A stretch of 61,244 bases of DNA. Source: Bacteroidales bacterium (lineage in GTDB: Bacteria; Bacteroidota; Bacteroidia; Bacteroidales; UBA932). A program made the translations under genes and the position numbers. The notes under the pieces are model-generated. The model had not been told where the DNA came from. It saw nothing but the letters and a program-made list of their open reading frames with translations, and did not search any database. The stretch lies in contig JAGBNC010000014.1 of NCBI GenBank assembly GCA_017634595.1, positions 1 through 61,244 of the forward strand, given 5' to 3'. Shown here piece after piece: positions 1 through 61,244 of this stretch. The stretch's first letter is position 1. The number at the start of each line of letters is the position of its first letter.

Positions 1-155
1 ATTATTTATGGATGAGAGCCTGCTTCGGGCTGCTCTCCCCGAGTCTATGATAGTCTTGTCAGCTATGTTTGCAGTTAATCAAAACTATTTGGGTAATATT
101 ATGTCGGTTTCGGAAAAAAACGTAAATTTGTACTTGACTTAAACGCGCGTGTGAG

Positions 156-1582
156 ATGTTCTATCCGATTGGCATACAGAGTTTTGAGAAAATCCGCAAA
201 GACGGTTACGTCATGTGGACAAAACAGAACTTGTGTACAAGATGGCTAAAATGGGAGGATACTACTTCCTTAACCGTCCCCGTCGCTTCGGTAAAAGCCT
301 TCTGGTCTCCACGATAGAGGCTTACTTTAGCGGCAAGAAAGATCTGTTCGACGGCCTTGCCATTGCAGACCTGGAGAAAGACTGGATTCAGTATCCTGTG
401 CTCAGAATGGATTTAAGCGGAAAGAGCTATGATTCTCCGGAAGTTCTGCAACAGGTCTTCGACGATTCTCTAAGCAGATGGGAGAAACTTTTCGGTATTG
501 ATAACCAGTATACAGTTCCGGGAATTCGATTTGGGCAGGTTATTGAATCTGCATTTGAAAAAACCGGTAAAAGGGTTGTAATCCTTATTGACGAATACGA
601 CAAGCCCATTGTTGATAATCTGACCAATGAAGAGATGGCCGATAACTTCCGTCGGCAACTCCAAGGCTTCTACAGTGTGATGAAGGCCAAAGATGGCTTC
701 ATTCAGTTCGGCTTTCTAGCCGGTGTTACCAAAATCGGCAAGCTTTCCGTATTTAGCGGCCTTAACAATCTCAAGGACATCTCTATGGATGCCAGATATG
801 CTGACATCTGCGGTATAGGAGAAAAGGATCTTCGGAAGTACTTCTCCAAGAGCGTGGAGGAACTTGCCGAGGCGAATGAACTTACCATAGAAGACTGCTA
901 CGTTCGGTTGGCCAAGATGTACGACGGCTATCATTTCTGCGAAAATTCGGAAGGTGTATATAATCCGTTCAGTATTCTAAATACGTTTGATTCATTGAGG
1001 TTCAAGGATTACTGGGTGGAAACGGGTACACCGTCTTTCTTGGTTGAGGTAATGAAGCGGACGGACTATGATAAGGTCACCGGCATCTATACGCTGGGTT
1101 TCCCCAACCTGGAGGTCAAGCATGGATTCCTTACCTTTCTGTTGAATTACTATACCTCTGCCAGAGGCTCCGGTAATCTCTTGATTCGTCAGATGAGCAA
1201 TGACCTTTTGACAGGGCAGCCAAAAGATTTTATGAAGCGTATGGAGGCATTCTTTGCCAAGCAGAACTATCAGATTCAGGGAGATGCAGAGAAGGACTTC
1301 CAGTATGCCATGAGCATCATACTTCAGCTTCTGTCCGACAGCCTCTCTATACGAACTGAGAGTGCGACTTCGGAAGGCAGGATTGATATTTTGGCCGAAG
1401 CTCCGCGATTTGTTTATATCATCGAGATCAAGATTAACGATACGGCAGAAGCAGCCCTGAGGCAGATTGAGGAGAAAGCTTATGCCCGTCAGTTTGCAGA
1501 TGACCCTCGCGAACTCTTTAAGGTAGGTGTTCGATTCTCCACAGCCAACCGCTGCATTGATGACTGGAAAGTTATGGAGTAG
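156..1582 (+). pseudogene. AAA-ATPase-like / PD-(D/E)XK nuclease family protein, frameshifted
   Basis: Family of an N-terminal AAA-ATPase-like domain plus a C-terminal PD-(D/E)XK nuclease-like domain, expanded in gut Bacteroidales; cellular role unsettled. The usual N terminus (MFYPIGIQSFEKIRKDGYV) starts at ATG 156, but the frame is broken near 212: one T appears missing, so the family's YVYVDKTEL reads on only in another frame, open from a GTG at 215. Seen downstream: a P-loop-like RPRRFGKS, Walker B VILIDEYDK, and the nuclease core GRIDIL...EIK. A second defect: after FLVEVMKRTDYD the sequence jumps to KVTGIYTLGFPN, so a linker of roughly 40-50 residues found in relatives is absent. Family assignment is firm. 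Whether a protein is still made from the GTG, or the frameshift is a sequencing error, is open. Confidence 0.75.
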
Positions 1583-1604
1583 TCATCGTACCGCAATTAC
1601 CCCA

Positions 1605-2225
1605 TCAAGAGATTTCTACTTTGTAGCCTTTGGAGATATCAAGGAGTTTGCCTATAGCTTTCTGGTAATGGCGCTGGCGCAGATGGAGCATGATGGAGGC
1701 CGAGCCTTCGGAATAACTGAAAGAGTCAATTTCAAAACCGGCCTTGCGTATGTTGCCCAGCACTTGCGTCAGATCCTCTTCGGAGATTGGCGAGATGCCC
1801 AGATGGATAGCTTTGTCGCCGTATCGCCGAGTGATGAAGTGCATGGTCTCCAGGCAGATAATGGTCATCAGCGATGCAGCGATGGCTACTGCGTACATGC
1901 CGGCTCCGCATGCAAGGCCGATGGCTGCTGCGACCCAAAGTCCGGCGGCGGTCGTGACTCCGCGTACTACGTTCTTCTGGAAAATAATGACGCCGGCGCC
2001 GATGAAACCGATGCCTGACACGACTTGTGCCGCCACGCGTGCTGCATCGAAGCGTCCGGTAAAAGCGTACTGGGAAATAATCATGAACAAGGCGCTTCCC
2101 AGAGCGACGATGAAATGCGTGCGGAGCCCTGCTTCTTTTGCCCTGAATTCACGTTCCAGGCCTATGAGGCCGCCGAGCAGCCCAGCGACGAATATACGTA
2201 ATATGAAATTCCACTCGATGGTCAT
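1605..2225 (-). CDS. MgtC/SapB family membrane protein
   Basis: A 206-residue inner-membrane protein of the MgtC/SapB family. The N-terminal half holds hydrophobic segments and the family signature LLGGLIGLEREFRAKEAGLRT, then GIGFIGAGVI and GLWVAAAIGLACGAG. The C-terminal 70 residues form a soluble ACT-like domain. In enterobacteria MgtC is linked to low-magnesium growth, ATP control and phosphate signalling. It lies 12 bases after the SLC13 gene on the same strand, so it is probably the last gene of the phosphate-like cluster that starts at 9756. That context fits the MgtC-phosphate link but does not prove it. The family call is secure; substrate or partner is unknown. It converges on the gene ending at 1582, with only 22 bases between and no clear terminator. 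Confidence 0.88.
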   Translation of the reverse strand: MTIEWNFILRIFVAGLLGGLIGLEREFRAKEAGLRTHFIVALGSALFMIISQYAFTGRFDAARVAAQVVSGIGFIGAGVIIFQKNVVRGVTTAAGLWVAAAIGLACGAGMYAVAIAASLMTIICLETMHFITRRYGDKAIHLGISPISEEDLTQVLGNIRKAGFEIDSFSYSEGSASIMLHLRQRHYQKAIGKLLDISKGYKVEIS

Positions 2226-2237
2226 GGCGCAAATATA

Positions 2238-3848
2238 CTAAAATAATCCAGGAGTGATGTTCAGCCACTTAAGGACAGTCTCCCCGAATATCAAGATGAG
2301 TATCCATGAGAAGGTCATCATAGTGATACCGAACTTGAATGCATCGGTCTGGCTGTACATGTTGGTATTATATAGAAGCGCGGCCGGCTTGCTGTTGAAC
2401 GGCAGCACATAGCAGTGCTCGATGAGCATGGACACGGGCAGCGCAAGACTCATGGGCATGAAGCCGAAGCGGGATTCTACCCCCAGGGCTATGGGTACGA
2501 ACACCATGGTCCTGATGGTCTTGCTCTGAAACACCAGGCCCGAGTACATCATGAGGAAGGTCAGGATGACATAGAGCACCCAGAACGGAGTGCCGGCGCC
2601 GATTCCCATGGAGTCGAATGCCGCATTGACCATGGTGTTGGGGAGGTCGGTGGCGTTGAGGCCGCTTCCGAGGACGTAGGCGCCGGCGGAGAACAGCATG
2701 AGGTGCCAGGGGATATCGACATCGTTCCATTTCACCACACCTATTCCAGGGAGCAGGGCGAGAACGGCGCCGATGAGAGCCACGATTGTCTCGTCAATAT
2801 TGTGGAAGGTGCCTTTGGTGACCCAAAGTATGAGCACGACCATGAAGATGCTGACGGCCCTCCATTCCTGGGCGCTCATTTTGCCCATAGCGTCAAGTTC
2901 GACCTTAAGACGCTCTATCCCACCTTCGATCTGTGGCTTCTGCTCCTCTTTCTTCATGGGGAAGAAAACGTACATCCCAAGCAGCAGGCCTACGACGAGG
3001 ATTATGACGCTCATGGGCCCGACGGCTACGAGCCAGTCGGCGTATCCGAAGTCGCAGCTGCCGATGAATCCGGCAATGAGCGAGATGGCAAGCAGGTGCG
3101 CACCGCTGCCGGTGTAGAATGCGTTGGCCCCTATGTTGACCTGGAATAGATTCTGTATTACGAGGTTGCGTCCAAAGTTGTTGCGATTGCCGTTGGATGC
3201 CCCATAGATGGCGCAGATGACCATAAATATGGGGAGCATGATGGTGGCTTTGACTGTGGTGGCGGAGATGAACGCCGACAGCACCAGGTTGATTACCAAG
3301 AAGCTCCAGAGTACGCCCTTGGCGCTCTTGCCGAATTTGATAACGAATGCGAGTGCGAGGCGCTTTGCAAATTGTGTCTTGACCAGCATGGACGCCAGTA
3401 CGAAGCTCAGAATGTTGAGCCACATGACGGGGTGACCGAGCTGCGCGAGGGCTTCTTTCTGAGTGGTGACTCCCAGAAGAACTGTGCCTAGAATGAGCAG
3501 CAGGGAAGTAAGGTAATTGGGAAGTGCCTCGGTCATCCATAGTATTAAGCTGGCTACGAAGATGGCCAGCATAGCGTAGTTGGCCCGAATGAATCCTTCG
3601 GGACCGAGTACGCCGAGGCGTTTCTGGGCAGTGGCGGCCAGGGTGCTTGTGTCCAGATTGTCAATGAAGCCGATATGGCAGAACCAGCAGATCCAGACGA
3701 AGGCGATGATGGCCAGCGGGCCTCCTAGGCGCGCCATCCATATCTCGAACTTCGATTTCTGCATCTTAGGCAGTTTCTCGATCTTGTAGTTGTTCATGTC
3801 CAGCGGGTCGAATGCCGCTGCAGTGCTGTTTACAGGTTCTTTTGCCAT
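2238..3848 (-). CDS. SLC13/DASS family sodium-anion symporter
   Basis: Predicted polytopic inner-membrane carrier of about 536 residues with the two-repeat DASS organisation. Visible landmarks are the hydrophobic helices, GANAFYTGSGAHLLAIS in the first repeat and LPFNSKPAALLYNT near the end. Known members move dicarboxylates, citrate, sulfate or phosphate with sodium; the yeast Pho87/90/91 phosphate carriers belong to this superfamily. I place the start at ATG 3848 (MAKEPVNST). The open frame runs back to 3905, but that extension would pass through a long hairpin and lacks family-like sequence. The gene follows the CYTH genes and precedes mgtC. The neighbourhood suggests phosphate or another phosphorylated anion, but the substrate is inferred from context only. 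Confidence 0.85.
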   Translation of the reverse strand: MAKEPVNSTAAAFDPLDMNNYKIEKLPKMQKSKFEIWMARLGGPLAIIAFVWICWFCHIGFIDNLDTSTLAATAQKRLGVLGPEGFIRANYAMLAIFVASLILWMTEALPNYLTSLLLILGTVLLGVTTQKEALAQLGHPVMWLNILSFVLASMLVKTQFAKRLALAFVIKFGKSAKGVLWSFLVINLVLSAFISATTVKATIMLPIFMVICAIYGASNGNRNNFGRNLVIQNLFQVNIGANAFYTGSGAHLLAISLIAGFIGSCDFGYADWLVAVGPMSVIILVVGLLLGMYVFFPMKKEEQKPQIEGGIERLKVELDAMGKMSAQEWRAVSIFMVVLILWVTKGTFHNIDETIVALIGAVLALLPGIGVVKWNDVDIPWHLMLFSAGAYVLGSGLNATDLPNTMVNAAFDSMGIGAGTPFWVLYVILTFLMMYSGLVFQSKTIRTMVFVPIALGVESRFGFMPMSLALPVSMLIEHCYVLPFNSKPAALLYNTNMYSQTDAFKFGITMMTFSWILILIFGETVLKWLNITPGLF

Positions 3849-3868
3849 ATCTCTAGAGTTTGAAATCA

Positions 3869-3940
3869 ATCGGGCTGTGGAGTCCCTGCGGGGGCCTTTC
3901 CCCATATATTATGGCCCCCGTAGGGACTCCACTGCCCGAT
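3869..3940. repeat. 27-bp imperfect inverted repeat between CYTH and SLC13 genes
   Basis: Arms 3869-3895 and 3914-3940 pair over 27 positions with two mismatches around an 18-base loop. The core is GGAGTCCCTGCGGGGGC against its complement. In the operon's direction (minus) it lies after the CYTH stop codon and ends about 20 bases before the SLC13 start. No T-run follows the stem, so it is not a classic terminator. Attenuation, mRNA processing and stabilisation, or a dispersed palindromic repeat are all possible. Confidence 0.7.
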
Positions 3941-3982
3941 CATTCCTAAATAATTAGAATAAAGGGTAATAAGCGGAAGAAA

Positions 3983-4459
3983 CTATTTCCAATTCTTGTA
4001 AGGGTTCTTCATCAGCATAGAATTGAAGTACTTAGGGTCGCCGGTGACCTCTTCGCCAAGCCATGCGGGTTTGTCAAAGGGCTCGTTCTCGTCGGCAAGC
4101 TCGACTTCGGCCACGGTGAGGCCGTCGTTGTCGCCGTAGAACTCGTCAACTTCCCATGTATGCTTGCCGTCTGTGTTCTTTACAAGGTAGCGGGTCTTGT
4201 CAATAACTCCGGGCTCGGCTAGGTCGAGCAGGGCCTTTACATCTTCGACCGGGATTTCCTTCTCCCACTCGAAACGGGCGGCTCCTGATGCATTGCCTAT
4301 GCCCTTGACGGTGATGAAACCCTTGTCACCTTTGACGCGGATGCGAACAGTGCGCTCGGGGACGCTGCTGAGATAACCTTGGGTGATACGTGTTGCTTTG
4401 AAGGCCTCGGCTTTGAAATCGCCTTTGACCAAGAATTTTTTCTCTATTTCCTGTGCCAT
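3983..4459 (-). CDS. CYTH domain protein (triphosphate tunnel metalloenzyme)
   Basis: About 158 residues. The protein opens with MAQEIEKKFLV, containing the ExExK-type signature of CYTH proteins, followed by alternating charged strands (TVRIRVKGDKGFITVKG, FEWEKEIP, TRYLVK, WEVDEFYGDNDGLTVAEVEL) that line the tunnel and bind metal and triphosphate. Bacterial members of this short type hydrolyse inorganic tripolyphosphate or similar substrates. Start chosen at ATG 4459, right after the upstream stop at 4464; a longer frame back to 4489 would overlap the previous gene. It sits in the same transcript as a second CYTH-like protein, an OprP porin and DUF47, which suggests work on phosphate polymers or tripolyphosphate. 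The enzyme family is clear; the substrate is inferred. Confidence 0.88.
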   Translation of the reverse strand: MAQEIEKKFLVKGDFKAEAFKATRITQGYLSSVPERTVRIRVKGDKGFITVKGIGNASGAARFEWEKEIPVEDVKALLDLAEPGVIDKTRYLVKNTDGKHTWEVDEFYGDNDGLTVAEVELADENEPFDKPAWLGEEVTGDPKYFNSMLMKNPYKNWK

Positions 4460-4463
4460 GATA

Positions 4464-5102
4464 CTATTCGTTTGCAAGAGGTTTGTCAATCATGCCGATA
4501 ACGCGCTTGATAGCCTGGAGGTAGTTGATGTTCTCCACTCCTTCAAGTCCGCAGTCGGCAACAGTCTTCTTAATGTCTTCTATCTCAGTGGATTCTGAAT
4601 TGATAGTGACCACTTTGGCGCCGTTGATGAGCACGTTGCCCACCTCGCAGATGGTGTCGTTGACCATGTATCCGAAACGCTGCTTGTGTACACGTACAGC
4701 AGCCAGGTCGGGGTTGGCCTTGACCATAGCGATGAACTCCTCATAAGTGTATGTGTCTTTGTCGAGCTTGGGCATCTCTACCATGAAAGCAGGGAACACT
4801 TCTTTCTCAAGCACTTCGCGGCTGATGGGGAATTCTCCCTTCATCAGTGGATTCCACTGCTCGAAGCCGTCCACAGTCTGAACATAGGTCTTGATGTCCA
4901 TCTTACCGTTGCGGATTTTGGTGTTGTTGATGTCGTTCTTGGCCGAGATGATGTATATCTCGTCGCTGGTGCGCTCCCAGACCTTCTCGGGTACCGGAAC
5001 GGAAAGACGTGCCATGCGTTTGTGCGCTTCGCAGAAGTCCTGACCGAAGCTGCGGAATTCGAAGCGAGGCTTGCTCTGCTCGCCGATTTTAAGTTCTGCC
5101 AT
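4464..5102 (-). CDS. CYTH-like hypothetical protein
   Basis: A 212-residue soluble protein without signal peptide. I do not recognise a named family with certainty. The sequence looks like a divergent CYTH fold: a strand with basic residues (VRVHKQRFGYMVND), a strand with acidic and small residues (ICEVGNVLING) and TINSESTEIEDI, which resembles the EVE/IES strands of triphosphate tunnel enzymes, then a C-terminal helical tail (NYLQAIKRVIGMI). The N-terminal third (ARLSVPVPEKVWERTSDEIYIISAKND) may be an extra strand pair. It is four bases upstream of a clear CYTH gene, so the two may form a heteromeric pair. Alternative: an unrelated cytosolic protein of the same operon. Confidence 0.5.
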   Translation of the reverse strand: MAELKIGEQSKPRFEFRSFGQDFCEAHKRMARLSVPVPEKVWERTSDEIYIISAKNDINNTKIRNGKMDIKTYVQTVDGFEQWNPLMKGEFPISREVLEKEVFPAFMVEMPKLDKDTYTYEEFIAMVKANPDLAAVRVHKQRFGYMVNDTICEVGNVLINGAKVVTINSESTEIEDIKKTVADCGLEGVENINYLQAIKRVIGMIDKPLANE

Positions 5103-5120
5103 AATTGTGTCTGATTTAAG

Positions 5121-6077
5121 TTATTTTGCTGTGCCTTTGGAATTTGAACTGCCTATTGTGCCTGCGGAGAATACTATCCATTCGCCGTCGCCGTCGGTCT
5201 TACGTCCTATTGTCTCTGTGTCTTCGAGAGTCTTGAAACCCTCAACAGATGCGGAATTGTCAAGTTCGTCGATCACTTTGCCGTCTTTGTCGAGCATAGT
5301 GAGTTTGAAGCCCTTGGTGCCGCTCAGACCGAATGAAGGACCTTCGTTGATGTCGGGATTCTTTGCAGTGAAGACGAGGAAGCCCTTGGACGGTATTTTA
5401 CCCTTGCCTTCGGGAACGGCCCAGTCGCCTGAGTCATCTTTCTTGAACACATATCCGGCTATGTCTATTTCCTTTGACGTGCCGTTGTATATCTCGAATT
5501 TCTTTTCGCCGCAGGATACTTCATTCAGCGCCAGTTTGCCTTCCGGCTGTGGAGCAGCGCCGTTGGATGCGCCGATGGTGGGGGCATCGAAAATGACCCA
5601 CTCACTGCCGCCGTCGGTTTTGCGTCCCCAGGATTTACCGTCCTCTATGGCCACTATGCCGCCCTCGCGTTCGGAAGTATTATCGACCTTGTCTATCTCC
5701 TTTCCGTCCTTGTCCTTGAGTATAATGATGAAACCTTTGGTGCCGCTCAAGCCGAAGGTGGGATCTGTTGTGCCGTCGGACTTGCCGGTGAACACCGCGA
5801 ATCCCTTGGCCGCTATCTTGCCGCGGGAAGCGGGAATCTCCCATTCGCTTCCGTCCTTTGACATTATCCATCCGGTCATGTCAATTTCTGTGTCTCCGGC
5901 ATTGTAGAGCTCTATCTTCTTGTTGCCGCAGTCAAATTCATTGAAAACCACTTGTGCGGTGACAGTGGGGGTCGGGCCCGGCTCCGGTTCAGGATTGGGG
6001 TTTACATAGGGTTCGTCCTTTACGCAGCCTGCCAGTGCAAGTGCAAGGACCGGTATTGCAAAAAGTAACTTTTTCAT
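5121..6077 (-). CDS. Lipoprotein with two lamin-tail domains
   Basis: A 318-residue exported lipoprotein. The signal peptide MKKLLFAIPVLALALAGC ends in a lipobox (LAGC), followed by a proline-rich linker (NPNPEPEPGPTPT). Two tandem copies of about 130 residues follow, each with the lamin-tail (LTD) pattern: VFNEFDCGNKKIELYN and LNEVSCGEKKFEIYN at the start, KGF(A/L)VFT in the middle, FGLSGTKGF then IGRKTDG near the end. LTD modules are immunoglobulin-like and bind or scaffold at surfaces, often beside nucleases or phosphatases. The gene lies 12 bases after the OprP-like porin gene and is probably co-transcribed with it. A surface partner for the porin, capturing phosphate-bearing ligands, is a reasonable inference only. 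Confidence 0.85.
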   Translation of the reverse strand: MKKLLFAIPVLALALAGCVKDEPYVNPNPEPEPGPTPTVTAQVVFNEFDCGNKKIELYNAGDTEIDMTGWIMSKDGSEWEIPASRGKIAAKGFAVFTGKSDGTTDPTFGLSGTKGFIIILKDKDGKEIDKVDNTSEREGGIVAIEDGKSWGRKTDGGSEWVIFDAPTIGASNGAAPQPEGKLALNEVSCGEKKFEIYNGTSKEIDIAGYVFKKDDSGDWAVPEGKGKIPSKGFLVFTAKNPDINEGPSFGLSGTKGFKLTMLDKDGKVIDELDNSASVEGFKTLEDTETIGRKTDGDGEWIVFSAGTIGSSNSKGTAK

Positions 6078-6089
6078 AATCAGTAAAAA

Positions 6090-7490
6090 TTAGAAATCAA
6101 TTTCGAAACGGAGTGCAATCATGCTGTAGTCCACACCGGCCTTGCCTGCGTCGGCAACAACCTTTGCATAGTCCTTAGTGGGCTTGCCGGCGGCGTCATA
6201 GCCGACGAACAGCTTGTTCTTGCCGTTGGCATAGCGGTCATTGTTGTTGTACTGGTAGTTGATCTGCATGCGTACGTTGTTGGTTACCCACCAGTTGAGA
6301 CCTACGGTGTAGGCTTCGGCAGAACCTCCGTAAACGTTCTTTGCTGGAGCGTTCAGATCACAGAATTCGTAGCGGGCGCAGAGCTCGAGGTCGCCCCACT
6401 TCTGTCCGCGTATGGCGCGGGTGTACTTGGCTCCCTTGGAGTCGTAGCGCTGCTTGCCACCGAAGAGCAGGTAACCTGCCTGTACATACCAGCCGCCGAA
6501 GTTGAGCGCAGTGATGCTTGACGGATCGGTAGCATCCTTCAGAATGACGTTGTCACCGATGTACGCAGCCTCATATCTGAGACCTTTCCAGTGCCCGGCC
6601 AGCTCGACGGTCCAAAGGTTGTTGTGGTCGTAGCCCTTTAGGTTATTGGTGTCCAGATATTTCTTGCGGTTGATGCTGGTGGAGTTGCGGGCGCTGGCCC
6701 TGTAGGTACCCCATTCGCCGGTGGCCATGCTGCCCTTGGTGGTGCGGTATGAGTATGCTGCACCGATATGCAGACTTGCGTCCTCAAGCTTGCAGAGGGG
6801 TCTGAACACTAATTTCGCGGTTGCTGAGTAGCCTGTGTTCTTCAGGAAGCTGATGCCGCGGCCGAAGTCTTTGTTGTTGTCCTGGACGTTGTCGTGCTCT
6901 TCCATACCTGCACCTTCCTGAGCGAAGATACCGGCAGATGCCCAGATCCAAGGGTTGTCATACTTCGCATTGAAGCCGAGGTGGCGTGAAGGGGCCAGTG
7001 CCGAGCAGACCATAGGACGCTCGATGAACTGCAGGTAACGGGACGAGGTGTTGCGCTGCAGGGAGAAGTTCTCCTTGAAGTTACCGACCTGGAGGTCCAG
7101 GTTGGGGATGCCGGTATAGCGGACAATGGCGTCCTTGAGCTCAACCAGACCGTCTGCGAGGTCCATATCAAACTCACCATACCAGTTCTTGTCCACCTGA
7201 GCTTTGATTGCGAAACGGGCACGGCGGATGCTTACTCCATTGCCAATGGGGTCGGCATACTCCGGAGCTCCGAAGAAACCTGCGGCGTCAAACTGGGCGC
7301 GGTTGTCGAACCAGAGTTTGTAGCCCGAGGTGGGGGATTCTATGACAAGGAAGCCGTCCTGAGCTTCCGCGTCGAGAACGTCGGATTGTACGGCCACCCC
7401 GTACTGGTTGTACTTGACGGTCGCCTGCTGTGCCTGAGCTGCGTAGAGAGAGAGCAGTAACACGGCGAGAGTAAATAGAATTTTACGCAT
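6090..7490 (-). CDS. OprO/OprP-type porin
   Basis: A 466-residue outer-membrane protein with signal peptide MRKILFTLAVLLLSLYAAQAQ. The body is a beta-barrel with alternating aromatic strands (YKLWFDNRAQFDAAGFFG, SIRRARFAIKAQVDKNWYGEFDMDLADG, LQVGNFKENFSLQR), the pattern of the phosphate-selective porin O/P family, and ends in the terminal aromatic residue (IALRFEIDF) used for barrel assembly. Family members form trimeric pores selective for phosphate or polyphosphate, though many Bacteroidetes members have other ligands. It lies 19 bases downstream of the PiT/HTH fusion gene, with which it is probably co-transcribed. Phosphate selectivity is supported by the neighbouring DUF47, PiT-like and CYTH genes rather than by residues I can align. 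Confidence 0.85.
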   Translation of the reverse strand: MRKILFTLAVLLLSLYAAQAQQATVKYNQYGVAVQSDVLDAEAQDGFLVIESPTSGYKLWFDNRAQFDAAGFFGAPEYADPIGNGVSIRRARFAIKAQVDKNWYGEFDMDLADGLVELKDAIVRYTGIPNLDLQVGNFKENFSLQRNTSSRYLQFIERPMVCSALAPSRHLGFNAKYDNPWIWASAGIFAQEGAGMEEHDNVQDNNKDFGRGISFLKNTGYSATAKLVFRPLCKLEDASLHIGAAYSYRTTKGSMATGEWGTYRASARNSTSINRKKYLDTNNLKGYDHNNLWTVELAGHWKGLRYEAAYIGDNVILKDATDPSSITALNFGGWYVQAGYLLFGGKQRYDSKGAKYTRAIRGQKWGDLELCARYEFCDLNAPAKNVYGGSAEAYTVGLNWWVTNNVRMQINYQYNNNDRYANGKNKLFVGYDAAGKPTKDYAKVVADAGKAGVDYSMIALRFEIDF

Positions 7491-7509
7491 AATGTAATAG
7501 GTTATTAAA

Positions 7510-9090
7510 TTAAATGGATTTTATGAATTGAACCAAATTGTCGCTTCGTTTCAGACCGAGCTTCGCCCGCAGGCGGTACCGGTTGATCTCGGCGCTTTTG
7601 GGTGTTATATTCATGAGTGAGGCAATGTATTTGCTTGAGAAGCCCTGGCGCAGCAGGTTTGCCAGCTTGCGCTCGTTCTCGGTCAGGTTGGGATATGCCT
7701 CCGAAAGCCTCATGTTGAAGTCTTTGTGAAGCACTTCAGTGCGTGCGTAGAAATCGTTCATCTCTCTTGAGAAGTACATTCTTTCACGCATCGTGGCAAG
7801 CAGCCTGTCCAGTCCTGCATTCTTGTCCGGTCCGTCGGGGAGGGCGCGTATCGACTTCAGATCTTCGTAGAACTTTTCCATGAAGCGCTTCTGGTCGCTT
7901 ACGCCTACTGCAAAGTCAACGAGCTCCTTACGCTTGATCTCCAGTTTGCCCAGCAGGTCCTTTTCTGTCATTTCCGATTTGACTTCAAGGGCGGAAAGTG
8001 ACTTCCTGGCATTGTAGAGCTGCTGTTCGCGGTTGCTGATAATCTGCTTGCGGAGGCTGTTGCGGGATTGCCACTGGAGGTAGAGCACGACGGCTGCCAC
8101 GAGACTGGCTATGCCAAGGACAATGAGGGTGTTGACTATGTCTCCGTCTATGATGCGGCACAGGCTGTAGCACACCATGGCTCCCAGCAGGGGAGAGATA
8201 AGCGAGGCGAAGATGCATTTTACTATGCTCTCGCCGTCGATGAGGGCGCGCCGTCGCACCAGGCTTATGCCGGTGAGGGCGGCGACGAACAGAAGACCGG
8301 CAGGAAGGGGAGCTGCGCTGAAGCCGAGCACAATGCTCATGGCCAGCATTGTGGAAAGGGTGGATTCGGAGTTTATGTCAAGGTCGGTGTCGGCAATATT
8401 GTCGCGTACCACTCCTGCCGGTCTGATGACCAGTAAACTTGCTATGACAGCTAAACCAAGCGTGATGCCTGCCGCCATCAGGCCATAGCCATATTCTGCA
8501 ACAGGGATGCTGTTGAATACAAGGGCATTGTTGAAGGAATACGCGGCAGCAAGAAGCAGTGACGCTATGCCGGACAGGCGGAGCGTGAAAGACTCCTGCT
8601 TGATAAGGTTGGTGTTCAGATGGCCGGCAATGGAAGCATATAACTTATATATTCCGGCAGCAAGAGCTCCGCAGAGCAGCGGTGCCACAATCCAAGTGAT
8701 AAGATATGCCGAGGAAACGTCCCATCCGGGGCCTGTGTCGTATGCGCGTCCAAGGCCGATAAGTGCTCCTACAAAAGCCAGCTGCACAGCAGGAAAACGG
8801 CTTATCCGTCCGGCTAATGCTGCGCTTGCCAGAGTGGCTATGCCGACCGGGAGCAAGAGCTGGGATTTTGGAAGGGCAAGGGTGTCGGCAATGGCGAATC
8901 TGCTTGTGGGCGCCTTGAATGAGCAGTATAGCAGAATGGCACAGAATATGAGCGGGCAGAGGATCTTGATGTACAGTTTCTCACCGGACCCGGACGCTAG
9001 AATGCTCCCGGACACGACTGGAATGTCTCTCATGGAGAGAAACAATACCGACAGTAAGACTGTCAAGACAACGTACACGAAAGACCACAT
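7510..9090 (-). CDS. PiT phosphate-transporter-like membrane protein fused to LuxR-type HTH
   Basis: A 526-residue fusion. Residues 1-340 are a chain of hydrophobic segments resembling the two PHO4/PiT repeats: AFVGALIGLGRAYDTGPGW with TWIVAPLLCGALAAG, and later LTGISLVRRRALIDGES with FASLISPLLGAM. The site matching the GANDxxNA transport signature reads AYSFNNALVFNSI, so its key Gly/Asp residues look lost. Residues 345-420 are a charged coiled coil, and 466-526 are a GerE/LuxR helix-turn-helix (LTENERKLANLL, SSKYIASLMNITPKSAEINR, LRAKLGLKRSDNL). I infer a membrane-bound regulator that senses phosphate, or the state of a transporter, and acts directly on DNA. It starts three bases after DUF47, the usual partner of PiT carriers. 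The HTH is certain; the PiT kinship is likely but needs a profile search. Confidence 0.75.
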   Translation of the reverse strand: MWSFVYVVLTVLLSVLFLSMRDIPVVSGSILASGSGEKLYIKILCPLIFCAILLYCSFKAPTSRFAIADTLALPKSQLLLPVGIATLASAALAGRISRFPAVQLAFVGALIGLGRAYDTGPGWDVSSAYLITWIVAPLLCGALAAGIYKLYASIAGHLNTNLIKQESFTLRLSGIASLLLAAAYSFNNALVFNSIPVAEYGYGLMAAGITLGLAVIASLLVIRPAGVVRDNIADTDLDINSESTLSTMLAMSIVLGFSAAPLPAGLLFVAALTGISLVRRRALIDGESIVKCIFASLISPLLGAMVCYSLCRIIDGDIVNTLIVLGIASLVAAVVLYLQWQSRNSLRKQIISNREQQLYNARKSLSALEVKSEMTEKDLLGKLEIKRKELVDFAVGVSDQKRFMEKFYEDLKSIRALPDGPDKNAGLDRLLATMRERMYFSREMNDFYARTEVLHKDFNMRLSEAYPNLTENERKLANLLRQGFSSKYIASLMNITPKSAEINRYRLRAKLGLKRSDNLVQFIKSI

Positions 9091-9093
9091 ATA

Positions 9094-9756
9094 CTACAAC
9101 ACCCGCTTGATTGCCATCACTGATAATTGCTCCGCCACCTTTACGGCGGCTTTAGCCAGATCTTCAATGTGCAGAGCAAAGTACCTCAAGTGGAATTTTT
9201 CGCTCAATTTAAGACCATCCATATCATGGAAAACCGTTCGTTTAATGGACTGAGACAGCTTGACGGCCTCTTTCTCATAGAAATATACGCGGTTTGTGGT
9301 CTCGGCTACATCTTTTGGGGCGGAGAAATATGCCTTGGCCCCGGGAATTGATGTCTCCACTGCGAGAGAAGCAAGTTCGGCAAGTTTGGTGAACTCCTTT
9401 TTGAGCTCTGCAGGAATCTTCGGGGATTCAATTTCAAACTGGATGAGGTCGGCGCTTATGATGGATATGATGTGTTCGAAGCGCTCAAGAAGCCGCATTA
9501 TGTCTCCTCTGGAGCGGATCAGGTTGCCTCGAGTGTAGAGAGTGTTTTCAATTTCGCGGAACAAGGCACCCGCTTCCAGTTCCAGAGATGCCATGCTGCT
9601 GAGGTTGTCGGCGAAGCCGGATTCATCATTATAAAGGTAGTTCTTTACTCCGTCCCTGAATACCAAGACAGCATTGTCAACGATTCCGAGCAGCTTGTTT
9701 ATGCTCTCTATAAGTTTGTCGGTGTTCTTGTTAGAAAAAATACTCAGCAAGCCCAT
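9094..9756 (-). CDS. DUF47 / PhoU-like phosphate transport regulator
   Basis: A 220-residue all-helical cytoplasmic protein of the DUF47 (PhoU-like) family. Landmarks are the opening MGLLSIFSNKNTDKLIESIN, acidic-aromatic helices (LFREIENTLYTRGNLIRSRGDIMRLLERFEHI) that coordinate metal clusters in PhoU folds, and the second bundle (VYFYEKEAVKLSQSIKRTVF...LRYFALHIEDLAKAAVKVAEQL). DUF47 genes typically sit next to PiT phosphate transporters and modulate them. Here the partner is a PiT-like protein carrying a DNA-binding domain, so DUF47 may pass phosphate status to a regulator. It is the first gene of the minus-strand run, with a consensus-like promoter 29-59 bases upstream and TGTAGAG repeats beyond. 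Confidence 0.88.
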   Translation of the reverse strand: MGLLSIFSNKNTDKLIESINKLLGIVDNAVLVFRDGVKNYLYNDESGFADNLSSMASLELEAGALFREIENTLYTRGNLIRSRGDIMRLLERFEHIISIISADLIQFEIESPKIPAELKKEFTKLAELASLAVETSIPGAKAYFSAPKDVAETTNRVYFYEKEAVKLSQSIKRTVFHDMDGLKLSEKFHLRYFALHIEDLAKAAVKVAEQLSVMAIKRVL

Positions 9757-9784
9757 TTTGAATGCTATTTTTGATGTGGTTGTG

Positions 9785-9815
9785 TAAATATAGGTCTTTA
9801 TTCCGAGAAATCAAA
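9785..9815 (-). promoter_or_regulatory. Bacteroidetes-type promoter of the DUF47 operon
   Basis: On the minus strand TTTG (9815-9812), then 19 bases, then TATATTTA (9792-9785), one base from the TAnnTTTG consensus. The expected start of transcription lies near 9780, about 20-25 bases before the DUF47 ATG at 9756. Confidence 0.6.
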
Positions 9816-9818
9816 CTG

Positions 9819-9918
9819 ATGTAGAGTTCGGGCTTTTTGGTTGTGTAGAGAGCTAAAATATTGATAATTAATTATATTACTCGTGCTTGTAGATTTATGT
9901 TATAGAGTTATTGTAGAG
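9819..9918. promoter_or_regulatory. TGTAGAG direct-repeat cluster, candidate operator
   Basis: On the plus strand TGTAGAG occurs at 9820, 9844 and 9912, with TGTAGAT at 9888 and the variant TATAGAG at 9901. Two pairs are 24 bases apart and the last two are 11 apart, a helical-phase spacing like that of Pho boxes. The 9820 copy is four bases upstream of the -33 element of the minus-strand promoter, the usual position for an activator. The cluster lies between the divergent DUF47 and CDF genes and could serve either or both. Confidence 0.45.
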
Positions 9919-9940
9919 AAAATTTCACAATTTTTTGGTA

Positions 9941-9971
9941 TTGTTATAAATACAAAAGCTGGCTTACTTTG
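9941..9971 (+). promoter_or_regulatory. Candidate promoter of the CDF transporter gene
   Basis: TTG at 9941-9943, 21 bases, then TACTTTG at 9965-9971. This is close to the Bacteroidetes TTTG/TAnnTTTG pattern, and the ATG follows 20 bases later. Confidence 0.45.
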
Positions 9972-9990
9972 CAAAAAAAAAGATTAAGCT

Positions 9991-10905
9991 ATGTCACACG
10001 AACATCATCATCACCACCATCATCATGGAAATATAGAAACGGGCGGTAATCTCAAAGGTGTTTACCTATTATCTATTGCTTTGAACCTCGGCTTTGTGCT
10101 CGTGGAAGCCGGCGTGGGCCTTTGGAAAGGATCGCTCGGACTCCTGTCCGATGCGGGTCACAATCTCAGCGATGTGTTTTCGCTGCTGCTTGCGCTGGTA
10201 GCATTCCGTTTGTCCGTCACTAAAAGCACACCTAAGTTTACTTACGGATATCGTAAGGGCTCAGTATTGATCTCGTTGTTGAACGCTGTTATTCTTCTTG
10301 TTGCCGTCGGTGCTATAATAGTGGAGAGCGTTCACAAGTTTATCAATCCTTCCGAGATAGATGGAGGCGCTGTTGCCTGGACTGCTGCGGTCGGCATTTT
10401 GGTAAACGGCTTTACGGCCTTCCTCCTTATGAGGCACCAGAAGAACGATATAAATACCCGTGGTGCCTTCCTGCACATGGCTGCTGATACTCTTGTGTCG
10501 ATAGGCGTTGTGGTATCTGGAATTGTGATATCTCTTACCGGCTGGTCGTTCATCGATCCTCTTATCGGAATTGTCATAGCCGTGGCTATATTGATCAGCA
10601 CCTGGGAGTTGCTTTCCGAGAGCCTTAAGATGAGCATGGATGCAGTCCCTGAAGGAGTTGATACAGAAGAAATCATTTCCGAAATGAAAGAGGTCCAGGG
10701 TGTATCGGACGTGCACCACGTGCATATCTGGCCCATCAGCACTACTCAGACCGCTCTTACCGCCCACGTTGTGCTGTCTCATGAAGCTGTGCCGGAAGAT
10801 CTTGTGGCTGCCCTCAAAAAGCATCTTGCAGAACATGGTATCGGGCATGCAACTATAGAGACGGAGCGCGAAGGCAGGGCTTGCACCGATCATGACTGTT
10901 GCTGA
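9991..10905 (+). CDS. Cation diffusion facilitator (zinc-type) exporter
   Basis: A 304-residue inner-membrane antiporter of the CDF family. The N terminus is a natural histidine run (HEHHHHHHHHG), as in many zinc-loading CDF proteins. Six transmembrane helices follow. Helix 2 has the metal-site motif LLSDAGHNLSD and helix 5 has HMAADTLVS, the HD-HD tetrahedral site typical of zinc exporters. The cytoplasmic C-terminal domain (residues 210-304) carries VSDVHHVHIWPIS and ends CTDHDCC, more metal ligands. It most likely exports zinc (perhaps cobalt or cadmium) in exchange for protons. It diverges from the DUF47 operon and is followed by mscS. The family is certain; metal preference is inferred from the HD-HD site. 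Confidence 0.93.
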   Translation: MSHEHHHHHHHHGNIETGGNLKGVYLLSIALNLGFVLVEAGVGLWKGSLGLLSDAGHNLSDVFSLLLALVAFRLSVTKSTPKFTYGYRKGSVLISLLNAVILLVAVGAIIVESVHKFINPSEIDGGAVAWTAAVGILVNGFTAFLLMRHQKNDINTRGAFLHMAADTLVSIGVVVSGIVISLTGWSFIDPLIGIVIAVAILISTWELLSESLKMSMDAVPEGVDTEEIISEMKEVQGVSDVHHVHIWPISTTQTALTAHVVLSHEAVPEDLVAALKKHLAEHGIGHATIETEREGRACTDHDCC

Positions 10906-10929
10906 TTAAGCATTATTTAGGTATCTTTG
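10899..10929 (+). promoter_or_regulatory. Promoter of the mscS gene inside the end of the CDF gene
   Basis: TTG at 10899-10901, 20 bases, then a perfect TATCTTTG at 10922-10929. The chosen ATG at 10935 begins only six bases later, so a transcript from here would have almost no leader. Confidence 0.55.
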
Positions 10930-10934
10930 CTGTC

Positions 10935-11858
10935 ATGATTCTTCAGACAACACCTTTCGTCCCATCCGAGGATCTTACAAGCAAAGTTGACTCAGTAAAG
11001 ATTGCTGCAAGCGATTTTGCCGAGGCTCTGGCAACGGATCCTGCTTCTGCCATGCATCAGCTGGGAGTGGAGGCAATACATTTCGGCCTCAAAGTGCTTC
11101 TTGCCGTCATTATTTATATAATCGGAGCATGGATCATTAAGCTGGTAAAGCGTGCATTGGGCAAAATGTTTACCAAACGAGGGACCGACAAGACTGTGGC
11201 TTCGTTTGTGTCGAGTTTCACTTCGGTGGCTCTTACCATTTTGCTTATCATACTAACCATAAGCACTTTAGGCGTAAATACCACATCTCTCGCTGCACTT
11301 CTGGCCGGCGGTGGCGTGGCATTGGGAATGGCACTGAGCGGCACGCTTCAGAACTTCTCTGGAGGCTTGTTGATTCTTGCTTTCAAACCATTTAAGGTGG
11401 GAGATTTCATTGAGGCTCAGGGCTATGCCGGAACCGTTACCGAGATGTCCATTGTGAGCACTAAGCTTACGCTGCCGGATAACCGTACCGTAATAATCCC
11501 TCACGGAACGCTCGCAAACGGGAATATTAACAACTATTCCAAGAATCAGCTGAGGCGCTTGGAGTGGAAGATCGGACTCGAATACGGTGTAGATGCTGAA
11601 GCTTGTGAGGCTAAGCTGCTTGAAATAGTAAAAGCAGAATCCAGAGTGCTGGATTCTGCTTTTAAAGGTGCGGCAGATCCTTTTGCTGCCGTGTCTCAGC
11701 TTAAGGACAGTTCCGTTGAGTTCGTGCTGAGGGCCTGGGTGAAGAATGCTGATTACTGGCCTGTGTATTTTGCAGTCAATGATGCAATCTACAAGCAGTT
11801 GCCTCAGTCAGGCTTTGGCTTCCCGTTCCCTCAGATGGATATTCACGTGAAGTCCTGA
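10935..11858 (+). CDS. Small-conductance mechanosensitive channel MscS family
   Basis: About 307 residues. An N-terminal periplasmic segment leads to hydrophobic helices (LKVLLAVIIYIIGAWII and VALTILLIILTISTL). Next comes the glycine/alanine-rich pore helix TM3 (LLAGGGVALGMALSGTLQNFSGGLL) and the beta domain signature KPFKVGDFIEAQG...TVTEMSIVSTKLTLPDN with VIIPHGTLANGNINNYS, all diagnostic of MscS. The channel opens under membrane tension and releases solutes during hypo-osmotic shock. I start at ATG 10935; the open frame extends to a TTG at 10899 inside the previous gene, but a consensus -7 element lies between. It may also be co-transcribed with the CDF gene. Confidence 0.93.
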   Translation: MILQTTPFVPSEDLTSKVDSVKIAASDFAEALATDPASAMHQLGVEAIHFGLKVLLAVIIYIIGAWIIKLVKRALGKMFTKRGTDKTVASFVSSFTSVALTILLIILTISTLGVNTTSLAALLAGGGVALGMALSGTLQNFSGGLLILAFKPFKVGDFIEAQGYAGTVTEMSIVSTKLTLPDNRTVIIPHGTLANGNINNYSKNQLRRLEWKIGLEYGVDAEACEAKLLEIVKAESRVLDSAFKGAADPFAAVSQLKDSSVEFVLRAWVKNADYWPVYFAVNDAIYKQLPQSGFGFPFPQMDIHVKS

Positions 11859-11859
11859 C

Positions 11860-12453
11860 TTATTTTTCGTAGCGGCTCTCTACGACATCCCAGTCAATGA
11901 TCTGCCAGAGCGCAGCCAGGTGATCAGGCCTGCGGTTCTGGTAGTCAAGGTAATACGCATGCTCCCATACGTCGAAGGTGAGCAGGGGATTCAGTCCGCG
12001 GCATACAGGGTTGCCGGCGTTTGACTCCTGGGTGATATGCAGCTTCCCTTCGGCATCGCTGGAAAGCCATACCCAGCCCGATCCGAACAGCCCGGCTCCC
12101 TTCTTCTGGAACTCGGCTTTGAACGACTCAAAACTGCCGAAGTCCCGCGCAATGGCTGCGGCCAGGGCTCCTTTGGGCTCGCTTTCTTTGCCGGCAGCTT
12201 TGAACTGGGTGAAATAAAGGGTGTGGTTGAGTACCTGTCCGGCGTTGTTGAATATGCCACCTTCTGATGTACGTACTATTTCTTCAAGGCTTTTACCCTC
12301 AAAACCGCTGCCCGGAAGGGCTGCGTTGAGATTGTTGATGTACGCTTGAAGGTGTTTTCCGTAATGGAAAGCAATTGTATCAGCACTTATGACGGGTGCG
12401 AGCGCATCCTGGGCGTAGGGCAGGTCTGCGGGGGTGAAATAACTGTTAGCCAT
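11860..12453 (-). CDS. sodB: Iron/manganese superoxide dismutase
   Basis: A 197-residue cytoplasmic Fe/Mn superoxide dismutase, close to the usual length. It converts superoxide to oxygen and hydrogen peroxide. Metal ligands are visible in the standard places: His in FHYGKHLQAYINNLN, His in QVLNHTLYF, and Asp and His in the signature DVWEHAYYLDYQN. GAGLFGSGWVWL is the conserved core strand. Single-gene unit, converging on mscS with a one-base gap. Divergent from rhamnulokinase; a TATATTTG -7 element lies at 12485-12478 on the minus strand. Metal type (Fe, Mn or cambialistic) cannot be told by eye. Confidence 0.95.
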   Translation of the reverse strand: MANSYFTPADLPYAQDALAPVISADTIAFHYGKHLQAYINNLNAALPGSGFEGKSLEEIVRTSEGGIFNNAGQVLNHTLYFTQFKAAGKESEPKGALAAAIARDFGSFESFKAEFQKKGAGLFGSGWVWLSSDAEGKLHITQESNAGNPVCRGLNPLLTFDVWEHAYYLDYQNRRPDHLAALWQIIDWDVVESRYEK

Positions 12454-12477
12454 GGGTTTTATTGTTGGTTAATATTG

Positions 12478-12505
12478 CAAATATAAGTGTTTTTGCTTAT
12501 TTTTG
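12478..12505. promoter_or_regulatory. Divergent -7 elements between sod and rhamnulokinase genes
   Basis: CAAATATA at 12478-12485 is TATATTTG on the minus strand, 24 bases before the sod ATG. TATTTTTG at 12498-12505 faces the rhamnulokinase ATG at 12513, seven bases away. Neither has a convincing TTTG at -33. Confidence 0.45.
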
Positions 12506-12512
12506 GGAGTAT

Positions 12513-13952
12513 ATGGAAAAGATTCACCGTTTCCTTGCCTTCGACCTTGGCGCTACAAGTGGCAGGGCTGTCCTGGGCACTTTTTCAGGCGGCGGCTTCA
12601 GTATGGAAGAAGTTTACCGCTTCCCGAATTCTCCCATTGAACGCGAAGGACGTCTGTACTGGGATGCAACAGCTATCAAAAACCATCTTCTTGATTGCCT
12701 TGATTGCCTTGCTCAAATCGGGCGGCAGGGCGTAAAGATCGACTCTGTCGGGATCGATACCTGGGGCGTTGATTTCGGCTGTATTTCTGCCGACGGGCGT
12801 TTGCTTGCTCTCCCCAGGGCATATAGGGATCCCTACACATCCGGAGTTCCAGAGCAGGTGTTCAAAATAATACCCAGGGAAGAACTGTATGCTGCCACCG
12901 GCATTCAGATAATGGATTTCAACACTGTATTCCAGTTATATGCGCAGACGCAAGAAGGGGATAAAGCTCTGCAGGAAGCCGGAGCCATACTCTTCATGCC
13001 GGACTTGCTGTCGTGGATGCTCACAGGCCGTGCCGTGTGCGAATATACCGATGCATCGACCTCCGGCATGATGGATCAGTCCAGCCGCAGCTTCGATAAA
13101 TCCCTTCTCGAGCGCATCGGCGTCCGTACAGATGTGCTGCTGCCGATAGTGCAGCCCGGCAGCGTCGTAGGCACTCTTAAGCCGGAAATAGCCGAAGCCA
13201 CCGGGTTCGGGCCCGTGCCGGTGGTCGCCGTGGCAGGTCATGATACGGCGTCGGCAGTTGCTGCCGTGCCTGCTTCCGACCCTCATTTTGCATACTTGAG
13301 CAGTGGCACATGGAGCCTCATGGGCATAGAAGTGCCGCAGCCTATCATAAACAAAGATTCGGCGAAAGCTAATTTTACCAACGAAGGCGGCATAGAGGGC
13401 ACGACGCGTTTTCTGAAGAACATTACCGGTATGTGGCTGCTTGAGCAGTGCAGAAAAGTCTGGGCGGCATCCGGCAAGGATTACAGCTATGATGCCTTGG
13501 TGCGTATGGCGACAGACGAGGCTGCTTATTCGGGGCGTATCAATCCTGACGACCCTCGCTTTGCTAATCCTGCGGATATGGTGAAGGAAATTACGGAAGC
13601 CCTTGCCGATGCCGGCGCTCCGGCTCCTTCGGGAGACGCCCAGATTGTCAGCTGCATCTTCCATTCTCTGGCGGAACGGTATCGGGAAGTAGCAGACCTG
13701 CTGGCGAGATTTGCTCCGTTCAGTATCAATAAGTTGCACATTATCGGCGGCGGCAGTGCCAATGCGCTTCTGAATCAGTGGACCGCCGATGCTCTGGGCA
13801 TCCCTGTCGTAGCGGGTCCATCCGAGGCGACAGCCATAGGCAACCTCATGATGCAGGCTAAAGCCGCAGGGCTTGTAAGGGACCGCTGGGACATGCGGCG
13901 TATTATAAGCTCTGCCATAGAACTTCGAACATTTAATCCTCAGACCACATAA
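12513..13952 (+). CDS. rhaB: Rhamnulokinase
   Basis: About 479 residues, FGGY carbohydrate kinase family. It phosphorylates L-rhamnulose at C1 with ATP, the second step of rhamnose breakdown. Seen: N-terminal phosphate loop FLAFDLGATSGRAVLG, sugar-site segment GIDTWGVDFGCI, central GHDTASAVAAVPA with SSGTWSLMG typical of rhamnulokinases, and C-terminal nucleotide motif IIGGGSANALLNQWTADALG followed by GPSEATAIGN. I start at ATG 12513 (MEKIHRFLAFD); the frame extends upstream to 12462 through the promoter region. It is followed 12 bases later by rhamnose isomerase. The aldolase gene (rhaD) is not in this cluster. Confidence 0.92.
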   Translation: MEKIHRFLAFDLGATSGRAVLGTFSGGGFSMEEVYRFPNSPIEREGRLYWDATAIKNHLLDCLDCLAQIGRQGVKIDSVGIDTWGVDFGCISADGRLLALPRAYRDPYTSGVPEQVFKIIPREELYAATGIQIMDFNTVFQLYAQTQEGDKALQEAGAILFMPDLLSWMLTGRAVCEYTDASTSGMMDQSSRSFDKSLLERIGVRTDVLLPIVQPGSVVGTLKPEIAEATGFGPVPVVAVAGHDTASAVAAVPASDPHFAYLSSGTWSLMGIEVPQPIINKDSAKANFTNEGGIEGTTRFLKNITGMWLLEQCRKVWAASGKDYSYDALVRMATDEAAYSGRINPDDPRFANPADMVKEITEALADAGAPAPSGDAQIVSCIFHSLAERYREVADLLARFAPFSINKLHIIGGGSANALLNQWTADALGIPVVAGPSEATAIGNLMMQAKAAGLVRDRWDMRRIISSAIELRTFNPQTT

Positions 13953-13964
13953 AGTATTGACAAT

Positions 13965-15215
13965 ATGAAAGAAGCACAAATCCTCAAGGCTTATGAGCAG
14001 GCACGCGAACGTTACGCTGAACTCGGCGTGGATACAGACAAGGCTGTAGAAATCCTGGAGCGGACCCCCATATCCCTGCATTGCTGGCAGACCGACGACG
14101 TGGTGGGCTTCGAGAGCTCACAGGCGCTTTCCGGAGGCATTCAGACCACAGGCAACTATCCCGGCAGGGCACGTAATATAGATGAAGTGCGTGCAGATGT
14201 CAAGTTCGCAAAGAGTTTGCTTGCCGGCCACCACAGGCTCAACCTTCATGAGATTTACGGTGATTTCAAGGGGCAGTTCGTGGACCGCGACCAAGTGGAG
14301 CCAAAGCATTTCGAAAGCTGGATTCAGTGGGCACGCGAGAATGATATGAAGCTGGATTTCAATTCCACTTCGTTCTCGCATCCCAAGAGCGGAGACCTTA
14401 CGCTGGCCAATCCGGATCCTGTAATTCGCCAATTCTGGATCGAGCACACTAAGCGCTGCCGCAAGGTTGCCGATGCAATGGGCAAAGCCCAGGGGGACCC
14501 TTGTATCATGAATATATGGATACATGACGGCAGCAAGGACATTACAGTTGAGCGTAAACGCTATCGCGAGCTGCTTGCCTCCTCGCTGGATGACATCCTC
14601 TCCGAGAAGCTGGGCGGAATGAAGGACTGCGTTGAAGCAAAACTCTTCGGCATAGGCCTGGAGAGCTATACCGTCGGTTCGATGGACTTTTTTGAGGGCT
14701 ACTGCGCCACAAGAAAGGTTATGTACACCTTGGATACCGGCCACTATGAGCCCACTGAGAACGTATCTGACAAAGTGAGCGCTCTTCTGCTGTTCGTTCC
14801 GGAGCTTATGCTTCATGTCAGCCGCCCCGTGCGCTGGGATTCCGACCACGTAACCATCATGAACGATCCAACGCTGGACCTCTTCAAGGAGATCGTCCGT
14901 GCCGGTGCGCTGGACCGGGCTCATATCGGACTTGATTATTTCGATGCCTCCATCAACCGCATCGGAGCCTATGTAATAGGTACGCGTGCCACTCAGAAGT
15001 GCTTGCTCTCCGCTCTTCTGGAGCCGTTGGCAAAGCTCCGTGAGTACGAAGACAGCGGACGCGGCTTCCAGCGCCTGGCTTTGCTCGAGGAAGCCAAGAC
15101 ACTGCCGTTTGGTGCCGTGTATGATTATTTCAACTTCAAGAATGGCGTGCCGGTAGGGCCCGAATTCATCCCCGAGATAGAAAAGTACGAAAAGGACATA
15201 ACTTCCAAGAGATGA
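13965..15215 (+). CDS. rhaA: L-rhamnose isomerase
   Basis: A 416-residue metal-dependent TIM-barrel isomerase that interconverts L-rhamnose and L-rhamnulose. Family landmarks: ISLHCWQTDDVVGFE near the N terminus, GGIQTTGNYPGRARN, HEIYGDFKGQFVDRD, LDFNSTSFSHPKS, IMNIWIHDGSKD, YTLDTGHYEPTENVSDK and LHVSRPVRWDSDHV, which together hold the metal-binding Glu, Asp and His residues. Length matches typical RhaA. It lies between rhamnulokinase and a secreted alpha-L-rhamnosidase; its stop overlaps the next start by four bases (ATGA), indicating translational coupling. Together the three genes release and channel rhamnose into catabolism. Confidence 0.95.
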   Translation: MKEAQILKAYEQARERYAELGVDTDKAVEILERTPISLHCWQTDDVVGFESSQALSGGIQTTGNYPGRARNIDEVRADVKFAKSLLAGHHRLNLHEIYGDFKGQFVDRDQVEPKHFESWIQWARENDMKLDFNSTSFSHPKSGDLTLANPDPVIRQFWIEHTKRCRKVADAMGKAQGDPCIMNIWIHDGSKDITVERKRYRELLASSLDDILSEKLGGMKDCVEAKLFGIGLESYTVGSMDFFEGYCATRKVMYTLDTGHYEPTENVSDKVSALLLFVPELMLHVSRPVRWDSDHVTIMNDPTLDLFKEIVRAGALDRAHIGLDYFDASINRIGAYVIGTRATQKCLLSALLEPLAKLREYEDSGRGFQRLALLEEAKTLPFGAVYDYFNFKNGVPVGPEFIPEIEKYEKDITSKR

Positions 15216-17803
15216 GGCGTTTTCTGATTTTGCTGGCATCGCTTTCCATTGCTCTTCCTACCGGCGCCCAGTTGAAAATTGATTGTCTGCGCACCATGGG
15301 GCTTGAGAATCCTCAAGGCATAGATCCAGCTTCAGAAATCACCCTGAGCTGGATACTTGAGAGCAGCAAGCATGCGACTTTCCAGCAGGCCTACGAGCTC
15401 ACGCTCAAGTCCGGGAGCCGTACCGTGTGGCGTTCAGGCAAAGTGCAGTCAGACAACTCGGTACGGGTGCCTGTGGACGCCGCGTTGACTCCCGGCACGG
15501 CCTATAGCTGGACGGTAAAGGTATGGGACAACCATGGTGAGGTCTCCAAGCCCGTAAGCGCAAGTTTCTCCACAGGACTTGCCAAGGACGGCTGGAAGGC
15601 ATCATGGATAGGTACTGATACGGGCGACAAGACTGTTTGCCCTACACCTGTTTACTTCCGCAGGACTTTGCGTCCTTCGGCTTCAGTTAAACGTGCTGTG
15701 GCTTATGTCACCAGCCATGGCATCTACGAGTTTAAGCTCAACGGCGCCAAGGTCGGGGATGATTATCTTACGCCGGGCTGGACAGCATACAACAAGACAC
15801 TTCAGTATCAAGCCTATGACGTCACTTCTTCGCTTCGTAAGGGCGTAAATGAGATTGGAGTGCTGGTCAGCCCCGGCTGGTATGGCTCCGGGATGGGCTG
15901 GGGCGCTCCTAAGGACCGCCTTCGTTACGGGAGCGACATCGCCCTTCTCTTCCAACTTGAGATTGAATACACTTCTGGCAAGAAGGAATTGATAGTTTCG
16001 GGCCCCGATTGGGAAATGTCACGGAAGGGTCCGGTGAGTGATGCCACCATGTATGACGGTGAGACCATCGACTATACCGCAGACTATGCCTGGGAGAGGG
16101 CGGAGGTCCTTCCTGGCGGTCCGGCGCGTCTTGTCTCTTCTGTGGCCGAGCCTGTGCGCGTGCGTGAGGTCCTTGAGCCGGTCAAGTCCTTCGTGACTCC
16201 GAAGGGTGAAAAGGTGCTGGATTTCGGACAGAATCTGGTCGGCTGGGAAAAGCTTCGCATCAAAGGCCGCAGGGGACAGGTGATTAAGGTAAGCCATGCC
16301 GAGGTCCTTGACAAGGAAGGGAACTTCTATACCAAGAACATGCGTGCCGCCAAGGTCCAGAGTACATTTGTGTTGAGCGGAGGCGAAGATGTGTTCGAGC
16401 CGTGCCATACTTTCTACGGATTCCGCTACATTCGGGTAGAAGGCATAGAAGGTGAACTGGACCCTTCATGCTTCAGCGCCGTAGTAGCTGATTCGGGCTT
16501 TGAGACGGTGGGCAGCTTCGAGTGCTCCAATCCCGTTATCAATCAGCTGCAGTCCAATATATTCTGGGGCTTCCGAGGCAATTTTGTGGATATTCCTACC
16601 GACTGTCCGCAGAGGGACGAGCGCCTGGGCTGGACGGGAGATGCCGAGTTTTTCTTCCGTACGGCTACTTTCAACGGGAAAGTGGATAATTTCTTCCGCA
16701 AATGGCTTAAATCGCTCAGCGATGAGCAGAATGCACGCGGCGGCATCCCTGCCGTTATCCCTGATATTTTCTTCGGGGGCAATGTGGATTTCGCCTGCGG
16801 ATGGGCAGATTGTGCTACCATCATCCCTTGGCAACATTATATGGCTTACGGCGACCTGAAAGTCCTGAGGGACCAGTATCCTTCCATGAAAGCCTGGGTT
16901 GACTTCCAATTGGGGGCATGCGACAAATATCTTCTCAATACCCTCAAGCAGCCTTTCGGCGACTGGCTTTTCTGGAGCCAGGACAATGACAGGTCGGGAA
17001 AATCAGCGGTCACTTCCAAGGCCCTTTGCGCCCAGTGCTTTATGGCTGGTTCCATAGATATCGTGGCCAAGTCGGCCGAGTTGCTTGGCCTTGCCGAGGA
17101 CGCTGCATTCTACAAAGGGGAACTTGCCAAGGTCAAGAAAGCCTATATGGATGAATACGTTACTCCCAATGGCCTCATAAGCTCTGATACCCAGACGGCT
17201 TACGTGCTTGCCTTGTATTTTGATATGTTGCCTGAGGCTCTGCGCCAGCAGGCTGCAGACAGGCTTGCTGCCAATGTGGAGTCGTACGGGAACCATATTA
17301 CTACCGGATTCCTTGGTACTCCACATATTTGCGAGGTGCTTTCGGAATACGGCTATACGGACGTGGCCTACAAGCTTCTTCTTCAGGAGAGCTGCCCAAG
17401 TTGGATATATCCTATACGTCGGGGCGCCACTACTATCTGGGAACGCTGGGACAGCATCAAACCTGACGGCAGCATAGTGGGAGGAATGAATTCGTTCAAC
17501 CACTATTCCTATGGCTCGATAGGGGACTGGCTGTACCGCTATGCCGTTGGAATCAGGGAGACGCAAGCTGGTTTCAAGACTTTTGTGGTGGATCCTCATC
17601 CTGGCGGAGGCTTTAAATATATGGAAGCCTCTACGCGTACTCCTTATGGCAAGATCAGGGTCCGCTGGGAAGCTGACGGGGATGTGATCCGCTCCATTGA
17701 GGTCAGTATTCCTGCCGGCACTACCGCCGAGGTGCACTGCCCGGGCGGCCAGGTCCGGGTCCTGGGCTCCGGAAACTACGGCTTCGGAGTTGAACTGGAA
17801 TAG
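15212..17803 (+). CDS. Secreted alpha-L-rhamnosidase, GH78
   Basis: An 863-residue glycoside hydrolase with signal peptide MRRFLILLASLSIALPTGAQ. N-terminal beta-sandwich modules (residues 25-340, with YFRRTLRPSASVKRAVAYVTSHGIYEFKLNG) match the rhamnosidase N-terminal domain. The catalytic (alpha/alpha)6 barrel, about residues 430-760, has the GH78 signature DCPQRDERLGWTGDAE with its acidic active-site residues, then FACGWADCATIIPWQHY, PFGDWLFW and WERWDSI. A short C-terminal beta-sandwich follows. It removes terminal alpha-L-rhamnose from pectic (rhamnogalacturonan) or plant glycoside substrates, in the periplasm or at the surface. It overlaps the isomerase gene by four bases, so release and catabolism are coupled in one transcript. 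Confidence 0.95.
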   Translation: MRRFLILLASLSIALPTGAQLKIDCLRTMGLENPQGIDPASEITLSWILESSKHATFQQAYELTLKSGSRTVWRSGKVQSDNSVRVPVDAALTPGTAYSWTVKVWDNHGEVSKPVSASFSTGLAKDGWKASWIGTDTGDKTVCPTPVYFRRTLRPSASVKRAVAYVTSHGIYEFKLNGAKVGDDYLTPGWTAYNKTLQYQAYDVTSSLRKGVNEIGVLVSPGWYGSGMGWGAPKDRLRYGSDIALLFQLEIEYTSGKKELIVSGPDWEMSRKGPVSDATMYDGETIDYTADYAWERAEVLPGGPARLVSSVAEPVRVREVLEPVKSFVTPKGEKVLDFGQNLVGWEKLRIKGRRGQVIKVSHAEVLDKEGNFYTKNMRAAKVQSTFVLSGGEDVFEPCHTFYGFRYIRVEGIEGELDPSCFSAVVADSGFETVGSFECSNPVINQLQSNIFWGFRGNFVDIPTDCPQRDERLGWTGDAEFFFRTATFNGKVDNFFRKWLKSLSDEQNARGGIPAVIPDIFFGGNVDFACGWADCATIIPWQHYMAYGDLKVLRDQYPSMKAWVDFQLGACDKYLLNTLKQPFGDWLFWSQDNDRSGKSAVTSKALCAQCFMAGSIDIVAKSAELLGLAEDAAFYKGELAKVKKAYMDEYVTPNGLISSDTQTAYVLALYFDMLPEALRQQAADRLAANVESYGNHITTGFLGTPHICEVLSEYGYTDVAYKLLLQESCPSWIYPIRRGATTIWERWDSIKPDGSIVGGMNSFNHYSYGSIGDWLYRYAVGIRETQAGFKTFVVDPHPGGGFKYMEASTRTPYGKIRVRWEADGDVIRSIEVSIPAGTTAEVHCPGGQVRVLGSGNYGFGVELE

Positions 17804-17834
17804 TTGGCATAATGATTGAAAATGACTACATTTG
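17804..17834 (+). promoter_or_regulatory. Promoter of the beta-helix protein gene
   Basis: TTG at 17804-17806, 20 bases, then a perfect TACATTTG at 17827-17834. The ATG at 17872 follows a leader of about 30 bases, so this gene can be expressed apart from the rhamnose operon. Confidence 0.55.
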
Positions 17835-17871
17835 CGCTTGAAGCAAATAACTCTTTAAATATATTGTTTGT

Positions 17872-19410
17872 ATGAAAAGAATTACTTTGATGCTGGCGGC
17901 AGTCCTCGCGTTTGCCGCAATGCAGCCGGCCGGCGCGCAGTCCGGTGCACTCGGTTCCCTCAAGAACAAAGTTACCGGAGCAGTCCGTAACGAGGTCCGT
18001 AAGGGAGCTCAGGATGCAAAAGACAAGGCCAAGCAGGCGGCTCAGGACAAAGCTACAGAAGCTAAGTATGCTTCAGCTTCCAAAGCTGGCAAGACTTACT
18101 ATGTAAGTGTCTCTACCGGTTCGGCCCGTGCCGACGGACTTACCCCACAGACCCCTATGAAGGACCTGCAGAAGGCTATTAATGCTGCCGAAGACAACGA
18201 CCAGATTCTTGTTGCAGAGGGTAACTACCTTGGCAATATGGACCGTGGATATATCGAGATCGGGCAGTTCGGCAATGCTTCTTCCGACAAGGGTAAGTTC
18301 CTCAGCTTGTATGGCGGTTATTCCACCGATTTCAGCGAGCGTGACGTTATCAATCACCCTACCAAGTTCCAGCCTACGGACCAGAAGTTCATCGCACCTC
18401 TTTTCAATTTCAACGCCAGAAGGCCTTATGACTACAAAGGCCCCCTCGGGAACGTTGTAGTGGACGGTTTTATTTTTGACCTTGGCGAGAACAATCTTTA
18501 TTGTGTGGCCGATGTCAACAATGAAATCACCGGTACGCCCAATGAAGGCATGCTGACCGGACGTTTCGTCGAGCCGAATGCTACTCCTCCATGCCCGAAG
18601 GTCGGCACACTCAGCGGCGACGAGTACGCTTTGCACATGGATGTAGAGGGTAATGTGCGTATTGCCAATTGCATCTTTGTAAACTGCCGTGACTATGGTA
18701 TCGCCGCCCTTATGGGTAAGGGCCACATGGAAATCTGCAACAATATCTTCATCTCCTGCCGTTATGCATCATGCCAGGTAAGGGGTAGCGTGAAGGACGA
18801 CGAAATAGGTCAGGTATCCCTTGATTTCCACCACAATACCGTCCTCTTCACTTGGACTCGTACAAAGACTTTTGAAGATATGGGACAGGGCTTCCGCTTC
18901 ATGAACGGCATCCGCACCATCGACGTGCACAACAATATCTTCGGATGCAACAGCAACTGCGGCGTGGAGAGGGTGTATTACGAGACCAACAAGTCTATCG
19001 AGGCACTCAAGGAGAGCAACCTCTACGACAATTATTTCTTCGCCAACAAGAGAGATCTCGAGATTGCCGCCCCTGGTGCTGCAACTATTTCAGTACCTGC
19101 AGCCCGTATCGAGGAGGCAGAGCAGATCGGTCCTAAATATGAAGGTAACAAAGATCTGCCCGAAGGCAACGACGCTTTCATCAATGCCATCGACAAGTCA
19201 TATCTTGAAGGATTCATGACCCTTAAGATCATACAGTCTGAGAGTTACAACCCTAACTCTGCCGCCAACCAGGTCAACCGCATGTTCGGCCTGAACCAGC
19301 AGGGTACCGAGATTGTGCGTCCCAGCATGTACTGCAACAAGTATCCTTGGGAGAAGGCAAAAGATCTCTTCGGGAAGATTGCAGACTATGGCGCTCAGAT
19401 GCCTGAGTAA
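17872..19410 (+). CDS. Secreted right-handed beta-helix repeat protein
   Basis: A 512-residue exported protein. Signal peptide to about residue 23 (MKRITLMLAAVLAFAAMQPAGAQ). Residues 24-70 are an alanine/lysine-rich amphipathic helix (VRKGAQDAKDKAKQAAQDKA). From residue 75 it reads like a pectate-lyase-type parallel beta-helix: TYYVSVSTGSARADGLTPQTP then MKDLQKAINAAEDNDQILVAEGNY, the opening of choice-of-anchor/DUF1565-like helices, and stacked asparagine turns (IANCIFVNC, MEICNNIFISC, LDFHHNTVLFT, IDVHNNIFGCN). The family contains polysaccharide lyases and hydrolases as well as binding proteins; I see no firm catalytic motif. It follows the rhamnosidase but has its own promoter. A role on pectin-type glycans is only an inference. 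Confidence 0.75.
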   Translation: MKRITLMLAAVLAFAAMQPAGAQSGALGSLKNKVTGAVRNEVRKGAQDAKDKAKQAAQDKATEAKYASASKAGKTYYVSVSTGSARADGLTPQTPMKDLQKAINAAEDNDQILVAEGNYLGNMDRGYIEIGQFGNASSDKGKFLSLYGGYSTDFSERDVINHPTKFQPTDQKFIAPLFNFNARRPYDYKGPLGNVVVDGFIFDLGENNLYCVADVNNEITGTPNEGMLTGRFVEPNATPPCPKVGTLSGDEYALHMDVEGNVRIANCIFVNCRDYGIAALMGKGHMEICNNIFISCRYASCQVRGSVKDDEIGQVSLDFHHNTVLFTWTRTKTFEDMGQGFRFMNGIRTIDVHNNIFGCNSNCGVERVYYETNKSIEALKESNLYDNYFFANKRDLEIAAPGAATISVPAARIEEAEQIGPKYEGNKDLPEGNDAFINAIDKSYLEGFMTLKIIQSESYNPNSAANQVNRMFGLNQQGTEIVRPSMYCNKYPWEKAKDLFGKIADYGAQMPE

Positions 19411-19436
19411 AATAAAGCCCGATTTTTTGGGAATGC

Positions 19437-19467
19437 TTGCGAAATTGTAGAAATTATCATATCTTTG
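19437..19467 (+). promoter_or_regulatory. tRNA-Val promoter
   Basis: TTG at 19437-19439, 20 bases, then a perfect TATCTTTG at 19460-19467, ending 19 bases before the tRNA 5' end. Confidence 0.6.
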
Positions 19468-19486
19468 CATTCCCAAATCGGGACTC

Positions 19487-19561
19487 AGGGGCGTAGCTCA
19501 GCTGGTTTAGAGCGCTTCAGTCACATTGAAGAGGTCGTCGGTTCGAATCCGACCGTCCCTA
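19487..19561 (+). tRNA. tRNA-Val (CAC anticodon)
   Basis: A cloverleaf can be drawn by eye: acceptor AGGGGCG pairing with CGTCCCT (one G-T), D arm with AGCTCAGCTGGTTTAGAGC, anticodon stem CTTCA/TGAAG with loop GTCACAT, and T arm GTCGG-TTCGAAT-CCGAC. The anticodon is CAC at 19522-19524, reading GTG (valine), after the required T33. No CCA is encoded, as is common in Bacteroidetes. A strong hairpin follows at once. Confidence 0.9.
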
Positions 19562-19610
19562 CAAAAGAAAGAGACCGTAAGTCTTAGGATTTGCGGTCTC
19601 TTTCTTTTGT
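19561..19610. terminator. Bidirectional intrinsic terminator after tRNA-Val
   Basis: Perfect 17-bp stem, 19561-19577 (ACAAAAGAAAGAGACCG) against 19594-19610, around a 16-base loop. The arms are T-rich on one strand and A-rich on the other, so it can stop both the tRNA transcript and the convergent barrel gene ending at 19628. Confidence 0.85.
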
Positions 19611-19627
19611 TGTTTATTAGCTGTTTA

Positions 19628-20323
19628 TTACATTCCTAAGGTAAGACCGAAGGAAATAGCTCCAGCCTGGCTCAAACCGTTGGCAAGAACCGGAGTAAAA
19701 GTATAGTTGGCGAAAAGACCAAGAATACCGTAGGTCACGCCTGCTTCGGCACTGGCGCGGAAGCGGTTGAAGAGGCCGTTGGCATCTTCCCTGTACTTAG
19801 GAGATTTGTACTTTGTCCACCCGTGGAACATATACTCAGCGCTTGCACCGGCATATAATTTGGCCCTTCCTGCTGTGAAATAAAACCTTACAGGAATACC
19901 GACATAGCTGCCGTGGAATTTGGATTTCTTTCCGTTATAATCCGCGTTGGTAATAGGGGCCAGGACGTACTTGTTGTCCGCAATTTTGGTAAAGGTGGTA
20001 TGAGTATCGGCGAGAGAAAAATCCATGAAGGTGCACCTCAGACCGATGCTGAACATAAACGGACTGGTCTCGGAAGAGAAGCGTATAGATACAGGCTCAA
20101 TTCCGTAGAAGAAATTCTGGGTGAATTTGGTCTCGGGGAATCCGGAAACATCCGTACCAAGAGGGGTGGAGAAACCGAAATGCATAGGGAAGGCAATGCG
20201 GAGCTTGGACTCTATTCCTTTAGGTGAGGAAGAAAGTTCAATCCCATTGATGTCATAATTCTGAGCGGAGGCAGAGGCGAATCCGAGTGCCAAAACCGCA
20301 AGTGTAATAATAAGTTTTTTCAT
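19628..20323 (-). CDS. Outer-membrane beta-barrel protein
   Basis: A 231-residue exported protein with signal peptide MKKLIITLAVLALGFASASAQ. The mature part alternates hydrophobic and polar residues in about eight strands (IRFSSETSPFMFSIGLRCTFMDF, YVGIPVRFYFTAGRAKLYAGASAEYMF, RASAEAGVTYGILGLFANYTFTP) and ends with a hydrophobic strand SFGLTLGM. The pattern fits the small outer-membrane beta-barrel superfamily of Bacteroidetes (PorT-like or OMP_b-brl). No enzymatic motif is visible; function unknown. A perfect TATCTTTG lies only four bases before the ATG on its strand. Confidence 0.7.
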   Translation of the reverse strand: MKKLIITLAVLALGFASASAQNYDINGIELSSSPKGIESKLRIAFPMHFGFSTPLGTDVSGFPETKFTQNFFYGIEPVSIRFSSETSPFMFSIGLRCTFMDFSLADTHTTFTKIADNKYVLAPITNADYNGKKSKFHGSYVGIPVRFYFTAGRAKLYAGASAEYMFHGWTKYKSPKYREDANGLFNRFRASAEAGVTYGILGLFANYTFTPVLANGLSQAGAISFGLTLGM

Positions 20324-20327
20324 GCTG

Positions 20328-20356
20328 CAAAGATATAAAAAACTATGCTATATTTG
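20328..20356. promoter_or_regulatory. Divergent -7 elements with almost no leader
   Basis: CAAAGATA at 20328-20335 (TATCTTTG on the minus strand) ends four bases before the ATG of the barrel gene. TATATTTG at 20349-20356 ends eight bases before the ATG at 20365. Transcripts would be leaderless or nearly so. Confidence 0.5.
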
Positions 20357-20364
20357 TACTTGTT

Positions 20365-21597
20365 ATGAAACGATTCTATAAGTTGCTGACTCTATGTCTG
20401 TTGCTTGTGCCTGTCTGCCTTTCGGGACAGACAGACAGCCTGCGTTTCAGCGTAAAGGGTGTGGTCCGCGATGCCCGCACTGGCCGGATTTTGCCCGAAG
20501 TCGGGGTGTCGGTACCTGGTACCGGATACGCTACTGTGTCCAATGCAGAGGGGACTTTCATCATCAAGTCTGACAGTCCTATCACACAGCTGAGCTTCTC
20601 GCTCATTGGCTACGAGAATCTAACTCAAGAGGCTCCTGTGCCGGCAGGAGCGATAATGCGTGTGCGTTTGAATGCAAAGAGCCTCACGCTGGATCCTTCC
20701 GTTGTCGTATCAGGCAATCCGGAGGATCTGATGCGTATGGCAATCCTCAAGATCGAAGACAATTATCCTTCGGAGCCCGAACTGTTCGACTGCTTCTACA
20801 GAGAGACGGTAAGGAAACGCCAGCGTTTCATTTACGTGTCGGAGGCCGTCACTAAGATGTACAAGGCATCCTTCAAGGACAGGTTTACCATGGACAGAGT
20901 GTCGCTTGTCAAGAGCCGTTTGCTTACAAGCCCCAAGGTGTCGGATACTTTGGCGGTCAAGGTTATCGGCGGTCCGGCCATGCCCGTGAGCCTCGATCTG
21001 GTAAAAACAAAGGAAATGGTGCTGAATGAAGCAGACCTGTGCTTTTACCATCTGGATTTGCTGCCTCCCCAGGCTATTGACGGACGGATGCAATTCGTTA
21101 TCAAGCTTACGCCGGCACAGACTACTGATTATGCCCTCCAGCACGGCGTTGTGTACATCGACCGTGAGACTTTGGCTTTTACGCGAATAGAACTGTCGCT
21201 GGATATGAGCGATGAACTTAAGGCCACACGCGCCATGCTCGTCAAGCGTCCGGCCGGTATCCGATTCAAGCCGAAGGAAATGTCGCTGCTGATTAATTAC
21301 AAGACCGAGGGAGGGAAGAGCCGTCAGAGCTATCTGAAAACTGTTTTCCGCTTCGACTGCGACTGGCGCAAGCGCTTGTTCGCAACTGATTTTACTGTAG
21401 TTGCCGAATCGGTTGTAACTAACCGGTTCAATGGCCCGGACCTGCCGAAGATACCGCGCAAAGAGGCATTCGGGGAGAGGGCCTCGCTGTCAGACCTGAC
21501 ATCAGTTTACAGCGACCCCGACTTCTGGCAGGACTACAATATAATCGAGCCGACGGTGGGTCTTGAACATGCTGTCGGGCGCCTCAAATCGAATTGA
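20365..21597 (+). CDS. Carboxypeptidase-regulatory-like domain protein
   Basis: A 410-residue exported protein, signal peptide MKRFYKLLTLCLLLVPVCLSGQ. Residues 28-110 are a CarboxypepD_reg-like beta-sandwich (FSVKGVVRDARTGRILPEVGVSVPGTGYATVSNAEGTFIIKS, then LSFSLIGYENL), the module found at the N terminus of TonB-dependent receptors. Here it is followed not by a plug and barrel but by a roughly 290-residue domain beginning DLMRMAILKIEDNYPSEPELFDCFYRETVRKR, a type widespread in Bacteroidetes and of unknown function, rich in beta strands. Probably periplasmic or attached to the outer membrane. It stands alone between divergent and convergent neighbours. Confidence 0.7.
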   Translation: MKRFYKLLTLCLLLVPVCLSGQTDSLRFSVKGVVRDARTGRILPEVGVSVPGTGYATVSNAEGTFIIKSDSPITQLSFSLIGYENLTQEAPVPAGAIMRVRLNAKSLTLDPSVVVSGNPEDLMRMAILKIEDNYPSEPELFDCFYRETVRKRQRFIYVSEAVTKMYKASFKDRFTMDRVSLVKSRLLTSPKVSDTLAVKVIGGPAMPVSLDLVKTKEMVLNEADLCFYHLDLLPPQAIDGRMQFVIKLTPAQTTDYALQHGVVYIDRETLAFTRIELSLDMSDELKATRAMLVKRPAGIRFKPKEMSLLINYKTEGGKSRQSYLKTVFRFDCDWRKRLFATDFTVVAESVVTNRFNGPDLPKIPRKEAFGERASLSDLTSVYSDPDFWQDYNIIEPTVGLEHAVGRLKSN

Positions 21598-22968
21598 TTA
21601 CAGTTTCATTGAAGACACAACGGCGGATTTGACTTCGAAAAAGTTGTCACTTCCGGGCTTCAGCAGCCGGTATTCGGGATGATTGCCCCATGGTGCCGGA
21701 CGGTCTTCTATTACCATGTCCTCTCCGGTATCGTTTGCCACATAAGGCCTTATGCGCTCCTGCCATCTGAGTATTCTCTCTTGAGCCATTGCCGGTCCGC
21801 ACGGGCCCGACAGACGGCAAAGTTCAATAAGGTACTGCCGGTATTGCTTCCTCCAGGTGGCATTCTGCAGGACCTTGTACATCAGGATATTGCTCTTCAT
21901 GCCCCAGTTATAAGGATCTTGCCTTCCCGAATCGCTCTGTACACCGCATTTGAGGCTGGTGCCAAGAGTGTTGTCGTAATCGAAAGGTATGAAGAACACT
22001 TTACCCTCGGGCGTGAAGTAGAGATAGTAGTTGTTGGCATTATTCCAATAATCGTCCCACATGCCCACAGCCACGTTAACAGCATAAGTCCTCAGCAGAA
22101 GGTCTATGTCCATGCGTGATTCCAGCCATCTGAAGTAGCTGTCGGAGATGGGCTCTCGCAGTTTGGTGATAAAATCGCAGAGATCCTTCTTGGCCTGTTC
22201 GAATGATTCTTTGTTGGTCTTCAGTGCGTAGCAGTGGTCGCGGCCGTTGTCATCTATGCCGAAGTCGCGCTCCGTACTGTTAAGGTCGGCTGTGTATCCG
22301 CATTTCCAAAGGTAACCCTCGGCCGAACCGAACTGTTCCTTGCGGGCAGACAGGTAATCCTTGTTGATGTGCTCCAGAAGACCGTAGATGCCAAGATACT
22401 TTTCTTGTCCGTCTCCTATGGTTATCCACAATCTGGAATAAACGTCGTGAATGGCTGTCCACACTCCGAACTGCTTGAAAAGGTCATAGCAGAAGACTTC
22501 ACGCACATAAGCCGGATCGTCCTTGAACCACTTGAGATCAACGGAACGGAGGCCTTTAAGTGTGTGATAGCCATTCTTTTCGTAGTGATGGAAGTCGAGC
22601 CTGTAATGGCAGTGCTGCATCCTTCCGTCTGAGGCCTGAGGGCGTCTGCGCGATGTGTTCCCCCTTAGCCGGAGTCCGGAGGAGGGAAGCCGCGTCAATT
22701 CTCCTGCCTTGATAAAGTTCGCGTCGCAGCGGATGAATTCTTTAGTGTTGGGATTCTTGTCGTACTCAGCCAGCAGCTTATCCCATTCGCCGTGCTGGAC
22801 CTTGATATGGATTTCAGGAAGCTCGGACTCGTCAAAGACATATCCAAGGGCCGAGGGCCAGTCGGTCTTGTCGGGATCGTCGGAGGGCGGTGCCGGTACA
22901 GGCATGGGTGAGCATGCACCGGCAAGTGCGATGGTTAGCAAGATTGTTATGAGCCATGTGCGGGCCAT
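21598..22968 (-). CDS. CotH-family kinase-like lipoprotein
   Basis: About 456 residues. Signal peptide MARTWLITILLTIALAGAC ends in a lipobox (AGAC). The body matches the CotH family, which has a protein-kinase-like fold and includes spore-coat kinases and many secreted Bacteroidetes proteins: an early strand ELPEIHIKVQHGEWDKLL, SGLRLRGNTSR, SVDLKWFKDDPAYVREVFCYDLFKQFGV, GIYGLLEHINKDYL, and the metal/ATP loop FFIPFDYDNTLG. It may phosphorylate extracellular proteins or glycans; targets are unknown. Start chosen at ATG 22968; the frame continues upstream to 23019 across a TATATTTG -7 element (22984-22977). The gene converges on the one ending at 21597 with no gap. Confidence 0.8.
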   Translation of the reverse strand: MARTWLITILLTIALAGACSPMPVPAPPSDDPDKTDWPSALGYVFDESELPEIHIKVQHGEWDKLLAEYDKNPNTKEFIRCDANFIKAGELTRLPSSGLRLRGNTSRRRPQASDGRMQHCHYRLDFHHYEKNGYHTLKGLRSVDLKWFKDDPAYVREVFCYDLFKQFGVWTAIHDVYSRLWITIGDGQEKYLGIYGLLEHINKDYLSARKEQFGSAEGYLWKCGYTADLNSTERDFGIDDNGRDHCYALKTNKESFEQAKKDLCDFITKLREPISDSYFRWLESRMDIDLLLRTYAVNVAVGMWDDYWNNANNYYLYFTPEGKVFFIPFDYDNTLGTSLKCGVQSDSGRQDPYNWGMKSNILMYKVLQNATWRKQYRQYLIELCRLSGPCGPAMAQERILRWQERIRPYVANDTGEDMVIEDRPAPWGNHPEYRLLKPGSDNFFEVKSAVVSSMKL

Positions 22969-23013
22969 TTCTAAAGCAAATATAAGTATTTTGTAAAAAA
23001 TATATACTATGTA

Positions 23014-23045
23014 TTGCAAGGTATTAAAAAATTATTATATCTTTG
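23014..23045 (+). promoter_or_regulatory. Promoter of the pspC-padR operon
   Basis: TTG at 23014-23016, 21 bases, then a perfect TATCTTTG at 23038-23045, 21 bases upstream of the ATG at 23067. Confidence 0.6.
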
Positions 23046-23066
23046 CTTAAACAAATATTTTAAAAA

Positions 23067-23615
23067 ATGAAAAAAGTGATTAATGCCGGAATCGGCGGAA
23101 GAAGTTTTACGGTAGATGAGGACGCCTATGCGCGTCTGGATAGTTACCTTATATTGTTCAAAAGCCGTCTGGGATCTGACAGCCAGGGGGAGGTGATGGC
23201 AGACCTTGAGTCCAGGATTGCCGAGCTCTTCGCTGCGGAGGTGGGCAATGGACAGCGTGTGGTTGACCTTCCACTTGTGGAGAAGGTTATATCACAGCTC
23301 GGGTTGCCTGACGGCAGCACCATGCCTGGGCCGGAGCTGCAGGATACTGCTCAGAAGCTTCCGCGCAAGCTGTATCGCGACCCGTTGGACAGGCGCATTG
23401 CCGGAGTCTGCGCCGGCCTTGCCGCTTACTTCGATGTGGACGTAGTATTGGTGAGGGTGCTGATGCTGGTGGCCCTCGTGGCTGGCAGTGCCGGTTTTTG
23501 GATCTATATAATCCTTTGGATTGCAGTCCCTAAGGCTACTTCACCTGAACAGCAGTGCGAACTCCGCGGGCTCTCGCCCAGCGCTGAGAACATTTCAAAA
23601 TTCTCTAAAGCTTGA
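23067..23615 (+). CDS. PspC domain membrane protein
   Basis: A 182-residue protein. Residues 1-85 are a cytosolic N-terminal region common in Bacteroidetes PspC proteins (VINAGIGGRSFTVDEDAYARLDSYL, then DLESRIAELFAAEV). Residues 100-160 are the PspC domain: KLYRDPLDRRIAGVCAGLAAYFDVDVVLVRV followed by a transmembrane helix (LVALVAGSAGFWIYIILWIAVP). PspC proteins respond to envelope stress. It is followed four bases later by a PadR regulator, so the two are co-transcribed. This gene pairing is common, though PadR often comes first. Confidence 0.88.
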   Translation: MKKVINAGIGGRSFTVDEDAYARLDSYLILFKSRLGSDSQGEVMADLESRIAELFAAEVGNGQRVVDLPLVEKVISQLGLPDGSTMPGPELQDTAQKLPRKLYRDPLDRRIAGVCAGLAAYFDVDVVLVRVLMLVALVAGSAGFWIYIILWIAVPKATSPEQQCELRGLSPSAENISKFSKA

Positions 23616-23619
23616 ACTT

Positions 23620-23949
23620 ATGGAAAACAGTGCTGATAACGTGCGCTCGCAAATGCGGAAAGGGGTGCTGGAATACTGCATCCTGTGCATTTTGGCCAAG
23701 CGCGAGGCCTATGCCTCTGTAATAATAGAAGAATTGAAGGCTGCCAATATGATAGTGGTAGAAGGTACACTTTATCCACTTCTTATCAGGCAGAAGAACC
23801 AAGGGCTGCTGACTTACCGTTGGGAGGAATCGACCCAAGGCCCTCCCCGTAAGTACTACTGTATTACCGATAAAGGACGTTCTCAGCTATCGGAGATGGA
23901 CAATGCTTGGCAGGAAATGGTAGATGCCATAGCCAAGCTGAAGCTTTAA
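23620..23949 (+). CDS. PadR family transcriptional regulator
   Basis: A 109-residue winged-helix regulator. Seen: SQMRKGVLEYCILCILAKREAYASVIIEEL, then VEGTLYPLLIRQKNQGLLTYRWEES and GPPRKYYCITDKGRSQL, the recognition helix and wing of PadR, and a C-terminal dimerisation helix (MDNAWQEMVDAIAKLKL). Start taken at ATG 23620 after the pspC stop; a longer frame starting at 23521 overlaps pspC and is unlikely. PadR proteins repress neighbouring genes and release them on ligand binding, so it probably controls this envelope-stress pair. Its last four bases overlap the convergent nucleotidyltransferase gene. Confidence 0.9.
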   Translation: MENSADNVRSQMRKGVLEYCILCILAKREAYASVIIEELKAANMIVVEGTLYPLLIRQKNQGLLTYRWEESTQGPPRKYYCITDKGRSQLSEMDNAWQEMVDAIAKLKL

Positions 23950-24698
23950 TCTTTTGTCAGGCTCGAGCATTCAGCACAGATGCGCTCAGCCATGTCGAGA
24001 GTATCCAGCTTGCCCACATCTACCATCGTAAGTTGCTCGGGGACTACTCCGTAAATAGGATGTTCCATACATGCTCTCAGGTAGAAATCCACTATCGGGA
24101 AGCGTTCCGGGCAGGAGTACGAGTCGAATACTTTGAATATATCAGATGATACATTGTGAATGCCGGCGAAAGCAAAGCGCCGGCATTTGCTTATATCCAG
24201 CCCGGGGTAGGGGCTGCGCACTTCTCCAGTACCCAGATTGGTCCATCCGACCAGCCGCATCGAATCATCAAACAAGAAATAGCGCTGGGTCTTGCGTTCG
24301 CTGACGAGCAGGGTCGCAAGTGCATCAGGGCGGCATTGCTCACGGAACCATCTTAAGTCCAAATCGGAGATGATATCTACATTGTGCACCAAAAAAGGAC
24401 CGCCTGTTTCAAGAAACTGCCTTGCATGGCGTATTCCGCCGCCTGTTTCACGCAGCAGGTCGCTCTCGTCGGAAATCTTAATATCGGCATCGAAACGGTG
24501 AGACTCCAGGTATTCCTTGATTTGGCCGGCAAAGTGGTGTACATTGACAACAATCTCATCATAACCGTATTCTGTCAGCTTGTGGATCACGTGCTCCAGC
24601 AGCGGACGTCCGCACACTGGCACCAGAGCCTTTGGCATGGTGTCGGTGATGGGCTTGAGCCTTGTCCCGAGCCCGGCTGCAAATACCATTGCTTTCAT
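23946..24698 (-). CDS. murU: MurU-like sugar-1-phosphate nucleotidyltransferase
   Basis: A 250-residue enzyme with the nucleotidyltransferase signature FAAGLGTRLKPITDTMPKAL (GxGTRL, PKxL), base/sugar-site segments VNVHHFAGQIKEYL and ISDESDLLRETGGGI, and a metal-binding Asp in VHNVDIISDLD. It lacks a C-terminal left-handed helix, as expected for MurU, which makes UDP-N-acetylmuramate from MurNAc-1-phosphate; related enzymes make other NDP-sugars. Two bases upstream ends a kinase of the AmgK type, the enzyme that makes MurNAc-1-phosphate, which is the main reason for preferring MurU. Last gene of the symporter-kinase-MurU operon. Confidence 0.75.
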   Translation of the reverse strand: MKAMVFAAGLGTRLKPITDTMPKALVPVCGRPLLEHVIHKLTEYGYDEIVVNVHHFAGQIKEYLESHRFDADIKISDESDLLRETGGGIRHARQFLETGGPFLVHNVDIISDLDLRWFREQCRPDALATLLVSERKTQRYFLFDDSMRLVGWTNLGTGEVRSPYPGLDISKCRRFAFAGIHNVSSDIFKVFDSYSCPERFPIVDFYLRACMEHPIYGVVPEQLTMVDVGKLDTLDMAERICAECSSLTKD

Positions 24699-24700
24699 GT

Positions 24701-26122
24701 TTACAGCATCTTTTCGATATCAAGTTCCCGGTGGGTGATTTTAACCCTTACATTGTATTTCCCGGCCAGATGCGATGCCAGATGCTCTGCACAGAAGACC
24801 GAACGATGCTGGCCGCCAGTGCATCCGAAACAGACTTGCAGATGAGTAAATTTGCGCTCTATGAAGCGTTGTACGTGGGCATCGACCAGTTTATATACGC
24901 TGTCGAGGAATACAAGCACTTCGCCGTCATCTTCAAGGAACTTAATGACTTCCGGGTCGTTGCCATTGAACTGCCGGTAATGCTCGTACTTGCCTGGATT
25001 GTTGATGGAACGGCAGTCGAACACGTAGCCTCCGCCGTTGCCGGTATTGTCGGCCGGAATGCCTTTCTTGTAAGCGAAGCTGTAGATATGTACCTCAAGC
25101 CGTTTGTCAATAGCTATCTCGTAGAACTGAGGCATGGTGGTGAGCTTGGTCAGGATAGCGTTGAGGTAGGGGTAATCGGCAAATGGAGTCCTTAGAAGCT
25201 TGCGCAGGTTGTCAAGAGCATAGGGTATGCTTGCGAGGAAGTGAGGCTTTTTCTCAAAATATCCTCTGAATCCATAGGCCCCCAGCACCTGAAGAGTACG
25301 GAACAGCACGAAAAGCCTGAGTCTTTCGCGGAAATGCTCTTCGTCCACTTGAGTGAAAGTGCGCAAGGAACGCAGATAAGTCCTTATCAGCTCCTGCTTT
25401 AGTTCCTCCGGATAGCGTGAGCGCGCCTGCCAGATGAATGAGGCTACATCGTAGTAGATAGGACCGCGTCGGCCTCCCTGATAGTCGATAAACCAAGGCT
25501 CCCCGTCGCGGATGATGACGTTCCTGGCTTGAAAATCGCGGTACAGGAAAGTGTTGTCGTTATCTTTGAGGAGCTCTTTTTTAAGACGCTCGAAGTCATC
25601 CTGCAGCCTGCCTTCGTTGAACTCCAGCCCGGTGGCCTTCAAGAAGCAGTATTTGAAGTAGTTAAGGTCAAAATCCACCATGCGGGCATCAAACTCCTGC
25701 TGGGGATAGCAGACGCCCCAGTCAAGCCCCTCGGCCCCTTTGAACTGCAGCTTCGGGAGTTGTTCGATGGTCCGGCAGAGAAGATTGCACTCATAAGAGT
25801 TGTAGAAACCGCTTTCGCGTCCTTGCGATATGAGGTCAAAGAGCATTTTCTCGCCAAGATCCTCCTGTATGTAGGACAAGCCGTCTTCCGATACAGCGAG
25901 CACTGTGGGTACATTTATGCCCTTCTCCTTGAAGTGCTTGGACAGGGTTACGAAGGCGCGGTTTTCTTCCAGGCTGGTGCCGAGGACTCCGATGATGGAA
26001 ATGTTGCCGCCCTTGAGCCTGAAGTATCGGCGGTGGCTGCCGGATGTGGGAAGTTCGGTCCTCTCGGCCAGCTGTTGGCCCGTGTAGCTTTCGAACAGAG
26101 TTTTGAGTGTATCTTCTGCCAT
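24701..26122 (-). CDS. AmgK-like sugar kinase fused to RapZ C-terminal domain
   Basis: A 473-residue two-domain protein. Residues 1-330 are an aminoglycoside-phosphotransferase-fold kinase (SGSHRRYFRLKG at the nucleotide loop, LYRDFQARNVIIRD as catalytic loop, PWFIDYQGGRRGPIYYDVASF with the metal-binding Asp), the type that phosphorylates MurNAc/GlcNAc at C1 in cell-wall recycling (AmgK). Residues 340-473 match the C-terminal domain of RapZ: VHIYSFAYKKGIP, GGGYVFDCRSINNPGKY, CFGCTGGQHRSVFCAEHLA. In E. coli that domain senses glucosamine-6-phosphate and binds small RNAs. The fusion may let amino-sugar level control kinase activity. Genes on each side are one or two bases away (SSS symporter upstream, MurU downstream). 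Domain calls are firm, the MurNAc role likely. Confidence 0.82.
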   Translation of the reverse strand: MAEDTLKTLFESYTGQQLAERTELPTSGSHRRYFRLKGGNISIIGVLGTSLEENRAFVTLSKHFKEKGINVPTVLAVSEDGLSYIQEDLGEKMLFDLISQGRESGFYNSYECNLLCRTIEQLPKLQFKGAEGLDWGVCYPQQEFDARMVDFDLNYFKYCFLKATGLEFNEGRLQDDFERLKKELLKDNDNTFLYRDFQARNVIIRDGEPWFIDYQGGRRGPIYYDVASFIWQARSRYPEELKQELIRTYLRSLRTFTQVDEEHFRERLRLFVLFRTLQVLGAYGFRGYFEKKPHFLASIPYALDNLRKLLRTPFADYPYLNAILTKLTTMPQFYEIAIDKRLEVHIYSFAYKKGIPADNTGNGGGYVFDCRSINNPGKYEHYRQFNGNDPEVIKFLEDDGEVLVFLDSVYKLVDAHVQRFIERKFTHLQVCFGCTGGQHRSVFCAEHLASHLAGKYNVRVKITHRELDIEKML

Positions 26123-26123
26123 T

Positions 26124-27611
26124 TTATTGTGAGTTGTTTTTATGGATCAAGAAGCACATTCCGACAAACGTGAGCAAAGCGTTGAGCAGCAGCAGCTCGT
26201 ATCCGAACTTGTAGCCGCCGAACCATTGCTCGGAGTGTGCCTGTATTATGTAGCATATGACGGGGGAGAGTACGGCTACAAGGGGCACCAACTTGCCGCG
26301 CACCTCGTATTTGGTGCAGAGGCCAAAGGCGAACATGCCGAGTATAGGCCCGTAGGTGTAGCTTGCCAGCTTGTAAACAGCGTCAATTGTGCTCTGCGTA
26401 TTAAGTATGTAAAAAATGTATATAGCGGCAGCCATCAGCACCGTCAATGTCAGATGTACTGTCTTGCGTATGCTGCCGATGCTCTCGTCGCTCCTGCCTT
26501 CGGTCCCTATTATGTCTGCCGTGAAAGAGGTAGTAAGTGCCGTAAGGGCCGATCCCCCGGCGGAGAAAGCGCAAGAGACGAGGCCAAGGACGAAGAGGAC
26601 TCCTACTGCGGTGGGCAGGGTACCTCCGGTGGCGACGGCGGGGAACAGCAGGTCACCGCTCTGACTGATGCCATGTTGTCCGGCATAAATATATAGCAGG
26701 ACGCCGAGACAGAGGAACAAAAAGACCACGGGCACCTGGAGGATGCCGCTGACAATCAGATTCTTGCGGGACTCTTTGGCGTTGCGGCTGCTGAGTGTGC
26801 GCTGCATTAGGTCCTGGTCGAGACCTGTCATGGCTATGACTGTAAAAGCTCCGGCAAAGAACTGTTTCCAGAAGAACTTAGGGTGGTTGGGATCGGAGAA
26901 GAAGAAAATCTTGGACATGCTGCTGTCTCTGATCGTTCTTACGGTATCTGAGGCCCCGAGTCCGAGGTCACGGGCTATGAACACAATGGTCAGGACGATT
27001 GAGACAATCATGCAGACAGTCTTGAGTGTATCGGTCCACAACACAGACTTCATGCCTCCGCGGAAGGTGTAGGCCAGCACTATCAGCATGCAGATGATGA
27101 CATTGAAAATGAAAGGTATGCCCAGCGGTCCGAACATCATCAGCTGGAGGGTGATGCATACCAGGAACATCCTGACAGCGGCGCCGAGAAGCTTGGAGAT
27201 GAAGAAAAACCATGCTCCGGTCTTGTGCGGAGCAGTCCCAAGCCTGTCTTCCAAATACTGGTATATAGATACAAGATTCTTGCGGAAGAATACTGGAGTA
27301 AGTACAAAAGCAATGAAAAGGTATCCTACAAGGAATCCAAACACCATTTGCATGTAGCTCATGGCTGTATCTCCGATACCGACCATCCCTGGTACGGAGA
27401 CGAAGGTGACCCCGGACATAGGAGCCCCGATCATAGCGATGGCTATGATCCACCATGGGGTCTTGCGGCCGCCGTTGAAAAACTCTGTCTCCTTGCGCAT
27501 GCCGCGCGAGGCGATAAAAGAAACTGCCAGGACCAGAACAAACCATCCCAGCATCGTAAGTGCCACAGCCACAGGAGTGAGGCCGAAACCGGCATTCATA
27601 AGTATATGCAT
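26124..27611 (-). CDS. Sodium:solute symporter (SSS family)
   Basis: About 495 residues, a multi-helix inner-membrane symporter of the SSS family. Landmarks: FFNGGRKTPWWIIAIAMIGAPMSGVTFVSVPGM in the first helices, the AYTFRGGMKSVLWTDTLK motif, the sodium-site segment AGAFTVIAMTGLDQDLMQRTLSS, and LVSCAFSAGGSALTALTTSF. Members carry sugars, sialic acid, amino acids or vitamins. The gene is first in a three-gene run with a MurNAc/GlcNAc-type kinase and MurU, so a cell-wall amino sugar is my preferred substrate. Start: ATG 27611, though ATG 27599 is also possible because a TATTTTTG -7 element lies at 27624-27617. It diverges from the SusC locus. Confidence 0.85.
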   Translation of the reverse strand: MHILMNAGFGLTPVAVALTMLGWFVLVLAVSFIASRGMRKETEFFNGGRKTPWWIIAIAMIGAPMSGVTFVSVPGMVGIGDTAMSYMQMVFGFLVGYLFIAFVLTPVFFRKNLVSIYQYLEDRLGTAPHKTGAWFFFISKLLGAAVRMFLVCITLQLMMFGPLGIPFIFNVIICMLIVLAYTFRGGMKSVLWTDTLKTVCMIVSIVLTIVFIARDLGLGASDTVRTIRDSSMSKIFFFSDPNHPKFFWKQFFAGAFTVIAMTGLDQDLMQRTLSSRNAKESRKNLIVSGILQVPVVFLFLCLGVLLYIYAGQHGISQSGDLLFPAVATGGTLPTAVGVLFVLGLVSCAFSAGGSALTALTTSFTADIIGTEGRSDESIGSIRKTVHLTLTVLMAAAIYIFYILNTQSTIDAVYKLASYTYGPILGMFAFGLCTKYEVRGKLVPLVAVLSPVICYIIQAHSEQWFGGYKFGYELLLLNALLTFVGMCFLIHKNNSQ

Positions 27612-27706
27612 CAATACAAAAATAATAAAATTCTTGTCAAAAAGCCCAATAATGGTAAGTATTTAGTCGCCCGCCGCCCCCGGAACTGCTTTCGTCCGCG
27701 TTAAAA

Positions 27707-27737
27707 TTTGATTAATATAAATAATTGATTATCTTTG
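27707..27737 (+). promoter_or_regulatory. Consensus Bacteroidetes promoter of the SusC locus
   Basis: TTTG at 27707-27710, exactly 19 bases, then TATCTTTG at 27730-27737. This is the best match to the consensus in the window. The SusC start codon is about 270 bases downstream. Confidence 0.7.
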
Positions 27738-28010
27738 TTGTAGCCTTTTTCCTAGGCTCAAGTAGCCTGGATGTATATTGACTTAGTTCTACGAATAGTT
27801 TGTCAATAGCTTGCGGTTTCGGCAGGTTTGCCACTTGATCGTACCGTACCGGTCCATCAGTTGGACATTAGTCTATTCTGGTAAGGCAGAGGACCTTTAC
27901 GTTATTCATCGCTGCAAAGACAAGTTTGCCCTGGTTGCATACTTGTGCATTGATGTATACATTCCTGTGAACTTCTGCTTATGATTTACTGAATTACTTC
28001 ACACAAATTC
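27738..28010 (+). other. Long 5' leader of the susC-like gene
   Basis: About 270 bases without a convincing reading frame between the consensus promoter and the SusC ATG. Small hairpins can be drawn, for example AGCC...GGCT near 27742-27757 and GTCCA-TCAGT-TGGAC at 27852-27866. I see no known riboswitch. Long leaders before susC genes can be targets of small or antisense RNAs. Confidence 0.35.
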
Positions 28011-31000
28011 ATGATGAATTATTGCGATTCTATCCAAAAAATCGTGAAACGGGAAGCGGTGAAACTGACTGCGCTTTTCGTCATGCTCATTCCTGTTCTC
28101 ATGTCGGCGGCCCCATACTATGGAGCCGCTCCGCAGATTACAGAGATTCGTGGGCGCGTTGTTGACCCCAGCGGCGAGCCGGTCATCGGTGCCAGTGTTT
28201 TCCAATTAGGAACTCGCAACGGCACCGTTACGGACGTAGCGGGCAATTTCTCTATCAATGTTCAGGCAGGATCCACTTTACAGTTTTCTTGCATAGGATA
28301 TAAAGACGTCGTCATGGCAGCATCCAACGGCATGATAGTCACTATGCAAGAAGATTCTGAAGTCCTTTCAGAAGTTGTGGTTGTAGGCTATGGCGCCCAG
28401 CGGCGTGCCGACATCACCGGTTCGGTGGCATCGGTCGATGTGGGAAAGACACTGGAAAGCCGCCCGGTGGCCGATGTCGGGCGAGGACTTCAGGGGGCCG
28501 TGGCTGGTATGAATGTCCGGGTGCCGACGGGCGAGGTAGGCTCCGACCCGATTATTAAGATTCGAGGCCAGATTGGTTCTATCAACGGCGGCAGTTCTCC
28601 GCTGATCCTGTTGGATAATGTGGAAATCCCAAGCATTCAGCTGGTTAATCCTGACGACATTGAGTCTATCACAGTGCTGAAAGATGCCGCCTCTGCATCT
28701 ATATATGGATCCAAAGCGGCTTTCGGCGTTGTACTTATCACTACAAAGACAGGAAGCGGAGGCCCTCAACTGCGTGTCTCCTATTCCAACAATCTCTCAT
28801 GGCAGAATCCTGCCAAGGAAATTGAAATCGGTGGCGTAGAAGCGCTCCAGTACACCTATGATGCCCAGCTTAACAGGGAAGCGCCGATGCCTGCCGGCGG
28901 CTTCTGGCGTATCAATGCTGAAAGCCTTGAAAAAGCCCGCGAATGGCAGAGGCTCTATGGTGACACAGTGTCATGGAACGATCCTGTCCTCTATGGCCGT
29001 GACTGGTATTTCGACGGCACGGACAAATATGGATATCGTATTTATGACGGTTTCAAGGCGATGGTGCGCGAATGGGCGCCAACTATGACTCACAACCTTT
29101 CCGTCAGCGGTTCGGACGGAAAGAACTCCTTCAATGTAGGCCTCGGGCTTTTGGACCAGAGCGGCATGACCAAGCCCGCACTTATTGACGACTTCAAGCG
29201 TTACAATGCGTCCATCAGTTTCACAAGCAATGTAAACAAATACTTCACCATGCGCGGAAGCGCCAAGTATTCGGACCGTAATAAGCGCTATCCAGGAGTG
29301 GGCACCACGACCGCCGACCCTTGGCTCTATCTCTACCGCTGGAGCCCGTTGTTCCCTATGGGAGTCATGGAGCGCGACCACTATCTGCAGGAACCGGTGT
29401 ATGAGATGATGGCATCCAATACGGACAATCTCCGCAATCAATATTTCAATATAAACTTGGGTACGACGATCCACATCATGGAGAACTGGGATTTTCAGTT
29501 CGACTACACCTACGACAAGCAGATGACAGACCAGAACAGTTCGGCTGTGTACTACAATGCAGGCGAGAACTGGTACACGCCTATCTCATGGGTCGAGAAA
29601 GGGTCCCAGGTCTATGTTAACTCTAGAGGCGAAGTGGTGGACGCTGCGACGGAAGGGAGTATGCCGGCTTATACTTTCAACGTCAGGCGATACTTGAATT
29701 CCAACAACACATTTAAGAGTGATTACGTCCGAAACTACAGTTACAATGCTGACAATAATACCATTAACGCATTTACGACCTATCGCCTGCAGCTGGGACA
29801 GCGTAAGCAGCATGATTTCAAGTTTATGCTGGGAAGCAATATCGTGACCGGTTCATGGAGCTCCTACAGGATACGTAAGAACGGCCTCATTGAGCCCGAC
29901 AACCCTCAGTTTGCACTTGCCAGCGGCGAGCAGTTTGTCGAGAGCGGCGACCGTGACTGGTCAGGCCGCCTGGGCTTCTTCGGGCGAATCAACTATTCCT
30001 TGGCCAACCGTTATTATTTCGAGGCGAATCTCAGGCGTGACGGTTCCCATAAGTTTCCTACCGCATTGCAGTGGAAATGGTTCCCGGCGTTCTCCGGAGG
30101 ATGGGTTTTTACAAAAGAACCGTTTATGGAGCCGCTGAAGAACGCTCTGAGCTTCGGAAAGATACGTGCTTCTTGGGGCAGCGTGGGCGACCAGACAGTG
30201 TCCAGCAACCTTTACAAGTCCATACTTACCAATGGCTTGTCCAACTGGACAGACAGCAACGGGAAGGTGACCACTTATGGGACGCCATCCTTGGTCGATT
30301 CTGACATTACCTGGCAGATGATAGAGACCCTGGACTTCGGCGTAGATCTGCGTTTCTGGGATGATCGTGTGGGGCTTACCTTCGACTGGTACCGCCGTGA
30401 CACGAAAAATATGATTATCCCCGGCGAGAGCCTTCCTTCTACCTTGGGTGCTTCGGCTCCGAGCGGAAACTACGGCAACCTACGCACGAACGGATGGGAA
30501 CTGACGTTTGATTTCGCGCACCGCTTCCGCTCCGGTTTTGGGGTTAACTTGACCGCCACGCTTGCAGATGCGACTACCATAATTACAAAGGGTGCTGACT
30601 GGCAGACTCCTTGGGAAGACCGCCTTCTGAGCAACGCCTACTCCACAGGGCGCCGCTATGGTGACATCTACGGCTATGTCACCGACCGTCTCTTCCAGCG
30701 CGACGACTTTGTGTATGGAGAGGATGGCAAAATCGTAAGGGAAAATGTGATTTACCGGGGCACCATCCGTTCTACCAACAAGCAAAACACACCGTATCCG
30801 GTATATCAAGTAGAGTTTGAGAATGGAGACAAGTTGGTTTGCGCCCCCGGCGACGTTAAATTCGTGGATATCGATGGTGACGGATACATATCTTCCGGTG
30901 CCGGCACGAATGGAAACCCGGGCGACAGGGTAGTTATCGGTAATACTACGCCCCGCTACGAATATAGCTGCAGAATTGGTGCGGACTGGAAAGGATTTGA

Positions 31001-31511
31001 TTTATCGGTGTTTATTCAGGGCATAGGGAAACGGAAAATCTGGGGCGCCGGCCAGCTGGCAATACCTGGCTGGAATGCAAAGGAAGGAGCGCTACCCAAG
31101 ACCTTCACTACCGATTACTGGTATGAGCATTATGACAGCGATGGCAATCTAACAGATTCTAATTACAATGCTTTTTATCCGAGGGCATGGGATTTGGGCG
31201 GAAGCGACACCGGCTTCACAATGCAAGTACAGAGCAAGTATCTGCTCAACATGGCATACTTGAGAATCAAGAACATAACCTTTGGGTATTCGGTGCCGAG
31301 AAAACTATTGCAGCGCATACATCTGGAGCAGGTCCGTGCTTATGTCTCTTTGGAGAACTTCTTTACTTTTGATAAACTCAGGGGACTTCCTATTGATCCT
31401 GAGGCTATTTCAGGCTATTCGATGTTCTCATCCAGCTATAACCTTGGAAGGACGGGAACCGGAACCCCTGCGTTCAAGTCCGCATCCATGGGCCTTCAGT
31501 TAACCTTTTAA
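28011..31511 (+). CDS. SusC/RagA family TonB-linked outer-membrane transporter
   Basis: A 1166-residue TonB-dependent receptor. Signal region to about residue 40, then a CarboxypepD_reg-like domain (RGRVVDPSGEPVIGASVFQLG...CIGYKD), the SusC signature around SEVVVVGYGAQRRADITGSVA, the plug (KIRGQIGSINGGSSPLILLDNVE, SITVLKDAASASIYGSKAAFG) and a C-terminal 22-strand barrel ending in LQLTF. With SusD it imports oligosaccharides or other large ligands across the outer membrane using TonB energy. First gene of a four-gene unit (SusC, SusD, DUF4623-like, GHL10). Unlike many such loci, no sensor or anti-sigma gene is adjacent; the hybrid regulator at 40.5 kb is the nearest candidate. Confidence 0.95.
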   Translation: MMNYCDSIQKIVKREAVKLTALFVMLIPVLMSAAPYYGAAPQITEIRGRVVDPSGEPVIGASVFQLGTRNGTVTDVAGNFSINVQAGSTLQFSCIGYKDVVMAASNGMIVTMQEDSEVLSEVVVVGYGAQRRADITGSVASVDVGKTLESRPVADVGRGLQGAVAGMNVRVPTGEVGSDPIIKIRGQIGSINGGSSPLILLDNVEIPSIQLVNPDDIESITVLKDAASASIYGSKAAFGVVLITTKTGSGGPQLRVSYSNNLSWQNPAKEIEIGGVEALQYTYDAQLNREAPMPAGGFWRINAESLEKAREWQRLYGDTVSWNDPVLYGRDWYFDGTDKYGYRIYDGFKAMVREWAPTMTHNLSVSGSDGKNSFNVGLGLLDQSGMTKPALIDDFKRYNASISFTSNVNKYFTMRGSAKYSDRNKRYPGVGTTTADPWLYLYRWSPLFPMGVMERDHYLQEPVYEMMASNTDNLRNQYFNINLGTTIHIMENWDFQFDYTYDKQMTDQNSSAVYYNAGENWYTPISWVEKGSQVYVNSRGEVVDAATEGSMPAYTFNVRRYLNSNNTFKSDYVRNYSYNADNNTINAFTTYRLQLGQRKQHDFKFMLGSNIVTGSWSSYRIRKNGLIEPDNPQFALASGEQFVESGDRDWSGRLGFFGRINYSLANRYYFEANLRRDGSHKFPTALQWKWFPAFSGGWVFTKEPFMEPLKNALSFGKIRASWGSVGDQTVSSNLYKSILTNGLSNWTDSNGKVTTYGTPSLVDSDITWQMIETLDFGVDLRFWDDRVGLTFDWYRRDTKNMIIPGESLPSTLGASAPSGNYGNLRTNGWELTFDFAHRFRSGFGVNLTATLADATTIITKGADWQTPWEDRLLSNAYSTGRRYGDIYGYVTDRLFQRDDFVYGEDGKIVRENVIYRGTIRSTNKQNTPYPVYQVEFENGDKLVCAPGDVKFVDIDGDGYISSGAGTNGNPGDRVVIGNTTPRYEYSCRIGADWKGFDLSVFIQGIGKRKIWGAGQLAIPGWNAKEGALPKTFTTDYWYEHYDSDGNLTDSNYNAFYPRAWDLGGSDTGFTMQVQSKYLLNMAYLRIKNITFGYSVPRKLLQRIHLEQVRAYVSLENFFTFDKLRGLPIDPEAISGYSMFSSSYNLGRTGTGTPAFKSASMGLQLTF

Positions 31512-31523
31512 AACAGTACGAAG

Positions 31524-33362
31524 ATGAAAACAAAGATGTTCTCAATATTAGCTATCTTGGCAATGCTCTTCTGTGCTTGCGACAAAGTGCTTGACCGTCC
31601 GTCGCCAACAAAGGCTGAAGATGCAAAGTACTGGACAAGCGCGGAGAAGGTAAGGCTCTATGCTAACTCATTCTATATTCATTACTTTGAAGGATATGGC
31701 ACAGGATGGACACATAATTCCGCTCCGCTGCTGGACTACACTTTCGACGATAATGTAGTACACATGTCCACTCAGGGACAGTTTACCCGTTCCGTGCCCA
31801 CCGGCACCGGCTGGGGTGGCAACTATGAGTGGATTCGCAAGGTCAATGTGATGATAGACCGGATTGACGGACGCATGACGGATATTCTCACCACTGAAGA
31901 ATATAATCATTGGATGGGCATAGCCCGTTTGTTCCGCGGACTGGAATATGCCCGCCTGGTTAACTCCTATGGTGATGTTCCATATTACGACCACGAAGTG
32001 AAGAACACCGAACTGGACGAACTGTACAAGGACCGGACTCCCCGCAATGAAGTGATGGACGCCGTCTTTGCCGACTTCGAATACGCTTTGTCGAACATCC
32101 GTCTTGATGATGGTTACCAGTATATCAACCGATATATTGCTGCGGCCCTTGTGTGCCGATGGGCCCTCATCGAGGGAAGCTGGCAGAAGTACTACTACAA
32201 TAATACTGCACAGGCGGCGAAGTTTTTCGAACTGGCCGTCTCCAGCGGAGACTTCATCATTGGAAGCGGGCGATATGACATCGTGCTCGACTTCCGTTCC
32301 CTGTTTGCCTCGACCGATCTGACCTCGGCCAAGGATGTCATTCTGTACCGTAAATACGACCCTGCGCAAGGCTTGACGCATTGTGTGGCGTCCTATTGCA
32401 GTCTGACCGAGTCTCGTGCTTACGGGCCTAATCTGGACCTCATCAAATCTTTCATTTGTATTGATGGCAAAGACTGGCAGACCTCTGGTCTGGGCCAGAC
32501 GGACGACTTTACTCTTGACAACTTGATTAAGACCCGCGACTCCCGTTTCGAAGCGAGCTTCTACCACAAACCGGTGGCCAGCTCCAAGAGCTGTTATCTT
32601 TATCCGACCAAATTCATTCCGCGCGCCGCATTTGATCCTCTGACCATTGCGGATGGGGAAGTGAAAAGCGGAGCCGTCGATGTGATGTACACCAGCACCA
32701 ACAACACGAACGGCTATCCTGTGCTTCGTTACGCCGAAGTGCTTCTGAACTGGATCGAGGCCAAGGCTGAACTCCAGACTCTGGGGCAGGGAAGTGTAAG
32801 CCAGGCAGATATCGACGCTTCCATCAATAAGCTTCGCGGCCGGCCTATTGCCGATGCTGCCAAAGAATTGGGAGTCCAGAAGACGGCTCCTATGGACTTG
32901 GCCGCCCTTCCGGATGATCCGGCCCGGGATAGCGACGTACCTGCTCTCTTGTGGGAAATACGCAGGGAGCGCCGTATGGAATTTGCTTTCGAGTTCTCAC
33001 GCATCATTGATTTGAGACGTTGGAAGAAACTGGAATACATGGACACAGATGCCAACGACGACTTGCTCACCGGAACCTGGGTGAACTTCCCTGAGGAATG
33101 CAAAGCCCAGTTGAAGGCTGATAATGTCGGGAAGATCCGAATCAAGACAAAAGATGGCGAGTTCATTAGCTACGACGGCTCCAACGGCTCCAAGATGGTG
33201 GGCTTCTTCTACCCGAAGGAGAACCTCGGAAGACTGCCGTTCCTGAACGTTCCGAATATCAATCCTTACCTTACTCCGGTCGGATCCAATACTATCGTGG
33301 ATTATCGCAATAAGGGATACACGCTGACCCAGACCGAGGGCTGGCCCGATGTTTCTAATTAA
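31524..33362 (+). CDS. SusD/RagB family glycan-binding lipoprotein
   Basis: A 612-residue surface lipoprotein. Signal peptide MKTKMFSILAILAMLFCAC with lipobox FCAC. The N-terminal SusD-like part (LDRPSPTKAEDAKYWTSAEKVRLYANSFY), TPR-type helices (WMGIARLFRGLEYARLVNSYGDVPYYD, RTPRNEVMDAVFADFEYAL) and C-terminal RagB part (NGYPVLRYAEVLLNWIEAKAEL, LLWEIRRERRMEFAFEFSRIIDLRRWKKL) are all present. It forms the lid over the SusC barrel and captures ligand. It lies 12 bases after susC; its 3' end overlaps the frame of the next gene, indicating one transcript. The ligand is not readable from sequence. Confidence 0.95.
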   Translation: MKTKMFSILAILAMLFCACDKVLDRPSPTKAEDAKYWTSAEKVRLYANSFYIHYFEGYGTGWTHNSAPLLDYTFDDNVVHMSTQGQFTRSVPTGTGWGGNYEWIRKVNVMIDRIDGRMTDILTTEEYNHWMGIARLFRGLEYARLVNSYGDVPYYDHEVKNTELDELYKDRTPRNEVMDAVFADFEYALSNIRLDDGYQYINRYIAAALVCRWALIEGSWQKYYYNNTAQAAKFFELAVSSGDFIIGSGRYDIVLDFRSLFASTDLTSAKDVILYRKYDPAQGLTHCVASYCSLTESRAYGPNLDLIKSFICIDGKDWQTSGLGQTDDFTLDNLIKTRDSRFEASFYHKPVASSKSCYLYPTKFIPRAAFDPLTIADGEVKSGAVDVMYTSTNNTNGYPVLRYAEVLLNWIEAKAELQTLGQGSVSQADIDASINKLRGRPIADAAKELGVQKTAPMDLAALPDDPARDSDVPALLWEIRRERRMEFAFEFSRIIDLRRWKKLEYMDTDANDDLLTGTWVNFPEECKAQLKADNVGKIRIKTKDGEFISYDGSNGSKMVGFFYPKENLGRLPFLNVPNINPYLTPVGSNTIVDYRNKGYTLTQTEGWPDVSN

Positions 33363-33369
33363 GCTTCAA

Positions 33370-34791
33370 ATGAATATGAAAAATACTTTCAAATTATTAT
33401 GCCTCCTCCTTGCCTTCGGGACCGGGCTGTGCCTTAATTCCTGCGAGGATACGTTTCCGATCGGTGCTGATTCCTCCTATCCGGTGAACATGACTTCTAT
33501 CAAGATAGTTAATGCCGGAGCAGACGGGCAGACGGTCTTTGAAGGCGTGATTGACGAGGATAACAAAATTGTGAATTTCAAGCGAATCGATCCGGCAACG
33601 GACTTTTCGGCGCTCAAGTTCGTGGCTGAGCTTTCCGAAGGGGCATCCCTTGAAAATGACGTTATGGACTTCTCCATGCAAGAGGGGGAATCAGAAAAGA
33701 CTCTGATCCTCAGGGTGCGGAACCATAACCGCTATAAAGACTATTTCGTCCGCGTACGGCAGAAGGTTCCTGTGTTCGGTGCCGACTGGGAAAAGCCCGC
33801 TGTGTACAACTTCTCCGGGGACAATATCTACGAACAATGCTTGACGGCAAACACCCGCTGGGCCGATTGTGACGGGGAATATGTGCTGGTGGTCTCAAGG
33901 GTGGGCGGTCTGAATCCTCACCTTCTGCGTATCTCTGACCTTATGCAAGGCAAGATTGAACCTATTGCTCTCAATACTGAAGGCATTTCAGGAGGAACTT
34001 TCCCTATCAGCTGCGGCGCCTTAATCAACGGCCACATATACATTAATAACCTTTGCGGAGGCGGGATATCCCCCCTGAAGATTTATTATTGGGACACCCC
34101 CGGATCAGCTCCTGAGGTCATACTCGATAGCATCCTGTCCACCGACGCACCTGAAGCTGATGCCCGACATGGAGACAATGTGTCTTACAATATCGACAAA
34201 AAGGGCAACGGCTTCATCCATTTCGGCAGCAACGCCGACGGTCGGGACATTCTGCGCTATACTGTAGCGGACCACAAGAGCATTGGATCCCCGCAGGTCC
34301 TTTCTTCACGTACCGGTGCTCAAGGCTATATGACCATAAACCGTATTGAGGACGGTGATGAATACCTCTGGAGTGGCGTCTATATGGCCCCTGCATTGAC
34401 AAACGCATCTGCTAACATCGTGTATGACATAAAGTCGTTGAACGGAACCGAGTTTACTGCTTGCAGGGTGTTCTCTTTCAATGAGGAACGCTACTTGCTG
34501 GCCTGCTCGGCCGCGCGTTCCAACAAGGTCACGCCAACCTTGTATGTATATGACATTACTCGCGGAGACACGATCGCCGAGGCATTGGCTATTTTCGAAT
34601 CCGGCGAGCGCAAGCCTGTGTATCAGTTTGTCCTCGGCGGTACAAACAATGGAAATCCGGCTACTTCGGTCAACTATTACATCCAGAAAGATGCTGAGGG
34701 GAAGGATGCAATGTTGAGGGTCTTTGCCCACCGGACACAGTCCGGTTTCGTGATAGTTGATTTCCCGATCAAAGTAGCTTCAGATGATTAG
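33370..34791 (+). CDS. DUF4623-like surface lipoprotein
   Basis: About 473 residues. Signal peptide with lipobox LNSC near residue 25 (LLAFGTGLCLNSC). Residues 35-125 form an Ig-like/DUF5018-type module (MTSIKIVNAGADGQTVFEGVIDEDN...KTLILRVRNHNRYKDYFVRV). Residues 130-470 look like a beta-propeller-like domain of the DUF4623 type (YVLVVSRVGGLNPHLLRISDLMQG, RYLLACSAARSNKVTPTLYVYDI). Such proteins often follow SusC/SusD pairs and act as extra surface binding proteins. Start is ATG 33370 or 33376; the frame also runs back to 33349 inside susD. It overlaps the following glycosidase gene by eight bases. Domain naming is from memory and moderate. Confidence 0.65.
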   Translation: MNMKNTFKLLCLLLAFGTGLCLNSCEDTFPIGADSSYPVNMTSIKIVNAGADGQTVFEGVIDEDNKIVNFKRIDPATDFSALKFVAELSEGASLENDVMDFSMQEGESEKTLILRVRNHNRYKDYFVRVRQKVPVFGADWEKPAVYNFSGDNIYEQCLTANTRWADCDGEYVLVVSRVGGLNPHLLRISDLMQGKIEPIALNTEGISGGTFPISCGALINGHIYINNLCGGGISPLKIYYWDTPGSAPEVILDSILSTDAPEADARHGDNVSYNIDKKGNGFIHFGSNADGRDILRYTVADHKSIGSPQVLSSRTGAQGYMTINRIEDGDEYLWSGVYMAPALTNASANIVYDIKSLNGTEFTACRVFSFNEERYLLACSAARSNKVTPTLYVYDITRGDTIAEALAIFESGERKPVYQFVLGGTNNGNPATSVNYYIQKDAEGKDAMLRVFAHRTQSGFVIVDFPIKVASDD

Positions 34792-36235
34792 TCACATTCG
34801 ACGGATTCTGCGATTCCTGCTTGCGGGGTTGCTCCTTGTCCTGGTCTTTGCCTGCGAAAAGGAGCAGCCCTTCAAGCCGGGAGTCAACCCAATAACTGAC
34901 CCGGGAGGCACGCCGGACCAGAGTGCAATAGCTCTGCCGAAGAAAGAACTCAGGGGTGCGTGGATGGCCACCGCCTGGGAGATCGACTATCCGCAAGGCG
35001 CTCGTGGGGAAGCAGCCCAGAAAGAAAAGTACAGACAGTATCTGGACCTTTTTGAGCAAATAGGTATCAATGCTGTATTCTTCCAGATCAGGGCCATGGC
35101 CGACTCCTACTACGAATCGTTGTATGAGCCATGGAGCAAGACCATCACCGGTACGCCGGGGCAGGATCCGGGCTATGATATTTTGAAGTTCCTGGTAGAT
35201 GAGACCCATGCCCGGGGCATGCAATTCCATGCCTGGATCAATCCTTACCGCATCTCTACTGGCTCAAACGGCGTCTTTCCTGAGCTTGATCCCCGGATTC
35301 CGAAAGAATTGACAAAGGATTACCGGGCGATACGAATTTACAATCCGGCCCTGCCGGAGGTTAGGGACAGGATTGCCGCCATTGTGAAGGAAATCATTAC
35401 AAAGTATCATGTTGACGGCCTGCACATGGATGATTACTTCTATCCATCTTTGGAGAGCTGGGAAGCGATGAACGACGATGAAGAGTATGAAAAATACGGC
35501 GGAGCCTTTTCCAGAATTGAGGATTTCCGCCGAGACAACATCAGCAAACTGGTACAGATAATACAAAAGACCATCATCGACACCAGACCTGAAGTTATAT
35601 TCTCGATTAGCCCGCAGGGTAATTACGACAATAATTATAACACCCAGTATATAGATGTAGCGACCTGTGCCAAGAACGGCTGGATTGACGTGCTGATTCC
35701 GCAGCTATATTGGACAGGGACGACCTTTAGTTCAAGGCTCCAGTGGTTCACCGCCAACTCCGGCAAGTCACATCTGATGGTGGGCTATGGAATATACCGT
35801 TACGCTCCCGATGCTTCAGGAGATTTCGGTTCGACTGCATCATTCAATGATTGCTATAATCTGGCCCGTTCCAACAACAAGGTCAAGGGATGCCTTTTTT
35901 ATAACTCCACAGCATTGGCTGCGAACAAAATAGGGATTACTGATGCTATCAGGGCAGCCCTTCGTGTCAAGGTCCTGATGCCATATCTGGGCCGGACGCC
36001 GGAGCAGAAGCCCGGGGCACCGACGGACTTGAATCTTAGCGGCTCCACCCTTACATGGGAGGGGCACGGTTCGTACTATGCCGTATATAAACTGGATATT
36101 GGCGGCAAAAGGGTATCCCTTTCTGGTACGACCAGGGACATGTCCTACCCCCTTGCCTCAAAGGGAACATATTTTGTGACAGCACTTGATGATTTCAATG
36201 CAGAGAGTGAACTGTCGGAAAAAGTAGTATACTAA
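34784..36235 (+). CDS. GHL10-type glycoside hydrolase lipoprotein (DUF187/DigH-like)
   Basis: A 483-residue lipoprotein, lipobox VFAC at about residue 24. Residues 52-380 form a TIM-barrel of the glycosyl hydrolase-like 10 family: KKELRGAWMATAWEIDYP, GINAVFFQIRAMADSYYES, ARGMQFHAWINPYRIS, the probable active-site strand VDGLHMDDYFYPS, and WIDVLIPQLYW. The C terminus is a fibronectin-III-like module (PGAPTDLNLSGSTLTW). E. coli DigH of this family cuts denuded peptidoglycan glycan strands, so this PUL may process peptidoglycan-derived chains. This fits the MurNAc-type operon on the other side of the promoter region. Family certain, substrate inferred. Confidence 0.85.
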   Translation: MISHIRRILRFLLAGLLLVLVFACEKEQPFKPGVNPITDPGGTPDQSAIALPKKELRGAWMATAWEIDYPQGARGEAAQKEKYRQYLDLFEQIGINAVFFQIRAMADSYYESLYEPWSKTITGTPGQDPGYDILKFLVDETHARGMQFHAWINPYRISTGSNGVFPELDPRIPKELTKDYRAIRIYNPALPEVRDRIAAIVKEIITKYHVDGLHMDDYFYPSLESWEAMNDDEEYEKYGGAFSRIEDFRRDNISKLVQIIQKTIIDTRPEVIFSISPQGNYDNNYNTQYIDVATCAKNGWIDVLIPQLYWTGTTFSSRLQWFTANSGKSHLMVGYGIYRYAPDASGDFGSTASFNDCYNLARSNNKVKGCLFYNSTALAANKIGITDAIRAALRVKVLMPYLGRTPEQKPGAPTDLNLSGSTLTWEGHGSYYAVYKLDIGGKRVSLSGTTRDMSYPLASKGTYFVTALDDFNAESELSEKVVY

Positions 36236-36259
36236 GGGGCAGTGTAGCATCTTACTGAT

Positions 36260-36323
36260 AATAAACTGTTGCACTCCGGGCCGGTATAACTTGGCAAAAG
36301 GGCCCGGGGTGCAACAGTTTATT
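36260..36323. terminator. Strong hairpin terminator after the SusC locus
   Basis: A 23-bp stem, 36260-36282 against 36301-36323, with one G-T pair and an 18-base loop. The T-rich right arm TTTATTATTT forms the tail, and the mirror arm would also stop transcription from the right. Confidence 0.8.
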
Positions 36324-36375
36324 ATTTCAGTCAAAAATCTCTATATTAGCAGGAAATTATTATTGGAGGATATAT

Positions 36376-37158
36376 ATGCGAGGCTCATTTCCTGTCATTT
36401 TGATACTTTTTGTGATAGCTGTAGGGTATGTATTGTGGCACTTGTGGCGTATCACACCATCCGGATGGCCTGTTAAACTTGCAGTCACTGCTGCTTTCGT
36501 ACTGTGGTTCGCTACCATGTTCGCCGGGTTTTCTTTAACGGAGAACTTGCCTTTACGAGAGGCATCTATAGTTTACAATCTCGGACATCCATGGATGATA
36601 GCATTTCTGTATGCATTGATTCTGTTCTTGCTCGCTGATATCGCTGTCCTGTGTCGCATCCTGCCGGGCTCTTTGCTTAAGGATAGTCTTGCGGGCCTCT
36701 TAGGAGTTGTAACCATTGTGGCTGCCGTTATGTTTGCCGGCAGCCTGCACTATCATCACAAGTATCGTGAACGGTTGGAGATTAAAACTCAGAAGCCCCT
36801 TGAACGCCCTCTTAACATAGTTTTGGCGAGCGATCTGCATCTTGGATACCTCAACGACAGAAAGGAATTTGCCCGGTGGGTGGATCTTATTAATGCGGAG
36901 AATCCTGATCTTGTGTTATTGGCCGGAGATGTGGCTGACCGAAGCGTGAGGGCGCTGAGGGAAGGCGGCTTTGTTGATGAATTCAATAAGATATCTGCGC
37001 CTGTTTATACAGGGGTGACCGATGCAATATACGAAAAGTCATGGGGACATCACGTCCGGAGCAAAACACGCTACTATATAAGTTCCGGCATGGGGGCCTG
37101 GGGTGCCGGTATGCGTGTAGGCTCTCGTTCAGAGTATCTGGTTCTTCATCTTTACTAG
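36376..37158 (+). pseudogene. Membrane metallophosphoesterase with internal deletion
   Basis: A 260-residue frame with a good Shine-Dalgarno-like GGAGGA before ATG 36376. The N-terminal 125 residues are membrane helices (ILILFVIAVGYVLWHLW etc.). A calcineurin-like phosphoesterase then begins correctly: VLASDLHLGYLND (Asp, His) and PDLVLLAGDVADRS. After FNKISAPVYTG the sequence jumps to TDAIYEKSWGHHVRSKTRYYISSG, the C-terminal end of the family. The GNHE, DHxP and GHTHxGQ metal motifs are all missing, roughly 100 residues, with the frame preserved. A catalytic role is therefore unlikely. Probably a decaying gene, though the membrane part could still be made. Confidence 0.75.
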
Positions 37159-37168
37159 TCAAAAAGCA

Positions 37169-37194
37169 GGGCCGGCTCAAAAGTGAGCCGGCCC
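37169..37194. terminator. Bidirectional intrinsic terminator
   Basis: Perfect 11-bp GC-rich stem (GGGCCGGCTCA, 37169-37179, with 37184-37194) and a four-base loop. On the minus strand it is followed by a run of T (37165-37161), so it ends the stalk-lipoprotein operon and can also stop the gene ending at 37158. Confidence 0.85.
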
Positions 37195-37214
37195 CAACTA
37201 TTATCTACGATAAG

Positions 37215-38525
37215 CTATGGGCGGACGGGGCGTATAGAAAACCCGTAGTAACGATGGAGGGAAGCCGATTCATGGCTGTCCGAATCGAAGAGGAAATAAT
37301 GACTGGCAGTGCTGTAGTCCCATTTCAGCGACCCTGTCCAGTAGTTGGCCCATTTGTTGACATTGGTGTGCAGGGAATCATAGCGACGGCCGGCGGCCGG
37401 CAGAAAGATAGAATTGCCATTTGGCCCCTTCACCTCACAGCCGTCTATACCGTACAGCGTAATCCATGTCCATGTGCAATTGTCCAGCAGTTCCTTGGCT
37501 TCTTCAATGGTCGGCATGCGCCAAGGCGAGCCGAGTTTGACTGTGGCTGCGTCGTCTTCCGCATCGAGAGTGACCTTGCCGTCGCCGATGAAGTTACCAT
37601 CGGAATCATACCAGATGGCATCCTTCTTTCCATCTACAACGGTGTACTTCGTGATATGATTCTCATCGGAGAAGCCAGATTGCATCCACTTGTAGGTTGC
37701 CCATGAGTAGACGGCCTTGGGTTCTGTCTCGCCCCATGCGTAGTGGTCGCCATAGTCGCTCGGTTTCGATGCGCCGAGATTCTTTGTCGCCCACTTCACG
37801 CCGCTTGGCAGACCAAGGTCTACATAGTCTTCCGCCGATGGTGTTCCTCCGCCACCTCCAACGCTGGCTATTGCTTCTTTGAGTTCCTCGAGCAGGGCTA
37901 CGATGGCGGCGAGGGCATTTGCGGAGTCGGCATTGCCGCTGTTCACTTCGGCGATGAGGTCAACGATAGCGTCGGTGACGCTTACAATCTTCTCGGCTAT
38001 GGCCTCCTGCGTACCGGCAAGCGCTTCCCCCTGCGTCTTAATGGCATCGATGGCGGCTACTACAGCGTCGAACTTCTCGCTGTAGTCCGGCAGAGCCTCG
38101 ATAGCTGCCACCAGAGCATCGATCTTGGCACTATTATCTGGCAGAGCTTCGATGGCGGCTATTATCAGGTCGATTTTGGCTTCCATCGAAAGTGTCTGTG
38201 CCTGCATGGCCGCCTCGATGGCCGCCAGCTTTGTGCCCAGCGTTATATCCATGTTTCCTATAACGTCAATAATCGCCTGCAGTTTGCCTGCCTGGTCGGT
38301 GTTCATTTTGTCTATGGATTCGGTGAGTTTCTTGATGGCGTCCTCGTTCTTGAGAAAACCTTTCTCAATCGCTTCAACGACCTTGCTGAAGTCGTTCGTC
38401 ACGGTGACATTCATCGTGTAGTTGATCACAGGGGCATCTTCCTGACAGGAGGTCACGATGCCGGTTGCTCCCACCATAGCAATGATGGCGAGCAAGAAAG
38501 TTTTAAAGCGGTTCATATTATTCAT
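37215..38525 (-). CDS. Surface lipoprotein: helical stalk with C-terminal FISUMP-like domain
   Basis: A 436-residue lipoprotein, lipobox IVTSC near residue 27. Residues 40-225 are almost pure alanine-rich amphipathic helix with internal near-repeats (AKIDLIIAAIEALPDNS, AKIDALVAAIEALPDYS, EKFDAVVAAIDAI), likely a coiled-coil or helical-bundle stalk. A short GGGGG linker leads to residues 235-436, a lectin-like domain that begins YVDLGLPSGVKWATKNLGA and contains WRMPTIEEAKELLDN, IFLPAAGRR, NYWTGSL and FSIRPVRP. This is the Fibrobacter-succinogenes-major-paralogue type common in Bacteroidales. It lies 42 bases after the OmpA-barrel gene and is probably its partner. Function unknown; a projecting surface sensor or adhesin is an inference. 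Confidence 0.72.
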   Translation of the reverse strand: MNNMNRFKTFLLAIIAMVGATGIVTSCQEDAPVINYTMNVTVTNDFSKVVEAIEKGFLKNEDAIKKLTESIDKMNTDQAGKLQAIIDVIGNMDITLGTKLAAIEAAMQAQTLSMEAKIDLIIAAIEALPDNSAKIDALVAAIEALPDYSEKFDAVVAAIDAIKTQGEALAGTQEAIAEKIVSVTDAIVDLIAEVNSGNADSANALAAIVALLEELKEAIASVGGGGGTPSAEDYVDLGLPSGVKWATKNLGASKPSDYGDHYAWGETEPKAVYSWATYKWMQSGFSDENHITKYTVVDGKKDAIWYDSDGNFIGDGKVTLDAEDDAATVKLGSPWRMPTIEEAKELLDNCTWTWITLYGIDGCEVKGPNGNSIFLPAAGRRYDSLHTNVNKWANYWTGSLKWDYSTASHYFLFDSDSHESASLHRYYGFSIRPVRP

Positions 38526-38567
38526 TATTTATGATTGGTTTCAATTGTTTGACTGTAAGAATGTCTG

Positions 38568-39920
38568 TTATTCAACGGTGATAGTCACCCTTCTTCCTTC
38601 AGCTGAAGGCTTCCCGTTCTGTTCGCCTATGGCGATCTGCGGTTGCAGGTCTTCGTCAGTGAACCCTTCGTCAATAAGGGCCTTCACGACTTTTTCCAGC
38701 CTCCGTTCGGAGAGCTTTTGATTGTATTCTTCTGTTCCAGGCGTACTTGCCTCAGCCAGAATAGAAAGTCTCTTTCCCATCACGCTGCGCGCGAATTCCT
38801 TAAGGCGCTCCACCTCTGAAGAACTGAATTCGAAGCAGTTGTGGTCGAACTGAACGAAATGAGTCTGGGGCTCCTGCTCTTGATCCTCAATCATTGCTTT
38901 GCTGCTCTCGCAGTCGGCAAGTTGTTGGAGGAGGATGTCATTCCTTTCTTCAGCCTGTTGCCGGCTACGTTCCTCACGTTCGGCCTTTGCTTTAGCCGCC
39001 TCGAGCTCGTCCTGAAGAAGCTTTTGCTGGTTGTTGAGATCATCCACAATGCTCTTGTAGTAGGCTCTCTGCACTCGGGCGCGGCTTGGTACAAAGTTGT
39101 ATCGCACAGTCGCCATGGCCAAAATAAGGCACTGAGGGGCAATGTTTTGCCTGTTGAAGAGACAGTCCACTTCTCCCTTCAGACCCACAGTAAGACGCCG
39201 GTTCAGGTCCGCTTCGAGGTGCAGCGAAGCCGGGATGAATGGAGCATTGAAGCCCTCATGCCTGTTGGTTGTCCTGACGTTGCCTGTAATAGTTATCTGT
39301 GAACCATTCAACACCGTGGCTCCGTTCGTCAAAGGTGTGGTAACCCCGTTCTGGGTCTGAGTGTTGTTGAAGAATATGCCGTATTCATTGCCTGAAGCAA
39401 AACTGTATCCGAAGCCGGTCCCGGCCCATATGTTGAGCCACTGTGCTTCCCGTTCCGGCCAGAACTCCATGAAGTTGAATTGCGCTCCGATCTTGGCATT
39501 GTGGTAGTTCATTAGATAGTTTCCGTAAGCTTTAGCCGGCATTGAGCTGACGTCGATGCTGGCGAAGTTCTGCTCGCGGCGGTAGGAGGACCAAAGATAC
39601 TCGGCCCCGACCCGGACCCATGGGCGTATGGTATAATCTACACCTCCGCCAAGTGCCGGGGACTGTTTGTAACTGGCTTTTGCATTGATGTTCTCATACC
39701 ATACGTCTGTCGCCCACGATAAGCCGCCTTGGATGTAGATGCTCCAAGTCCCCGTGCGCAACTCGCTGTTCAGGTCTCTAGGCTCCTGGATTACGCTGCT
39801 GTCGTCGGTTTGTGCCCTCAAGGACGTGGCCGTGACAGATCCGAACAGAAGCATGAGACAGACTACAATCCACTTGCCGCCTGGCGGCAGAATGGGCAAT
39901 TTCGCTTGTCTTTTTTTCAT
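38568..39920 (-). CDS. Beta-barrel protein with coiled coil and OmpA-like domain
   Basis: A 450-residue outer-membrane protein, signal peptide to about residue 36 (LFGSVTATSLRAQ). Residues 50-285 form an eight-stranded-like barrel (WSIYIQGGLSWATDVWYENINAKA, WVRVGAEYLWSSYRREQ, ILAMATVRYNFVPSRARVQ). Residues 290-345 are a charged coiled coil (KLLQDELEAAKAKAEREERSRQQ). The C-terminal 90 residues are an OmpA-like domain (FVQFDHNCFEFSSSEVERLKEFA, LSILAEASTPGTEEYNQKLSERRLEKV) that would bind peptidoglycan, though the consensus TDxxG is replaced by AEASTPG. It anchors the envelope and may carry the stalk lipoprotein encoded next. Confidence 0.78.
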   Translation of the reverse strand: MKKRQAKLPILPPGGKWIVVCLMLLFGSVTATSLRAQTDDSSVIQEPRDLNSELRTGTWSIYIQGGLSWATDVWYENINAKASYKQSPALGGGVDYTIRPWVRVGAEYLWSSYRREQNFASIDVSSMPAKAYGNYLMNYHNAKIGAQFNFMEFWPEREAQWLNIWAGTGFGYSFASGNEYGIFFNNTQTQNGVTTPLTNGATVLNGSQITITGNVRTTNRHEGFNAPFIPASLHLEADLNRRLTVGLKGEVDCLFNRQNIAPQCLILAMATVRYNFVPSRARVQRAYYKSIVDDLNNQQKLLQDELEAAKAKAEREERSRQQAEERNDILLQQLADCESSKAMIEDQEQEPQTHFVQFDHNCFEFSSSEVERLKEFARSVMGKRLSILAEASTPGTEEYNQKLSERRLEKVVKALIDEGFTDEDLQPQIAIGEQNGKPSAEGRRVTITVE

Positions 39921-39931
39921 ATGGACTATTG

Positions 39932-40147
39932 TTATTCGGTTGGTGAAGTTTTATTATTGTCTGGAAGAGGTTTTTCGTGATGGGGCCCACCTTTGTAATC
40001 ATAGCCTCTGAGTTGGAGTTCATCACGGACCATCTCGTGAATAGTGTCAAGAAGCTGCAGCCTGTCTTCAGAGAACAGGAGCGCTTCTTCGGATCGGAAC
40101 TTCCTTTTTCCATATTTTGCTTTAGATTTACCCTTGCGTTTTCTCAT
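39932..40147 (-). CDS. Small basic hypothetical protein
   Basis: A 71-residue frame, 11 bases upstream of the OmpA-barrel gene on the same strand. The N terminus is very basic (MRKRKGKSKAKYGKRKF), followed by an amphipathic helix (LQLLDTIHEMVRDELQLRGYDY) and a polar tail. No signal peptide. I do not recognise it. A TACATTTG -7 element at 40181-40174 on the minus strand faces it, which supports its being the first gene of this operon. It could bind nucleic acid, or the frame could be a chance one in the operon leader. Confidence 0.45.
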   Translation of the reverse strand: MRKRKGKSKAKYGKRKFRSEEALLFSEDRLQLLDTIHEMVRDELQLRGYDYKGGPHHEKPLPDNNKTSPTE

Positions 40148-40483
40148 ATCTTGACCATTTTATTGCCCTTCAGCAAATGTAAACTAGATAAATGACGCGG
40201 CTGATGTCATAAACTGACGAATAAATGTTTCAGCCTGACTTTTGTAAATAGTCCCGACTGTTCAGAACTGACACGCATTTCGCATAATGTACTTATGGCC
40301 AGTATTTTACGTGAACATATCAATAAAATGAGAAAAAACTGGAAAAACTTGGGTAAATCAGAAATAAGTCATATCTTAGTAGCTGATTTACAGTCACATA
40401 TTGGCTGACCGGCATTTTGATTTAACCGGAAAAACTGAAAGGACAGCAATGTCCAGCCTATTATTAATCCAGAACCTTCTTAT
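40148..40483. other. Divergent intergenic region
   Basis: 336 bases without a gene. It holds TACATTTG on the minus strand at 40181-40174, and for the sensor gene a weaker plus-strand pair, TTG at 40349 and TATCTTAG at 40372-40379 with 20 bases between. ACTGAC occurs twice (40213, 40267). Otherwise AT-rich with nothing recognised. Confidence 0.4.
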
Positions 40484-43294
40484 ATGAAATATAGAACCAA
40501 AAGCCGGATAAGCCCATCTACCAATCGTACCCTTACTCCAGGGGCTCTTGAGATCTATTTATTGACCATCATTTTACTCGTTTCTTGTGACAGGAAGCCA
40601 GTCGCTTATACTCAGGAAGAAAGGCGGGCTGCTGAGTCTTTGGTCCGTTCGGCCGGCAGCATTGACTCCCTGGCTTCACTTCAAAGCTCGCTGGAGGGGA
40701 GTGGAGACTGCCTCGGGAGCATCGTTGCACTGCGTGAATGGGGGAAGGAACTTCGCAACGAAAGCCGCTTTGAGGAAGCGCTGAATGTTCATAGTGAAGG
40801 ACTTAGGCAGGCAGAGTCTGCCGGAGATACGCTTGAGTGGGTCCAGGCCCTGAACAACATCGGCACTGATTATCGCAGGATAGGGATGCTCGATGTTGCC
40901 CAAAACTACCACTACCGCGCCCGGATTTTGAGCGAAGAGTGTGCCGATACCTCCTATACGGCAAAGAAGAACCGGCTGATTTCCATCAATGGCCTGGGAA
41001 ATATTTACCTGACAATGAAGAACTATGATCGGGCCGACAGCGCTTTCCGTTATGCCCTGCAAGGCGAGAAGGAATTGAATAGTTCTCTTGGAATGGCGAT
41101 CAACTACGCCAACCTCGGGTCCATTTTCGAAGACCGAGGGCAGCTTGATTCGGCATGGGCGAGTTACCGTCTTGCTATGCACTACAATGAGGCGGCGGGA
41201 AGCAGGCTCGGCATGGCGTTGTGTCACATATACTTTGGCTCACTTTACGAAAAGGAGCGCCAGCTTGACAATGCAAGGGAAGAATATGAAGTAGCCTATC
41301 ACATGCTGGAGGAGTCCAAAGACGAATGGCATTTTCTGAATACGCTCGTGGCGTTGTCCGGCATATACATTATGACAGGAGACGGCACTAAGGCCATGGA
41401 GTATCTGGAGAAAGCCGGCAATATGGCTGAACAAATCAAGTCGGTGGAGCATCTTGTTGAAATCAATACGCTGTATTACAAGCATTTCAAGCAGCAACGG
41501 GATTATCGACGGGCACTACAATATCACGAACAGGCCATTGTCATGAAGGACAGTCTGTTGAACATGGAGATGATCAACCGCATCCAGAACACCAGCCTGA
41601 ACATCGAACGGGGGCGCCAGGAGAGGGAGATGAACTTGGCCAGGATGCGTTTGCAGCAGGAACGAATTGTACGTAACAGGGCTAACATCGTGGTGAGCTT
41701 TTTGCTGATCATTATCGCGTTGCTACTTTATATCCACTGGCTTTACACCCGAAGCAACAAGGCGTTGAAGCAGATATCCCAGGTGCGCGAGAATCTCTTT
41801 ACCAGTATCACCCACGAACTGCGCTCCCCGCTTACCCTGATACTCGGATTCAGCCATGATCTGCAGCAAACCGATTCTTCTGCAAATGTGAAGGAAAAGG
41901 CTCATGCTATTGAACGTCAGGGCAACGAATTGCTTTCGCTTATCAACCAGCTTCTTGATATCTCAAAAATCAAATCCGCCCTTATCACTCCCGACTGGCA
42001 AAACGGGAGTATCAAGACATACATAACTATGATTGTTGAGTCTTACCGAGACTTCGCAAGGGGCCGGAATATCGATCTCCAGTTCATTGCCAAAGAAGAC
42101 GTTGAGATGGATTTTGTCCCGGACTATGTGAACAAGGTTATGGGAAATCTGTTGTCCAATGCCTTCAAGTTTACTCCTGAGTACGGGAAAGTAAGCATTA
42201 GTATGTGGCGGGAAGGTGAAAAGCTGCGCATAGACGTGTCAGACACAGGGGAGGGCATGGATGAGGTGGCAGTCGCACATGCCTTCGAGCCTTTTTTCCA
42301 GGCCGAGAGCAAGCATAAACAGGATGGGACAGGAGTGGGGCTTGCGCTTGTCAAGCAAATTATAGATGTAGTGGAGGGGGAGGTATCTGTGGATAGTAAA
42401 TTAGGGCACGGTACTACCTTTCACTTGCAGCTTCCTATTCGTAACAATTGTAAACCCCTGGATGCAAATGTCGGGAAGCCAATTTTTCCCAAGCCCGAGA
42501 CCGTTCTAGACGACAGCGAGCCCGATGAGAACCAATGCCGGATACTCGTCATCGAAGACAATCGGGACATAGCGTCCTATATCGGCGCTCTGTTCGACAG
42601 CCGATACGCGGTGTCATATGCCACGAACGGACGAGATGGATTGGAGAAAGCCATGGATCTCGTTCCGGACCTTATCATCACCGATCTTATGATTCCCGGC
42701 ATGAGTGGATTGGATATCTGCCGGCAGATCCGGTCGAATGAGATTGTCAACCATATACCAATCATTGTCGTGACGGCCAGGGTTACGGAAGAAGAGAAAA
42801 TGCTGGGGCTCGAAGCCGGTGCGGACGTATATCTCACAAAGCCGTTCAATAGTGACGAACTGCGTACACTGGTTGATACCCAGCTTGAACGGCACCGCAA
42901 TCTGCGCAGGAAATACGGCGTGGATGTACCTGTCGGTAAAGAGGAGAGTAAATCACTTACCGACAACGGGCGACGCTTCCTGGCCAAGATTGTGGATCAA
43001 ATCTATCTGCTCATGGACAGGGGCAAGTTCAATGTGAATACGCTGGCGGGGAATCTTTGCATGAGTCCCCGTCAGTTCCATCGCAAGGTGTTGGCTCTGA
43101 GCGGGGAAACTCCTGCATCTTTTATCCTGAGAATCAAAATGAAGAGAGCCCGCCAGCTGCTTGAATCCAGACCTGGTATGACCATAGAGGAAATCGCTGA
43201 AAAGTGCGGTTTTGATTACCCCTCCAGTTTCTACCATTCCTTCAAGAAGATGTACGGCGTGACGCCGGCCAATTTCAGGAAAGGATCTTCTTGA
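40484..43294 (+). CDS. Hybrid two-component sensor/regulator with TPR sensor and AraC output
   Basis: A 936-residue one-protein signalling chain. The N terminus carries a hydrophobic segment with a possible lipobox (LLVSC). Residues 60-395 are tetratricopeptide repeats (ALNNIGTDYRRIGMLDVAQNYHYRARIL, AINYANLGSIFEDRGQLDSAWASYRLAM). One transmembrane helix lies near 405-425 (IVVSFLLIIIALLLYIHWLY). Next is a histidine kinase (FTSITHELRSPLTLILGF with the phosphorylated His; NLLSNAFKFTPEYG; DTGEGMDEV; GTGVGLALVKQ), then a receiver (ILVIEDNRDI, phospho-Asp in LIITDLMIPGMSGLD, LTKPF). A C-terminal AraC HTH follows (MSPRQFHRKVLALSGETP, IEEIAEKCGFDYPSSFYHSFKKMYGVTP). Most Bacteroides hybrids use beta-propellers as sensor; TPRs are a variant. 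Target genes are unknown; the SusC locus 4 kb upstream is one candidate. Confidence 0.93.
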   Translation: MKYRTKSRISPSTNRTLTPGALEIYLLTIILLVSCDRKPVAYTQEERRAAESLVRSAGSIDSLASLQSSLEGSGDCLGSIVALREWGKELRNESRFEEALNVHSEGLRQAESAGDTLEWVQALNNIGTDYRRIGMLDVAQNYHYRARILSEECADTSYTAKKNRLISINGLGNIYLTMKNYDRADSAFRYALQGEKELNSSLGMAINYANLGSIFEDRGQLDSAWASYRLAMHYNEAAGSRLGMALCHIYFGSLYEKERQLDNAREEYEVAYHMLEESKDEWHFLNTLVALSGIYIMTGDGTKAMEYLEKAGNMAEQIKSVEHLVEINTLYYKHFKQQRDYRRALQYHEQAIVMKDSLLNMEMINRIQNTSLNIERGRQEREMNLARMRLQQERIVRNRANIVVSFLLIIIALLLYIHWLYTRSNKALKQISQVRENLFTSITHELRSPLTLILGFSHDLQQTDSSANVKEKAHAIERQGNELLSLINQLLDISKIKSALITPDWQNGSIKTYITMIVESYRDFARGRNIDLQFIAKEDVEMDFVPDYVNKVMGNLLSNAFKFTPEYGKVSISMWREGEKLRIDVSDTGEGMDEVAVAHAFEPFFQAESKHKQDGTGVGLALVKQIIDVVEGEVSVDSKLGHGTTFHLQLPIRNNCKPLDANVGKPIFPKPETVLDDSEPDENQCRILVIEDNRDIASYIGALFDSRYAVSYATNGRDGLEKAMDLVPDLIITDLMIPGMSGLDICRQIRSNEIVNHIPIIVVTARVTEEEKMLGLEAGADVYLTKPFNSDELRTLVDTQLERHRNLRRKYGVDVPVGKEESKSLTDNGRRFLAKIVDQIYLLMDRGKFNVNTLAGNLCMSPRQFHRKVLALSGETPASFILRIKMKRARQLLESRPGMTIEEIAEKCGFDYPSSFYHSFKKMYGVTPANFRKGSS

Positions 43295-43332
43295 AAATGA
43301 CGGTCTCTTCCTTCAGTGAGATCTTGCTGACC

Positions 43333-43959
43333 TCATAATCTTACAGGATAACGGATAACGGTTTTTAATTTGTCTGCGGATGTCTTCCTCGGATCGGAGA
43401 GATAGATCTCATGGTGCATCCGCTTGTCGTCGATGGCGATGGAGAGCCCTTCCTGGGCGGCCAGCGCCTTCATCTTGCCTATGGTTACCGGCTCCATGTC
43501 GTACGGGCCGATGTGCATGCACTGCACGCATCGCCCTTCCTCGTAATGGAAGAACTCGGCTTTGGAGAAGTCCTTCTTCTTTTTTCTCGCAGCTGTCTCA
43601 ACGGCCCAGTCAAAATCCTCCTTCGTCACGAAATCCGGCAGGCGCAGCATTGAGATGAAATGGAAGTCATCCTTCCGGTCATAGTCCACATCACCCGTCT
43701 CGGACCACCAGAGGCCCTCCAGAGGGGGGACGACGAAGTCGAAATAGCCGTCGATACGGTGGTCGCCCATCTTGCTCATCTTGATGGTAAAAGCAATGCC
43801 GTACAGTAGCTCGATAGATGCCTTGTATTCACTGTCCTCTTCATTGGGATTGCCTTTGCCCCGAACCGCGACGAAGTTTGCGGGGGGCACATCCACGATG
43901 GAAGGGGTGACGGGAGGAAGATAGTACTCCTTGTACTCTTTCTTGAAATCAAATGCCAT
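43333..43959 (-). CDS. GyrI-like small-molecule-binding domain protein
   Basis: About 208 residues, cytoplasmic. Matches the GyrI-like/YoaP-type SOUL fold used for binding small molecules: MAFDFKKEYKEYYLPPVTPSIVDVPPANFVAVRGKGNPN at the start, LYGIAFTIKMSKM, EGLWW, FHFISMLRLPDFVTKEDFDWAV, and HYEEGRCVQCMHIGPYDMEPVTIGKM. The conserved Trp and Glu residues of the ligand pocket appear present (WW, HYEEG). Stand-alone members are thought to bind or hydrolyse hydrophobic xenobiotics. Start is ATG 43959, since the frame upstream to 44016 adds non-family sequence. Single gene, convergent with the hybrid sensor. Confidence 0.82.
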   Translation of the reverse strand: MAFDFKKEYKEYYLPPVTPSIVDVPPANFVAVRGKGNPNEEDSEYKASIELLYGIAFTIKMSKMGDHRIDGYFDFVVPPLEGLWWSETGDVDYDRKDDFHFISMLRLPDFVTKEDFDWAVETAARKKKKDFSKAEFFHYEEGRCVQCMHIGPYDMEPVTIGKMKALAAQEGLSIAIDDKRMHHEIYLSDPRKTSADKLKTVIRYPVRL

Positions 43960-44055
43960 AGCCGAATAATAAGCAATATTACTTTGTAAATGTATTATTT
44001 TTCTATTATCTGTCAATAGGGGCGATGAAACTTTTTTTCTTGCAGGGCATTCTTC

Positions 44056-45165
44056 TTATTTGAGCGCCTGAATGAGCGCTTCAAGCTGCTTGGAGGTCAT
44101 TCCTTGAGAGAGTAAATAGGTCGAGAATGATGTAACAAAGTCAGTCTCCGGCAGTTTGGCCTCGTCGCTTATGCTGGCATAATACATCAGGCAGGGGTTG
44201 AGCCTCAAGGACACCAATGTGCTGCATACATTGCTGTCTTTTTCGGGTGTTTTACCGTAATAGTTTTTGTATGTAATCAGATAGTCGTCCACTATTTCTG
44301 TATACGAAGCTCCGCATAATCCCTCAAGAAGCGCACATACATATCCTGTTCGATCCTTTCCTTCCATGCAATGTACGACATAGGGGGCAGGGTGCGAGGG
44401 CAGTTCAATAAGCGCCTTTATCAGTCGGCTGTTGTAGTCTTCTGCCGTAGGATCCGCTTTCAGCGGACACAGTATCACGTTGCCATCCTCCCACAAAGAT
44501 CTGCTGTAGGACGGCATTTCGTATGCCAGGATCTTTTCTTCGGTATCGGCCAGGTTGAGCACTGTCCTCACACTGTTATCTCTCAAATACTCTGATACAT
44601 AGTCGGCACGGCCGATATCATTGCAGAATGGAGAAGAACTGCGGTGCAGTTTGCCATTGGCAATGATGCCGGCTTCTACGGCGCGTGCATTTGCAAATTC
44701 AGCATTGGATAGGAATGAATAATTGTTACGGCTATTGGTGTATTTCATGCTCAGGGCCTGTTGAACATTAATGCTGCCGCCCTTTTCCTCCATCCTGACT
44801 ATGACAGCGTGCCCTTCAAGTCCTTGGAGTTCTTCAGGCAGCCCGGTGTTATTGGCCGTAAAGCAGATGCTGGGGTAGGTAGGATATGCGATGCACAGGT
44901 ATTCACCGTTGCGTGAATAAAAGCCGTCGTAATATGGCATCACAATATCTTTGTTGTCAATGTTGATGCTGATAATATCGCCAAGCGTGAATCCGGCCTC
45001 GGCCATGTCGGTCTCCGTGAAATCCAGCATAGCTGCACCAAACTCGTTATAGGATAATACCGTGCCTTTCAGCATGGGCACGTTCTTGTCGGGGCTTTTA
45101 TGGCACGATATCAAGCATACGATAACGGCTAGGCTCAATGCGATAAAGTTATTCTTCTTGAACAT
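44056..45165 (-). CDS. Tyrosine/dual-specificity phosphatase lipoprotein
   Basis: About 369 residues. Signal peptide MFKKNNFIALSLAVIVCLISC with lipobox. Residues 25-125 are a beta domain (TVLSYNEFGAAMLDFTETDMAEAGFTLGDIISINI), resembling the C-terminal barrel of SAM-hydroxide adenosyltransferases. Residues 140-369 are a Y_phosphatase3-type domain: NARAVEAGIIANGKLHRSSSPF, VRTVLNLADTEEKI and the P-loop VHCMEGKDRTGYVCALL with catalytic Cys and Arg (CX5R). A periplasmic or surface-attached phosphatase removing phosphate from proteins, lipids or sugars; the substrate is unknown. The combination of the front domain and the phosphatase in a lipoprotein is not one I know well. Confidence 0.82.
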   Translation of the reverse strand: MFKKNNFIALSLAVIVCLISCHKSPDKNVPMLKGTVLSYNEFGAAMLDFTETDMAEAGFTLGDIISINIDNKDIVMPYYDGFYSRNGEYLCIAYPTYPSICFTANNTGLPEELQGLEGHAVIVRMEEKGGSINVQQALSMKYTNSRNNYSFLSNAEFANARAVEAGIIANGKLHRSSSPFCNDIGRADYVSEYLRDNSVRTVLNLADTEEKILAYEMPSYSRSLWEDGNVILCPLKADPTAEDYNSRLIKALIELPSHPAPYVVHCMEGKDRTGYVCALLEGLCGASYTEIVDDYLITYKNYYGKTPEKDSNVCSTLVSLRLNPCLMYYASISDEAKLPETDFVTSFSTYLLSQGMTSKQLEALIQALK

Positions 45166-45208
45166 AATATGAGAATATAATTTAACCACCTTTAGACTGG
45201 GTGAATCT

Positions 45209-45610
45209 CTACATCCCGGAGGATTCCAATTCCTCCACTATCAAGGGGAGGAGAATCTCGTCGGCAGGCAGCCATTTGACGGAATGAATTTCATCTTTGG
45301 ACAGCCACTTGGCAGCCTCATGTTCATTGAGGTGCATAGCGTCACTGACCAGTGACGACATATAGCAGTGCATGGTAAGATGGAATTTGGGGTAATCCCA
45401 ATCAACCGTATAAAGGAACTTGTCAACGCTGATTTCAGCATCTAGTTCTTCGCGAATCTCGCGCACGAGTGCCTGTTCGGGCGTCTCGCCAGGCTCCATC
45501 TTCCCACCCGGGAACTCCCACCAATCCTTGAAATCTCCATACCCGCGCTGCGTGGCAAACACCTTGCCTCCTTTCTGTATAATGGCAGCGACTACTTCTA
45601 TTGTTTTCAT
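45209..45610 (-). CDS. Nudix hydrolase, MutT-like
   Basis: A 133-residue Nudix enzyme with the complete box GGKMEPGETPEQALVREIREEL, preceded by the substrate-strand motif DWWEFPGG and followed by DKFLYTVDWDYPKFHLTMHCY and WLPADEILLP. This profile matches MutT/8-oxo-(d)GTP and (d)CTP pyrophosphohydrolases, which clear damaged or excess nucleotides. Start at ATG 45610 (MKTIEVVAAIIQ); nine extra residues upstream are possible but not family-like. Single gene between the phosphatase and the HTH regulator. Confidence 0.9.
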   Translation of the reverse strand: MKTIEVVAAIIQKGGKVFATQRGYGDFKDWWEFPGGKMEPGETPEQALVREIREELDAEISVDKFLYTVDWDYPKFHLTMHCYMSSLVSDAMHLNEHEAAKWLSKDEIHSVKWLPADEILLPLIVEELESSGM

Positions 45611-45700
45611 CCCATCAACAAGTTTTCGAACCGGCAATTGCTTGATTTCGCAAAAGTAGCAAAAATGGACGACAAAGCATAACTGCGCCGAGGGTGCGTA

Positions 45701-46159
45701 TTACAGCCTGCTGCAGGCATCGACAAAAAGCTTTGGGTCGATTTTAAGTTCTTTGCAAATGCGTGAAGCGATTCCTAGAGAGGGGACGACTGCACCTCTG
45801 ATGTATTCGCTGATCCTTGACTGGCTTGTGCCGACCCTGCCGGCAAGTGTTTTCTGAGCCATTCCTTGCTGCTTGAGGTGCTTCTTGATGAGGACGGACA
45901 GAGTCTGCTCAGGTTCTCCATCTTCAAAAGAAGGCTCGTTCAATGTATGATCGTACCTAGTTTCCCAGTCTTTGACAGCATTAGAGATTCTTATCAGGTT
46001 ATCCAAACTCATTCCTCTGTTGCCGCTTAGCCATAGTGACAGTTGACTTTGCCGTATTCCGAGATACTTGCCAAGTTCTTTCTGGGTGATTCTTTTGCTC
46101 AGCATCTCCGAATTGAGTTCTGCGAGGAAATAACGTCGTTCTATTCGTGTGATGTCCAT
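45701..46159 (-). CDS. Regulator with two helix-turn-helix (XRE-type) domains
   Basis: A 152-residue protein with two Cro/CI-type HTH domains in series. The first, residues 8-62: MLSKRITQKELGKYLGIRQS then QLSLWLSGNRGMSLDNLIRI. The second, residues 85-150: LIKKHLKQQGMAQKTLAGRVGTSQSRISEYIRGAVVPSLGIASRICKELKI. An acidic linker (EPSFEDGEPEQT) separates them. Such tandem-HTH repressors can bind two half-sites from one chain. It diverges from three plus-strand genes, and copies of TACGTTT lie at its own start codon and in the shared gap, so it probably represses itself and those genes. Local DNA is AT-richer than the core genome, suggesting transfer. Confidence 0.85.
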   Translation of the reverse strand: MDITRIERRYFLAELNSEMLSKRITQKELGKYLGIRQSQLSLWLSGNRGMSLDNLIRISNAVKDWETRYDHTLNEPSFEDGEPEQTLSVLIKKHLKQQGMAQKTLAGRVGTSQSRISEYIRGAVVPSLGIASRICKELKIDPKLFVDACSRL

Positions 46160-46284
46160 ACGTTTCTTGTATTACTTCTGCGAAGATAAGGAATAATTTC
46201 ATTATTTTAATACGTTTAGCGGAAGAAAATTTGCAAAACCGGTTGAGTTAAGATAATTTTGGCAAAGAAATTACATTAAACGTA
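46159..46284. promoter_or_regulatory. Three TACGTTT half-sites, candidate operators of the double-HTH regulator
   Basis: TACGTTTC at 46159-46166, touching the regulator's start codon; TACGTTTA at 46211-46218; and its inverse TAAACGTA at 46277-46284, just before the ATG at 46290. The last two flank the plus-strand promoter at 46230-46261 symmetrically enough to block it. Confidence 0.4.
46230..46261 (+). promoter_or_regulatory. Promoter of the unknown three-gene cassette
   Basis: TTTG at 46230-46233, 20 bases, then a perfect TAATTTTG (TAnnTTTG) at 46254-46261, 28 bases before the ATG at 46290. Confidence 0.6.
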
Positions 46285-46289
46285 ACATT

Positions 46290-46832
46290 ATGAGTGAATA
46301 TACAGTGGTGTACTTGAGAGAGAAAGCAGCCCCGCTTTTGTCTTTTCGTGACCACCCAACGGTGGAGGAACTTGAAGGCAAAAGTGAAGAAGAAATACAA
46401 GCTATTTACCAGGAGATTCAAACTTACAATGACACAGTAGAAGAAACTTTTGGTTGCGAATTATTTTATCTTACAACTACGCCCAGCAGGCGACTTAATG
46501 TCTTGCCATGGTCGCCAGATCCCAAGCCATTGACAAAAGGTTTGCTGGAGGAAATCATTAATTTCTATAATGAAAGGATATCTTCCTACGTAAGGATTAT
46601 ATCTGAAAGAAAAGAGGATGTAGAGCGCTACGAGGCAAGGATTATCAGGGCAAACGCTGATTTATATGATAAGATTGATGAAGACATCTTTGACTGTAAA
46701 CGCAGTATAGAGGAAAGCCAGGAGGAAATGGACGAACTGAAATTCTATTGTTCCGAATTTAGATTTCTACAGGGAATTCTTGATAATAAATCCAATTCAG
46801 AACGCTATGAATTGATATATACAAAATGCTGA
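46290..46832 (+). CDS. Hypothetical protein, first gene of cassette
   Basis: A 180-residue acidic cytoplasmic protein that I do not recognise. Residues 1-35 contain short strands (YTVVYLREKAAPLL). Residues 36-55 are an acidic helix (KSEEEIQAIYQEIQTYND), followed by FGCELFYLTTTPSRRLNVLPW. The C-terminal half (90-175) is strongly helical and charged, likely a coiled coil (YVRIISERKEDVERYEARIIRANADLYDKI, KRSIEESQEEMDELKFY). No signal peptide or membrane helix. It shares one transcript with the next two genes (gaps of nine and five bases). Its low GC content resembles that of its neighbours and differs from the flanking genes. Function unknown. Confidence 0.7.
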   Translation: MSEYTVVYLREKAAPLLSFRDHPTVEELEGKSEEEIQAIYQEIQTYNDTVEETFGCELFYLTTTPSRRLNVLPWSPDPKPLTKGLLEEIINFYNERISSYVRIISERKEDVERYEARIIRANADLYDKIDEDIFDCKRSIEESQEEMDELKFYCSEFRFLQGILDNKSNSERYELIYTKC

Positions 46833-46841
46833 AATCTAGCC

Positions 46842-47552
46842 ATGTATACAATAGTCAATTTCAAGGACCTTGGAAAAGTTGGGAGTAAAAAACGCTGGCG
46901 TGGATACAAACTGTGCTACATTGACGGAATTCCAGAAACATATTACGACTTTACTCCAGAGGCTAAGGCCTATCGGGAAACGGAAGAGTGGAAATGTGAA
47001 GATATGCGCAGGGAAGAGAAATACAGAAGGGAGGGGCGTATGTCATCGGATGATCCAGAGTTTAGCATATTTACAAATCCAATCCTGAGGAGAGGAGCCG
47101 AATGTCAGGATTATCCAAATCCACAATTTATCCCAGGAGAGCAGACATTATTCGCATACTTCACACCAATACCTTTGGGAGAGCAATGGGGTGATGATTG
47201 GGATGACGCTCCTTATGATTGTAATGCTGGACGCCCTTATGATGACGAAGTTATTGAAGTTAATGGGAATCATGTCGCAACCAAGATAGAGGAGTACGAA
47301 ATACTCCAGGTTATGTTTTACCTGCCACAAGACAGTTGGAGCGTGAAGTATCCCCTGGACTATGGCTATAATACTCCTTTTTGTGTCAGGGATATCAACG
47401 GTGGCGCAGTTGCCTGGGTATACTACAGAGGAGAAACCTACAAGAGTTGTAAAGGAGCTATTTCGATTCAAGCGGGATGCGACCCATGGGAATTTATGGA
47501 TAAGGTCAATAGGATCAACCAAGAGCTTGGTCCATTTCAGCCAAATGATTAG
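46842..47552 (+). CDS. Hypothetical protein, second gene of cassette
   Basis: A 236-residue cytoplasmic protein of no family I recognise. It starts with a strand-rich segment (YTIVNFKDLGKVGSKKRWRGYKLCYIDGIPETYYDF), then a charged helix (YRETEEWKCEDMRREEKYRREGR), an aromatic/acidic middle (TLFAYFTPIPLGEQWGDDWDDAPYDCNAGRPYDDEV) and a C-terminal part with WSVKYPLDYGYNTPF and CVRDINGGAVAWVYYRGETY. Several Trp, Tyr, Cys and Asp residues give it a compact globular look. It lies nine bases after the first gene and five before the phosphoesterase, in the same low-GC block. It could supply a binding module for the phosphoesterase; that is a guess. Confidence 0.7.
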   Translation: MYTIVNFKDLGKVGSKKRWRGYKLCYIDGIPETYYDFTPEAKAYRETEEWKCEDMRREEKYRREGRMSSDDPEFSIFTNPILRRGAECQDYPNPQFIPGEQTLFAYFTPIPLGEQWGDDWDDAPYDCNAGRPYDDEVIEVNGNHVATKIEEYEILQVMFYLPQDSWSVKYPLDYGYNTPFCVRDINGGAVAWVYYRGETYKSCKGAISIQAGCDPWEFMDKVNRINQELGPFQPND

Positions 47553-47557
47553 GAATT

Positions 47558-49084
47558 ATGAAAATACAATACGCATCCGACTTGCATCTGGAGTTGCGGG
47601 ATAATATGAACTACATTAAGAACAATCCTCTACCTGTAATCGGGGATATTTTGGTCCTTGCCGGAGATATCTATTATCTGGACAATCCATCTATAACCCA
47701 CTTGCAATTTTGGGACTGGTGTGCGGATCATTTTCAATATACACTTATTGTACCTGGGAATCATGAGTACTACAACTATAGTGATATTCAGGAGCGAGGA
47801 GACTCGTGGTACTGGATGTTGAGAAACAATGTGGGTTACTTCCACAATCAGGCTGTAAGAATCGGCGACGTCGCCTTTTTCCTGACAACACTCTGGTCGA
47901 TCATCACAAATCCCAACAAGACTATTGTTAGCAGGTCGATAAATGACTACTACAGAATCAAATGTGGAAAACGTTTGTTAACTCCAGACGATATAAATGC
48001 CCAGCATCTGAAGTGCCTTGACTTTCTTGATAAAGGATTGAAGTTGGACGAAAAACACAAAGTCGTTGTGTCACATCACGTTCCCACAAGAAGTTGCGTC
48101 GCTCCGTGTCATCTGGATTCTCCATTAACCGATGCATTTTGTGCCAACCTTGACAAATATATTGAGTACAGGAATATTGACGCTTGGATTTATGGCCATT
48201 CCCATACAAATATCGACAGGGGTATTGGAAAAACAAGGGTTGCCCTGCAGGATATCCGCCCTGGTCCCGGGTCCCAGCATCTCGATGAGCAGGCCGATAT
48301 CAGCCGTGTAAACTTTGAACACATTGTCTTTGGCATTGCCTTCCATCGGGAGACCGGTGATATCGGTATTGTAGCAGCGGCAGATAATGCCGGCGTCTTC
48401 CAGCCACTGGAGGGAGCCAAGATAGGTTTCACCTCGTCCGCCGGGCTTAACCTTGCTGTATTGGAATTTCTTGTTCTCCTTGGCCAGCTGCTTGGGGATG
48501 GAATTGAAGCACTCGCGGATGTGGGGCTTGTCTTTGTCCGGAGCATACTTGACCATATCGTCGCGGTACTCCTTCAAGATGCCCTTGTATTCCTCACTGA
48601 CGGCGTTCATGTTGTTTGTGGCCAGGAATGCGTTGATGGGAGCGGGGAGTCCACCGATAGCAACATAGAGGTTCAGATACTGTCTCATGGCCACGCGGAT
48701 TCCTTCCGGAACCGGCGTTTCCTCCGTGTAGAACTTCCGGAGAGCCTCGATGACATCCGGATTCATACCGTTGGCCCAGAGGAACTCCTCAAAGTCCAGC
48801 GTGTACATCTCGATGATATCCTCGCTGCCTACAGGAACGGAGTTGATGCCCAGATCTTTCTTCTGAACCATCTTGCGACGCAGCTTTTTGAGTTCATCGC
48901 CGTAGCCCTGGACGCCCAGCAGGGAGCCAGTGGCAATCACGTCAAAGCGTCCGTCCTCTTTGAAGAACTTGAGCGAAGTCCTGGCCTCGGGGCATTCCTG
49001 GATCTGAAGTTGATGCGTATCTTCTACGAAGAATGGAAGGGAATTGAGGCAAATTCGTCAGTTGCGACTGACGAATTATACTGA
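47558..49084 (+). CDS. Metallophosphoesterase with chimeric, read-through C terminus
   Basis: The first 227 residues (to about 48238) are a calcineurin-like phosphoesterase with every metal motif: ASDLHLE, LAGDIYYL, PGNHEYYN, VVSHHVPT and YGHSHTNID. It would hydrolyse phosphodiesters or phosphomonoesters in the cytoplasm. After GIGKTR the frame continues for another 280 codons, but this is antisense to an ATPase fragment (48239-49002, minus) and then enters a decayed DUF1016 gene. The family's own last 20-30 residues are lost. The catalytic domain may still work with a nonsense tail, or the product may be unstable. Third gene of the double-HTH cassette, five bases after its neighbour. Confidence 0.75.
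   Translation: MKIQYASDLHLELRDNMNYIKNNPLPVIGDILVLAGDIYYLDNPSITHLQFWDWCADHFQYTLIVPGNHEYYNYSDIQERGDSWYWMLRNNVGYFHNQAVRIGDVAFFLTTLWSIITNPNKTIVSRSINDYYRIKCGKRLLTPDDINAQHLKCLDFLDKGLKLDEKHKVVVSHHVPTRSCVAPCHLDSPLTDAFCANLDKYIEYRNIDAWIYGHSHTNIDRGIGKTRVALQDIRPGPGSQHLDEQADISRVNFEHIVFGIAFHRETGDIGIVAAADNAGVFQPLEGAKIGFTSSAGLNLAVLEFLVLLGQLLGDGIEALADVGLVFVRSILDHIVAVLLQDALVFLTDGVHVVCGQECVDGSGESTDSNIEVQILSHGHADSFRNRRFLRVELPESLDDIRIHTVGPEELLKVQRVHLDDILAAYRNGVDAQIFLLNHLATQLFEFIAVALDAQQGASGNHVKASVLFEELERSPGLGAFLDLKLMRIFYEEWKGIEANSSVATDELY
48239..49002 (-). pseudogene. Fragment of AAA_14/DUF4143-type ATPase
   Basis: Both ends are missing. The recognisable part starts at IQECPEARTSLKFFKEDGRFDVIATGSLLGV (end of the AAA domain, sensor region) and continues through DIIEMYTLDFEEFLWANGM, GGLPAPINAFLATNN and KVKPGGRGETYLG, then stops at GTRADILQG, where the phosphoesterase sequence begins on the other strand. 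The P-loop and the C-terminal nuclease-like DUF4143 end are absent. The frame is intact within the fragment, suggesting a recent event. It is a paralogue of the fragment at 57613-58428, about 80% identical where they overlap, by eye. Confidence 0.8.
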
Positions 49085-49532
49085 CTTCCCCTTAGCGGCC
49101 TTTATGAGCATCGGTTTCAGCCACCATTCCGGATTACAAGCAGGCCTTCCGGGCTATACAGATGTTCAAGGATGAGTACTTGCTGGATTATATCAACGTA
49201 GAGCAGCTGGGAGAGCGGGATGAGGACATCGATGAACGGGTCATTGAGAAAGAGATTGTCAACAATGTCAAGAACTTCATCATGACCTTTGGCAAAGGTT
49301 TCACCTTCTCGGGCAGCTGTCGCATTATCTTCACGTCATTGACGACGATGACCGCCTGGAGTGGGAGAATCCGCCGCTGGGCATTATCCTCTGCAAGGAT
49401 GCCGACAAAACCTTCGTTGAATACGTGCTGCAGGATTACAACCGCCCGATGGGGGTTGCTACATACAAGACCAATCAGGCGAAACTGAAGGAACTTCTCC
49501 CAGACGAGGAAGAGATGAAGAAACTCCTTTAG
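49003..49532 (+). pseudogene. Decayed DUF1016/YhcG-type PD-(D/E)XK nuclease gene
   Basis: Three separate pieces of the family can be read. First, LKLMRIFYEEWKGIEANSSVATDEL (49006-49080, ends at a stop). Second, AIQMFKDEYLLDYINVEQLGERDEDIDERVIEKEIVNNVKNFIMTFGKGF in the frame of 49162. Third, after a frame change near 49320, LEWENPPLGIILCKDADKTFVEYVLQDYNRPMGVATYKT with the natural end EEEMKKLL. The middle of the nuclease core, including the metal-binding E-x-K, is deleted. Clearly non-functional. It abuts the ATPase fragment at about 49003. Confidence 0.75.
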
Positions 49533-49570
49533 GCCCTTCTTACTTTACCATCACCAATGTGGACAACGAA

Positions 49571-49603
49571 TGATACTGTGACCGGTATCCGGTAACAGTA
49601 TCA
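49571..49603. repeat. 15-bp inverted repeat with 3-base spacer
   Basis: TGATACTGTGACCGG (49571-49585), TAT, then CCGGTAACAGTATCA (49589-49603): 14 of 15 positions pair. It stands 39 bases after the DUF1016 remnant. No T-run follows. It could be a terminator, a regulator site or a recombination end left from rearrangement. Confidence 0.6.
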
Positions 49604-49684
49604 AGTAGTATGTACCGATGCAGGAAATATGAGAATTTAGTAACTTATTGTAAATAAATACTTTATCTTTTTATTCTTTTCGTC

Positions 49685-49782
49685 TTTGTCCCCCTGCTGT
49701 CCCCGAAAATTTCGGGCGTCCAACTTTTTTGCAGGTATTATAAGGCCCGGGGACAAAAAAGTGCGTGTCCGGGGGACAAAAA
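49685..49782. repeat. Cluster of TGTCCCC / GGGGACA repeats downstream of fic
   Basis: TTTGTCCCC at 49685 and TGTCCCC at 49698 face GGGGACAAA at 49749 and GGGGACAAAAA at 49772; a small palindrome CCCGAAAATTTCGGG lies at 49702-49716. The inverted copies could fold into alternative hairpins past the fic stop codon at 49798. Confidence 0.5.
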
Positions 49783-49797
49783 CCTGATGCAAAGGCA

Positions 49798-50871
49798 TTA
49801 GACGGATGGCGTAATGAGCACCCGCCAGCCACCTTCGTTGTCCCGTGCCTCGATGTAGCCTTTCTCTTTGAGGCTGGAGAGCAATCGCTGCACGGCAGAC
49901 TTATTGATGCCGAGCTGCTCGCGCAGACTGTCGATGGTGACAGATGGCTGGGACTGCATAATGCGAAGGATCTTGGCGTAGTTCGGAGTTCTGAACTCGA
50001 CCCGCTGGCCGTCATACCACCAGACATTTTCGTCGGGCTCCGTCAGGAAGCGGACATCATTGTATATCTCTTCTGCGACCAATGCTGTGAAGTATCGGAG
50101 GAAAGGACGAATCTTGTCAAGCTCCGCGTGAGCACCTATGCTTGGTGCCCGGCCGACTTCCAGGTCTGCCTGATGCAATGCCTCCAGGTACTCCTTCTTT
50201 CCGCGGCTGCGGACAACAATCATAGGGTAGTTGTGCCGGGCGAGGATATAATTGACGATGAGACGTGCAATACGACCATTGCCGTCCTCGAACGGGTGTA
50301 TCCGGATGTAGCGATAGTGGAACAGCGCGGCCAGTTCGACGGGGGAGAGTTTGCCCTTGGTTTCCTCCTCATTGTACCAGTCCACAAGGTCGGCCATCAA
50401 TGCGGCAGTTTCTTCCGGAGCGGCATACTCAAAACGGTCCCCATAGCGGGTGATCACACTGTTGGGCCGGGTCTTGTACCGGCCTGCGTGGATGACATAG
50501 CTGGTCTGCTGTCCTCCGGGCAATTCACGATAGACCGTGTAATCCTCGCGCAGCAACGTCTTGTGCAACTGACGGATGAAATTCTGGGTCAGCGGCATAT
50601 CCTTGATGCCGGCCTGTTCCTGCATCATTTTGAGGCCTACATTGCTGGCTTTCATTTCCTCAAGGTCTTTCATTTCAGCTTCACCTACAACCTTGCCAAA
50701 CAGCAGCAGGAGTTCAGTCTGACCATAGGTCAGCGTGTTGCCTTCAATGTGGTTGCTGTTGAAGTTGAAATCTACGGTGAATTTGCGGCTGAGACGCTCG
50801 CGATCCCTGTCGGAAAGAGGTTGTATGGCATTCCAGGCATCTATCGCCTTTGGTACATTCAGGTACTTCAT
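49798..50871 (-). CDS. Fic family protein with C-terminal winged helix
   Basis: About 357 residues. The Fic core HPFEDGNGRIARLIVNY carries the catalytic His and the nucleotide-binding GNGR. Upstream, FNSNHIEGNTLTY is the inhibitory-helix motif with its Glu that blocks ATP binding (self-inhibited, class II type). The C terminus (300-357) is a winged helix, VTIDSLREQLGINKSAVQRLLSSLKEKGYIEA. Fic enzymes usually attach AMP to protein hydroxyls; this architecture is common in Bacteroidetes. Start at ATG 50871 (MKYLNVPKAID), 19 bases after the expected transcription start; longer frames would begin upstream of the promoter. A palindrome over the -7 box suggests that its own winged helix represses it. 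Confidence 0.92.
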   Translation of the reverse strand: MKYLNVPKAIDAWNAIQPLSDRDRERLSRKFTVDFNFNSNHIEGNTLTYGQTELLLLFGKVVGEAEMKDLEEMKASNVGLKMMQEQAGIKDMPLTQNFIRQLHKTLLREDYTVYRELPGGQQTSYVIHAGRYKTRPNSVITRYGDRFEYAAPEETAALMADLVDWYNEEETKGKLSPVELAALFHYRYIRIHPFEDGNGRIARLIVNYILARHNYPMIVVRSRGKKEYLEALHQADLEVGRAPSIGAHAELDKIRPFLRYFTALVAEEIYNDVRFLTEPDENVWWYDGQRVEFRTPNYAKILRIMQSQPSVTIDSLREQLGINKSAVQRLLSSLKEKGYIEARDNEGGWRVLITPSV

Positions 50872-50892
50872 TGCAGAAATGTTTTCTAATTG

Positions 50893-50929
50893 GTGGTAAA
50901 TATACCACTTTTTTGTCAACATTTGCAAA
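50893..50929 (-). promoter_or_regulatory. fic promoter overlapped by a perfect palindrome
   Basis: Minus strand: TTTG (50929-50926), 21 bases, TATATTTA (50904-50897). The palindrome GTGGTA-AATA-TACCAC at 50893-50908 covers the whole -7 element, a classic repressor-site position. Confidence 0.6.
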
Positions 50930-51104
50930 TGTCCCTGAAAAATAGACCGAAAAAGGTGCGGCCGAGCATTGCTGCAGGACCGCACCGGGTGTTAACAATA
51001 GAAGTCTGGCATCAGACCTCCGGTCGCAAAGGTACGAATAATCTTCGAGAGTATCAGCTGGTACCAGCCGGGATAGATATGGAAGCATGTCACCGAAAAT
51101 GTGT

Positions 51105-51246
51105 AACTTTGTACTGGTCTTCCAGCTCGGATACTGAATACCCGACTGATGCATGGTATCTGTTCACTAAAAAAGGACGCTATGTGGGAGAATATTGCAG
51201 TTCCCGGTACTACGGGCACTCCGTGCGTCCTGTCACCGAAGAGTAG
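51105..51246 (+). pseudogene. C-terminal fragment of a FISUMP-like surface domain
   Basis: The frame ends with TLYWSSSSDTEYPTDAWYLF, TKKGRYVGEY and YYGHSVRPV, which parallels the end of the stalk lipoprotein at 37215 (NYWTGSL ... YYGFSIRPV). No start, signal or earlier part of the domain can be found upstream; the fic promoter is only about 180 bases away. It is a remnant of a deleted paralogue. Confidence 0.65.
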
Positions 51247-51268
51247 CTTTGACTGATTGACTGAGCCA

Positions 51269-52150
51269 CTATGAGGACAGCCGCCGGTATTGTCCGGGCG
51301 GAACGCCGGCCATCCTGGAGAAGAACTTGCCGAAGGAGGGGGCGTCGGCAAAGTCCAGCCGTTCAGCAATCTGCACGATGCTAAGTCCGGTGGACTTGAG
51401 AAGCATCTTCGCTTCGCTCAGAATAAGGTCATTGATGTGGTCTACAACCGTCCGGCCGGACATCTTTCGGACTATGCGGGACAGATAGATAGGCGTAATA
51501 CCCATTGCATCTGCATAGAAGGGTATGTCATGATGTTGTGCGAAATTCGACGGCAGGAGTTTCAGGAAAGTGATATACTGTTCCTCCAGGTGTCTGCTCA
51601 CGGCAACATCCACGCTTGTAACGTCCAGGTAGTTCTTCAGTTCGTAAAGGAAAACGGCGTACAGATGCCTCATGATTCCTTCTTTGGATTTGTTCGCAGA
51701 GGCGCCGTAGTCGCGAATCTGCCCCATAATTCTATGAATGGAGGACGCCGCATCCAATGGGAGGTGCAGTTTGGGTTCACGCAGTTCGACAACCGGTCTG
51801 AAAACCACACCGGACAGGTTTCGCTCAGCGCCAATATCCAAGCTCAGCCGCTCATCGACGAGAAGGCAAATTCCGCGGTAATCCTCTGACGATGCAATGA
51901 TGGAAACCGAGAGACCAGGCAGGTACAAATACAGGTCTCCGGGAACGAGAGTGATCTCAACGCCGTTGTAATGGATGCTGAGCCAGCCTTTCAGGACAAG
52001 GGTGAATGAGTATGCTGAAATGAATCCTTGTGTTTTGTTTGCACGAAAAGTTATGGATGCATCTGTATCATCGCAGATAACATTCCCTTCCCACCCGATA
52101 TAGGGGAGACAGCCATGCATCTTCAGCCATGCATCTTTCAGTGAGTACAT
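51269..52150 (-). CDS. AraC family transcriptional regulator
   Basis: A 293-residue regulator. The N-terminal half is a cupin-like sensing domain (AYSFTLVLKGWLSIHYNGVEITLVPGDLYLYLPG). Residues 190-293 are the AraC double HTH: FYADAMGITPIYLSRIVRKMSGRTVVDHINDLIL and LSIVQIAERLDFADAPSFGKFFSRMAGVPPGQYRR. Many such proteins respond to small molecules or redox state. It diverges from the PNPOx-winged helix-MBL/rubredoxin-ferritin run, separated by 146 bases, and most likely controls it. The start at 52150 gives a natural N terminus. Confidence 0.9.
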   Translation of the reverse strand: MYSLKDAWLKMHGCLPYIGWEGNVICDDTDASITFRANKTQGFISAYSFTLVLKGWLSIHYNGVEITLVPGDLYLYLPGLSVSIIASSEDYRGICLLVDERLSLDIGAERNLSGVVFRPVVELREPKLHLPLDAASSIHRIMGQIRDYGASANKSKEGIMRHLYAVFLYELKNYLDVTSVDVAVSRHLEEQYITFLKLLPSNFAQHHDIPFYADAMGITPIYLSRIVRKMSGRTVVDHINDLILSEAKMLLKSTGLSIVQIAERLDFADAPSFGKFFSRMAGVPPGQYRRLSS

Positions 52151-52296
52151 TTGGTGTCTATCCGGTTAATGTTGGACAAAGTTAGTAATAATTTGATTTG
52201 TGTTGTTTGAGACAAGTATTGTTTTGCCCGGGATAACCAGTTTTCGAGAAATAACCCGTATATTCGCCATATAAAAAATCCAAACATCGATCTCTT

Positions 52297-52695
52297 ATGG
52301 AAGCCATCAACAAAGTATTTGAATTCCTGCAAAATGCGGGAACCTTCTATCTCGCTACTGTCGAAGGAGACCAGCCGCGCGTGCGTCCTTACGGAGCCAT
52401 GATGCTCTTCGAAGGAAGAATCTACATAATGGCCTTTGGCCAGACTAATGCCACGCATCAGCTTGCCTCCAATCCCAAGGCCGAGATCTGCGCCTTCAAG
52501 GGCCAGACTCTCAGGATCGAGTGCAAACTTGTAGAGGACAATCGACCTGAAACCCAGAAAGCCCTCATTGAGAAAATGCCGGTGCTTAAACCCGCCCTTG
52601 GCGAAAATGGCGAGAAAGGCGTGATGTACTATCTGGCCGATGCCAAAGCCACCTTCTTCAAGATGATGGAACCCGTGGAAACCGTTAATTTTTAA
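52297..52695 (+). CDS. Pyridoxamine 5'-phosphate oxidase-family flavin-binding protein
   Basis: A 132-residue split-barrel protein: MEAINKVFEFLQNAGTFYLATVEGDQPRVRPYGAMMLFEGRIYIMAFGQTNATHQLASNPKAEICAFKG shows the PNPOx-like FMN-binding strand order, and it ends FFKMMEPVETVNF. It is too short to be true PdxH. Small members use FMN or F420 for unknown redox reactions, or bind haem. First gene of the operon facing the AraC regulator and followed ten bases later by a tiny winged-helix gene. A redox role fits the rubredoxin and ferritin neighbours. Confidence 0.85.
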   Translation: MEAINKVFEFLQNAGTFYLATVEGDQPRVRPYGAMMLFEGRIYIMAFGQTNATHQLASNPKAEICAFKGQTLRIECKLVEDNRPETQKALIEKMPVLKPALGENGEKGVMYYLADAKATFFKMMEPVETVNF

Positions 52696-52705
52696 TATCA
52701 AGATT

Positions 52706-52879
52706 ATGAAAGAACAAGTACTCAAGGCCATGCGTGAAGCTGGCAAACCCGTATCTGCAGGTGATGTGACTAAAACCCTCGGCGCTGACCGCAAAGAGGT
52801 TGACAAGGCTTTTGCCCTCCTCAAGAAAGAAGGAGCCATCGTGTCTCCAGTGCGCTGCAAATGGGAACCCGCAAAATAA
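52706..52879 (+). CDS. 57-residue winged-helix protein
   Basis: A short frame missed by length filters: ATG 52706 to TAA 52879. It encodes MKEQVLKAMREAGKPVSAGD then VTKTLGADRKEVDKAFALLK and KEGAIVSPVRCKWEP. The pattern, helix, turn, recognition helix and two-strand wing, is that of a minimal winged-helix DNA-binding module. It sits ten bases after the PNPOx gene and six before the MBL/rubredoxin gene, so it is clearly part of the operon. It may act as a small co-regulator alongside AraC or as a protein-protein module. Coding is well supported by spacing and codon use. Confidence 0.75.
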   Translation: MKEQVLKAMREAGKPVSAGDVTKTLGADRKEVDKAFALLKKEGAIVSPVRCKWEPAK

Positions 52880-52885
52880 TCATCC

Positions 52886-53827
52886 ATGATAATCAAGGCA
52901 ATCAAATTCAGAAAGGACGGGTTCTATACGCAGCCGTTTGCCTTCGGTGGCGAAGAAGGTCCGCAGAAGTTCAATCCCGATATCCGCTATCGCGGCAGCC
53001 TGCAGAATTATCTGATTGACACTGGGAAAGATGTCATCCTGGTGGATACGGGACTGCCTTCAGGGACACCGGAGGAAGCTCCTGACGAACACTCAGCCGC
53101 CTATACCGGGAAGGACATCTGCAGCTATATGGAAGCCCTTGCGGCGACCGGCTATAAGCCGGAGCAGGTGACCAAGGTGCTGCTGACGCACCGGCATAGC
53201 GACCATTCCGGCGAACTCCGCTCGTTCCCGGGCGCCAAGATATACGTAAATGCAGAGGAAATGGACGCTGCAGAACTGAAGGGCATCCCCAACCTGGTGC
53301 CGGTGAGTTTCACCGACGGAGCGTACTATAATTTCCCGGAATCACAGAAAATCTGCGACGGAGTTTACCTCATCAAGGCCAAGGGCCACACCAAGGGCAA
53401 CAGCCTCGTCATTGCCGAAAGCGAAGGGCTCTTCTACATGTTCCAGGCCGACATCACCTATGTGGACGAGGCCCTGTATGAGAACAAGCTATCTGTGGTA
53501 TATGACGACCTTCCCGCCGCCCGGCAGACGATGGACCGCGTGAGGGAGTTTGTCCGTAAGCATCCCACCGTTTACATGGGGACGCACACGCCGCAGGGTT
53601 ATGAAAATCTGGAAGAGGGGAGGGTGATGGATCTGGATAATCCTGTTCCTACGGTCCTGGCCGAGGTGGATTTCTCACAGAAGGCAGCCTCCGGAAAGTA
53701 TGTCTGCAGCATCTGCGGATATGTCTATGACCCTGCCGAGCACGACGGCGTCGCCTTCGAGGATCTCCCTGACGACTGGAAATGCCCCCGCTGCAAGCAG
53801 CCCAAAAGCAAGTTCAACAAAGCATAA
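52886..53827 (+). CDS. Metallo-beta-lactamase-fold hydrolase fused to rubredoxin
   Basis: A 313-residue fusion. Residues 1-255 are an MBL-fold domain: [18 protein letters not shown], the metal motif [13 protein letters not shown] (HxHxDH), [12 protein letters not shown], and [13 protein letters not shown] with the bridging Asp; a late His in YMGTHTP completes the site. Residues 265-313 are a complete rubredoxin with two Cys pairs, [12 protein letters not shown] and [13 protein letters not shown], that bind one iron. In flavodiiron proteins an MBL di-iron core and a redox partner reduce oxygen or NO. Here the flavodoxin part is absent, and the neighbouring PNPOx protein could supply flavin. 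Zinc hydrolase activity is the alternative. Confidence 0.9.
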
Positions 53828-53852
53828 ACACAATAAACAACAAATACTTACT

Positions 53853-54314
53853 ATGACAAAAGAAGAAGCATTGAAGAAGTTCGCCTTCTATGGCGCCGCC
53901 TGGTTCGGAAACAGCAAACAACATTTCGCATTCTCTGCCTATGACCGCCTTCAGGGCTGGAACAAGCTGGCAGACAAATGGAAAGAAGAGGCAGAAGAAG
54001 AGTGGGATGAAGCCGAAGAGGTACTCAACCGCCTGGTAGAGCTGGGCTGCAAGCCCGCTGACCTGCAGGAGGCGATGAAGACCATCGAGTTCCCGTTCTA
54101 CGACGATCCCAAGCAGCAGATCGAATCGGATTACGCGCCTGATGCCGTCAAGGACCTGAGCGAGCTGGCAGAAGCCTTTGCCGATGACTATCCCACCCGC
54201 AAGCTGATAGAGAAATGGATAGACGGCGAGGCCGAGCACATGGCCTGGGAAGCCCAGTATCTTTATCAGATCGAGAAACTTGGCTACGAGAATTTCCTCA
54301 TCGCCATGATGTAA
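53853..54314 (+). CDS. Ferritin-like/bacterioferritin-type protein
   Basis: A 153-residue all-helical protein starting at ATG 53853 (MTKEEALKKFAFYGAAWFGN), 25 bases after the rubredoxin fusion. Helices LQGWNKLADKWKEEAEEEWDEAEEVLNRLVELGCKP, VKDLSELAEAFADDYPTRKLIEKWIDGEAEHMAWEAQYLYQIEKLGYENFL resemble a four-helix ferritin, including the final helix typical of bacterioferritin and rubrerythrin. The usual ExxH iron ligands are only partly recognisable (the first reads EEEWDEAEE). It may store iron or quench peroxide with its operon partners. Family assignment is moderate; a profile search is needed. Confidence 0.6.
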   Translation: MTKEEALKKFAFYGAAWFGNSKQHFAFSAYDRLQGWNKLADKWKEEAEEEWDEAEEVLNRLVELGCKPADLQEAMKTIEFPFYDDPKQQIESDYAPDAVKDLSELAEAFADDYPTRKLIEKWIDGEAEHMAWEAQYLYQIEKLGYENFLIAMM

Positions 54315-54340
54315 TAATCTCCAGCGGGAGAGATAACTGA

Positions 54341-54370
54341 AATGGCGGCACCGGTTGAGGTGCCGCCATT
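54341..54370 (+). terminator. Intrinsic terminator of the redox/iron operon
   Basis: Perfect 12-bp stem AATGGCGGCACC (54341-54352) with 54359-54370 and a six-base loop, 26 bases after the ferritin-like stop; TTGCGCTTTTT follows. Confidence 0.85.
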
Positions 54371-54780
54371 TTGCGCTTTTTCGCTGAAGAGCCCGAAGGG
54401 ATGGGTGTCTATATCTTCGGATACCCTGTATCTCCTACGTGTCAATAGAAGTGCTTCCAGAAAACAGGTATTATTTCCCGATGCATTAAATAAGACTAGT
54501 TGATTATCAATTAGTTATAAATCTTTGTTTCATATACGGTTCAAAATTTTCCAAATTTTTCCGAACTCTGGAAATACAATCAAAAACGGCATAAAGGTCC
54601 TCTGGATCATGTCAGAGGCCGATTCTATCGAAATAAAGAATGTTGAGATTTACGGAGAATTACTGTGCGGAGTGGGGATTTAAGCTTAGATCTTCCGTTT
54701 TTCATTAGAAATATGACTTGCGTAGAGGCTTTAACTCGCATTACCAATACTATTTAAGCTCTGTCTTGTCCTTTCAATTA
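54371..54780. other. Low-GC intergenic region
   Basis: About 410 bases with no convincing gene. A 24-codon frame (ATG 54609, MSEADSIEIKNVEIYGELLC) might be a gene remnant. A small hairpin CCTCTG...CAGAGG lies near 54598-54618. The low GC matches the next gene and suggests acquired DNA. Confidence 0.35.
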
Positions 54781-54810
54781 TTGAGGTATCAGGATTTATC
54801 CTTATATTTG
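54781..54810 (+). promoter_or_regulatory. Promoter of the DUF4419-barrel operon
   Basis: TTG at 54781-54783, 19 bases, then a perfect TATATTTG at 54803-54810, 23 bases before the ATG at 54834. Confidence 0.6.
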
Positions 54811-54833
54811 TATTTAATAGAGTGTCGTTTTGC

Positions 54834-55268
54834 ATGTTAGAAGTCACCAAATTAGGGACGAGGTCTAACGGAGGTTGGATAGCTGTTGCGTACAATCTCC
54901 ACGCTCATTATGGGTACGAGGCAATGCTTCGCCTCTTTGACTTATTTATAGCGAAGTATGAGGCTCGTGTCGACAGGATTGCCAAGGCTGAACTCGCCGG
55001 GCAGGCTCATTCTGTCGTTTGGTGGAGGTTGTTGTTTAACAGAACTAGGCCTCTATTAGAAATGAAGTCCTTACAAGGTGAGTGTGGAGAAGTCGCTATC
55101 GGCTGCACTGTCAAAACATTTAATGGTCTTCAGATGTATTTGACACTGACAAATCAAACCAGTGTTGTAACAATTCAAGTACCTGAAGAGAGTTTTTGCG
55201 AACAGGTTCAAGATCATTTGGATTCTGTGGCTCAATTCTTCCAGCAAGCCTTGATTTCAATTATCTAA
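54834..55268 (+). CDS. Hypothetical protein upstream of DUF4419-barrel gene
   Basis: A 144-residue protein from ATG 54834 (MLEVTKLGTRSNGGWIAVAYN); a GTG at 54822 would add four residues. No signal peptide or membrane helix and no family I recognise. The N-terminal part has alternating helices (YEAMLRLFDLFIAKYEARVDRIAKAEL). The C-terminal part is strand-rich (CGEVAIGCTVKTFNGLQMYLTLTNQTSVVTIQVP) with a final helix (CEQVQDHLDSVAQFFQQALI). It is 13 bases upstream of the DUF4419 fusion and shares its promoter. It could be a cytosolic chaperone or regulator for that export product; this is speculation. Confidence 0.6.
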   Translation: MLEVTKLGTRSNGGWIAVAYNLHAHYGYEAMLRLFDLFIAKYEARVDRIAKAELAGQAHSVVWWRLLFNRTRPLLEMKSLQGECGEVAIGCTVKTFNGLQMYLTLTNQTSVVTIQVPEESFCEQVQDHLDSVAQFFQQALISII

Positions 55269-55281
55269 TATCGAACTTCAA

Positions 55282-57561
55282 ATGATTAAACGTTTATTAC
55301 TTATATTGAGTAGCTTAATCGCCTACGTTAATCTGTATGCCCAGCCAGCCCAGCTGATTATGAGCCAGAAAGAAGGTCGCATTACCTTTGCCGTTGACGA
55401 GGTGGATATTCCGGATAATCATTGCGGTTGGAAGAGGACTGGGCCTCAGTTGGCTCTTGACCTCAACCGTAATCAGGATGGAGTTTTATTTTCGGACTGG
55501 AAACCGGAAATCCTGGCCAACAGTTTTGCCGACGTGGACAACCTGTACGATATCGGAGAGGATGTCGTATTCCAGATGCTGCTGAAGGCATGGTGCCAGC
55601 ATCGCCCTGTGGTCTTGACTCCGGATGCCATCTGGCTGATTATTTGCCAGCAGTTCAGCCATATCGTCAATGAGAACCCGGATCGCTACCGGGGAGTCTT
55701 GGTGAATCATGAAGGGAAGAAAGAATTGCGGGTCAAGTCTAATGACCTGTTCTCGGAGCAGGCCGATTGGGAAGGACTCATCAGCCGCTTTACCGCCGAA
55801 ATTGATAAGTATACCAATAATGGCCTTGCAACGACGTTGGTCGCTGATTTCTCCACTACCGGAACGGATGAACGCATCGCATCGGAAGTGACCTTGATGG
55901 ATGTGGTCAAGCCCTATTTCGATTATACTGCCGTCTATGCTATCTGCGGTATCCCTTCCATCACTTTGACCGGGACACCGGACGACTGGCGCAAAGTTTT
56001 GGAGAAGACACTTGCCCTGGAGGCTTTCGGTCTGGGTTGGTGGACAACTGAACTGGAGCCTATTCTACAGGAGTTCGTCAAGGCTGCGGAAGGACAGCCG
56101 GACTACTGGTTCTGGAAGGACATAGTCTGTAAGACCCGCCCCAGAACCATTCAAGGTCCTGTCTGTGCAAAGGGTCAGCCTAAACTGACCAAGTTTGACG
56201 GCTGGTTCCTCAAGTTCTTCCCGTATGACAATAAAGGGAAAACTCCTGCCAATGTGGACATCACACAGACCATGCTTCCGGAAACGGTTGTGGTCCCTTT
56301 CAAGTATCAGGCCGTCAATCTGGATGGTGTCGTGTTGGAAGAGAAGACGCTGGAACTGGTTGCCGGTATTGTCGGTGTTCTGGAAGATCCGGAGGATTTC
56401 ATGATGACGCCGAAGATAGGATGGTTTGTCAGGACGGTTAACGAGAATGATCAGGCCCATGTCCAGGATGCGCCGATCGACCTCGGACAAAGTCATAACC
56501 CAGGATTGTCGATGGAAGAGACGGTCCGGTACTGGGATGAAGGACCGTTGACTTATGCCGACCTGTCTTCGAGGAAGAGTGAATGGCCCATAATATCCGA
56601 GTTCCAATATAACATCTCCTGGACGACAAAGGACTGGAAAATGGGCAATACCCGATTCCATGTACCCCATTCACAGACTTATATGAATCCCTATGCATCC
56701 TGGGTACATCCGGATTTTCGGACGGATACGATGCTGCAGTATATCCAGACCGGATTCGATTATGTGGAAATCTGCCGTCGTCGTGCTATGCGGGAACTTA
56801 TGCAGGGATCGACTTTTGGCCAAGGGAGTGTAATGAAGTTTCATCTCGACGTGGCAGACAGTTTCATGGCAAAGCTGAAGGATGAAACGCAGCAAGGGCG
56901 GGATGCAGCGGCTGTGCAAGATTATGCTCGCCGGGTGAAGGCAGAATTGGCGCAGACTGAAGAAGGTAAATATGATGACCTGAGGATCGATCCCCGTGGT
57001 TTCGGCCTGGGTATGCACTGGGGCTTAGGGAGCGAGATTTATACTGGACCGATTACTGATTATGTGACTCCGATTGTCGGCCTTGACTTTGGTTTCGATT
57101 TATGTTTCAGCCGGGTCAACCTTTATTTAAGTGGCCTTCTAGGCTTTGGCGGACGTTTCAAGCAGGCCATTGTTCGGAACGCTTACCAATGGAACGCGGG
57201 GGAGCGTATAAAGGGCGGCAACATCGAGGCATCACTCGGATACACTGTATTTGATTCTCAATGGTGGAAAGTAGCTCCTTTTGCTGGTATCGGTGTCGGT
57301 TTCATCGACTATCCATCCCATCCCGACAATCCGGACAAGAAATCCGATGAGATTTCCGGATTCCGCTATCAAGCAGGCATCTCTGCCGATCTCAAGTTTT
57401 ACAGGATAGTGGGTTATGCCCAAGCTCGAGAAGGCCTTTCCGAGTTCTCCGTCAGGTCCCGTCTTTATGTGGCACATACCGCCTTCCCCGCGCCTGCTCC
57501 CTCCTGGACCATCAACTTTGGACTCAGTGTCAATATGCTGCTCGGCTGGATACAGAAATAA
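55282..57561 (+). CDS. DUF4419 domain fused to an outer-membrane beta-barrel
   Basis: A 759-residue exported protein, signal peptide MIKRLLLILSSLIAYVNLYAQ. Residues 70-420 are a DUF4419-type domain (VVFQMLLKAWCQHRPVVLTPDAIWLIICQQF, FSTTGTDERIASEVTLMDVVKPYF, GWWTTELEPILQEFVKA, KFDGWFLKFFPYD), known mostly as a soluble domain in fungi and bacteria, without assigned activity. Residues 570-759 are a beta-barrel (GLDFGFDLCFSRVNLYLSGLLGFGG, VAPFAGIGVGFIDY, SWTINFGLSVNML). The fusion places DUF4419 at the outer membrane, on either the periplasmic or the outer face. Paired with a small unknown gene. Confidence 0.78.
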   Translation: MIKRLLLILSSLIAYVNLYAQPAQLIMSQKEGRITFAVDEVDIPDNHCGWKRTGPQLALDLNRNQDGVLFSDWKPEILANSFADVDNLYDIGEDVVFQMLLKAWCQHRPVVLTPDAIWLIICQQFSHIVNENPDRYRGVLVNHEGKKELRVKSNDLFSEQADWEGLISRFTAEIDKYTNNGLATTLVADFSTTGTDERIASEVTLMDVVKPYFDYTAVYAICGIPSITLTGTPDDWRKVLEKTLALEAFGLGWWTTELEPILQEFVKAAEGQPDYWFWKDIVCKTRPRTIQGPVCAKGQPKLTKFDGWFLKFFPYDNKGKTPANVDITQTMLPETVVVPFKYQAVNLDGVVLEEKTLELVAGIVGVLEDPEDFMMTPKIGWFVRTVNENDQAHVQDAPIDLGQSHNPGLSMEETVRYWDEGPLTYADLSSRKSEWPIISEFQYNISWTTKDWKMGNTRFHVPHSQTYMNPYASWVHPDFRTDTMLQYIQTGFDYVEICRRRAMRELMQGSTFGQGSVMKFHLDVADSFMAKLKDETQQGRDAAAVQDYARRVKAELAQTEEGKYDDLRIDPRGFGLGMHWGLGSEIYTGPITDYVTPIVGLDFGFDLCFSRVNLYLSGLLGFGGRFKQAIVRNAYQWNAGERIKGGNIEASLGYTVFDSQWWKVAPFAGIGVGFIDYPSHPDNPDKKSDEISGFRYQAGISADLKFYRIVGYAQAREGLSEFSVRSRLYVAHTAFPAPAPSWTINFGLSVNMLLGWIQK

Positions 57562-57612
57562 AACCCTGTATGCTTCCTTTATACCATGAAGGTGAAGAAG
57601 GGCAGAAAAAAC

Positions 57613-58428
57613 TCATGGACTTATATCTCTGAAACCTTTGCGGCGCAATTTACTCCAGTGAGTAGGAATATTTTTCAGAGCGTTGACAGCATCCACGTCG
57701 ATTGGTTCGAGAACAATGTCTTCCGGCTCCGGATCCAGTAGGAACTGCATGTAGCCCGGGAGCGTGAGCAGCGGACCTTCCCGGCCGACATTGTAATCGC
57801 CGAATTTGATGATATGCTTCACATGGTATTTGTCCTCATGTCTTAGAACAGTCTGAACATTCTTAGCCTGGGCAGTTCTGGCCTTCACCTCAAGTGGCAC
57901 ACATTCACCTTTCATCCGGACAAGGAAGTCCAGCTCAAGACCAGAGTCTTTTTGAAAATAATACAGGCTTTGTTGCTTCTTGTGGAGTGTATCTGCCATT
58001 AAATTTTCGTATATGGCACCCTTGAATCCTCCTAAATTGCCCTGAAGGATATCTGCTCTGGTTCCAGGTCCCAACATTTCAATCAAGAGACCGATGTCTG
58101 CAGTGTAAACCTTGAAGACATTGTCCTTGGCGTTTCCCTCCATCGGGAGGCCGGTGATATCGGTATTGTAGCAGCGGCAGATAATACCGGCATCTTCCAG
58201 CCACTGGATGGGGCCCATATAAGTTTCGCCTCGTCCACCGGGCTTGACTTTGCTCCATTGGAACTTCTTGTTCTCTTTGGCCATCTGTTTGGCCCATTTG
58301 ACTTCTGCCAGCATGGTGCCAGACTTCTCGCCGGTGCAGGAGTTGGCGTAGTAGTAGCAGAAAAAGATCTTCGGAGCCGCAACACTGGGGGCTTCGCGCA
58401 AACACGATGGCTGACGTGACCGCTTCAA
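57613..58428 (-). pseudogene. C-terminal fragment of AAA_14/DUF4143-type ATPase
   Basis: From about 58290 leftwards the sequence is the C-terminal part of the family: AKENKKFQWSKVKPGGRGET, YNTDITGLPMEGNAKDNVF, GTRADILQGNLGGFKGAIYE and the nuclease-like DUF4143 end YYFQKDSGLELDFLVRMKGECVPLEVKART, finishing naturally at FRDISP. The whole ATPase half is missing. The first 45 codons (58428-58291) do not match the family. The fragment carries the end that the copy at 48239-49002 lacks; both break near the same conserved segment. Confidence 0.8.
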
Positions 58429-58484
58429 ATGAGGTTACCCTGTATTACAACTGGACCACTGTGTGCGAATAGGCCCTTTTTTGA

Positions 58485-58829
58485 CAACACCCTGCCACAC
58501 TGATGGACCGGTATGCTCACCCACGGCCGCATAACGGCATCAAGGCCGGAAAGAATGAGGCATATTTCCGGGAGTATGCCGAAGCGCTGAAACAGGTCGT
58601 GGATACCCCAGTCATCCTGGTAGGCGGTCATCGAAGCATCGAAGCCATGAATAAGTTGATAAACGAGACCGGCATCGAGTATCTCTCCATGTCCCGCCCG
58701 CTCATCCGGGAACCGCACCTAATCAAGCGCTGGATAGAAGGCGACACTCGTCCTGCCCTATGCGTCAGCTGCAACAGTTGCTACCGTACGCCCGGACACG
58801 CGTGTGTTTTCAAGTTGAGAGGTATGTAA
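58485..58829 (+). pseudogene. C-terminal fragment of an Old Yellow Enzyme family oxidoreductase
   Basis: About 105 residues matching the end of NADH:flavin oxidoreductases: YAHPRPHNGIKAGKNEAYFREYAEAL, VDTPVILVGGHRSIEAMNKL, IEYLSMSRPLIREPHLIKRWIEGD and a final Cys cluster ALCVSCNSCYRTPGHACVFK. The FMN-binding barrel's first two thirds are absent; a stop at 58482-58484 closes the frame upstream. The break point lies next to the ATPase fragment, pointing to one deletion that joined two truncated genes. Confidence 0.8.
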
Positions 58830-58892
58830 ATGTATGGCGTTTTCGCAGATTATGCTTAACTTGCATTCGATAAATCGGAATTTGTCGAAACC

Positions 58893-59639
58893 ATGGAGTA
58901 TATCAAGGTAACGAAAAAGAATCTGGAAAAGGAACATATCTGTTGCGCCATTTCCAATAACAATGATGTTCAGGTGGCTTCCAAGAAAGCCTGGCTTGCC
59001 GGTCGATTTGACGATGGTCTCGTGTTCCTCAAGAGCGTGGAACGCGGCAAGTGCTTCATTGAGTACATCCCTGCCGAGAATGCCTGGAATCCCATCCTGG
59101 CCGATGGTTATATGTACATCGACTGCCTCTGGGTGTCCGGTTCTTTCAAGGGACACGGGTATTCCAGTGATTTGCTGGACGCCTGCATTCAGGACAGCAA
59201 GGCCAAAGGAAAGAAAGGCCTGTGCGTCCTGTCATCGGCAAAGAAGAAATCATTCCTGTCCGATTCTCAGTTCCTGAAGCACAAAGGCTTCTCCGTCTGT
59301 GACGAGGCCGATAACGGCATCCAGCTGTGGTATATGCCTTTTGCTAAGGATGCCCAGACGCCTAAGTTCAAGGAATGCGCCAGGCATCCGCATACCGACG
59401 AGCCGGGATATGTGTTGTATTACACCAGTCAGTGCCCATTCAACGGCAAATATGTTCCCATCATCGAGACTGTTGCCAAAGACAATGGCGTTCCTTTCAA
59501 AGCCATCCATCTGCAAAGCAAGGAAGAGGCCCAGAATGCGCCCACTCCTATCACCACCTACGCGCTCTTCCACGATGGCGAGTACATTACCAATGAGCAG
59601 ATGAACGACAAGCGGTTTCTGAAGCTGATAGGTAGATAA
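58893..59639 (+). CDS. GNAT acetyltransferase with C-terminal YoaP-like domain
   Basis: A 248-residue protein. Residues 1-150 are a GNAT N-acetyltransferase fold: MEYIKVTKKNLEKEHICCAI, YIDCLWVSGSFKGHGYSSDLL (acetyl-CoA loop, GHGYS) and KGLCVLSSAKKKSFLSDSQFLKHKGF. Residues 160-248 are the YoaP-like thioredoxin-type domain found on such proteins (PGYVLYYTSQCPFNGKYVPIIE, ITTYALFHDGEYITNEQM). The acyl acceptor is unknown; the family may act on small toxic molecules or peptides. Single gene, ending nine bases from the convergent trkH. Confidence 0.85.
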   Translation: MEYIKVTKKNLEKEHICCAISNNNDVQVASKKAWLAGRFDDGLVFLKSVERGKCFIEYIPAENAWNPILADGYMYIDCLWVSGSFKGHGYSSDLLDACIQDSKAKGKKGLCVLSSAKKKSFLSDSQFLKHKGFSVCDEADNGIQLWYMPFAKDAQTPKFKECARHPHTDEPGYVLYYTSQCPFNGKYVPIIETVAKDNGVPFKAIHLQSKEEAQNAPTPITTYALFHDGEYITNEQMNDKRFLKLIGR

Positions 59640-59647
59640 ATTCGAAT

Positions 59648-61099
59648 TTACCTCCTTCCTATTATGGACTGGAGCAGATATAGCATGGGGAAAATCTCCA
59701 GTCGGCCGACCAGCATTTCCAGCATGGCCGTTGCCTTCAGGACAAGGGGAAATGCCGCATAATTGGACATGGAGCCTACGTCACCAAAACCGGGACCCAC
59801 ATTGCCGATGCAGGCAACGGATGCTGTCACTCCTGTGATAAAATCAAGACCGAAAACGATATTGACGGCCGCAAATACGACCACGATCAGCAAATAGCAG
59901 AAGATGTATCCGAAGGCATCGCTGACCTGTTCTTCAGTTTTCACCCTTCCGTCAACTCGGATCAGATAAACAGCATGTGGGTCTACTGCCATCTTTACCT
60001 TGCGATAGATACCTTTGGCCGCCAGAATGGTCCGGTCTATCTTGATGCCGCCTGAAGTGGATCCGGAGCAGCCGCAGATGAGAGAGCAGGCAATAAGTAT
60101 CGTCATGCTGAGCGGAGGCCACGACGTAGTGTCCTGGGTGGCGAATCCTGTCGTGGTGGAGATGGATGCTACCTGGAACGATGCATCCCGTAGAGCGGTC
60201 CATAGAGAATAATCATGCCCATTTCCCAGGAGATCCATTGTGACAATGACAATGGCTATGCCGACCAGGGACAGGAATACCTGAATGGTTTCCGACTTCC
60301 AGAAAAATCTTGGTTTTCTTTTGATCAGTGCAAGAAAGATGATTCTGAAATGGATACCGGCGGCAAGCATCGACAGTGTCAGGACAACTTCCGCAGCGGG
60401 ATTATCATAGAAAGCGATGCTTGTATTACGGTTGCAAAAACCGCACGTGCTGCAGGCTGACATCGCGTTTGTAGCAGCGTCAAACCACCCCATCCCAGTG
60501 AGTCTTAGTGACAGAAAGGTCATGGCAGTCAAGGAAATATATGTCACGAGCATTCTGTTTGCAAAACTGCCGCTTCTTTCTCCCGTGAAGGCTTCCCGGG
60601 CTATACTGGATATCTCGGCTTTTGAAAGAGCGGATTTGTCATCTCCCATTGTAATCGAGGAAAACAAAGTGACAATTCCGATTCCTCCTACCCATGCTGT
60701 AGAAATACGCCAGAATTGAAGCCCTCTGGGCAGCGTTTCGATGTCGTTCAAGATGGAAGCACCGGTGGTCGTGAATCCGGATACGCTTTCGAACAAGGCA
60801 TTTATCGGAGTGAACTCGCGGCCATAAAACAGAAAAGGAAGCATCCCGAAGAGACAGGCAAAAACCCAGGCTCCGACAACGATGCAGTTACCTTCCTTGA
60901 ATGTAAGTTTGTGGCGCCCTTTCCGCACAAAAATAAGCGGGTAAAAACCTACTGTTCCCGTGAGAAAAGCTGAAAACAGAAGGGGAATGCCGCTATCGTC
61001 GCTGTCAGTGCAAATTGCAATCATGCCGGATACCGTCATAAGCGCTGCTATGAGAAGCAGCGATACGCCGATATACCAAGTGATAATCCTCCAATTCAT
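59648..61099 (-). CDS. trkH: TrkH family potassium uptake channel subunit
   Basis: About 483 residues. A polytopic inner-membrane protein with the four selectivity-filter P-loops of TrkH/KtrB: SVSGFTTTGASIL, NAMSACSTCGFCNRNT, ISTTTGFATQDTTSW and SVACIGNVGPGFGDVG, and the pore-blocking loop SGSTSGGIKIDRTI. It imports potassium, normally together with the NAD-binding subunit TrkA, whose gene is not in the window; upstream DNA beyond 61099 is nearly out of view. Start is the ATG at 61099 (MNWRIITWYIG); a TTG eight codons upstream is less likely. Filter loop 2 has SACSTCGF in place of the usual STAGF, worth noting but probably tolerated. Confidence 0.93.
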   Translation of the reverse strand: MNWRIITWYIGVSLLLIAALMTVSGMIAICTDSDDSGIPLLFSAFLTGTVGFYPLIFVRKGRHKLTFKEGNCIVVGAWVFACLFGMLPFLFYGREFTPINALFESVSGFTTTGASILNDIETLPRGLQFWRISTAWVGGIGIVTLFSSITMGDDKSALSKAEISSIAREAFTGERSGSFANRMLVTYISLTAMTFLSLRLTGMGWFDAATNAMSACSTCGFCNRNTSIAFYDNPAAEVVLTLSMLAAGIHFRIIFLALIKRKPRFFWKSETIQVFLSLVGIAIVIVTMDLLGNGHDYSLWTALRDASFQVASISTTTGFATQDTTSWPPLSMTILIACSLICGCSGSTSGGIKIDRTILAAKGIYRKVKMAVDPHAVYLIRVDGRVKTEEQVSDAFGYIFCYLLIVVVFAAVNIVFGLDFITGVTASVACIGNVGPGFGDVGSMSNYAAFPLVLKATAMLEMLVGRLEIFPMLYLLQSIIGRR

Positions 61100-61142
61100 T
61101 GTTTTCCTAAATTCCGCAGCCAATTTGTCTGCTAAGTTTCAA

Positions 61143-61174
61143 AAGCCCTGATAAAGAAACCCTTACCAGGGCTT
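61143..61174. terminator. Hairpin upstream of trkH
   Basis: AAGCCCTG (61143-61150) pairs perfectly with CAGGGCTT (61167-61174). On the minus strand it is followed by TTTG, so it could end a gene entering from the right edge. Confidence 0.5.
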
Positions 61175-61244
61175 GGCAATGTCAGAGATTTCACCTAAAT
61201 TAGTGAGGTCCAAATCAATAAAATAGATACTCACTGACATGGCG
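61163..61244 (-). other. Possible C-terminal end of a gene entering from the right edge
   Basis: The minus strand is open from the window edge to TAA at 61165-61163, reading MSVSIYFIDLDLTNLGEI then SDIAKPW from an internal ATG at 61240. Too short to identify. The stop lies inside the hairpin at 61143-61174, as expected for a gene end, but chance openness is also possible. Confidence 0.25.

What the first reader, a model, noticed from the sequence alone, without database searches (positions are those of the whole stretch)
7510..9090. Membrane regulator built from a PiT-like phosphate transporter and a LuxR-type DNA-binding domain
One protein joins two PiT-like membrane repeats, a cytoplasmic coiled coil and a GerE/LuxR helix-turn-helix. 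The GAND-type transport signature appears degraded (AYSFNNALVFNSI). The gene follows DUF47, the normal PiT partner. Inference: a former transporter now works as a receptor (or transporter-receptor) that acts on genes directly, without a two-component relay. I do not know of a described regulator of this design.
Basis: partly seen in the sequence, partly recalled or inferred. Interest (0 to 1): 0.8.

Follow-up and report, generated by a model that had tools for sequence, protein, structure and literature searches.

The report
Phosphate-transporter-derived membrane gene switch
Many Bacteroidales carry a protein that joins a membrane part related to phosphate transporters to a DNA-binding-type domain, within a conserved gene cluster; it likely senses phosphate and would switch that cluster directly from the membrane, without the usual two-protein relay.

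Summary

The gene sits in a conserved operon: DUF47, this regulator, porin O/P, lamin-tail lipoprotein, a protein with predicted triphosphate-tunnel fold, CYTH protein, DASS symporter, often MgtC. AACTCTACA precedes the operon in 62 of 62 counted regions (0.2 expected). Inference: an oxyanion-sensing, likely phosphate-sensing, one-component membrane regulator of its own operon. Phosphate versus sulfate, binding to the motif, loss of transport and direction of control are untested. My paper searches found no description. New variant of a known kind.

The parts
7510..9090 (-). PiT-coil-LuxR regulator, 526 aa
8134..9090 (-). PiT-like membrane domain, residues 1-319
7711..8139 (-). last membrane helix and coil, residues 318-460
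   Evidence: helix 318-415 in the model, hydropathy segment 318-336
7513..7710 (-). LuxR/GerE helix-turn-helix, residues 461-526
9025..9027 (-). codon of D22, position of the first-signature Asp
   Evidence: Asp 39, Glu 27, gap 1 of 67 rows; aligned with canonical Asp
8530..8532 (-). codon of N187, the Asn of the degraded second signature
   Evidence: 67 of 67 rows; aligned with GGND of the own PiT
9094..9756 (-). DUF47 / PhoU_div-like partner, first gene of the operon
9820..9828 (-). AACTCTACA, candidate operator nearest the start of the operon
9844..9850 (-). CTCTACA, further copy
9912..9918 (-). CTCTACA, further copy
6090..7490 (-). porin O/P
   Evidence: PF07396 E 4.5e-36
5121..6077 (-). 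lamin-tail-domain lipoprotein-like protein
   Evidence: PF00932 E 5.8e-23
4464..5102 (-). 212-aa protein with predicted triphosphate tunnel fold
3983..4489 (-). CYTH protein (start may be an ATG further in)
   Evidence: PF01928 E 3.8e-15
2238..3905 (-). DASS-family anion symporter
   Evidence: TIGR00785 200.4 bits, cut-off 198.6
1605..2225 (-). MgtC
   Evidence: PF02308 E 4.7e-40

Best explanation
The gene at 7510-9090 encodes a PiT-derived membrane domain joined through a long coil to a LuxR-type helix-turn-helix, and it likely works as a one-component sensor that binds an oxyanion, most likely phosphate, and would directly switch its own operon from the membrane. Shown: the domain make-up, its relation to PiT, the conserved operon and the conserved upstream motif. 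Inferred: the remodelled PiT site (acid at residue 22, Asn 187) is occupied when phosphate is plentiful; the DUF47 partner reports on that state, as the PhoU-like PitR does for PitA; when the site empties, the coil lets paired HTH domains grip AACTCTACA elements beside the promoter and activate DUF47, the regulator itself, porin O/P, lipoprotein, two triphosphate-tunnel-type proteins, DASS symporter and MgtC. In other Bacteroidales the first transport signature is intact, so there the same protein may both transport and signal; in the window's clade it would be a receptor only, and this genome has a separate canonical DUF47-PiT pair.
Against: No ligand, transport or DNA-binding data. The order-wide relatives carry GANN and Q-for-H, shared with CysP-like sulfate permeases, and DASS members can carry sulfate. 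The motif is tied to this HTH only by co-conservation. PHO4 is below cut-off in the window protein. The genome-wide 9-mer count is not enriched over its reversed control (14 against 20). Unfused relatives sit in similar clusters, so the module can run without the LuxR part. Presence is patchy: near-full-length matches in 7 of 99 genomes of the window's family, own genome included. By regular expression 8 of 120 window-type proteins still hold a [GA]xND string in residues 131-260, so the erosion is not total everywhere.
Confidence: 0.5

Rival explanations
1. Same architecture and regulation, but the ligand is sulfate or another oxyanion, not phosphate. The second half-site is of the CysP type.
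For: GANN in 36 of 36 and Gln for His in both PVS motifs in 36 of 36 order-wide rows; CysP-like proteins share PQSTSQ and GANN; L217 scores 94.2 bits to the CysP model; B. subtilis CysP has Gly and Asn at the two Asp positions (PMC5840216, passages); the operon has a DASS symporter.
Against: First-signature Asp kept in 35 of 36, Gly in CysP; 94.2 is far below the 400-bit CysP cut-off; CysP-like rows form a separate branch; DUF47, CYTH and a tunnel-fold protein in the operon.
Confidence: 0.2
2. The DUF47 protein is the real sensor; the PiT part is mainly a membrane anchor and docking site for it.
For: DUF47 is adjacent in 77 of 80 loci, the other 3 ending too early; the membrane half is the least conserved part; one locus, L010, has an ORF running from DUF47 straight into coil and HTH.
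Against: N187 and the acid at 22 are kept, and purifying selection acts on the membrane half; L010 holds a run of N in its DUF47 part, so assembly error is possible.
Confidence: 0.2
3. It is still a working transporter whose flux is read by the attached HTH (transporter and receptor in one).
For: First signature intact in 35 of 36 order-wide orthologues; unfused relatives sit in similar modules.
Against: In the window clade both motifs are gone; residues equal to PiT2 H502 and D506, critical for phosphate transport (PMC3126765, passages), are replaced in 36 of 36 order-wide rows.
Confidence: 0.15
4. The HTH does not act on this operon; AACTCTACA is the site of another regulator or a promoter element.
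For: Only co-conservation links motif and protein; no binding data; other membrane LuxR proteins share the same tail in related genomes.
Against: G000 has a single protein with this tail at E 0.001; the tandem motif was found only ahead of this operon in 13 of 13 cases.
Confidence: 0.15

Closest known systems
PiT / PHO4 inorganic phosphate transporters (6L85; human PiT2)
   Same: Fold over residues 1-319, two repeats, DUF47-like neighbour
   Different: Extra helix, coil and LuxR HTH; GANN instead of GAND in the second signature of the order-wide family, both motifs eroded in the window clade
Ks-Amt5 ammonium sensor histidine kinase (PMC5764959; abstract and one section read)
   Same: A transporter domain recruited as sensor; that domain binds ammonium but does not efficiently translocate it
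   Different: Amt fold and a histidine kinase output with a relay; here a DNA-binding-type output on a PiT-derived domain
Transmembrane transcription regulators (PMC10269533; passages read)
   Same: One-component, DNA-binding domain held at the membrane; enriched in Bacteroidota
   Different: The main text held has no occurrence of LuxR and one of transporter (in a reference title); supplements not read
PitA-PitR phosphate signalling of S. aureus (PMC13170248; passages and one section read)
   Same: PiT transporter with a PhoU-like partner adjusting transcription of phosphate genes
   Different: There the output goes through the PhoPR two-component system; here an HTH is fused to the PiT-derived domain
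CysP sulfate permease (PMC5840216; passages read)
   Same: PiT superfamily, Asn in the second signature
   Different: First-signature Asp replaced by Gly; no HTH; CysP-like rows form a separate branch
BT3442 family proteins (NCBIfam NF053779)
   Same: C-terminal part resembles the coil and HTH: 18.4 bits for the window protein, 24.6 for L217
   Different: Far below the 940-bit cut-off; different sensor half

Membership tests
PiT / PHO4 transporter | Pfam PHO4 score over 33.7 bits | tested here: not met
   Window protein 21.5 bits; orthologue L217 210.4 bits. Hence called PiT-derived, not a PiT transporter
PiT / PHO4 transporter | PiT fold | tested here: met
PiT / PHO4 transporter | two GANDVANA-type signatures with Asp | tested here: not met
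   67-row window clade keeps an acid at 22 and N187 only; order-wide rows have Asp in 35 of 36 (first) and 0 of 36 (second)
PiT / PHO4 transporter | phosphate transport | not testable with these tools
   needs an uptake assay
LuxR/GerE HTH | PF00196 over cut-off | tested here: met
   25.8 vs 23.5 bits; the distant orthologue L217 is below, 19.4
LuxR/GerE HTH | DNA binding | not testable with these tools
   a conserved upstream motif only
Two-component response regulator | receiver domain | tested here: not met
   no receiver family among Pfam hits up to E 1
Transmembrane one-component transcription regulator | membrane segments and DNA-binding domain in one protein | tested here: met
   8 hydropathy segments plus GerE
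CysP sulfate permease | NF053884 over 400 bits | tested here: not met
   L217 94.2 bits; no NF053884 row for the window protein up to E 1
DUF47 / PhoU_div (gene 9094-9756) | PF01865 over 24.4 bits | tested here: not met
   20.4 bits; syntenic orthologue 63.7 bits
Triphosphate tunnel (CYTH-type) fold, gene 4464-5102 | tunnel fold | tested here: met
Triphosphate tunnel (CYTH-type) fold, gene 4464-5102 | CYTH sequence profile | tested here: not met
   no CYTH row up to E 1, no NCBIfam row

The most novel reading that the evidence does not exclude
Across an order of bacteria, phosphate homeostasis runs through a single membrane protein in which a PiT transporter reads phosphate and controls transcription itself, with a DUF47 partner and a private AACTCTACA operator, in place of the PhoBR-Pst-PhoU relay; in rumen lineages the transporter half has decayed into a pure receptor, so one can watch a transporter becoming a transcription factor.
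Probability: 0.33. Interest if true: 0.86.

Novelty: new variant of a known kind. Interest (0 to 1): 0.73.

Why it matters
How Bacteroidota without a recognisable PhoBR system regulate phosphate is open: PMC13170248 (section read) finds neither PhoP nor PhoR in 228 of 926 genomes, Bacteroidota among them. This gives a concrete candidate with a partner, a predicted target operon and a predicted operator, all testable. It also offers a possible transporter-to-receptor series (unfused, fused with one signature intact, fused and eroded) and adds a protein family with a predicted triphosphate tunnel fold (the 212-aa gene) tied to the same module.

Tried and rejected

Tree (quick method, 127 rows): canonical PiT, CysP-like and window-clade rows are each one side of a branch (SH-aLRT 98, 100, 98); unfused relatives fall among the order-wide PiT-LuxR rows. 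The tool warned that long branches meet, so where the window clade joins is unsure; I rest orthology on synteny.

A first PiT set held wrongly cut ORFs because minus-strand loci were read on plus; redone. The redone PiT rows (27 of 31) were chosen by regular expressions on the very motifs counted, so motif conservation in that group is partly by construction; the other two groups were not chosen by motif. In one search, 5 of 67 upstream regions without ATG at the inferred start were dropped before the count; in the printout 4 of these 5 also show CTCTACA and one (L102) does not. One of the 20 regions (L208) is short because the contig ends.

Paper searches aimed at this architecture: (listings seen); none of the listed titles describes it; one search returned nothing. 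Supplements were not read, and subscription papers are mostly not held. The PhoB cut-off is passed by only 2 of 14 control genomes, so absence of PhoB is suggestive only.

Full report

How far it reaches. One scan of genome contigs found 96 relatives and kept 80 loci, all in records titled Bacteroidales or Bacteroidia, most named after rumen or gut samples. In 99 genomes of the window's own family, 44 match the protein, but only 7 (own genome included) over nearly its full length; the rest match mainly through the coil and HTH tail, which other membrane regulators share. A membrane-part profile found matches in 46 of 393 order genomes. I read the ORFs of 28 loci outside the window's family (L175-L202): by the printed ends, 20 end in the LuxR HTH, one is cut by the contig end (L182), one starts inside (L189), one carries a stop (L185), and five (L181, L183, L184, L190, L199) lack the LuxR end. 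A protein search with one of them scored 7,999 candidates and listed the best 120, all of 575-585 residues; source names include 'inorganic phosphate transporter' and 'phosphate/sulfate permease/DNA-binding CsgD family transcriptional regulator', so the two halves are already visible in automatic annotation. In 395 phylum genomes at E 1e-40, 12 gave PiT-like matches in frames without a LuxR end, G000 matched through its coil and HTH half, and one more matched through the tail alone. At most three candidates per genome were scored there, so fusions could be missed.

The operon. In the 80 loci every gene found lies on one strand and in the window's order (80 of 80, lipoprotein not counted). DUF47 was found in 77, porin O/P in 79, the 212-aa protein in 75, CYTH in 68, DASS in 65; all absences of these five are where the locus ends. 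MgtC was found in 51 and is absent with room in 13. A lamin-tail protein was found in 54. In 20 larger loci, 19 from across the order and one from the window's family, DUF47 and the regulator are in 20, porin and CYTH in 19, lamin-tail, the 212-aa protein and DASS in 18; one locus (L215) is cut and one (L223) lacks the rest. This genome also holds a canonical DUF47-PiT pair on another contig, with GMND and GGND intact.

Signature history. Aligned columns: order-wide PiT-LuxR rows, n=36, keep Asp in the first signature (35), but have Leu for His and Asn for Asp in the second (36 and 36) and Gln for His in both PVS motifs (36, 36). The window clade, n=67, has lost the motifs; an acid at position 22 (39 Asp, 27 Glu, 1 gap) and N187 (67) remain. 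By regular expression, 119 of the 120 best order-wide proteins have G[AST]ND in the first 60 residues, and 0 of 120 window-type proteins do; 8 of the latter still show [GA]xND further on. The canonical group (n=27) was chosen by these motifs and serves only as reference. In human PiT2, D28, D506, H502, S113 and S593 are critical for phosphate transport (PMC3126765, passages). B. subtilis CysP, a sulfate permease, has Gly and Asn at the two Asp positions (PMC5840216, passages). The PiT-LuxR family thus looks phosphate-like in its first half and CysP-like in its second. I infer altered or lost transport and leave phosphate against sulfate open.

The candidate operator. AACTCTACA occurs upstream of DUF47 in 62 of 62 counted regions (5 of 67 dropped beforehand) against a shuffle mean of 0.2; the last CTCTACA copy starts 49-89 bp before the start codon. 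The tandem AACTCTACANNAACTCTA occurs at 13 sites in 13 of 30 genomes carrying the gene, with one hit of the reversed control; all 13 lie ahead of a DUF47 homologue. In this genome 13 of 14 single copies fall inside ORFs of 80 aa or more (some may not be genes) and the remaining one is this promoter; the total is no higher than that of the reversed pattern, 20. In the 20 larger loci CTCTACA occurs in 10 (0.22 expected) and [CA][AT]CTACA in 16 (2.3 expected), and a count of all 6-mers ranks CTACAA and CTCTAC first by excess. Binding by this HTH is inferred.

Mechanism and limits. I commit to a phosphate-sensing one-component regulator at about 0.5. Shown: domain make-up, ancestry, operon, motif. 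Inferred: ligand, role of DUF47, DNA site, activation on phosphate shortage, loss of transport. The nearest precedent for a transporter made sensor is Ks-Amt5, which binds but does not efficiently translocate ammonium and signals through a fused kinase (PMC5764959, abstract and one section). My paper searches listed no paper that by title describes a PiT-LuxR protein.

Noticed in passing
window 4464-5102 (-): 212-aa protein without a family hit over cut-off but with a predicted triphosphate tunnel fold, 90-99% identical in the 75 relatives where found: likely an unrecognised tunnel-fold family.
   Followed up: partly
L010 919-1902 (+): One ORF runs from DUF47 straight into the coil and LuxR HTH with no PiT part; a run of N lies inside the DUF47 part, so assembly error is possible.
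   Followed up: partly
L257 7573-10331, L261 7363-10120: Unfused PiT of the same subfamily between a DUF47-like gene and a 205-aa gene plus a CYTH-like gene: a reduced module without LuxR, porin or symporter beside it (by eye).
   Followed up: partly
L267-L278: In other families of the phylum PiT of the GANN type has either no tail (L267-L269) or a different tail of roughly 130 residues (L270-L278), and most show a DUF47-like ORF beside it, judged by eye.
   Followed up: no
L212 10934-12212: Two adjacent genes of the 212-aa tunnel-fold type; the first is 44% identical to the window protein.
   Followed up: no
window 9991-12453: CDF, MscS and SodB genes next to the operon are kept only in close relatives (8, 10 and 9 of 80 loci).
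   Followed up: no
window 42536-42913: Receiver domain inside a 951-aa frame, probably a hybrid two-component regulator.
   Followed up: no
L225-L245: CysP-like proteins of about 345 aa with PQSTSQ and a G[ATS]NN signature form a separate PiT branch in Bacteroidales; substrate untested.
   Followed up: partly
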